Assembly (NCBI GenBank): GCA_028292305.1
Contig: JAQGMQ010000920.1
Span: 1-33,529, forward strand
Origin: Rhodoferax sp.
GTDB taxonomy: Bacteria > Pseudomonadota > Gammaproteobacteria > Burkholderiales > Burkholderiaceae_C
Direction: 5' to 3'
DNA: 33,529 nt
Shown: positions 1 through 33,529 of the stretch, piece after piece
How positions within the stretch are numbered: the stretch's first letter is position 1
How the letters are laid out: each line of letters starts with the position of its first letter
The notes under the pieces: model-generated
Told to the model about the DNA's origin: nothing
The model's database searches: none
The model's input: the letters and a program-made list of their open reading frames with translations, nothing else
Made by a program: the position numbers and the translations under genes

Positions 1-448
1 CCACCGAAGCTGTGCGAAGCAGGATCCGCGCGGTCGTATGCTTCTGTTTCTACTATCACTCCGCCTACACCGTTGACCAGAAGGGTCAAGCCAATAAGTT
101 GTGGTGCGACAACATGGGCCGGTTTTAAGAAGTCAATCCCGACAACAGTTGACTGAGGCGCCATCTGGGACATGCTTGTTCTACGTTGACTACAGTCCGG
201 GGCTACTGCCAATGGTCGGTCCGCGCTTCCGTGAACCGTTGAAGTAATGCATTTTTCTTTGACCCATGAGCGTCAGAGTTGAGAGATATCGATATCAAGT
301 TCGATCGCGGTTTGCTCCACAATCTTCTGCGGATGCGCCGCGTCCACTTTGGTGCTTCAGGCTGCCATCCTACAATTAAACGCACCAAAATTGCCCGCCC
401 GGCAGAGCTGTCGAAACTACGATCGCTGCATCACTACAAAGGAGTTTC

Positions 449-1438
449 ATGAACGCAGCTTATGGCGCACGCGCCGAGGGATTGGGGAGGGTCGACGAGG
501 ATGGTGTCGTTAGCCACGCAAGCGTAAGCGGCGTGAGTTGGGGCGCGATCTTCGCGGGAGCCGCTGGCGCCGCAGCGCTCTCCCTCATCCTTCTTATCTT
601 GGGCACCGGGTTGGGTCTGTCGTCGGTTTCTCCTTGGGCGCAGTCGGGCATCGACGCTGGTACGTTCGGCGTGTCCACCATCATCTGGATCACTTTCACG
701 CAGCTCGCTGCCTCCGGCATGGGCGGCTACCTGGCTGGCCGGCTGCGGTCTAAATGGGTCGGCGTCCACACCGATGAGACCTACTTCCGCGATACGGCCC
801 ACGGCTTCCTGGCGTGGTCGGTGGCGACACTCGTGACGGCCGCCATGCTGACCTCCGCTATCGGCGCCATTGTGAGCGGTGGCGCGAAGGCCGGCGCGTC
901 GGGAGCTGGAAGTGCGGCGACCGCTGCCGTGACGGCGGGGGCGGCCGCGGCGGCGGGGTCCACATCCTCGGCGAGCGACTCAAACAGCTATTTCATCGAC
1001 TCGCTGTTCCGTAAGGCTGCGTCGCCCCAAGCCGCGCCCCAGCCCGACGCGGTCGCGCCCAATGCCGGCGCGAGTTCGGCCGGAGCTCCCGTGCCCAATG
1101 CTTCGGACGTTAGCGCCTCGACGGCCGAAGTGGCCCGCATCTTCTCCGCTGGCCTCAGCTCCAGCGCCGCACTGCCTGCCGACGACGTCAAATACGTCGG
1201 CCAAGTGGTGGCCCAGCGCGCTGGAATCTCGCAAGCCGATGCTGAAAAGCGCGTGACCGACACCTACGCCAAGGCGCAGGCCAAGATCGAGGAGGCCAAG
1301 ACCCAAGCCAAGGACGCGGCTGACAAGGCCCGTAAGGCGTCAGCGTACGCCGCCCTCTGGCTTTTCGTCTCGTTGCTGGCCGGCGCGTTTGTCGCCAGCC
1401 TGGCGGCCACCTACGGCGGCCGCCGCCGGGATCTTTAA
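449..1438 (+). CDS. Conserved hypothetical multi-pass membrane protein (329 aa, Ala-rich)
   Basis: Long ORF with AAGGAG-like RBS upstream (acaaaggag); N-terminal hydrophobic segments (WGAIFAGAAGAAALSLILLILGTGLGL), C-terminal TM (ALWLFVSLLAGAFVASLAATYGGRRR). Confidence 0.8.
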   Translation: MNAAYGARAEGLGRVDEDGVVSHASVSGVSWGAIFAGAAGAAALSLILLILGTGLGLSSVSPWAQSGIDAGTFGVSTIIWITFTQLAASGMGGYLAGRLRSKWVGVHTDETYFRDTAHGFLAWSVATLVTAAMLTSAIGAIVSGGAKAGASGAGSAATAAVTAGAAAAAGSTSSASDSNSYFIDSLFRKAASPQAAPQPDAVAPNAGASSAGAPVPNASDVSASTAEVARIFSAGLSSSAALPADDVKYVGQVVAQRAGISQADAEKRVTDTYAKAQAKIEEAKTQAKDAADKARKASAYAALWLFVSLLAGAFVASLAATYGGRRRDL

Positions 1439-1456
1439 CCCACCAAGGAGACTCTC

Positions 1457-1531
1457 ATGCGATCACTGCTCTTATTATTTCTGGGCATCCCAATTCCCAT
1501 CATCATCCTTATCGCGCTTTTCGTGCATTGA
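1457..1531 (+). CDS. 24-aa hydrophobic micro-protein MRSLLLLFLGIPIPIIILIALFVH
   Basis: ATG at 1457 with an ideally placed CAAGGAG RBS (1444-1450), TGA at 1529-1531, immediately followed by a rho-independent terminator. Below the ORF-track size cutoff. Confidence 0.7.
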   Translation: MRSLLLLFLGIPIPIIILIALFVH

Positions 1532-1535
1532 TAAC

Positions 1536-1560
1536 AAGGGAGCCTTCTGGCTCCCTTTTT
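1536..1560 (+). terminator. Rho-independent terminator
   Basis: AAGGGAGCC-TTCT-GGCTCCCTT followed by a T run: perfect 9-bp stem, 4-nt loop. Confidence 0.9.
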
Positions 1561-1667
1561 CATTCCGCCGGCCGCGCGTAGGAGCGAGCGCACGCCTACT
1601 GGGCTGTGGCGCCTATCGGTTTCGAAGAGACACCAGCCCATAGTCGTGTCACACATACAAGGCTCGC

Positions 1668-3125
1668 ATGTCCCACGACCTCATAGAACGACTCCCTACC
1701 ACCGCACCATCCTCCACCAAAAGCGCTTTGTCCGCAGACCTGCCTGAGCACGCATCCCTCCACAAGAGGCTCTTCGCGGGCATTCCTGCTTCCACCCTGC
1801 AAGCCGAGGCGGCCTCCTTTCTTCGGTCCCAAATTGATCTGCTGGATCCGGCCGGCTGCGATCTGCCCGAATCGCCTGAAGGACTCGAGCAGTGGATGGC
1901 CGACGGGGCCACGGGCGCGACCGACAAATACGCGGCCTACCTCGACGCCCGCAAGGCTGGCGCGCCGCGCCGCTTTTTTACCAACCGCGCCCACGCCCTG
2001 TATTTCCTGAGGGCCGTCGCGCCCACCAAGTTGGCCGATGGCTCATGGCTCTACGGCCTACTGCAGCACTGGCGCAATCCCAAGTTTTCCGATCTGATCC
2101 GCACTTACGTCGAGGAATTGGGCGAAGGCGCGTCCGACAAGAACCACGTGGTCCTCTACCGGCAATTGCTGGCGCGGCACGGCCTGGATCCCGTTGAGGA
2201 TCTGCCCGACGCTTTCTACACGCAGGGGGCGGTTCAACTGAGCCTCGCCTGCAACGCCGAGGAGTTCTTGCCGGAAGTAATCGGGTTCAACCTGGGCTAC
2301 GAGCAGTTGCCGCTGCACCTGCTCATCACGGCTTACGAGCTCAATGAGCTCGGCATCGATCCTTACTATTTCACGCTGCACGTGACGGTCGACAACGCCG
2401 ACACTGGTCATGCCAAACGCGCGGTGCAGGCGACGTTGGACAACCTTCCCCGCATCGGCGACCCCGCGGATTTCTGGCGCAGGGCGCGCGTCGGCTATCA
2501 GTTAAGCAACGCCGGCCTGGGCACGAACGACGTCATCGCCAATTTCGACATCGGCGCCGAGGTGGTTCGGATTTTCAAGCACAAGAGCGGCGCGGGACAA
2601 GGCGCCCATTCCGACTATTGCCGCGTCGCGGGACGCAGCGTGAATGACTGGCTGTCCGACCCAGAAAACATCCCCGCCTTCCTGGCGGCTTTGGAGGCGG
2701 CTGGCTGGATCAAGCGGGGAGCGCCGGCCGAGGAGAGCAGATTCTGGGGATTGCTTCTGGGCGACCGCGCGGAGATGTTCGGCGTGTTCAGCAGCTACGA
2801 GCTTCAGGTGATCCACGATTGGATTCGGGGTGACGCCAGCGCGGACGGCAAGCCCTTCACCGAGGAGCCGAGCGCGGATGGTCAGCCAAGGCGCCCGAGC
2901 TTTCGCGTGGCAGCCCGTCTCGCCGCAGCGCGGGGACAATCCCCTCTCGCCACCGAGCCTGCACACGACACGCTGGACAGCGATCTGCAGGCCCTGGCAG
3001 AGCAGCTGCCTGGATTGGACGAGGACGGGCAGGCCGCGATGCTCGTGCAAGCCATGGCGCCCTCACAGCACTGGACGCTGGCGGGGTTGAGGGCGACGCA
3101 GTTGTTCGTCGAGCGTTCGCGCTGA
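1668..3125 (+). CDS. Iron-containing redox enzyme family protein (heme-oxygenase-like diiron fold)
   Basis: 485-aa ORF; helical His/Glu/Asp-rich segment YEQLPLHLLITAYELNELGIDPYYFTLHVTVDNADTGHAKRAVQATLD typical of the family. Confidence 0.7.
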   Translation: MSHDLIERLPTTAPSSTKSALSADLPEHASLHKRLFAGIPASTLQAEAASFLRSQIDLLDPAGCDLPESPEGLEQWMADGATGATDKYAAYLDARKAGAPRRFFTNRAHALYFLRAVAPTKLADGSWLYGLLQHWRNPKFSDLIRTYVEELGEGASDKNHVVLYRQLLARHGLDPVEDLPDAFYTQGAVQLSLACNAEEFLPEVIGFNLGYEQLPLHLLITAYELNELGIDPYYFTLHVTVDNADTGHAKRAVQATLDNLPRIGDPADFWRRARVGYQLSNAGLGTNDVIANFDIGAEVVRIFKHKSGAGQGAHSDYCRVAGRSVNDWLSDPENIPAFLAALEAAGWIKRGAPAEESRFWGLLLGDRAEMFGVFSSYELQVIHDWIRGDASADGKPFTEEPSADGQPRRPSFRVAARLAAARGQSPLATEPAHDTLDSDLQALAEQLPGLDEDGQAAMLVQAMAPSQHWTLAGLRATQLFVERSR

Positions 3126-3172
3126 ATCCGAGGAAATCGTTGCGGCGCCCGGGCGCGCATAGCTCCCTCTCG

Positions 3173-3946
3173 CTAGTCTTTGAGCTCTATCCACGTCGGA
3201 GCATGATCACTCGGCTTCTCCAGGGCGCGCACGAACCTGTCCACCCCAGCGGACACCATCTTTTTGGAGACGGTCGGGCTCATGAGCAGATGGTCGATGC
3301 GCAAGCCCGCGTCGCGGTCAAAGTGATTTCTAAAATAATCCCAGAACGTGAAGATGGGCTTGTCTGGGGACTGTTTGTAGAGGGCGTCGGTCCAACCCTG
3401 CTTCAAAAGGCGCTGATAGGCTTCGCGGCTTCCGGGTTGAAGAAGTGCGTCCTTCTTCCAGGACATCGGCGAGTAAATGTCCGCATCGGTGGGGACCACG
3501 TTGTAATCCCCGGCCAACACGACGGGATGTTTTGATTTCAACAATGCTGCCGCATGGGCGTTGAAGCGCTCGAACCATTCGAGCTTGTAGTCGAATTTGG
3601 GACCTGGCTGGGGATTGCCATTCGGCAGATACAGGCAGCCGATCAACATTCCGTGCACAGCCGCTTCGAGGTAGCGGCTCTGCGTGGGGTCCGGGTCGTC
3701 GGGCAATCCCCTTCGAATTTCCAGCGGCTGCGAGCCCTTAGCCAGAATCGCCACGCCGTTCCAGGATTTCTGCCCGTGCACCAGCGCTTCATATCCAGCT
3801 TCCTCGACCGCCTCGCGCGGAAAGTCGGCGGTCTGGCATTTGAGTTCCTGCAGACATACGATGTCAGGCTGGGTCTCGGCGAGCCATGCCGTGAGGATTT
3901 TGATTCGGTTTCGAACGCCGTTGATGTTGAAGGTCGCGATGCGCAT
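3173..3946 (-). CDS. xthA: Exodeoxyribonuclease III
   Basis: 257 aa; MRIATFNINGVRNRI, DIVCLQELKCQ, LAGDYNVVPTDADIYSP, LRIDHLLMSP, SDHAPTWIEL motifs of the ExoIII/AP endonuclease family. Confidence 0.96.
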   Translation of the reverse strand: MRIATFNINGVRNRIKILTAWLAETQPDIVCLQELKCQTADFPREAVEEAGYEALVHGQKSWNGVAILAKGSQPLEIRRGLPDDPDPTQSRYLEAAVHGMLIGCLYLPNGNPQPGPKFDYKLEWFERFNAHAAALLKSKHPVVLAGDYNVVPTDADIYSPMSWKKDALLQPGSREAYQRLLKQGWTDALYKQSPDKPIFTFWDYFRNHFDRDAGLRIDHLLMSPTVSKKMVSAGVDRFVRALEKPSDHAPTWIELKD

Positions 3947-3958
3947 GGACGGCGCTTT

Positions 3959-4270
3959 CTATTGAAGGTCGGTCGAGGCCCAGGCCACCTCGTAGATTTC
4001 ACTCAAGGCGGCGACGGTTCGCGCCAGCGCAGCCATGCGAACGCACTCTTCGTCGGCGTCACATGCGCCAAGATCGAACACTGCGACGCGCCAGTTTCGG
4101 TCCGCGCCCGTTCCGGGCATAAGGGCCTCAACCTTCATGCCGCCGGCGACTTTCAGCAGGCGCGCATTGATGACGTCCAGGAGGGTCGTCTCCGCGAGGC
4201 GGGATTTGCCGACGGCCTCCCGCCAATCGACGATGTCCAACTGCAGAGAAATAGCCGTTTGCTTTTTCAC
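3959..4270 (-). CDS. Hypothetical protein (103 aa), translationally coupled to ligD
   Basis: GTG start (complement 4268-4270) overlaps the ligD TGA stop (complement 4267-4269) as GTGA; reads VKKQTAISLQLDIVDWREAVGKSRLAETTLLDVINARLL... and ends 12 bp before xthA. The track lists a longer ORF from 4420, which overlaps ligD. Confidence 0.65.
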   Translation of the reverse strand: MKKQTAISLQLDIVDWREAVGKSRLAETTLLDVINARLLKVAGGMKVEALMPGTGADRNWRVAVFDLGACDADEECVRMAALARTVAALSEIYEVAWASTDLQ

Positions 4271-6801
4271 GGTTTGAAGCCCAGCGTCTTCATGGCCGCC
4301 GTCAGCGACCGGGCCGCCCTTGCATACCCCGCCCAAGGCTCGTTGCCCTTGTCCAAGCGCGTCTGGGCGCTTCTGACCGTCCAATGGTCGCCGCCGCGCA
4401 GGGCGGGCAGCTCCGCCCATTCCACCGGCACCGAGATGCCCAAGCCGGGCCGCGCCCGCGCCGACCAGGCGCAGACTGTGGTCGCGCCAAGGCCGTTGCG
4501 CAAGTAATCGATGAAGATTTTGCCCACCCGGTTTTTCGGGCCGCTCTTGCTAACGAACATCTTTGGGAGGGTGCGTGAGAGGTGTGTCACCACCGCCTGG
4601 GAGAAGCCTTTGGCCGCGTCCCAGTCGTGCGTCTTCTTGATCGGCACCACCACGTGCAGGCCCTTGCCGCCGCTGGTCTTCAGGAACGCAGGCAACCCCA
4701 GCTGCTCGAGGAACAGATGCATGACGTGGGCCGCCTCCTGGATAGCTTTCCAATCGACCCCTTCGCCAGGGTCAAGGTCGAAGATGATCCGGTCGGGATG
4801 CTCGAAGGAGGAGGTCGACGTGTTGAGTGTGTGGATTTCCACGACGTTCCACTGCGCGGCCGAGAGAAGCCCTTCCCTGCCGGCGACCTCCAGCATCGCC
4901 GGGTGGCTCATGTAAAGGGCGGGGTCGAGCTGGCGAATGCCCGGCAGCTTCTCGACCTCGGCATGCTTCTGGAAAAACAGCTGGCCGCCGATGCCGGCGG
5001 GCGCGCGCACCAGCGAGACCGGCCGGCCTTTAAGGTGCTCCATCATCAGGCCCCCGATGAGGCCGTAGTAGCGGACTAGCTCCAACTTCGTAATGCCGGA
5101 GCTCGCGTCGATCACCCGCTCGGGGTTGGTGACGCGCAGCTTGGTGGACAAGGCCTGCGAGGCTTCGTCCCGCGCCGCCGCTTTCTTCGCGGGCGTCTGC
5201 TTGGGCGCCTTCGGCGCGCTCACCGCGCGCTCGCGGACGATGGACTTGGCCGGCTTGTCGGTCCGCAGACCATGGAACACGGAGTGGCGGATGTGGTTGT
5301 CGTTGGTCCACTCGGCGAACGTGACCTCCGCGACCATGGTCGGCTTGACCCAGTGCGGCCGTCCGATGATCCCAACTTTCGACCCGAAGGGACTGGCGCT
5401 CGCCACGACCTTGTCCAGCTTCGCCTTGATGTCGGCCAGCACTTCCTGGTTGAAGCCCGTGCCGACGTTTCCCGCGTAGACCAGCCGACCCATATCGTCG
5501 TGCACACCCAACAGCAGCGACCCGATGCCGGAGCGCGACCCTTTCGGATCCGTCCACCCACCGATGACGAACTCTTGCCGATGGCTGCATTTGAGCTTGA
5601 TCCAGGTCGGCGAGCGCGACGAGGTGTAGGTCGAATCCTTGCGCTTGCCGATCACACCCTCGAGGCCCAGCTGGCAGGCCGACTTGACCAAGCTCGCCGG
5701 GGGCGCGTCGAAGCTCTCGCTGAACCGCACGGCGTCCGAGCCTTCGCCCAAAGCGTCTTTCAGCAGCGCGCGGCGGGCTTCCAGCGGAACCCCGCGCAGG
5801 TTGTAGCCATTCAGGTAGGGCGCATCGAACACAAAGTAGGCGATGTCGTTGGCTCGGGCCGAGTCGAACGCGTTTTGCAGCGCGCCGAAGTTGGGGATGC
5901 CATGCTCGTCGGCGACGATGATCTCGCCGTCATACCAGCCTGCGGGGAGCTTCAACTTCTTGATCGAGGCATGCAGGGGCTTTAGCTTGGAGGTCCAGTC
6001 GTTGCCATTGCGGGTGAACAACTGGACGTCGTCGCCATCGACCCGAGACAGCAGGCGATAGCCATCGAATTTTGACTCCCACGCCCAGTCCTCGAAGTCC
6101 GACGGCGGGCTGTCTGCCAGGGTGGCAAGCTGGGGGGCCAGCTTGGCGGGGAGGGCGGCTTTCACGGCTTCGGGATGGGGGGTCTCGGCGTCGTCCGATG
6201 CGGGGGCGGAAGAGGCCGGTTTATTTGAGAGCTGGATCTTTGTCTTCGCGGGGGCGTCCAGGTCCTTGACGCTGTCGGGGAATTGGTCGACGACGCTGAA
6301 TTCACTAGCCGACTTGACGAACTGATCCTTCTCCTTGATCAGCAGCCAGGCTTCTTGCTTCTCACGGTTTTTGATTCGGATGAGCGCCCACTTGCCGCGC
6401 ATCTTGAATCCCAGCATCTCGAATTTGAGGTTGCCGTCCTTGTAGCCCTGGTGGGGATCGCCGATCGGCGTCCAGATGCCCTTGTCCCAGATGATCACTT
6501 TGCCCGCGCCATATTGCTTCGGCGGAATAGTGCCCTCGAACGCGGAGTAGGAGATGGGGTGGTCCTCGACGTGGACCGCCATGCGCTTCTCCGTGGGGTC
6601 GTAGCTCGGGCCTTTGGGGACGGCCCAGCTCTTCATGGTCCCGTCGAGTTCCAGCCGGAAGTCGTAGTGCAGCCGGCTGGCCCAATGCTTCTGGATCACG
6701 AAGTTCAAATGTGCGCCCCCCTCGTCCCCGCCCTCCGCGGGCTCCGAGGTGATGCCGAAATCGCGCTTGGACTTGTAGAGGGCGAGCTTGTCTTCAGCCA
6801 T
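4267..6801 (-). CDS. ligD: DNA ligase D: phosphoesterase, ATP-dependent ligase and primase/polymerase domains
   Basis: N-terminal PE domain (FVIQKHWASRLHYDFRLELDGTMKSWAVPKGPS), ligase motif I (WESKFDGYRLL), C-terminal LigD polymerase (IIFDLDPGEGVDW, FLKTSGGKGLHVVVPI). MAEDKL start preferred over the longer ORF start at 6858. Confidence 0.95.
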   Translation of the reverse strand: MAEDKLALYKSKRDFGITSEPAEGGDEGGAHLNFVIQKHWASRLHYDFRLELDGTMKSWAVPKGPSYDPTEKRMAVHVEDHPISYSAFEGTIPPKQYGAGKVIIWDKGIWTPIGDPHQGYKDGNLKFEMLGFKMRGKWALIRIKNREKQEAWLLIKEKDQFVKSASEFSVVDQFPDSVKDLDAPAKTKIQLSNKPASSAPASDDAETPHPEAVKAALPAKLAPQLATLADSPPSDFEDWAWESKFDGYRLLSRVDGDDVQLFTRNGNDWTSKLKPLHASIKKLKLPAGWYDGEIIVADEHGIPNFGALQNAFDSARANDIAYFVFDAPYLNGYNLRGVPLEARRALLKDALGEGSDAVRFSESFDAPPASLVKSACQLGLEGVIGKRKDSTYTSSRSPTWIKLKCSHRQEFVIGGWTDPKGSRSGIGSLLLGVHDDMGRLVYAGNVGTGFNQEVLADIKAKLDKVVASASPFGSKVGIIGRPHWVKPTMVAEVTFAEWTNDNHIRHSVFHGLRTDKPAKSIVRERAVSAPKAPKQTPAKKAAARDEASQALSTKLRVTNPERVIDASSGITKLELVRYYGLIGGLMMEHLKGRPVSLVRAPAGIGGQLFFQKHAEVEKLPGIRQLDPALYMSHPAMLEVAGREGLLSAAQWNVVEIHTLNTSTSSFEHPDRIIFDLDPGEGVDWKAIQEAAHVMHLFLEQLGLPAFLKTSGGKGLHVVVPIKKTHDWDAAKGFSQAVVTHLSRTLPKMFVSKSGPKNRVGKIFIDYLRNGLGATTVCAWSARARPGLGISVPVEWAELPALRGGDHWTVRSAQTRLDKGNEPWAGYARAARSLTAAMKTLGFKP

Positions 6802-6817
6802 CGCGACTCCGCTGGGT

Positions 6818-7000
6818 CTACTTGCCTCTTTTGAGATGAGCCTCCACCGCGGCGGCACTGGTGCCCACGGCCTTGACGGCCGCTTTCAGCTCCTCGTGGC
6901 TGACCTCGAATTTTTTGCTCCAGTCGCGCAACTCGTAGTCCTCATTCACGTTGATGCGCGAGCGGTCCTGTCCGGCGGATTTGGTCTTGTCGTCTGCCAT
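6818..7000 (-). CDS. DUF3606 domain-containing protein
   Basis: MADDKTKSAGQDRSRINVNEDYELRDWSKKFEVSHEELKAAVKAVGTSAAAVEAHLKRGK matches the DUF3606 pattern; RBS-like ggaga upstream. Confidence 0.85.
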   Translation of the reverse strand: MADDKTKSAGQDRSRINVNEDYELRDWSKKFEVSHEELKAAVKAVGTSAAAVEAHLKRGK

Positions 7001-7022
7001 GGTGGTCTCCTTGGTTTGCAAA

Positions 7023-7505
7023 TCAGATTCGGGCGGCCATCAGTTCCTGTTTTCGAGCGAGCATTTTTTCGCCAAGCGCAAACATGTCCAGTTTTGTCGC
7101 TTTAACCTTCGGAAACATTTCGTTCTGCTCCTCCTTGACATGGTGCTTGACGTATTCCCCCATGACCTTGACCTTGGCGTCATACATCTCGCCGTCTGGC
7201 TCGACTCCCTCAACCTGCGCAATTAAATCTTTTAAGGTGGCGTGCTCGACCGTAGCTTCGGGCACCAGCTCTTTGTCTTTCAAAGGCGCCTTTACCGCAG
7301 GATAAAAGATCTCTTCCTCGATTTCCGCATGTACCGTGAGCTCCCGGCAAATCTGTGCCACGATCTTGGATTTCTTTGCAGAGGAGCGTGCACCTTCGAA
7401 CTCCTCGAAGAGATCGCTCACCAGCTTGCGATCGGCGCGAAGGATAGCGGTCGCCTCCCCGGGCTGAACAGTTTTTTTCGCGCTAGGTTTTTTTGCAGTG
7501 GCCAT
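7023..7505 (-). CDS. Hemerythrin domain-containing protein (copy A)
   Basis: 160 aa; HAEIEEEIFYPA, VEHATLKDLI, YVKHHVKEEQNEMFP; the first HHE ligand position is Arg (RADRKLV). MATAKK start preferred over the ORF start at 7571. Confidence 0.9.
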   Translation of the reverse strand: MATAKKPSAKKTVQPGEATAILRADRKLVSDLFEEFEGARSSAKKSKIVAQICRELTVHAEIEEEIFYPAVKAPLKDKELVPEATVEHATLKDLIAQVEGVEPDGEMYDAKVKVMGEYVKHHVKEEQNEMFPKVKATKLDMFALGEKMLARKQELMAARI

Positions 7506-7779
7506 GATGATTCCTTTTGTCGCGGGGCCGGCGATCGCCAGCTGCCCAGGATGATTCCTGCAGGGTTCCATCGTTCGCGTCGGAATTCAGCTTGGATGGA
7601 TGTAGGCCTGCTACCGATGCGATTTGGGGTGCTGCTTGCCAGCGACAACGGGCGAGCTACAGGGCGTTGACCTACGCGGGTCCCTGGCGCCTTGCCCGCG
7701 CTTTCGCTTTAATTGCCGAAGACGTTGAATTGCTATCCAAATTTGAGTTCTCGCCATGAAACTCAGGCGCGGACCGCCA

Positions 7780-7911
7780 GTTATGCCGGCAAATTCCCCA
7801 ACAGTGAGGTTCGAAAGCACGTAGCGTCTTGGCTTCGCGGCAGGAGCCACGACAGCCAGCCAGAACAAACGTGAAGCCAAGCAGGCCCGACTCCACGCCT
7901 GGCACGACCAT
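7780..7911 (-). pseudogene. Truncated, frameshifted relative of the small membrane-protein gene at 22.0-22.4 kb
   Basis: MVVPGVESGLLGFTFVLA, then in another frame AVVAPAAKPRRYVLSNLTVGEFAGI, matching LVLVPGMESALLGFAFVQAAVV / APTAKAKTAAILSNLIVGVFTI of the second copy. Confidence 0.6.
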
Positions 7912-8163
7912 CAAATTCCCGGTCGGTGCATGCATCGTTCGGCTGGTGAACAACGCCGGGCACGGGGCACCCCGGCCACCAGCACTTGTCCCCGCAGCAC
8001 TAGAAGCTCGGCTCCTACGCCGAGCAGTTTGGCTAACTTCAGAATGGGAAACGAATTTGCCCACTAGGCAGAGCGGTCCTCGAATATCGTGAGGAGGACA
8101 TGCAATGCGGAATTCCGCCTTACGATGTTTGCAGAAATCTTGAGTTACTGAAAAAAGCGAACA

Positions 8164-9393
8164 GTGCAGAAAAAATCGATCACACCTTCCCAGCGCCAAG
8201 CCGAGCTCCACAAGGCGAGGGGTCTCAAGATGGCTCGGTCCGCCCATGCCTACGTGCGGGGAAACACGACAAAATTCTACGAATGGCTCGACGCGAACCA
8301 AAAGGCGGTGTTGCCCGATGGCCCCCCAATCTGGATATGTGGCGACTGCCACATTGGAAACCTCGGGCCCGTGGCAAATGCCGATGGGGACATCGAAATT
8401 CAGATTCGTGACTTCGATCAAACCGTGATCGGCAACCCAGCTCACGACCTGATCCGGCTTGGACTGTCTTTATCCATGGCGGTACGGAGTTCGGATCTGC
8501 CGGGGGTTACAACCGCGCTGATGATCGAGCAGATGATGATCGGCTACCGGAAGGGTTTCCATCCCAGAGCTGAAACCAATATGAACGAAGCCCGACCGGA
8601 ATCGGTACATGTCGCCCTTAAGGAAGCCAGCCGTAGAACGTGGCGGCATCTTGCTGCGGAGCGTGTAGAGGGAAGAACCGTTCGAATTCCGCTAGGGTCG
8701 CGTTTCTGGAAAGTGGGCCAGGAAGAACGAGACGAAATCGAAGCCCTGCTGCAGCAGCCAAAGTTGGTCTCGACGTTGCGCCGTATCTCGGCCGATGCAT
8801 CTATTGAACTTCTCGACGTGGCTTACTGGAAAAAAGGGTGCAGTTCGCTGGGCAAGCTCCGTTATGCAGCGATGGTTGACGTGGGTGGCCGCGCGTCGCG
8901 TGGCCGCGATCTGTGCCTGGTCGACATCAAGGAAGCGGTCAAGGCCGCGGCACCGCGCTATGAAAGCGTCGAGATGCCCCACGAATATGCCCAGCGCGTC
9001 GTGGAGGGAGCCCGCAACCTGTCGCCCAACCTTGGCGAGCGCATGGCTGCAGCGCGATTGGGCAACCGGTCTGTCTTCGTGCGGGAGTTATTGCCTCAGG
9101 ACCTGAAGCTGGAAATCGAAAACATCACGCCCGATGAGGCCAGGCGGGCCGCCCGATACCTGGCGCGTGTGGTCGGCCGCGCGCACGCTCGTCAGCTGGA
9201 TGACGCCGCCCGGCTAGCGTGGCGCGGCGAACTGGAGCGCGGCAAAAGCAAGAGCCTAGAGGCGCCATCGTGGTTATGGAACAGCGTCGTTGATTTGGTA
9301 GGCACCCATGAAAGGGGCTACCTGGATCATTGCAGGAGGTTCGCCCTTGAGTCGGCTCGGAAGATCAAGGAAGTTGAAATCCAGCCTGCATGA
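8164..9393 (+). CDS. DUF2252 family protein
   Basis: 409 aa with GTG start (an ATG at 8230 is an alternative); IWICGDCHIGNLGPVANADGDIEIQIRDFDQTVIGNPAHDLIRL is characteristic. Confidence 0.9.
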   Translation: MQKKSITPSQRQAELHKARGLKMARSAHAYVRGNTTKFYEWLDANQKAVLPDGPPIWICGDCHIGNLGPVANADGDIEIQIRDFDQTVIGNPAHDLIRLGLSLSMAVRSSDLPGVTTALMIEQMMIGYRKGFHPRAETNMNEARPESVHVALKEASRRTWRHLAAERVEGRTVRIPLGSRFWKVGQEERDEIEALLQQPKLVSTLRRISADASIELLDVAYWKKGCSSLGKLRYAAMVDVGGRASRGRDLCLVDIKEAVKAAAPRYESVEMPHEYAQRVVEGARNLSPNLGERMAAARLGNRSVFVRELLPQDLKLEIENITPDEARRAARYLARVVGRAHARQLDDAARLAWRGELERGKSKSLEAPSWLWNSVVDLVGTHERGYLDHCRRFALESARKIKEVEIQPA

Positions 9394-9439
9394 GCGCTAT
9401 GCGATTTTGTCCGCATCCCTACACAGCACCATCATCAAC

Positions 9440-10351
9440 ATGAAACTCACTCGCCTCTTCGATCTCTGCAAAAAAGCAGGCATGGCCTGGATCGATGATT
9501 TCGCGCCGAGTATGGGCGCAGCGATCAGCTACTACACCATGTTTTCGCTTGCGCCGCTTTTGGTGATCGTCATTGCAGTGGCGGGCGCTTTATTTGGCGA
9601 CGAGGCTGTACGCGGTGCTTTGACGAGCCAGTTGCAGGGCACGATCGGCCGTGAGGGGGCCGCAGCAGTTCAGGACATGATTGCGAGTGCACATGAGCCA
9701 TCCAAAGGCATCATCGCCGGTAGCATCAGTATTGGATTGTTGGTTATCGGCGCGACCACGGTGTTCGCCGAACTTCAAAGTGCACTCGACCGCATTTGGC
9801 ATGTCCCCGAAAAAGCCAAGCCGACCGGCCTTTGGGCCATCCTGCGGGCGCGGGTGCTGTCATTTGGCCTGATTTTGGGGTTGGCCTTTTTGCTGATCGT
9901 ATCGTTGCTGGTCAGCACCGCGGTATCAGCCATTGGCGGCTGGGCGGGCGGCCTGTTGCCAGCGTGGGAACTCCTTCAGCAAGCTTTGAACATAGCAATT
10001 GCCCTAGCGATAAGCACTGTGCTTTTCGCGATGATTTTTAAATTCATGCCGACGGTACCCATCCGGTGGCATGACGTGTGGATAGGTGCCTTCGTGACGG
10101 CGGTGCTGTTCGAGGTTGGGAAAACCGGGATTGGCTTGTATCTTGGCAAAAGTGGCGTAAGTGATTCGTTTGCCGCTGCGGGATCTCTGGTTGTAGTCCT
10201 CGCATGGGTGTATTACGCCGCCCAGATTTTCCTGCTCGGTGCCGAGTTCACCAAGGTTTACGCTGACGAGCATGGCTCGGTGGAAGGAAACAAAGCTGTC
10301 AGCGCGACCAAGGATGCTAAAAAAGTCGCTCAGACTGGCACTGCAGCGTAA
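9440..10351 (+). CDS. YihY/virulence factor BrkB family membrane protein
   Basis: MKLTRLFDLCKKAGMAWIDDFAPSMGAAISYYTMFSLAPLLVIVIAVAGALFGDEAVRG and LGAEFTKVYA tail; track ORF begins upstream at 9308 within the previous gene. Confidence 0.9.
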   Translation: MKLTRLFDLCKKAGMAWIDDFAPSMGAAISYYTMFSLAPLLVIVIAVAGALFGDEAVRGALTSQLQGTIGREGAAAVQDMIASAHEPSKGIIAGSISIGLLVIGATTVFAELQSALDRIWHVPEKAKPTGLWAILRARVLSFGLILGLAFLLIVSLLVSTAVSAIGGWAGGLLPAWELLQQALNIAIALAISTVLFAMIFKFMPTVPIRWHDVWIGAFVTAVLFEVGKTGIGLYLGKSGVSDSFAAAGSLVVVLAWVYYAAQIFLLGAEFTKVYADEHGSVEGNKAVSATKDAKKVAQTGTAA

Positions 10352-10593
10352 GACGGCTGTGACGACTAGCTCCTCCCTTCGCGCGTACCTGCCTCGCCGC
10401 TATCAGGGCAGCTTGATGCAGGCTGACTGCCAAGGCGGCAACGAGGCAACAGGACGCGAGCGGTCGCATCTCGCCTTGGTCTTTTCATCGTCCGGCAGAT
10501 TCCCAAGGTTCATAGTGACAGGCGCACGGAAATCCCTCTGACAATTGGGGTGCGTTTCACGATGTTTCTTCTCAAAAGCCAGCCACATAAGTC

Positions 10594-10821
10594 ATGTCAT
10601 TGAAATTATTGATGCGGATTGTTGACCATGGGTGCCCCTTCCGCACCATCGATCAAACCGAGATTATTCACATCGACACGCTCAAAGCGGCAGGGATGGT
10701 CGAGGCGGACGTGCCCCCGGCTAAGTCCGGTGTGTACAGCGGGGAAGCGGTTGTCCATTCGATCACCCCTGTTGGCCTGAGCATCGATCAGTCCATGCGG
10801 CGTTCAGGACGCATCCCCTAA
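10594..10821 (+). CDS. Hypothetical protein (75 aa)
   Basis: Stand-alone ORF in an otherwise unexplained intergenic region; no family recognised. Confidence 0.35.
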   Translation: MSLKLLMRIVDHGCPFRTIDQTEIIHIDTLKAAGMVEADVPPAKSGVYSGEAVVHSITPVGLSIDQSMRRSGRIP

Positions 10822-10863
10822 CCGATCGCCGCAGGGGCTAGCTTTTTGATGCGTGAGGCGGAG

Positions 10864-11190
10864 CTAGACCAACTCCCCATCTTCGTTTCGGCGCCTTCGT
10901 TGCGTCCTTTCCAGGGCCAGTCGGGCGGCGGGTTCTTGTGCGTTACGGCTTTCGATGCAGTCCAGCAAAAACCGCTCGATGGCCGCTGTTGGCCGGTCGG
11001 CTTGAATAAATACCCGGACCCCCGCGCCTTGCCCTGGCGTCGTTTTTAAATTCAGACCAGGCCAGCGGCTCAAAAACAGCTGGCTGAGGGACTGGTACTC
11101 CCTCCGGTTGTTTTCGCGTGTGTCGGCTGCAGCTTCATCGCTGCTGCGTCGTCGATAGACCCAGAAGAGGTGGTGCATGCTGTTTTCCAA
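10864..11190 (-). CDS. Hypothetical protein (108 aa)
   Basis: ORF with protein-like composition (MHHLFWVYRRRSSDEAAADTRENNRREYQSLSQLFLSRWPGL); no family recognised. Confidence 0.4.
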   Translation of the reverse strand: MENSMHHLFWVYRRRSSDEAAADTRENNRREYQSLSQLFLSRWPGLNLKTTPGQGAGVRVFIQADRPTAAIERFLLDCIESRNAQEPAARLALERTQRRRRNEDGELV

Positions 11191-11269
11191 AAAAACGCAT
11201 GGTAGGTAGTACGCAGGGCTTGTCCTGTAGGAATTTTTTGAATTTCTCGCAGGACGGTTTTGACTTACA

Positions 11270-11285
11270 CCTGAGCTAGCTCAGG
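11270..11285. repeat. Perfect 16-bp palindrome CCTGAGCTAGCTCAGG
   Basis: Sequence equals its own reverse complement; intergenic. Confidence 0.85.
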
Positions 11286-11797
11286 CGGCGGTAATCCACA
11301 GCGAGATGACGGTCAGCGCCAAGCTAAGGGAGGGGCGGCGCGTGCTCCCTTGGGATTCAAGCGCATAAAGACCCACACTTATCTATGCACTGTTCTTCAT
11401 TTGTACTTGGCCAGAGGGCACTGGAAACGCGACCGCGATCCTGCACAATCTGGAAATGTTGCTGACTGCTGATGGGCTGTGTGCCCAAACCCGATCGAAA
11501 CAGCCACCCCCAGCCCGGAGCTAATTCAGGAGCTGGCGGCCCGCGGATTCACGGACTTTCGGATGCTTGGGGGCGTGCTATGCGCCGTGAAAGACTTCAA
11601 CCCAAACTGCGCCCGGAATTATTTGTAACGGAGTGGGCTACCTGGTTTTTGGGGGAACGTAGAAATCTTTCCACTGTGGAGCTTTGCGTAGCCACCTCAA
11701 GTTGGTAATTGTCGGGATATTGAAAACGCGATTCGGTCCCCGCTGCGTACCAGCGCAAGCGGGTCGCCGGCCGCCACCTCCGGCGCAGAGCCGACGC

Positions 11798-11914
11798 TAA
11801 TTTGAACTGAGCAACCACTCCCAACATCTCTTCAGCCTGGCTGTTCAGGCTACTGGCCGCAGCCGCCATGTCCTCGACCAATGCTGCGTTCTGCTGCGTG
11901 GCCTGGTCTTGCAA
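11798..11914 (-). pseudogene. C-terminal fragment of a methyl-accepting chemotaxis protein
   Basis: DQATQQNAALVEDMAAAASSLNSQAEEMLGVVAQFKL matches the conserved MCP C-terminus; no MCP body upstream. Confidence 0.8.
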
Positions 11915-12140
11915 TCAAGAGGCAAGCCGCTAAGCAGGGGCTACTAGAAAGCTAACGGATATCTATGTCCTTTCTGTGTTTCGATGCGGCCTGCATTACC
12001 GTAATGGAGGAAGAGTCGTCCCTGGTCGCATGGAGTCCCCGACGGCGCCCATCTCGCATGCGTCCAGGGCGCCCCACCGGCGCCACAGTCCTGGCCTCAG
12101 TTTTTTGCATATCGAAGATGACAACATTAATTTGCCAACC

Positions 12141-12165
12141 CAAGCCAAGCCAAGCTAAGCCAAGC
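12141..12165. repeat. Short tandem repeat, 5 x CAAGC (fourth unit TAAGC)
   Basis: caagc caagc caagc taagc caagc read directly. Confidence 0.9.
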
Positions 12166-12274
12166 AGTTCCGGGGGGAGGGTTGCATCGGATTCGGTAAG
12201 CTCATCAGCGCGTTTACCATATTAGGTACCCTTCAACATACGGCACACGTCATGAGCTACAGAAATGTTTACGC

Positions 12275-15200
12275 TTGCACGAACGGGTGAGTTATTTGAG
12301 TGTCCCCGTGCGTATTCGAGGAATCGTAGATTCCCTGGAAAAATCACTCAGAGCGGTAGTGGGTGGTTTCCTGATGGGCCGCCTGCGTAGATCGGAGGCA
12401 CAGTACAGGCTGCTTTTCGAAAGCAATCCTCAGATGATGTGGGTTTGCGAAAGCCAGACATTGGCTTTTCTGGAAGTCAATGAGGTGGCCGTTGTTCATC
12501 TGGGCTACAGCCTCACCGAGCTGCAAAAGATGCGACTGCCGTCCCTTTTGGATTGCTCAGCGCCAAGCTTTGTCTTCGAGCCAAACGCCGACACAGGCAT
12601 CGATACGGACGAAAGTCGAATTGATGCTTGCCCCGGCGTGGATCAAGTGGGGCATCACTGCGTGCTTCGCACAAGGCAAGGAAGCGCGTTGGACGTGGAA
12701 ATCCGTTTCAGCCGCATCCGCTTCAAAAACCGACCCGCGTTGATGATGCATGCACTCGACATTACCGAACGAGTTCGGGTCGGCCATGAGGTACGACGGC
12801 TCGACCGGGCGCAGCGGATGCTGAGTGCATGCAACGAAGCCGTCATCCGTGCTACGGACGAAGCGCAGCTTTTACGGCAAATCTGCGAGATAGCGGTTGA
12901 CATAGGTGGATACCTTCTGGTCTGGGTCGGTTTTGCGCAGGACGACGAACACAAAAGCATTTCGGTCGAAGCCGCGGCCGGAGAAAAATCGGCTCTGATG
13001 TTCCGTCAGCGCGGATCTTGGTCCGGCGATATTCCCGCCGGACAAAATGCCGCTGGCAGGGCGATCCGCACCGGGGAAATCGGGGTGATTGCCGACGTTC
13101 ACGACGACCCGCATTTCGAATTGTGGCGGTCGTTTGTGGATACCGTTGGCCACCGTGGGCTCATCGGCTTGCCACTGCGCGATGCCACGCGAACGTTCGG
13201 CGCTTTGACTCTCTATGCGCCGGACGCCTTGCACATCAGCGAACAGGAGTCGGTCCTTCTCGAGGAACTCGCCAACGACCTCGCTTTCGGCATCAATAAC
13301 CTGCGGTCGCTGAACCGCCAGCGTCGGCTCAGCGACGCAGTACTCAAGGTCGGCGCCGCGGTCTCGGCGCAGGTGGGCGACCAGTTCTTCAAACGCCTCG
13401 TCTCCAGCCTTGTGGATGCCCTGGAAGCGCAGGCAGGTCAGGTAGCGGTCCTGCTGCCTGGCGACCATCCCAAAGCAAGGTCGCTCTATGCGTCGGTGAA
13501 AGGAAGCGAAATTCCCGGCTTTGACTTTGATCCCCGAGAAGGTCCCTGCGGTGAATATCTTGGTCGCGACGCTTGGAGTGTCATTTGCACGCCGGGATAT
13601 GACTACCCGCAGGAAAGATTCTTTGCGCGCTTTCCGGCCGAGAGCATCGCAGTCAGACGTCTGGACAACGCCCGAGGCGAGCCCATCGGTTTCTTGCTGG
13701 TGGCTTTCGAAAACCAGCTGGGGGAGTCTGAATTCGTCGATGCCCTGCTGCGGATCTTCGCCGCGCGAGCGGCGTCGGAGTTGGAGAGATTGCAATCGGA
13801 CGCACGCCTGCGAATCCAGGCTTCGTTGTTGGACCAAGCGCAGGATGCCATTCTGGTCAGGGATCTCAACCACCACATCACCTATTGGAACCAAGGTTGC
13901 GAACGTCTTTACGGTTGGGAATCGCAGGAGGTTCTAGGGCGGTCGGTTCCAGCTTTGGTCTACAACGACCCGGCCGTATTTCATGCGAAAACAAACGAGG
14001 TGATCGCGCACGGGGCGTGGAGCGGCGAACTGATTGAACGGCGTAAAGATGGCGTGCAGATCATCGTGGAAGCCCGGTGGACCCTGCTGCGCGGTGACGA
14101 CGGGCAACCCGTCTCCATCCTGGGTATCAATACGGACATCACCCGCAGAAAAGAGGCGGAGGAAGCCGTACACAGGCTGGCATTCTTCGATGCCCTGACA
14201 GGGATGCCCAACCGTCAAATGTTCAACTTAGGCTTGCAACAGGCGGTTCGATCAGGCCACTTGTCCGGTCTGTGGGGCGCACTTTTGTACGTCAACATCG
14301 ACAAATTCAAGGCCGTGAACGAACAGCTGGGGCATGTCAAAGGAGACCTGCTCCTCCGGCTTGTTGCCGAGCGGATGACGGCCACGCTGGAGGGAAAAGA
14401 CACAGCCGCCCGCATCGGCGGCGACGAATTTCTGATATTGCTTGAACCGACGCACGCCGACCGAGAGGCTGCGCTGGGGTTCGCCAACGCGGTCGGCCAC
14501 AACATTCTGCGTAGTTTTGCCGTCCCCTTTGCGCTGGATGAATTTGAATACCTGGCCTCTGCATGCATCGGCATTGATGCTTTCCAGGGTTTGGAGACGG
14601 AACAAGGCGAACTCTTGAAGAGAGTTGACTTGGCCCTCTACCAGGCCAAGGCGGTGGGACGCGGGACGCTGCGTGTCTATGATCCGCTGCAGCAACTGCT
14701 TGTGGCGGAAAAAGCCACCCTTGAAGAGGAACTGCGCCAAGCGTTAGCCCTGAACCAACTGGCTCTGCACTACCAGCCACAAGTACACCGTGACGGGCGC
14801 CTGCTGGGTGCGGAAGCCTTACTGCGCTGGGTCCAGCCACGCCTTGGCAACGTGTCACCTGCGGTCTTCATCCCCGTGGCTGAGCAGTCCGGATTGATTC
14901 TTTCGATCGGGCAGTGGGTGATCCAGACGGCTTGCACTCAGCTCAAGACCTGGCAAAGCCGCCCGAGCACAAAGCAACTGCTCCTTTCTGTCAACGTAAG
15001 TGCTAGCCAGTTTCGCGATGACGGTTTTATCGACCAAGTCGCCTCAGCCATTCGTAACAGCGGCATCGATCCGGGAGGGTTGAAGCTTGAATTGACAGAA
15101 AGTCTCCTGGTTTACGACATGGAGGCTGTGATCACCAAGATGCACCTGCTCAAATCGCACGGCGTGGGACTTTCGCTCGACGATTTTGGAACCGGGTATT

Positions 15201-16768
15201 CCTCGCTCTCGTATTTAAAGAGAATGCCACTCGACCAGCTGAAGCTTGATCAGGCTTTTGTGCGCGATGTGATGACCGATCTGAACGATGCAGCGATTGC
15301 CGAGACCGTGATTGGACTGGGCCATAGTCTTGGCCTGATGGTCATTGCGGAAGGCGTCGAGCAGGCTGACCAACGTGCTTTTCTCTTTGAAAGCGGCTGC
15401 GATGGATACCAAGGCTACCTGCTCAGCCGCCCGTTACCGCTCGACCAGTTTGAATCATTTATGGCTGCCTACGGCGGTCGGACGCGTGCCATCAACGGAC
15501 CCGAGGCCTACGGCGTAAATCGGTCTCCACAACAAGAGCTCAGGGAACTGACAGAGATCATCGAACACACGCCAGACTATGTGTTTCAAACTGACGCGCT
15601 TGGCCGTGTGCAGCACCTGAATCCCTCAGCGAGGGCTGCGCTCGGGATACCGTTGCACGCACCAGTTCATGGTTTTAGCTTCCGTGATTTCTTTACCGCT
15701 GAGGCAGGGGAGACTCTTGACCGGGTCGTCATTCCCACCGTGAATACCACCGGATTTTGGATGGGCGAGACCGCTATTCTGGCCCAGGGTGAACGGCTAG
15801 TGCCAGTCAATCAAATGGTTATAGGACACCGCGATGCTGCCGGCCGCATCGTGCGATTTTCAGCCGTCATGCGGGATATTTCGCTCGATATCGAGTCTCG
15901 CCAGCGGCTGATGGAACAAACCGCAACGCTGCACTCAATGGCAGAGTCCATTCCCGCGATCGTGGCAGTAAACGGTCTTGACGAACGGTACCGTTTCGTT
16001 AACCGAGCATTCGAAGTCTGGTTCGGGAAGCCTCGGGAACTGATCGTTGGGCGCACCAGTCGGGACGTGCTTGGGGAAGAGGAGTACGAGCGCAGTCGAG
16101 CTTGGATTGAACAGGCGTTCGCCGGGGAGACCGTAAGTTTCGAGAAGCATTTCCCAGACCGCACTCCGCCTTTGCATATGGCAGTAAGCTTTATCCCTTT
16201 ACGACTGGATAATGGTCAGATCGATGGCTACGTGACCATGGCGCAAGATGTAACGCTACATCGTACGGAAGCCGTCCGACTGCACCAAATTTCTGAGCGC
16301 GATGCGCTTACGGGTCTTCTTAATCGGCGTGGTTTCGAGGCCTATTTAGACCGGGCGGTACAAGCGGGCAACGCGGGATCCCTGGCCTTGCTGTATGTCG
16401 ACCTGGACCACTTCAAGCCAGTCAACGACCAGCACGGCCATCCTGTTGGAGACGTTTTGCTGCGGGATTTTGCCAATCGACTGCGCAAAGTCGTGCGTCC
16501 GATGGACGGTGTGGCTAGGATGGGCGGGGATGAGTTTGCAGTGGTGCTCTATGGCGTGGCGTCCCTTGCTGACTGCGCACCTGTCGCGGAAAAGATCCTG
16601 GCCGTTGCCCGGCGACCTTTTCTGATAGCTCGCCTGCAGCTCACAATCAGTGCAAGTATTGGGGTGGCCTTCAACGCGAGTGACCAGGATGGTTGGGTCG
16701 GCATGGTCAGAAGGGCGGATGCCAAGTTGTACAGCGCCAAAGCCGCCGGCCGAGGTAGATGGGCTTAA
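12275..16768 (+). CDS. Large multidomain c-di-GMP protein: PAS-GAF-GAF-PAS-GGDEF-EAL-PAS-PAS-GGDEF (1497 aa)
   Basis: First GGDEF ARIGGDEFLILLE; EAL set EALLRW, ELTESLL, DDFGTGYSSLSYLKRMPLDQLKLD, AEGVE, QGYLLSRPL; second GGDEF VARMGGDEFAVVL with RPMD I-site. Track start is a TTG; a downstream GTG/ATG may be the true start. Confidence 0.92.
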   Translation: MHERVSYLSVPVRIRGIVDSLEKSLRAVVGGFLMGRLRRSEAQYRLLFESNPQMMWVCESQTLAFLEVNEVAVVHLGYSLTELQKMRLPSLLDCSAPSFVFEPNADTGIDTDESRIDACPGVDQVGHHCVLRTRQGSALDVEIRFSRIRFKNRPALMMHALDITERVRVGHEVRRLDRAQRMLSACNEAVIRATDEAQLLRQICEIAVDIGGYLLVWVGFAQDDEHKSISVEAAAGEKSALMFRQRGSWSGDIPAGQNAAGRAIRTGEIGVIADVHDDPHFELWRSFVDTVGHRGLIGLPLRDATRTFGALTLYAPDALHISEQESVLLEELANDLAFGINNLRSLNRQRRLSDAVLKVGAAVSAQVGDQFFKRLVSSLVDALEAQAGQVAVLLPGDHPKARSLYASVKGSEIPGFDFDPREGPCGEYLGRDAWSVICTPGYDYPQERFFARFPAESIAVRRLDNARGEPIGFLLVAFENQLGESEFVDALLRIFAARAASELERLQSDARLRIQASLLDQAQDAILVRDLNHHITYWNQGCERLYGWESQEVLGRSVPALVYNDPAVFHAKTNEVIAHGAWSGELIERRKDGVQIIVEARWTLLRGDDGQPVSILGINTDITRRKEAEEAVHRLAFFDALTGMPNRQMFNLGLQQAVRSGHLSGLWGALLYVNIDKFKAVNEQLGHVKGDLLLRLVAERMTATLEGKDTAARIGGDEFLILLEPTHADREAALGFANAVGHNILRSFAVPFALDEFEYLASACIGIDAFQGLETEQGELLKRVDLALYQAKAVGRGTLRVYDPLQQLLVAEKATLEEELRQALALNQLALHYQPQVHRDGRLLGAEALLRWVQPRLGNVSPAVFIPVAEQSGLILSIGQWVIQTACTQLKTWQSRPSTKQLLLSVNVSASQFRDDGFIDQVASAIRNSGIDPGGLKLELTESLLVYDMEAVITKMHLLKSHGVGLSLDDFGTGYSSLSYLKRMPLDQLKLDQAFVRDVMTDLNDAAIAETVIGLGHSLGLMVIAEGVEQADQRAFLFESGCDGYQGYLLSRPLPLDQFESFMAAYGGRTRAINGPEAYGVNRSPQQELRELTEIIEHTPDYVFQTDALGRVQHLNPSARAALGIPLHAPVHGFSFRDFFTAEAGETLDRVVIPTVNTTGFWMGETAILAQGERLVPVNQMVIGHRDAAGRIVRFSAVMRDISLDIESRQRLMEQTATLHSMAESIPAIVAVNGLDERYRFVNRAFEVWFGKPRELIVGRTSRDVLGEEEYERSRAWIEQAFAGETVSFEKHFPDRTPPLHMAVSFIPLRLDNGQIDGYVTMAQDVTLHRTEAVRLHQISERDALTGLLNRRGFEAYLDRAVQAGNAGSLALLYVDLDHFKPVNDQHGHPVGDVLLRDFANRLRKVVRPMDGVARMGGDEFAVVLYGVASLADCAPVAEKILAVARRPFLIARLQLTISASIGVAFNASDQDGWVGMVRRADAKLYSAKAAGRGRWA

Positions 16769-16870
16769 ATGTCGCCAGCAAAGGCGTTCGCCATGCGACG
16801 GCTGGGCAATTTGCGTCGGCATCATCAGCTTCAAGTGGTCCGATTTATGTCGGATGCGCACCAAGCTTGA

Positions 16871-16902
16871 GTTGCCGAGTTGCCGAGTTGCCGAGTTGCC
16901 GA
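16871..16902. repeat. Short tandem repeat, 4 x GTTGCCGA
   Basis: gttgccga repeated four times exactly. Confidence 0.95.
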
Positions 16903-17102
16903 GGGCTGTAAGGCTATCTTATAGATATCAAGGCTTCTTGCTTGCTATTGGCAGGCGCGGGTTAGACGAAGGTAACGTCAAGCCCATGGACGCATACCTC
17001 TGAAAGTTGCATGCTGTCGTATGGTAAGCGTCCTGCCATCGCATCTTGAGACGTCGTTAGGTTCATAGGAGCCTATTGTCCACCTCAACTTTTGGTGGAT
17101 AC

Positions 17103-17410
17103 GTGAACACAATCCCCGAACAAGCCGTCGACGCCGTCGTACCCACAGCGACGAATTCAAAGCCACCGTAGTGGCATTGTGTTTGCAGCCGGAATGTCGA
17201 TGGCCGCCGTGGCGATGGCCAACTGCATCAACGCGAACTTGCTGCGGCGTTGGGTGCGTGCATCTGAGATGCGCGGCGACGTCCCGCTCCGAGCGCACCA
17301 CCGGACATCCGTATCAAGCTGCGCCGTGGCGCAACGGCCATCACCGTGGCCTGGCCGCCGCAAAGCGGCCAGCGAATGTGCGGCCTGAATGCGTGAGCAG
17401 TTGCTCTCCT
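17103..17410 (+). pseudogene. Decayed IS66-family TnpA (OrfA) relic
   Basis: Split over frames: VNTIPEQAVDAVV; RRTHSDEFKATVVALCLQPE; MSMAAVAMANCINANLLRRWVRASEM; DIRIKLRRGATAITVAWPP; AASECAA*MREQLL. This is the IS66 TnpA order with several frameshifts and a stop where Trp is expected. Confidence 0.8.
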
Positions 17411-17629
17411 TTTGCTTCCAAAGACGTGCCGCTGGAGGCATCGCTTTTGACTTATCAGATCCATTAAGTTTCTTCAAACTACCAGTTTCGACGCGATGCG
17501 ATTACGGAGTGTAGCGAAAATTTCTAGTTGCATTACTGACTTGCCAGGAGACTGCGGCTAGCTTTCGGATAGCTTTCGGATAGCCTTCCAAAAGCGTCTC
17601 CCGCGGAGCACAAAGGCTATGTTGGTTCG

Positions 17630-19822
17630 TTAGGCGTTCTGAAGCGCTAAAGCTGAGATGGTGTGGCCGAGCATTGTTCTTCTGATTTTCACGAAGCTCT
17701 CGAATTCCGCAGCCGGTACGGGTTTGCTGAAAAGAAATCCTTGCAGTTCATCGCATCCGCGCGTGCGCAGGAAATCAGATTGACCTACGGTTTCCACGCC
17801 TTCTGCGACCAAGTGCAGGCGGAGGGTTTTTGCCATCGAGATGATGGCCTCGGTGAGGCCGCGGTCTTCTGCGTCGGTTTCCAGATCCCGGATGAAAGAG
17901 CGGTCAATTTTGAGCGTGTCGATCGGGAACTGTTTCAGGGTCGCAAGGGATGAATATCCGGTTCCGAAGTCGTCGATGGCGATCCGAATACCCATGTCCT
18001 TCAGCGTGTGGAGTAAAACTCGGCCCCTTTCAACGTCGTGCATGATCATGCTTTCGGTGATCTCCAGTTCCAGCAGCCTAGGATCCATGCCGGTTTCAGA
18101 CAGGATAGCCAGTACGTCTTCCAGAAAATTTTCATCGCTAAACTGACGCGGTGACAGATTGACCGCGACAACCAAGCCGTCCAGGCCTGCCGTCTTCCAG
18201 GCCATTGTTTGCCTGCAGGCGGTGCGAAGTACCCATTTGCCGATTGGCACGATCAAGCCGGTTTCTTCAGCTACGGGGATGAACTGGGTTGGTGCGACCA
18301 TACCCAAGTCTGGGTGCTGCCAGCGCAGCAGCACCTCCATGCCGGCAGTCTCGCCAGAGTGAAAGTCTTTTTTGGGCTGGTAGTGCAACAGAAGCTCATC
18401 GCGCTCGACGGCGCGCCTGAGGCTTGATTCCAGCGCTAGCCGTTCGAAGGAATTGACGTTGCGTTCGGCTGAGTAGAAGGCTGAGCCGTTCTTGCCAGAT
18501 TCCTTGGCTTGGTACATCGCAATATCCGCGTTTTTCATGAGCGTTTGCTCATCCGTACCATCGTTCGGGAAACGGCTTATACCGACGCTGCAGGTCACGC
18601 GAAGCTCCTGGCCCGGGACCGAGAAAGGCCGCGAGATGGCGCCCAGGATTTTTCGGGCCACCGTTTCAGCGTGCGTGTCATCCTTGAGGTCCGGCATCAG
18701 CACCACAAATTCGTCCCCGCCCAGTCTTGCAACGGTATCGCTGGCCCTGAGCGTTTGGCGCAGCCGCAGGGCTACTTCCTTGAGCAGCAGATCACCGGCT
18801 TCATGGCCTAGGGTGTCGTTGACTTGCTTGAACCGATCGAGGTCGATGAAAAACACCGCAAAACGCCCTTCGTAGCGCTTGCCGTAGTTCAATGACTGGC
18901 TGAGCGCGACTCCAAACATCGCACGGTTTGGAAGGCTGGTCAGGTTATCGTGGTACGCCAGGTATTGAATCCGATCTGCGTCTTCTTTTTGGCGCTTCAT
19001 GCCGTCTTCCAACAGCACATTGGCTTGAGCCAGGTCAGCGACATGGTCAATCAGCGCCGCGCGGCCCCGACCCAGGTCCTCTGCCATTTTGTTAAACGCT
19101 GTGCCCAACCGTCCCAGTTCATTCTTGGTTTGCAGGTTGACGCGGCGGCCGTAGTTTTCGGCAGCAATAGCCGTTACCGCCGTTTGCAACTCTTCCAGAG
19201 GCCAGACGATAGAGCGCGTTGTGCGGATTGCAACGGTACAACCCAGCAAGACCATCACGGCCGCCACAAACCCGGTAACGTAGCTGCTGCGTTTGGCTTC
19301 CTGCATAAGCGCGTCGTAAAGGCCGGAGTACTCAAGCACGATGGCACCGACAGTCGGACTGCCATGCTCGGATGGGTTGTCCTGTAAGGGAACGACCACC
19401 TGTTTTGACGTCGCCCTGGGTTCTGATGGGTCCGGCCCGATGAAAACCCTTGCCGTTCCATCGAGCATGGTCATTTCGATGTCCGGATTTGTGTAGGTGG
19501 AGCCAACGGCCGCTCCATTAGTGTCGGCCATGACTACCCCGTGCCGATCGACGATGAGGATGTCGCGGTCGAACATCACGCCCATCTTGGCGATGTACTG
19601 CTGTAGCAGTGGAGCACCCGTTCCCGATAAGTCTCGGCCCGTGTGTGCCAAGGCGGTGGCCACGTGTTTGGCTTCTAGCACCGAGGCTCGCTCTGCCGCA
19701 TCGAACTGAAACTGGATAGCCGTACCAGCCACGGCAAGGACGGCGAAAACGACCGCGGCGAACGCACCGAGGAGCTTCCATCGAATGCTTCCTTGCTTCA
19801 GTTGCAGGAGGGACAAGTTCAT
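17630..19822 (-). CDS. Membrane-bound sensor GGDEF-EAL protein (periplasmic sensor, HAMP, GGDEF, EAL)
   Basis: N-terminal TM, sensor domain with DRDILIVDRHGVVMADTNG, second TM and HAMP-like segment, VARLGGDEFVVLM with RASD I-site, EVLLRW, DDFGTGYSSLATLKQFPIDTLKID. MNLSLL start preferred. Confidence 0.93.
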   Translation of the reverse strand: MNLSLLQLKQGSIRWKLLGAFAAVVFAVLAVAGTAIQFQFDAAERASVLEAKHVATALAHTGRDLSGTGAPLLQQYIAKMGVMFDRDILIVDRHGVVMADTNGAAVGSTYTNPDIEMTMLDGTARVFIGPDPSEPRATSKQVVVPLQDNPSEHGSPTVGAIVLEYSGLYDALMQEAKRSSYVTGFVAAVMVLLGCTVAIRTTRSIVWPLEELQTAVTAIAAENYGRRVNLQTKNELGRLGTAFNKMAEDLGRGRAALIDHVADLAQANVLLEDGMKRQKEDADRIQYLAYHDNLTSLPNRAMFGVALSQSLNYGKRYEGRFAVFFIDLDRFKQVNDTLGHEAGDLLLKEVALRLRQTLRASDTVARLGGDEFVVLMPDLKDDTHAETVARKILGAISRPFSVPGQELRVTCSVGISRFPNDGTDEQTLMKNADIAMYQAKESGKNGSAFYSAERNVNSFERLALESSLRRAVERDELLLHYQPKKDFHSGETAGMEVLLRWQHPDLGMVAPTQFIPVAEETGLIVPIGKWVLRTACRQTMAWKTAGLDGLVVAVNLSPRQFSDENFLEDVLAILSETGMDPRLLELEITESMIMHDVERGRVLLHTLKDMGIRIAIDDFGTGYSSLATLKQFPIDTLKIDRSFIRDLETDAEDRGLTEAIISMAKTLRLHLVAEGVETVGQSDFLRTRGCDELQGFLFSKPVPAAEFESFVKIRRTMLGHTISALALQNA

Positions 19823-20221
19823 AATTTTGACGTTAATTGGACCGCTCCAGTATCGAGTCCGGTGCTGTTTAAACGTGACTTGACTGTGTCGTCGGGGGAG
19901 CACCTGCGGCACTAATTGGCAAAACCTGAACAGTTGATGTGCATTCGGCGTTCGGGGGATGAGGCCTGCTGCGTCTTCACAAAGTTACTTTTTAGAACGG
20001 ACTCGCGTGGCCCACCAGAACGACATCCGAAACAAGCTGGTCGAGCCTTTGTTGCTGCATGACGCATGCTTGGCGCTGAAACCGGTAGTGGAGATGCGCC
20101 TTAGCGGACACTGGAAGAAACGGCATGTCTTGAAAGAAGGAAGGTCAGGCCAGAAGCGTGCAGGAGCGAAACGAGGCGGCTCCACACATGGCAAGCGCTC
20201 AAAAGCGTGAACCCGGTCGGT

Positions 20222-20476
20222 CTATGTAGCCTGCGAAGCACGTCCATCAGGGAGACCGAGCTCTCCCCATCGGTTGCTCCACTTATGAGCCCATAGCTGG
20301 CCTGGCTGCACAACCATGCTCACCGTTGCCTTAGGCTGGTCGAAAAACATCTCGTGTCGCATCACGCACTGCAAGATCGCTGCCTCGACGGACGGCCCAC
20401 CGCCGGCCGCGCGCCTTCGCAACTTGGCGTGAACGCGCGCTGGCATCGACAAAGTGACGGAAACTTGCTTAATCAT
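20222..20476 (-). CDS. Hypothetical protein, possibly ribbon-helix-helix-like
   Basis: MIKQVSVTLSMPARVHAKLRRRAAGGGPSVEAAILQCVMRHEMFF: basic N-terminus with strand-helix-helix look; weak. Confidence 0.35.
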   Translation of the reverse strand: MIKQVSVTLSMPARVHAKLRRRAAGGGPSVEAAILQCVMRHEMFFDQPKATVSMVVQPGQLWAHKWSNRWGELGLPDGRASQAT

Positions 20477-20666
20477 TAATTCCACCGGTTCCAACTATGA
20501 CGGACGAATTCTGTTGGATTCATATCGGCAAACGTGGCGCAGTTGTGTCCGGCAACAAACCGTGCGGGATGGGAGATCACTCCCTGCTCTGGGCAGGCAT
20601 TGGCCTTAGCCAGGTCGAAGACGCCGTGCAGCAACTGGACACCGTGAACTCGCAAAACGTTGTGAC

Positions 20667-21584
20667 TCAGATTCCCCAGGCCCTGCGGTTGAAGTCAAGT
20701 AAACATCCGTCAAATGTTCCGTCCTTTGACCAGCTGTTTCGGACCAGGGAGGTGACAAACAACCGGCTCCCCCCGACCCCACCGACGCAGGGCATGGTTG
20801 GCGCGCGCACCGGTAAAGCCAACTTCAAGAGCGGTTGGCCACCGGGCCCAAAAACATTGATACAGCCGGCAGAAACCCCTGCTGACACATACCGACCTGC
20901 AAGGTCGACAAGCGCGCCGTCAGGCCGACCCGATGCTTCATCGCTGGCAGCGAACAACAAAGGCGAGGCCATGGTGCCTTCGTCCTCGCCCCAGACGGCG
21001 TGCCAAATGGTGCCGGCAAAACTGTCGGAAAAAAAGATGGTTCTGCCGTCTGGCGACCACGCAATCCCGTTGGCGATGGTCAACCCGTGGTGCAGTTTGA
21101 CCACGTTTCCTTGCAGGTCTGCGCGGTACAAAGAGCCCGTCGGTTGCTTGTGCTCCGGTCGATCGTCCATCGAGCCGAACACGAACCAACGTCCGCTCGG
21201 GGACAGTTTTCCCTCGTTCAATCGGTTGCCGGCTGGTTCGTCGACGATGGGTGCAAAAAGTGAAAGTGTCCCGGTATCCAGGCATAGCAGAGCGAGCTGG
21301 CGTTTGAGAGCCAACAAAACTTGCTGAGGTTGCACGAGCGCCAGTGCCCCGATCACTTGCGGCAGCTCCCACTGCGTGAGCGCACGCCGCGCCGGGTCAA
21401 GGCGCAGCACGGTTTGGCCGCGCACGTCGATCCACAGCAAGGTGTCGGTGTACCCATCCCAGACGGGGGACTCTCCTACCTGGTTGCTGACCGGCCAAGC
21501 AAACATGCCGACAAACGGCTTTTTCAGCGGAATCCGCTCGATGGTGCTGTGCAGCGGTCGGATGAGGTGTATCGATGTCAACAT
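20667..21584 (-). CDS. SMP-30/gluconolactonase/LRE family protein
   Basis: 305 aa; GESPVWDGYTDTLLWIDVRG, RLNEGKLSPSGRWFVFGSMD, IANGIAWSPDGRTIFFSDS, RPDGALVDLAGRYVSAGVSAGCINVFGPGG, APTMPCVGG...LFVTSL. Confidence 0.93.
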   Translation of the reverse strand: MLTSIHLIRPLHSTIERIPLKKPFVGMFAWPVSNQVGESPVWDGYTDTLLWIDVRGQTVLRLDPARRALTQWELPQVIGALALVQPQQVLLALKRQLALLCLDTGTLSLFAPIVDEPAGNRLNEGKLSPSGRWFVFGSMDDRPEHKQPTGSLYRADLQGNVVKLHHGLTIANGIAWSPDGRTIFFSDSFAGTIWHAVWGEDEGTMASPLLFAASDEASGRPDGALVDLAGRYVSAGVSAGCINVFGPGGQPLLKLALPVRAPTMPCVGGVGGSRLFVTSLVRNSWSKDGTFDGCLLDFNRRAWGI

Positions 21585-21994
21585 CGAAGCACTCTACATT
21601 GCTGTGTCTATTGCCGGTCCCGAATATTCGGCCGCAGCGAAAGATCCGCCCTGGAAGTATTCGGCGATCGCATTGTTGGAGACGCACTCTTGCAAAAGCT
21701 TCATATCGCAGGTGCAACTGATTACGACCGGTAGCTCGGCGGCAGCCATTCGAGTCAAAAATACTAGCGGCATATGAACCTCTTGTGTCGCCCATCGTAG
21801 TCTGTTCGGCGCATTAATCGTGGCACAACCGTGGCCTATTATGCGGGTCCATACGCATAGGTTGCGGGAGCGGCCGCGCCGCAAGTATTCCTCGCGGCCC
21901 CTGCTGGTAAGTCTTGGATCGGCACGAACTGTTCCAGTGGTGAATAGTCTTTCTACAGGCTAGGCACCAGCGACTTGTCTTGTCCGTGATATTT

Positions 21995-22022
21995 GTAGAT
22001 GATAATAATAATTATCATCTAC
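21995..22022. promoter_or_regulatory. Perfect 12-bp-arm palindrome resembling a Fur box
   Basis: GTAGATGATAAT-AATA-ATTATCATCTAC. GATAATAATAATTATCATC (22001-22019) matches 16 of 19 positions of the classical Fur consensus GATAATGATAATCATTATC by hand. Confidence 0.55.
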
Positions 22023-22434
22023 CTTAAATCGCTATGGGACGCCAAGCGGGCGCCGATGTACGCGGCAATGCAGCCCACCGTTGCCTGCAGATTGGACCGA
22101 ACAGACGTTGGGTCCAAGAGCCAGACCGCCAGCGTCAGTATGGTGAACACGCCAACAATCAGGTTTGAAAGGATCGCAGCAGTTTTAGCTTTGGCAGTTG
22201 GCGCCATACGACAGCCGCCTGGACGAACGCGAAGCCGAGCAGCGCCGATTCCATGCCCGGCACTAAGACCAATTTCCAAAAGAGGTCAGCGTAAATGCCG
22301 ACCAACAAGTTGGGGAATAGACGCGGTAACAGAGTTGCTGCGATGCGCACGATCCAGGCCATAACGCCGGCGGCCAGGGTTGCGGCAATGGGAACCAACA
22401 GCCATCGCACGTATAAAAGGCTTCCCAGGCTCAT
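22019..22434 (-). pseudogene. Small hydrophobic membrane protein gene split by an apparent frameshift (second copy of the 7.8 kb family)
   Basis: Frame 1 MSLGSLLYVRWLLVPIAATLAAGVMAWIVRIAATLLPRLFPNLLVGIYADLFWKLVLVPGMESALLGFAFVQAAVV continues in another frame as APTAKAKTAAILSNLIVGVFTILTLAVWLLDPTSVRSNLQATVGCIAAYIGARLASHSDLR*. Confidence 0.55.
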
Positions 22435-22704
22435 GTCACCCTCTCGGCATTTGATCTGGCAAGTAGTAAGTATGAGGCTGCCCTGTTTCGTGCTCTCCTA
22501 AATTGAATCAAAGTTGTGCCGTAGCTGATGTCGAAGATTGGAAATGCGCGCCACCCAGTTTTCTGACGGCTACCGATGCCTGACTCGCCGATGCAGGCTT
22601 CAGGCTGCGAGTCAATTGGGAGTTTTCGCGATGTCTGTTTTTGATCAACAGGAGGTGAATAGAGGCGCGCTCCTACATAGGCCCTGCGAGAGGACGTCAA
22701 GATC

Positions 22705-23001
22705 ATGCGCATGCTTTTCATCGCCCGCATCGCGCGGTTATTGATCCGTTGGCCCAAAGAGGACGTGCAAACTTCGGTGCTTCGGCACTGGGCGAATCTC
22801 GCCTCGGGCATGAAGTCTGTCTACCATCTCAGAGAATTTGAGGATGAGATGTGGGAACGCGGTTTCAGGCTGGCTGCGACGCCGTTTGAGCATCATCTCT
22901 CGATGATGCGTCTCCTGCGCGACCAGACAGCGCCTAAGCTGGACCGGCCGCGCCGGATCAAGCGATCGAATCCACCGACAACCCCCTCGGGTCTTGGCTA
23001 G
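22705..23001 (+). CDS. Hypothetical protein (98 aa)
   Basis: ORF with protein-like composition (HWANLASGMKSVYHLREFEDEMWERGFRLAATPFEHHLSMMRLLRD); no family recognised. Confidence 0.45.
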   Translation: MRMLFIARIARLLIRWPKEDVQTSVLRHWANLASGMKSVYHLREFEDEMWERGFRLAATPFEHHLSMMRLLRDQTAPKLDRPRRIKRSNPPTTPSGLG

Positions 23002-23198
23002 TTACTTTCCACCGGGTTGATGGAGCAGGCGTAGTGCGCGAACGTGAATGGGATGTGCACAACACTCCCGTCTGACGCTAACGCCCGTGACCACCGCTCC
23101 GTGTAGGAGAGTTTCGGAAGGAGGTTGCGGTTGCAGGGCCTGACGGACCCAGCGGCCGCAGCTCAGATTGATGGACTGGGTCAGAGGCCCCAGGTAGC

Positions 23199-25208
23199 AT
23201 GCCGCCCATGCTGCTCGCGCTCCCCCCGATCCCACTCCGCCTAGCGTGGGTCCACACGCTAAAATTCCAGATCGTCGCCATAGCCGTGGCCGCCGCAGTA
23301 GCGGCCGCCGCGGTCACCGCCCACTTTGCGCTTGTCGCCACCGAGGGCAACATGGAGCGTCTGCTGGTGCAAGATGAGAGCGACGACGCTGAGCGCACCG
23401 CGACCTTGCTCGGGACAAAAGTCGACATGTTGCGCGACGCTTTGAAGGCCGCGGCGCGGCAGACTCCTCCCGATCTGTGGGCCGACCCGGAGGCGATGCG
23501 ACGGCACTTGGCCTCTAACTCTGCCTTGGGGTCTCTCTTCGAAGGCGTGCTAGCGGCTCGTCCCAACGGTGAGTTGCTTGGGCGCCTCTCCCTGGGCAAG
23601 CTCACTTCGGATATGCCCAACATCGGGGACCGCGCCTATTTTCAGCAGGCGCTGCGCACCGATCAGCTGGTGATCTCCGAGCCTCTGGCCGCCAAGCGGG
23701 TCAACACGCCAATCGTCCTGATGGCCATGTCCGCCCGGGGGGCGGGCGGCGAGGCGCTGGGCGTCCTGGTCGGCGTGCTCACGCTGAGCTCGAACAACCT
23801 CTTCTCCGAGACGGCTCGAACGAGCCGCGAGGAGGGGTCCAGGGTCCTTGTCATGAATCGCCAGGGGTTGCTCATGGCCCACACCAACGCGGCGAGATTG
23901 TTGGGGCAAGCCTCCGACGAGCCAGGGTTCGCGGACGCGCTCGCGCTGTGGCGCGCCGCCGGCAGCCCGATCGATACGATTGGCACAACCACGCTAAGCC
24001 AGGGCCATTTGGTGGCGATGGCCGGCATCCCCGACACCGATTGGACCCTCGCGCGCCTGACACCTTTGAAGGTAGCTCTCGCACCAGTGACGGGCGCTCG
24101 ACAGGCAGCTTGGGCTTCCGCGGCGGGGGCAGCGCTTGCGGTGGCAGCCGTCTCCGGCGGCCTCGCTTGGCTCATCACGCTTCCGATCTCCCGTCTGCGC
24201 GCGCGCGCCAAGCGACTACTGAATGAGGGCGACTTGTCAGCGGAGGAGTGGCCGCGCGGACGAGGGGAGGTAGGGCAGCTTGGCCGCGCGTTCGCGCGGG
24301 TGGTCGACCAGCGCCGCCAAAAACAGGGGGAGACAGACGCGCTCCTCTCCCAGATCGAAGCCGTGCTCGACCATGCCGATATCGGCATCGCGCTCACCCG
24401 CGAGGGTCGTTTCGAGATGGTGAGCCGTCAATTCTGCGAGGTTTTCGGGCTCGAGAGGGCCGACATCGTGGGCAAGCCCACGGCCATCATCCATGTGTCT
24501 CAGGAGGCATACGACGCGCTATCCGCGCGCGCTCGCCCCGCCTTTATGAGGGACGGCGCGTTCAATGGCGAGGTGGAGTTGGCGCGGCCGGGCGGCGTAG
24601 TGTTCTGGGCCCGCATGCGCGGCCGGGCCGTGGCGCCGGGGGATCGCTCAAAGGGCACGATTTGGACAGTGGAGGACATCTCCGCGTCGCGCGCGCACCG
24701 CGAGCGACTTGCCTGGACCTCCACCCACGATTCCCTTACCGGTTTATCCAACCGGGCCGCCTTCGAGGAACTGCTGGAAGAGGCGACGACGCGCGCGGCC
24801 ATTGAGCCGTTTTGCGCGATGTTCATTGATTTGGACCATTTCAAACAGGTCAACGACACCGGGGGCCATCCGGCGGGCGACGCCCTCTTGCGCGACGTCG
24901 CCGGCGCGTTGGCGGGGCAGGTGCGCCAGGCCGACACCGTGGCGCGACTTGGAGGCGACGAGTTCGCCATCCTGCTCCGGGGATGTCCGTTGGCCCGGGC
25001 ATTGGAGGTTGGTGAGAAATTGCGACATGCGGTCGATGCCTATCGGTTGATCTGGGAGGGTAGATCGTTCGGCGTCGGCGCCAGCATCGGAGTGGTTGCA
25101 GTGGACGGCTCGTTTAATAACGCGGCCGCCGTGCTGAGCGCTGCGGACAGCGCCTGTTATGCGGCCAAGGCGCAGGGACGGAACTCCGTGGCGGTGTTCT
25201 CCTTTTAG
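23199..25208 (+). CDS. Diguanylate cyclase with extracellular dCache-like sensor, HAMP-like, PAS and GGDEF domains
   Basis: Two TM segments, sensor signature DMPNIGDRAYFQQALRTDQLVISEPLAAKRVNTPIVLMAMSARG, PAS region, VARLGGDEFAILLRG with RQAD I-site. Confidence 0.93.
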   Translation: MPPMLLALPPIPLRLAWVHTLKFQIVAIAVAAAVAAAAVTAHFALVATEGNMERLLVQDESDDAERTATLLGTKVDMLRDALKAAARQTPPDLWADPEAMRRHLASNSALGSLFEGVLAARPNGELLGRLSLGKLTSDMPNIGDRAYFQQALRTDQLVISEPLAAKRVNTPIVLMAMSARGAGGEALGVLVGVLTLSSNNLFSETARTSREEGSRVLVMNRQGLLMAHTNAARLLGQASDEPGFADALALWRAAGSPIDTIGTTTLSQGHLVAMAGIPDTDWTLARLTPLKVALAPVTGARQAAWASAAGAALAVAAVSGGLAWLITLPISRLRARAKRLLNEGDLSAEEWPRGRGEVGQLGRAFARVVDQRRQKQGETDALLSQIEAVLDHADIGIALTREGRFEMVSRQFCEVFGLERADIVGKPTAIIHVSQEAYDALSARARPAFMRDGAFNGEVELARPGGVVFWARMRGRAVAPGDRSKGTIWTVEDISASRAHRERLAWTSTHDSLTGLSNRAAFEELLEEATTRAAIEPFCAMFIDLDHFKQVNDTGGHPAGDALLRDVAGALAGQVRQADTVARLGGDEFAILLRGCPLARALEVGEKLRHAVDAYRLIWEGRSFGVGASIGVVAVDGSFNNAAAVLSAADSACYAAKAQGRNSVAVFSF

Positions 25209-25942
25209 AAAGGCTGGGAAATCCTTGGAATGCCGCCTTAGGCGCCCAAAAGCTGCAGCCGATGGATGTGGTCAATTTGGACGTTATGTCATTCCGGCGC
25301 GGATCGCGCCGCCGCTGGCGCTCGGGTGAGGCAGAAACGGACTGAAGGACGACCCGCTGCCCGCCGCCGTTCCAGCTGGTGTCGGGGTATTCCGATCAAG
25401 CCGGCGCAGGTCCAGAGGCGGCCATGACTAGGGCGTCCCGCTGGACGGAAAAGCGCCAAGCCTCCGGCCCGCTGGCGTGTGCGCGATGGTCGCGCTTTGA
25501 AGCCAGCAAGAGTCGGCGCCAAGGCGGCTGTTGCACACGCGCGCCAACAGCTCGATCGTCGAGCGGGCGCATGGCGTGTCTGGCGTCCAGTATGTTTTGA
25601 ACCAGCTGGGCGGCAGTTGATGAAACGCCGCTTTGGTGGTTGCCAAGCGAATCACTTCCACGGCCGTGTCCTTCCCTGTCCGCTGGACAGTGACGCCAAT
25701 TGTCCGCCCCAACTGCGGAGCTTGCAAGGCCAGGGCTCGGCGACCATCCAGACCAGTAGAGCCTTCGTCGCCGAGCAGCTGACGGATTGGATGTCGCGAG
25801 GCTAGACAATTGGGGCGGGAGTTGGAGCGACAACACCGATCTGCGGACATCAGCGAGAGCAGAAACGTTCTCCTGTGATTGCACCCTAAAGGATCAAGCG
25901 TAGGATCTATGGCGGGCCTTTTGGGCTTCCAGCCGAACTGGG

Positions 25943-26260
25943 TCAGCTTGGCCCATTCACCCCTTCATAGAATCGTCCCGCCGGCCCCAGGCGTTCGAGT
26001 TCCTGCAGGGTCAATCCTTGCTCGACTCGCGCGACGATGTCGCTGGCAAGGTGGGCGAATTCGAGTCGGCAAAGCGCCAGCCGCTGCTCCTGGCCGGGCC
26101 CTTGGTGCCTGGACAGCAAATCGGCTTCAAGCTTACCCAGGGCCTCCGCCAAACCAGCCTCCACGCCCGCGACGTTGATCAATGTGGACCAGGCTGGGCC
26201 AGTAGTCTGTCTGGCAGACGGGAGGGGATCGGCGGTCCGGGATGGGCGCGCTCGGGTCAT
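25943..26260 (-). CDS. Hypothetical protein (105 aa)
   Basis: Helical-looking C-terminal part (GLAEALGKLEADLLSRHQGPGQEQRLALCRLEFAHLASDIVARVEQGLTLQELERL); no family recognised. Confidence 0.4.
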   Translation of the reverse strand: MTRARPSRTADPLPSARQTTGPAWSTLINVAGVEAGLAEALGKLEADLLSRHQGPGQEQRLALCRLEFAHLASDIVARVEQGLTLQELERLGPAGRFYEGVNGPS

Positions 26261-26445
26261 GATGGCGCGGCCTTGGACGACGCCACCTCAAAACACGCAA
26301 ATGGCAATATTCACTGGGATGCCCAAGCTGCGCGTCGAATGCGTCGACCCGTGGAAGCGGCAGTGGCTCGTCGCGCTGTTCGTGCGTTGAACGTCAGGGG
26401 CCCAGGGGCGCCCTGTTTAAACCTGCACGCGATATAGCTATGCGC

Positions 26446-26613
26446 TTATTGACTGCAAAATGCAGCGCCGCCTCTGTGAGCGTTGTTTGGTGCCCATGCG
26501 GCGCAGTCCGTAGTCTCGAACTGAACGACGGCAACTCCGGACTTATTCATGGTCCAGAGCCCAGCGCCGGGCTTGTCAAGGCTGCCATAGATAGTCGAGC
26601 TTGCCGTTTGCAT
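26446..26613 (-). CDS. 55-aa hypothetical protein
   Basis: MQTASSTIYGSLDKPGAGLWTMNKSGVAVVQFETTDCAAWAPNNAHRGGAAFCSQ*, preceded on the minus strand by GAGGAGGCGTCC; missed by the ORF-track length cutoff. Confidence 0.5.
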   Translation of the reverse strand: MQTASSTIYGSLDKPGAGLWTMNKSGVAVVQFETTDCAAWAPNNAHRGGAAFCSQ

Positions 26614-26638
26614 GGACGCCTCCTCAGGGGTGGTCGAA

Positions 26639-27121
26639 TCAAATTTGCGCGGCCATCAGCTCTTGCTTGCGCGCCAGCATCTGCTCGCCAAGAGCCATCA
26701 GGTCTAGCTTCGTGGCCTTGGCTTTCGGGAACATCTCGTTCTGCTCTTCCTTCACATGGTGCTTGACGTATTCGCCCATGACCTTGACCTTAGCGTCATA
26801 CATCTCGCCATCCGGCTCGACGCCCTGCACCTGAGCAATCAGGTCCTTTAGCGTGGCGTGCTCGACGGTCGCCTCGGGCACCAGCTCCTTGTCCTTCAAG
26901 GCGGCCTTGACCGCAGGGTAAAAAATCTCCTCTTCAATCTGCGCATGCACCGTGAGCTCCTTGCAGATCTGCGCGACGATCTTCGCCTTCTTGGGCGTAG
27001 ATCGCGTGCCTTCGAACTGCTCGAATAGATCGCTCACGAGCTTGTGGTCGGCGCGCAGGATGGCGGTCGCCTCTTTGGGCTGGGATGCCTTCTTCGCAGG
27101 AGTCTTTTTCGCAGTGGCCAT
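26639..27121 (-). CDS. Hemerythrin domain-containing protein (copy B)
   Basis: 160 aa; RADHKLVSDLFEQFE, HAQIEEEIFYPA, VEHATLKDLI, YVKHHVKEEQNEMFP; all HHE ligands appear present. Confidence 0.93.
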   Translation of the reverse strand: MATAKKTPAKKASQPKEATAILRADHKLVSDLFEQFEGTRSTPKKAKIVAQICKELTVHAQIEEEIFYPAVKAALKDKELVPEATVEHATLKDLIAQVQGVEPDGEMYDAKVKVMGEYVKHHVKEEQNEMFPKAKATKLDLMALGEQMLARKQELMAAQI

Positions 27122-27337
27122 GATGTAGTCCTTCTATGCTTCGTGGGGCCAGGCTCGACGGCCGGCTGCCAAGCATCTTCCGCAAACGGTTCCACGGCGT
27201 CGGTCGGAGAACGCCTCAACAAATTGTAGGATGCTTAACGAAATAATCGGATCATCACTTTTGAGCTGCAGGCCCAGTCCCATGCCGGGCGCGATGGTGC
27301 GCGGAGGTGGCCAGTACCAGCCTAGGCCAGCAGCCGC

Positions 27338-28465
27338 CTAGCCAGGGAAATGGGCGGTGAACTGGGTGCCCGATACCTCGTCCGAGCTGACCTCGACGGA
27401 TCCGCCGTGGGCTTTAGCGATCTCGCTCACGATGTAGAGGCCCAGGCCAACGCTGCGGCCGCCGTTGCTATGCCCGTGGCCCCGGACCATGGGCTCGAAG
27501 AGCGACGGCATCGCTTCGGCTGGGATCGGCGTTCCGAAGTTCAGCACCGACACCGAGAACGAGTCGGCGCGCGCTGTAGAGGTCACGATGACGGGCCGCG
27601 AAGCGTCGCCGTAGGCAACCGCGTTTGTGACGAGATTGACCACCAACTGGGCTAGCCGATCCACGTCGAACAGGCCGTGGCCCGATCCCTCCCTCACGTG
27701 TTGCAGATCGCGGCCGGGGCAAGCCGAGGTCAGCTCCTCGACCGAGTCCGCGACAGCCGAGTGCGGATTCAATCTTCTGCGCTCCACCGCCAGCCCTTTG
27801 CCAAGCCTGGCTCGCGTGAAGTCCAAAAGATCGGAGACCATGCGATTGGCCCTGCTGGCCGCCCGAGAGATCCTCTCCAACACTCGGAGTTGGTCGGCCG
27901 AGGGCGCACGCCGGCCCAACACCTGCGCGCTCATCAGGATGGTCGCGAGGGGGGTACGCAAGTCGTGGCTGACAATGGCCATCATCTGCTCGGCAAACAG
28001 CGCCCGGTCCTTGGCCTCTTCTTGAAGCCCGGTGGCTTCCTCAATGGCGGCCTCCAGCCGCTTGCGCGAGGCGACCAGCTCCTGTTCGAACTTGTCTCTG
28101 TCCCGGGCCACGAAGGCCGCCAAGTCATGGACAACCGCTCCCGCGCGCTCCCGGCGGACCGCGTTCATGATCATCGGCACGCGGCTCCCATCCTTGTGGA
28201 TCAACTCCAGCCGCACCTCCGAGACAGATCCCTGCATTTGCAGCAGCGGCGCCCAATGGGTTTGATGAAATATCTTCCCGCCCATGCTCAGCAGGTCCTG
28301 CACCTTGCGCTTTCCCACCAGCTCGTCGGCCGAATAGCCCAACCAGCCGCAAAGCGTGGCGTTCACGCGCATGAACGTGCCGTTCGTAGACGTGCGCGCC
28401 AGCGCGCACGGCGCGTCGTCAACGAGGTCGATCGTCTCGGGTGAAGGGGGAACCGCTTCGCTCAC
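27338..28465 (-). CDS. PAS domain sensor histidine kinase with RsbP-like PAS region
   Basis: PAS (DDAPCALARTSTNGTFMRVNATLCGWLGYSADELVGK), H-box MMAIVSHDLRTPLATIL, N-box LVVNLVTNAVAYGD, G-box GLGLYIVSEIAKAHGGSVEV. Confidence 0.93.
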   Translation of the reverse strand: MSEAVPPSPETIDLVDDAPCALARTSTNGTFMRVNATLCGWLGYSADELVGKRKVQDLLSMGGKIFHQTHWAPLLQMQGSVSEVRLELIHKDGSRVPMIMNAVRRERAGAVVHDLAAFVARDRDKFEQELVASRKRLEAAIEEATGLQEEAKDRALFAEQMMAIVSHDLRTPLATILMSAQVLGRRAPSADQLRVLERISRAASRANRMVSDLLDFTRARLGKGLAVERRRLNPHSAVADSVEELTSACPGRDLQHVREGSGHGLFDVDRLAQLVVNLVTNAVAYGDASRPVIVTSTARADSFSVSVLNFGTPIPAEAMPSLFEPMVRGHGHSNGGRSVGLGLYIVSEIAKAHGGSVEVSSDEVSGTQFTAHFPG

Positions 28466-28469
28466 TAGG

Positions 28470-29330
28470 TCAGAAGCCGCGCCTGGCCAGGAAATCGTTG
28501 ATGGCCTGCGCGCACGCGCTTGGCGCGCTCAGGTGTGGGCAGTGGCCCACGTTGTCGATGATTTTTAGCTCCGCAGCCGGCATGGAGCGGAGCATGTATT
28601 CGCCTACAGCCATCGGGGCGATGAAGTCGTCATCGCATTGAAGGATCAACGTGGGCGTCGCGAGTTTGGGCAGGTCGGCACGATGGTCAGACAGGAAGGT
28701 GGCTCGCGCGAATTGCTTGGCGACGTCAGGGTCGGTTCGGCAAAAGCTGTTCGTAAGCTCCTGGCCCAACTCGGGCTGGCCCGGCGCGCCCATGATGGCT
28801 GGCGCCATGTTGCTCGACCATCCCAGGTAGTTGCTCTCCAAAGTCTCCAGCAATGATTCGATATCCGCCCGCTCAAAGCCGCCGTGGTAGTCGCCGTCGT
28901 TGATGAAGCACGGGGAGGGGCCCACCATGATTTGCGCGGCGAACGTTCCGGGCGACTTCAAGTCGGCCAGCAAGCCGATCATGGCGCTCACGGAATGGCC
29001 GACGAAGATCGAGGGGCCCTCGCTGAATTCGCCGACGATTTCCAGGACGTCGTCGGCGTAGCCGGAGAGTGAGCCGTATTTCGCTGGATCGTAGGCGGAA
29101 AGGTCCGACGCGCCACTCCCCACCAGGTCGAACGCCACCGTCCGGAAGCGCTCGGCATAGCTTGGCTGCATCAGCCGCCACATGTTCTGGTCGCACCCAA
29201 ACCCGTGGGCGAAGAAAATGGTCGCGGCGCCCGCGCCAGCTACATGGACGTTGTTGCGATGCCGAACAGTCACAAAGCGGTCTCCAAAGGGGTGCCCCCG
29301 CGAAGGAGGGGGCCGCGGCGATTGTCGCAT
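28470..29330 (-). CDS. RsbQ-like alpha/beta hydrolase (start uncertain; GTG or a later start possible)
   Basis: HVAGAGAATIFFAHGFGCDQNMWRLMQPSY, FDLVGSGASDLSAYDPAKYGSLSGYADDVLEI, FVGHSVSAMIGLLADL, MVGPSPCFINDGDYHGGFE, SNYLGWS, DPDVAKQFARATFLSDHRADL, LILQCDDDFIAP, NVGHCPHLSAP match RsbQ throughout. Confidence 0.9.
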   Translation of the reverse strand: MRQSPRPPPSRGHPFGDRFVTVRHRNNVHVAGAGAATIFFAHGFGCDQNMWRLMQPSYAERFRTVAFDLVGSGASDLSAYDPAKYGSLSGYADDVLEIVGEFSEGPSIFVGHSVSAMIGLLADLKSPGTFAAQIMVGPSPCFINDGDYHGGFERADIESLLETLESNYLGWSSNMAPAIMGAPGQPELGQELTNSFCRTDPDVAKQFARATFLSDHRADLPKLATPTLILQCDDDFIAPMAVGEYMLRSMPAAELKIIDNVGHCPHLSAPSACAQAINDFLARRGF

Positions 29331-29414
29331 CGCGGATGGCGCTGTCCAGTGCGAAGGAAGCGGCTTGGCGTTTACGCGCCAGTGATAGGCTCGTGCTTCC
29401 TACGGAGAAATTGC

Positions 29415-29987
29415 ATGGCCAACACTCAAGCGCTGCTTCCGGATTCGGAGCCGGAGCACCCCTTCCGCGGCAAAGTTAACGAGGTCATTGGGGCCTTCAC
29501 CGAGAAGAATATCGAATCGATCCTGTGCCACGAGGACGAGCGGCGTAAGCGCAAGTCGGTCTTCTATCGGGCGGTTCAAAAAACCGCCGCGTTTTGCGGC
29601 AGCCTGACTTTCCTATGGATCCAGGTCGCCTGGTTCGCCGTGTGGATCGCATGGAACGCTGAATTCAAGAGCTTCGACCCCTATCCGTTTCAGTTCCTCA
29701 TGCTTGTCGTTTCCCTCGAGGCGATTTTCCTGTCGGTTCTGATCCTCATCAGCCAGAATTTCTCCGCCATCGAGAGCGAGCGGCGGCACCACTTGGACTT
29801 GCAAATGAATTTGCTGACCGAGCGTGAAACGACGTCCATTCTGCGGTTGCTGTCGAAGATGGCCGACAAGATGCAGGTGTCCGCCGAGGACCAAGCGGAG
29901 GTGGATGGGTTCTCGGACAACACGGACCCTTCGGCGGTACTCCAGCAGATCATCTCGGCGGAGCACAAGCACGGCGCCAAGACGTAG
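29415..29987 (+). CDS. DUF1003 domain-containing membrane protein
   Basis: MANTQALLPDSEPEHPF...TAAFCGSLTFLWIQVAWFAVWIAWN...FDPYPFQFLMLVVSLEAIFLSVLILISQNF is the DUF1003 pattern; TACGGAGAAA RBS upstream. Confidence 0.93.
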   Translation: MANTQALLPDSEPEHPFRGKVNEVIGAFTEKNIESILCHEDERRKRKSVFYRAVQKTAAFCGSLTFLWIQVAWFAVWIAWNAEFKSFDPYPFQFLMLVVSLEAIFLSVLILISQNFSAIESERRHHLDLQMNLLTERETTSILRLLSKMADKMQVSAEDQAEVDGFSDNTDPSAVLQQIISAEHKHGAKT

Positions 29988-30155
29988 AGCGCAAGGAGGC
30001 GCCGCACCGTATCCATATTGTGTGGCCCCCACCAATCAAGGTCGCGTCCTACCCCACCCCGTTATCTGCACCGATGATTTGCAGCGAAGGCCTCTTTATG
30101 CTGGGCTCAGCGACGCCCGATCGGGCAGCGCAATGAACCATCACCAGGAGCTCCC

Positions 30156-30398
30156 ATGTCCCCCATCCAATTCACTAAGAAGGCATCCCTTGCGATCGTT
30201 TTAACCGGTAGTATGTTTGGAGCTGCCGCGATCGCCCAGACGAGTTCCACGCCGCCAGCGAGCAGCACTTCGACAAATAGCGGTACGACTGCTAAGAAGG
30301 CGATGCCTGCGGCCTCAAGTGCCGGTACCAACGCTGGGGCCAGCAAGCTACCGGACTCTGGCGCCCCCAAGTCCAAAGGCGACGGTAAGGGCGGCTAA
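30156..30398 (+). CDS. Small secreted Ser/Thr/Ala-rich protein (80 aa)
   Basis: Signal-peptide-like N-terminus (KKASLAIVLTGSMFGAAAIAQ) then low-complexity region; CCAGGAG RBS region upstream. Confidence 0.7.
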   Translation: MSPIQFTKKASLAIVLTGSMFGAAAIAQTSSTPPASSTSTNSGTTAKKAMPAASSAGTNAGASKLPDSGAPKSKGDGKGG

Positions 30399-30420
30399 TC
30401 CCAAATCTCCGTTGTTTAAA

Positions 30421-30462
30421 AGCTGACGCCCATCCGTCTGCGATTGGGAAAGGGCATCAGCT
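30421..30462. repeat. Inverted repeat, 11-bp arms with one mismatch (AGCTGACGCCC / GGGCATCAGCT)
   Basis: Read directly; between the convergent ends of the 30.2 kb ORF and the DUF11 gene; no T run, so terminator role uncertain. Confidence 0.5.
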
Positions 30463-30497
30463 CTAATCTGATGGCTGTGTGCCACCGGACTTGTCCC

Positions 30498-33400
30498 CTA
30501 CAGCTGCTGTTTGTTACGCCGTCTTGTCACCCCAAGCGCGAGAAGTCCCAGCAGCGCCGACAAAATGATCAATCCCCATTGTGAGAGCGTTGGTACGCCG
30601 ACGACGTTTGGATTGGCAGCAACTGGAGTTGTTGCTGTCGACGTGTTGTTGCCAGGAACCGTATCACCGGGTGCGTCCACGGTTGCCGTGTTTGTAAGAG
30701 GACGAGCGCCGTTGTAAGGGTTAGCCAACTGAACGGTCAGACTGAATACCTTGCTGGCGCCTACGCCCAAAGCACCCACTGAACACATGACGGTTCCTGC
30801 TGCATTTACACAGCCCGGCGCCGACACAAAAGTCGCGCCCGGCGGAAGCGTGTCGATCACTTGCGAACCATCACTTGGGAGCGGGCCGTTGTTCAGCACC
30901 GTGAGGGTATAGACCAGGCTCGCCCCGGCTGTGACTGCGGTCGCAGGCGCTGTCTTCGTCAGCGCCAGATCCGTCGCAATCGCCACCCGGTTGGTCGTCG
31001 TGAACTCCTGGATGAAGTTGTTGGCCAGGGTGCGCTCGGTCTCGTTGACGACCACAGTCGCCCCGTTGAACACCGTGCCGCTGGTGGCGCCGGGGACCAG
31101 CAAGGACTCCGCGCGCATGCGGTAGGTCACCGTAGCGGTTTGACCGCTGTCCAGGCCAGGGAAAGCGCAAACCAACGTTCCGCCGATGGCGCCGATCGCT
31201 GGCTGGGTGGAACAGGTGCCAGAGGAGTCCACGGTCAGGAAGCCCTGGTAACTGAAGGTGGCGGTTGGGTTTGAGCCGGTTGCAGGGAACACATCGGTCA
31301 TGACAACGTTAGTGCCGTAGGATGGCCCGGCGTTGTTCACCGTGATGGTGTAGGTCGTGAACTGGCCCAGGTTGATCGGATCGGCGCTGTCGACCTTGTT
31401 GATGACGATGTCCAGATCGGGCGCCGTGACCGCGGTGGTCGTGGTGGCGGAGTTGTTGGATAGGGTCGTCTCCGCGGTCGTGGTGCTCACGACAACGGAG
31501 TTCACCACGTTCTGGCCAGCCGCGGTACCGAGCGGCCGCATCCGGTAGGTAGCCGTGCGCTGAGATGCGGCAGGGACACTTGCCCAGGTGCAAACCAAGG
31601 TCCCGCCGGCGGTCCCGACTGGCGGAACGGTACACGTCCCACCGTTCGAAGCAACGGGGCTTCCCACCAAGATGGCGTTAGCAGGCAGCGTGTCGGTGAC
31701 ACGCGCGTTCTGCGCGGTCGAGGGGCCATCGTTAATCAGTGTGGCGATGAAAGTGATCGGCGTACCAGCGGGAACTGAACTCGGCGTTGCTGTCTTACCG
31801 GCACGCAAATCCACAATCGCGGTCACGGTGCTACTGGCCGAGGCCGTGTTGTTGGCTTGGTTTGGATCACCGACGTTCGGCGAGCGAACCGTCGCAGTAT
31901 TCACGCGCGCTCCGGTCGCAGCAATACTTGGCCTGACCACCACCGTGATAGTGGCGTTGGCGCCGGAGACCATGTTGCCAAGGTTGCAGGTAAGGGTCTG
32001 CGACGTTCCGTTGGCCGGTAAAACCGCGGGCGTGCAGGTCCCCAGAGAGGTCGTAATCGACTGCAGACCTCCAGTGTTCACCAAGCTTCCGAGTGCATCA
32101 GTGACGACGACATTGGTCGACGTGTCCGGGTCGAGGTTCGCCACGTTGATCGTGTATGTCAGGTCCTGGCCGGCGATGACCGTTCCCGAGGCTACTTTGG
32201 TGATCTGCAGATCGGCTTGGGTCGTCGAAGCTGTGACGGCTGCACCAGCGCAATTGTCGTCAGTCAGCCCGGGGTCGGGATCTACCGGGCCGGCGCCGGC
32301 GAGCGCCACGCAAGCCGTGTTGGTCTCGGTGGTGGCGCCGATCAGGGAGACCGGTACCGTGATTGCATTGGCGTTGGCGTTTGTACCCAGAGCGCCGGTA
32401 GAAGTACAGCTGATGGCGGCGCCTGGAAGCGGGAATCCGGCGGCCGGGGTACAAATCCATCCGCTGCCCGTGGGTTGACCGGTCAGCTGGACGCCCGGTG
32501 GCAAGGAATCGGTGACGGTAACGGTTTGCCCGCCAGGCAACGCCAATGGCCCGAGGTTCCGAACGGCCAGGATGTAGTTGAAGCCCTGGCCAGGCAGTAC
32601 CGGGTTGAGCGATGCCGTCTTGGTGATCGCCAAGTCCGCATCGTTCGTGGCCGTGATGTTGATGGAACTGGTGTTGTTGTTGGTGTCGGGATCGGTTTCG
32701 GGAATCGCAATAACTGCCGTATTGCCCAGCGTCCCAAGGGCCGTCGCGGTGGCGACCACCGTGATCGCAGGCATATTGGTGAAGTTTCCGCCCGTGTAAG
32801 GGCCAGGTCTCGTACAGGTGATCGTTGGGCCAGGTCCTATGCAGCTCCAACCGGTCCCGCTGGCCGAAACAAAGGTCAGGTTCGCCCCAAGGGTGTCGGT
32901 GACGGTGATCGTTCCTCCGCCACCACCGGGCTGCTCGCCGCCGTTATGACGCGGCGTCAGCGTGTAGGTGACGTTGGCATTTTGCGCGACTACCGTGGGG
33001 GACGCGGTTTTGACGACGGCAACGTCCGAACCGCTGGACGAAGTGATGCTCACATTTCTGGTGTTGTTGCTCAGATCCCCGTCTTCCATCGGCGTGCCGT
33101 CGCCTTTCTTGGCAGAGACGGCGAACGCCGCGGATACGGTGCCGGCAATGTTGCTCACCGCATTGACGACGAGCGCGCTGGTCGTTGCGTTGACCGCAAG
33201 GGCGCCGGGGAGGGTGCAGTTGATCGTCGCACCGCTCGCCAGGGGGTAACCCGTGCTGGGAGCGCAAGTCCAGCTACCCCCTGCAGGCTGGGAGGTCACC
33301 GATGACCCTACAGGAACGGTGAAACTGATCGTCTGGCTGGCGTCCGATGCCAACGCATTCGGCCCGTGGTTCGTCGACGTCAGGCTAAAGCTGTACGCCT

Positions 33401-33529
33401 CTCCGGCTACCACGTTGGTGGCGGATGGCGTCAGTGTCAGGTCCAGATCCGCAGCAGCCAGGGCGGTGGTCTGGTTAGAGCTGGCATTGTTCGACGTGTT
33501 CTGGTCCGTCGTCGCGCTGATGGTGCTGG
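30498..33529 (-). CDS. DUF11-repeat surface/secreted protein with C-terminal IPTL-CTERM-type sorting signal (5' end outside window)
   Basis: At least seven repeat units opening with (A/V/L/T)DLxxxKxAxxxxVxxGxxxxYxL; C-terminus VPTLSQWGLIILSALLGLLALGVTRRRNKQQL. Frame stays open to 33529 (STISATTDQNTSNNASSNQTTALAAADLDLTLTPSATNV). Confidence 0.92.
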   Translation of the reverse strand, partial: STISATTDQNTSNNASSNQTTALAAADLDLTLTPSATNVVAGEAYSFSLTSTNHGPNALASDASQTISFTVPVGSSVTSQPAGGSWTCAPSTGYPLASGATINCTLPGALAVNATTSALVVNAVSNIAGTVSAAFAVSAKKGDGTPMEDGDLSNNTRNVSITSSSGSDVAVVKTASPTVVAQNANVTYTLTPRHNGGEQPGGGGGTITVTDTLGANLTFVSASGTGWSCIGPGPTITCTRPGPYTGGNFTNMPAITVVATATALGTLGNTAVIAIPETDPDTNNNTSSINITATNDADLAITKTASLNPVLPGQGFNYILAVRNLGPLALPGGQTVTVTDSLPPGVQLTGQPTGSGWICTPAAGFPLPGAAISCTSTGALGTNANANAITVPVSLIGATTETNTACVALAGAGPVDPDPGLTDDNCAGAAVTASTTQADLQITKVASGTVIAGQDLTYTINVANLDPDTSTNVVVTDALGSLVNTGGLQSITTSLGTCTPAVLPANGTSQTLTCNLGNMVSGANATITVVVRPSIAATGARVNTATVRSPNVGDPNQANNTASASSTVTAIVDLRAGKTATPSSVPAGTPITFIATLINDGPSTAQNARVTDTLPANAILVGSPVASNGGTCTVPPVGTAGGTLVCTWASVPAASQRTATYRMRPLGTAAGQNVVNSVVVSTTTAETTLSNNSATTTTAVTAPDLDIVINKVDSADPINLGQFTTYTITVNNAGPSYGTNVVMTDVFPATGSNPTATFSYQGFLTVDSSGTCSTQPAIGAIGGTLVCAFPGLDSGQTATVTYRMRAESLLVPGATSGTVFNGATVVVNETERTLANNFIQEFTTTNRVAIATDLALTKTAPATAVTAGASLVYTLTVLNNGPLPSDGSQVIDTLPPGATFVSAPGCVNAAGTVMCSVGALGVGASKVFSLTVQLANPYNGARPLTNTATVDAPGDTVPGNNTSTATTPVAANPNVVGVPTLSQWGLIILSALLGLLALGVTRRRNKQQL

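What the first reader, a model, noticed from the sequence alone, without database searches (positions are those of the whole stretch)
27338..29330. RsbQ-like hydrolase coupled to a PAS histidine kinase: an RsbQ-RsbP-type sensor with a swapped output
Seen: the alpha/beta hydrolase stops 4 bp before the histidine kinase ATG on the same strand. The hydrolase carries RsbQ-type motifs along its length (GFGCDQNMW, VGHSVSAMIG, VGPSPCFIND, SDHRADL, ILQCDDDFIAP). The kinase N-terminus (DAPC...F..LL...SEVRLELIHKDGSRVPMIMNAVRRERAG...RDKFEQELVASRKRL) resembles, from memory, the PAS and linker of Bacillus RsbP, where the output is a PP2C phosphatase. Established: RsbQ activates RsbP through its PAS domain in energy stress, and RsbQ is related to the plant D14/KAI2 receptors. 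Inference: here the same hydrolase/PAS front end drives a two-component kinase, so a small hydrophobic molecule made or bound by the hydrolase could control phosphorelay. No response regulator is adjacent in the window.
Basis: partly seen in the sequence, partly recalled or inferred. Interest (0 to 1): 0.82.

Follow-up and report, generated by a model that had tools for sequence, protein, structure and literature searches.

The report
Known RsbQ-PAS sensor with kinase output
Two coupled genes encode a hydrolase-type small-molecule sensor and a histidine kinase that it very probably switches on; this pairing is real and conserved, but was described and named (the RsbQ-PAS module) in 2011, so this is a new example of a known system.

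Summary
On the minus strand an RsbQ-type alpha/beta hydrolase (28470-29330; 48.7% identical to B. subtilis RsbQ, triad S113/D235/H263 kept) ends 4 bp before a PAS-HisKA-HATPase kinase (27338-28465; start GTG, not ATG). The PAS really is RsbP-like. It fits the published consensus at all nine residues that define RsbP-PAS. It scores 104 bits against a profile of two Gram-positive RsbQ-linked PAS domains, while the next best of about 30 sampled PAS loci of the same genome scores 29. The pairing is conserved: 88 of 93 RsbQ-like loci examined have an RsbP-type PAS immediately downstream, including 20 of 22 in an even sample of Pseudomonadota. The "swapped output" reading is therefore right but not new. 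Nadezhdin, Brody and Price (2011, PMC3183031) described this bipartite module with phosphatase, histidine kinase and diguanylate cyclase outputs, and placed the kinase version in Gram-negative bacteria. What I add: natural single-chain fusions (hydrolase-PAS-kinase in three Polaromonas; hydrolase-PAS-GGDEF in another proteobacterium), relatives carrying their own receiver domain, and Chryseobacterium loci with a CheY-like regulator just upstream. Signal, ligand and target here remain unknown.

The parts
28470..29330 (-). RsbQ-type alpha/beta hydrolase ORF (catalytic triad S113, D235, H263); probable true start GTG at 29273 with GGAGA 7 nt upstream
27338..28465 (-). PAS-histidine kinase (375 aa, GTG start, 4 bp after the hydrolase stop)
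28112..28423 (-). RsbP-type PAS domain (residues about 15-118), carrying C20, A23, L59, K64, F66, H67, H70, P73, E83, P97
27911..28105 (-). single continuous predicted helix (residues about 121-185) from the end of the PAS into the kinase dimerisation domain; candidate signalling coiled coil
27806..27991 (-). HisKA domain, phospho-acceptor His167 in SHDLRTP
27344..27667 (-). HATPase_c domain with N box (NLVTNAVAYG) and G2 box (GLGLYIV)

Best explanation
This is an RsbQ-PAS bipartite sensory module with a histidine kinase output. The hydrolase binds, and perhaps turns over, an unknown small hydrophobic molecule and contacts the F-alpha helix of the kinase's N-terminal PAS domain. The resulting change passes through one continuous helix into the HisKA dimerisation domain and sets autophosphorylation at His167. 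The phosphate then goes to a response regulator encoded elsewhere in the genome. Shown here: membership, gene coupling, conservation, an intact triad and an intact kinase core. Shown by others in B. subtilis: PAS-hydrolase contact and the need for the triad. Inferred: that the same contact controls this kinase, and that phosphorelay is the output.
For: Hydrolase: best match RsbQ 1wom E=1.5e-87, 48.7% identity, triad kept. PAS: all nine RsbP-PAS class residues fit the published 75% consensus and there is no DIT motif. It scores 104.5 bits with a profile of two Gram-positive RsbQ-linked PAS domains, against at most 29 bits for other sampled own-genome PAS. Pairing: 88 of 93 loci, including 20 of 22 in an even phylum sample. 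In-frame fusions: hydrolase-PAS-HK in three Polaromonas assemblies and hydrolase-PAS-GGDEF in a fourth genome. The residue equivalent to RsbP E72, whose Ala mutant is null, is the only invariant column in 48 homologues. Model: PAS, then one helix 120-184 into the HisKA domain. Receiver domains: hybrid kinases in Caballeronia, Salinimonas and Mesorhizobium, and small CheY-like proteins 5' of the hydrolase in five Chryseobacterium-group loci. Literature.
Against: No experiment exists for any histidine kinase member that I could find: in the 2011 paper only B. subtilis has a known target. No cognate response regulator was found in the window or consistently beside the closest relatives. L031 (Pontibacter), L040, L076 (Arthrobacter), L127 and L129 have an RsbQ-like gene without the PAS partner, so the hydrolase may also act alone.
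Confidence: 0.88

Rival explanations
1. The hydrolase is a metabolic esterase or lactonase that happens to share an operon with a kinase sensing its substrate or product; there is no direct contact between the two proteins.
For: Catalytic triad intact; Pfam and NCBIfam see only generic hydrolase families.
Against: The partner PAS is a specific subclass that accompanies RsbQ across Proteobacteria, Bacteroidota, Actinomycetota and Bacillota with different output domains; gene fusions; PAS-RsbQ contact shown in B. subtilis.
Confidence: 0.07
2. Relic or broken pair: the genes persist but the kinase is no longer controlled by the hydrolase.
For: Patchy occurrence: half of the genomes held for its genus lack the gene, and its genus relatives carry a 45-47% identical version instead.
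Against: Both reading frames are intact, with complete active-site motifs in both proteins and class-defining PAS residues kept; hydrolase 65-74% identical to its closest relatives.
Confidence: 0.04

Closest known systems
RsbQ-PAS module with histidine kinase output (Nadezhdin, Brody and Price 2011, PMC3183031)
   Same: Same gene order, same PAS subclass at the N-terminus, linker helix, HisKA-HATPase output, Gram-negative host.
   Different: Nothing essential; Variovorax and Polaromonas are not named in its main text, so this clade is an added set of members. Single-chain fusions were not found in the text searched.
B. subtilis RsbQ-RsbP
   Same: Hydrolase 48.7% identical with the same triad; PAS 29% identical over 127 aa with all class residues.
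   Different: Output is a histidine kinase instead of a PPM phosphatase; no sigma-B partner-switching context seen next to the pair.
Plant KAI2 / D14 receptors
   Same: Same alpha/beta hydrolase superfamily branch; PDB hits at about E=1e-45 to 1e-55.
   Different: More distant than RsbQ; plant partners are F-box and SMXL proteins (general knowledge), not PAS kinases; no ligand evidence here.

Membership tests
RsbQ-PAS bipartite sensing module (histidine kinase class) | RsbQ homologue encoded immediately upstream, same strand | tested here: met
   4-bp gap; RsbQ is the best PDB match, E=1.5e-87
[quoted passage not shown]
   residues about 15-118
RsbQ-PAS bipartite sensing module (histidine kinase class) | Nine class residues (C10, L13, L48, Q53, F55, C56, Y59, E72, P86 of RsbP) within the published consensus | tested here: met
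   C20, A23, L59, K64, F66, H67, H70, E83, P97. The B. subtilis RsbP sequence was recalled and checked against all nine published positions; consensus
RsbQ-PAS bipartite sensing module (histidine kinase class) | PAS closer to RsbQ-linked PAS than to generic PAS | tested here: met
   104.5 bits versus at most 29.3 for other sampled own-genome PAS
RsbQ-PAS bipartite sensing module (histidine kinase class) | No DIT motif at the PAS end | tested here: met
   window PAS ends FVARDRDKFEQ
RsbQ-PAS bipartite sensing module (histidine kinase class) | Helical or coiled-coil linker to output | tested here: met
   continuous helix 120-184 in the model, pLDDT mostly 78-95; coiled-coil propensity itself not computed
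RsbQ-PAS bipartite sensing module (histidine kinase class) | Direct hydrolase-PAS contact needed for signalling | not testable with these tools
   shown only in B. subtilis
RsbQ | Ser-Asp-His triad S96/D219/H247 | tested here: met
   S113/D235/H263
RsbP (PP2C phosphatase) | C-terminal PPM/SpoIIE domain | tested here: not met
   HisKA and HATPase_c instead

The most novel reading that the evidence does not exclude
The kinase branch is a bacterial small-molecule (possibly butenolide-like) receptor system working like KAI2/D14: ligand occupancy of the hydrolase, not catalysis, switches the bound PAS, and the natural hydrolase-PAS-kinase fusions are a one-chain form of that receptor.
Probability: 0.12. 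Interest if true: 0.75.

Novelty: new member of a known kind. Interest (0 to 1): 0.25.

Why it matters
The signal sensed by RsbQ-PAS modules was unknown in 2011 and I found no later identification. The kinase members, especially the single-chain Polaromonas fusions and the hybrid kinases with their own receiver domain, would allow the sensor-to-output step to be reconstituted with one purified protein and simple autophosphorylation assays. That could settle whether the hydrolase delivers a product to the PAS or acts as the receptor itself.

Tried and rejected
No Bacillus genome could be reached: 'of' accepts genome handles only, so RsbP comparisons used Streptomyces (PPM output) and Paenibacillus (GGDEF output) partners fetched from plasmids, plus a recalled RsbP checked against published positions. 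A mixed alignment of fused, hydrolase-only and kinase-only rows (A3) aligned badly and was not used for folding. Looking for a conserved neighbour in the closest clade gave no shared gene and no consistent response regulator. NCBIfam gave no specific name for either protein. The promoter scan gave one weak site at 29348-29321, about what chance gives.

Full report
What is there. On the minus strand an alpha/beta hydrolase (29330-28470) is followed after 4 bp by a PAS-HisKA-HATPase histidine kinase (28465-27338, GTG start). The upstream DUF1003 gene is divergent, and a hemerythrin-like gene lies downstream on the same strand after about 217 bp, so the two genes look like a two-gene unit. The likely hydrolase start is GTG at 29273, with GGAGA 7 nt upstream. 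That fits the point where homology begins, at residue 17-25 in most relatives.

The hydrolase. Its best solved relative is B. subtilis RsbQ (1wom, E=1.5e-87), then Olei00960 (3qvm), then a hydrolase structure (7ukb) and the plant KAI2 and D14 receptors. Identity to RsbQ is 48.7% over 263 aligned residues. Ser113, Asp235 and His263 align with the RsbQ triad, allowing for the two-residue offset of the crystal chain.

The PAS domain. Nadezhdin, Brody and Price (PMC3183031) defined the RsbP-PAS class by nine residues and by the lack of a DIT motif. In the window these positions are C20, A23, L59, K64, F66, H67, H70, E83 and P97, all within the published consensus, and the PAS ends without DIT. I searched it against the window proteins and 30 loci holding the best generic PAS_9 matches of the same genome (of 75 found). 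The window PAS scored 104.5 bits and the next best 29.3; with a recalled B. subtilis RsbP PAS the figures were 54.1 and 14.2.

Conservation. Of 93 loci encoding an RsbQ-like protein, 88 have an RsbP-type PAS immediately downstream. One of these, L021, has about 3.3 kb inserted within the hydrolase gene, and some distant members have weak PAS scores of 34-46 bits. In an even sample of 399 Pseudomonadota genomes, 20 (the window's own included) had a strong RsbQ-like gene, and 20 of the 22 loci other than the window have the PAS. Outputs by motif among those 20: 11 kinase, 5 GGDEF, 4 not classified. Among 250 genomes of the window's family, 37 have the gene. Of the 29 loci retrieved, 28 have the PAS, with 18 kinase and 8 GGDEF outputs. 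The window's own genus mostly carries a 45-47% identical version or none, whereas the closest relatives (65-74%) are in Variovorax, Acidovorax, Ramlibacter, Polaromonas, Caballeronia and metagenomic deltaproteobacteria. This suggests horizontal transfer (inference).

Fusions and phosphorelay clues. In three Polaromonas assemblies (L011, L013, L017) hydrolase and kinase form a single open frame of about 650 codons (Pfam domains of L011). In L130, a genome of the same class as the window, hydrolase, PAS and GGDEF are in one frame. I found no mention of such fusions in the parts of the 2011 paper searched. Relatives in Caballeronia, Salinimonas and Mesorhizobium are hybrid kinases with a receiver domain. 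In five Chryseobacterium-group loci a 120-138 aa CheY-like protein lies about 100-125 bp upstream of the hydrolase on the same strand. These make phosphorelay the likely output. In the window no regulator is adjacent and the partner is unknown.

Mechanism. In B. subtilis the RsbP PAS is necessary and sufficient for contact with RsbQ, F55A breaks the contact, and the RsbQ triad is needed for signalling. The equivalents here are F66 and the intact triad. The AlphaFold model of the kinase (mean pLDDT 89, pTM 0.59) shows a PAS fold running into one helix, 120-184, that enters the HisKA domain. The most likely working is therefore: hydrolase with bound or processed ligand contacts the PAS F-alpha helix, the helix is reoriented, His167 phosphorylation changes, and a distant regulator is phosphorylated. 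These steps are inference for this protein pair.

Verdict. It is a new member of a known kind, with a modest addition in the single-chain fusions and the neighbouring regulators.

Noticed in passing
L011:3992-5950, L013:3992-5947, L017:3992-5950: Hydrolase, PAS and histidine kinase in one uninterrupted frame in three Polaromonas assemblies.
   Followed up: partly
L130, reverse strand, about 1450-3204: Separate fusion of RsbQ-like hydrolase, PAS and GGDEF in one frame.
   Followed up: partly
L022, L027, L028, L030, L032, about 100-560 bp upstream of the hydrolase: Single-domain CheY-like response regulator upstream of the RsbQ-PAS-kinase pair in Chryseobacterium-group genomes; candidate cognate regulator.
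   Followed up: partly
L021:4699-8033: Variovorax paradoxus MEDvA23: the hydrolase homologue is split by about 3.3 kb containing a LysR-like gene; insertion or assembly join not resolved.
   Followed up: no
L031, L040, L076, L127, L129: RsbQ-like genes without a downstream RsbP-type PAS.
   Followed up: no
window:23199-25208, 12275-16768, 17630-19912: Three cyclic-di-GMP proteins in one window: dCache-HAMP-PAS-GGDEF, GAF-PAS-GGDEF-EAL (multi-domain), HAMP-GGDEF-EAL.
   Followed up: partly
window:30498-33527 (-): Large protein of repeated DUF11 domains ending in an IPTL-CTERM sorting signal, cut by the window edge.
   Followed up: no
window:26639-27121 (-): Hemerythrin-domain protein downstream of the kinase, with a sub-cut-off match to the PA2171 ribosome-binding persister family (91 of 190 bits).
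   Followed up: no
window:4267-6858 (-): Multi-domain LigD-type DNA ligase (3'-phosphoesterase, ligase, primase-polymerase).
   Followed up: no
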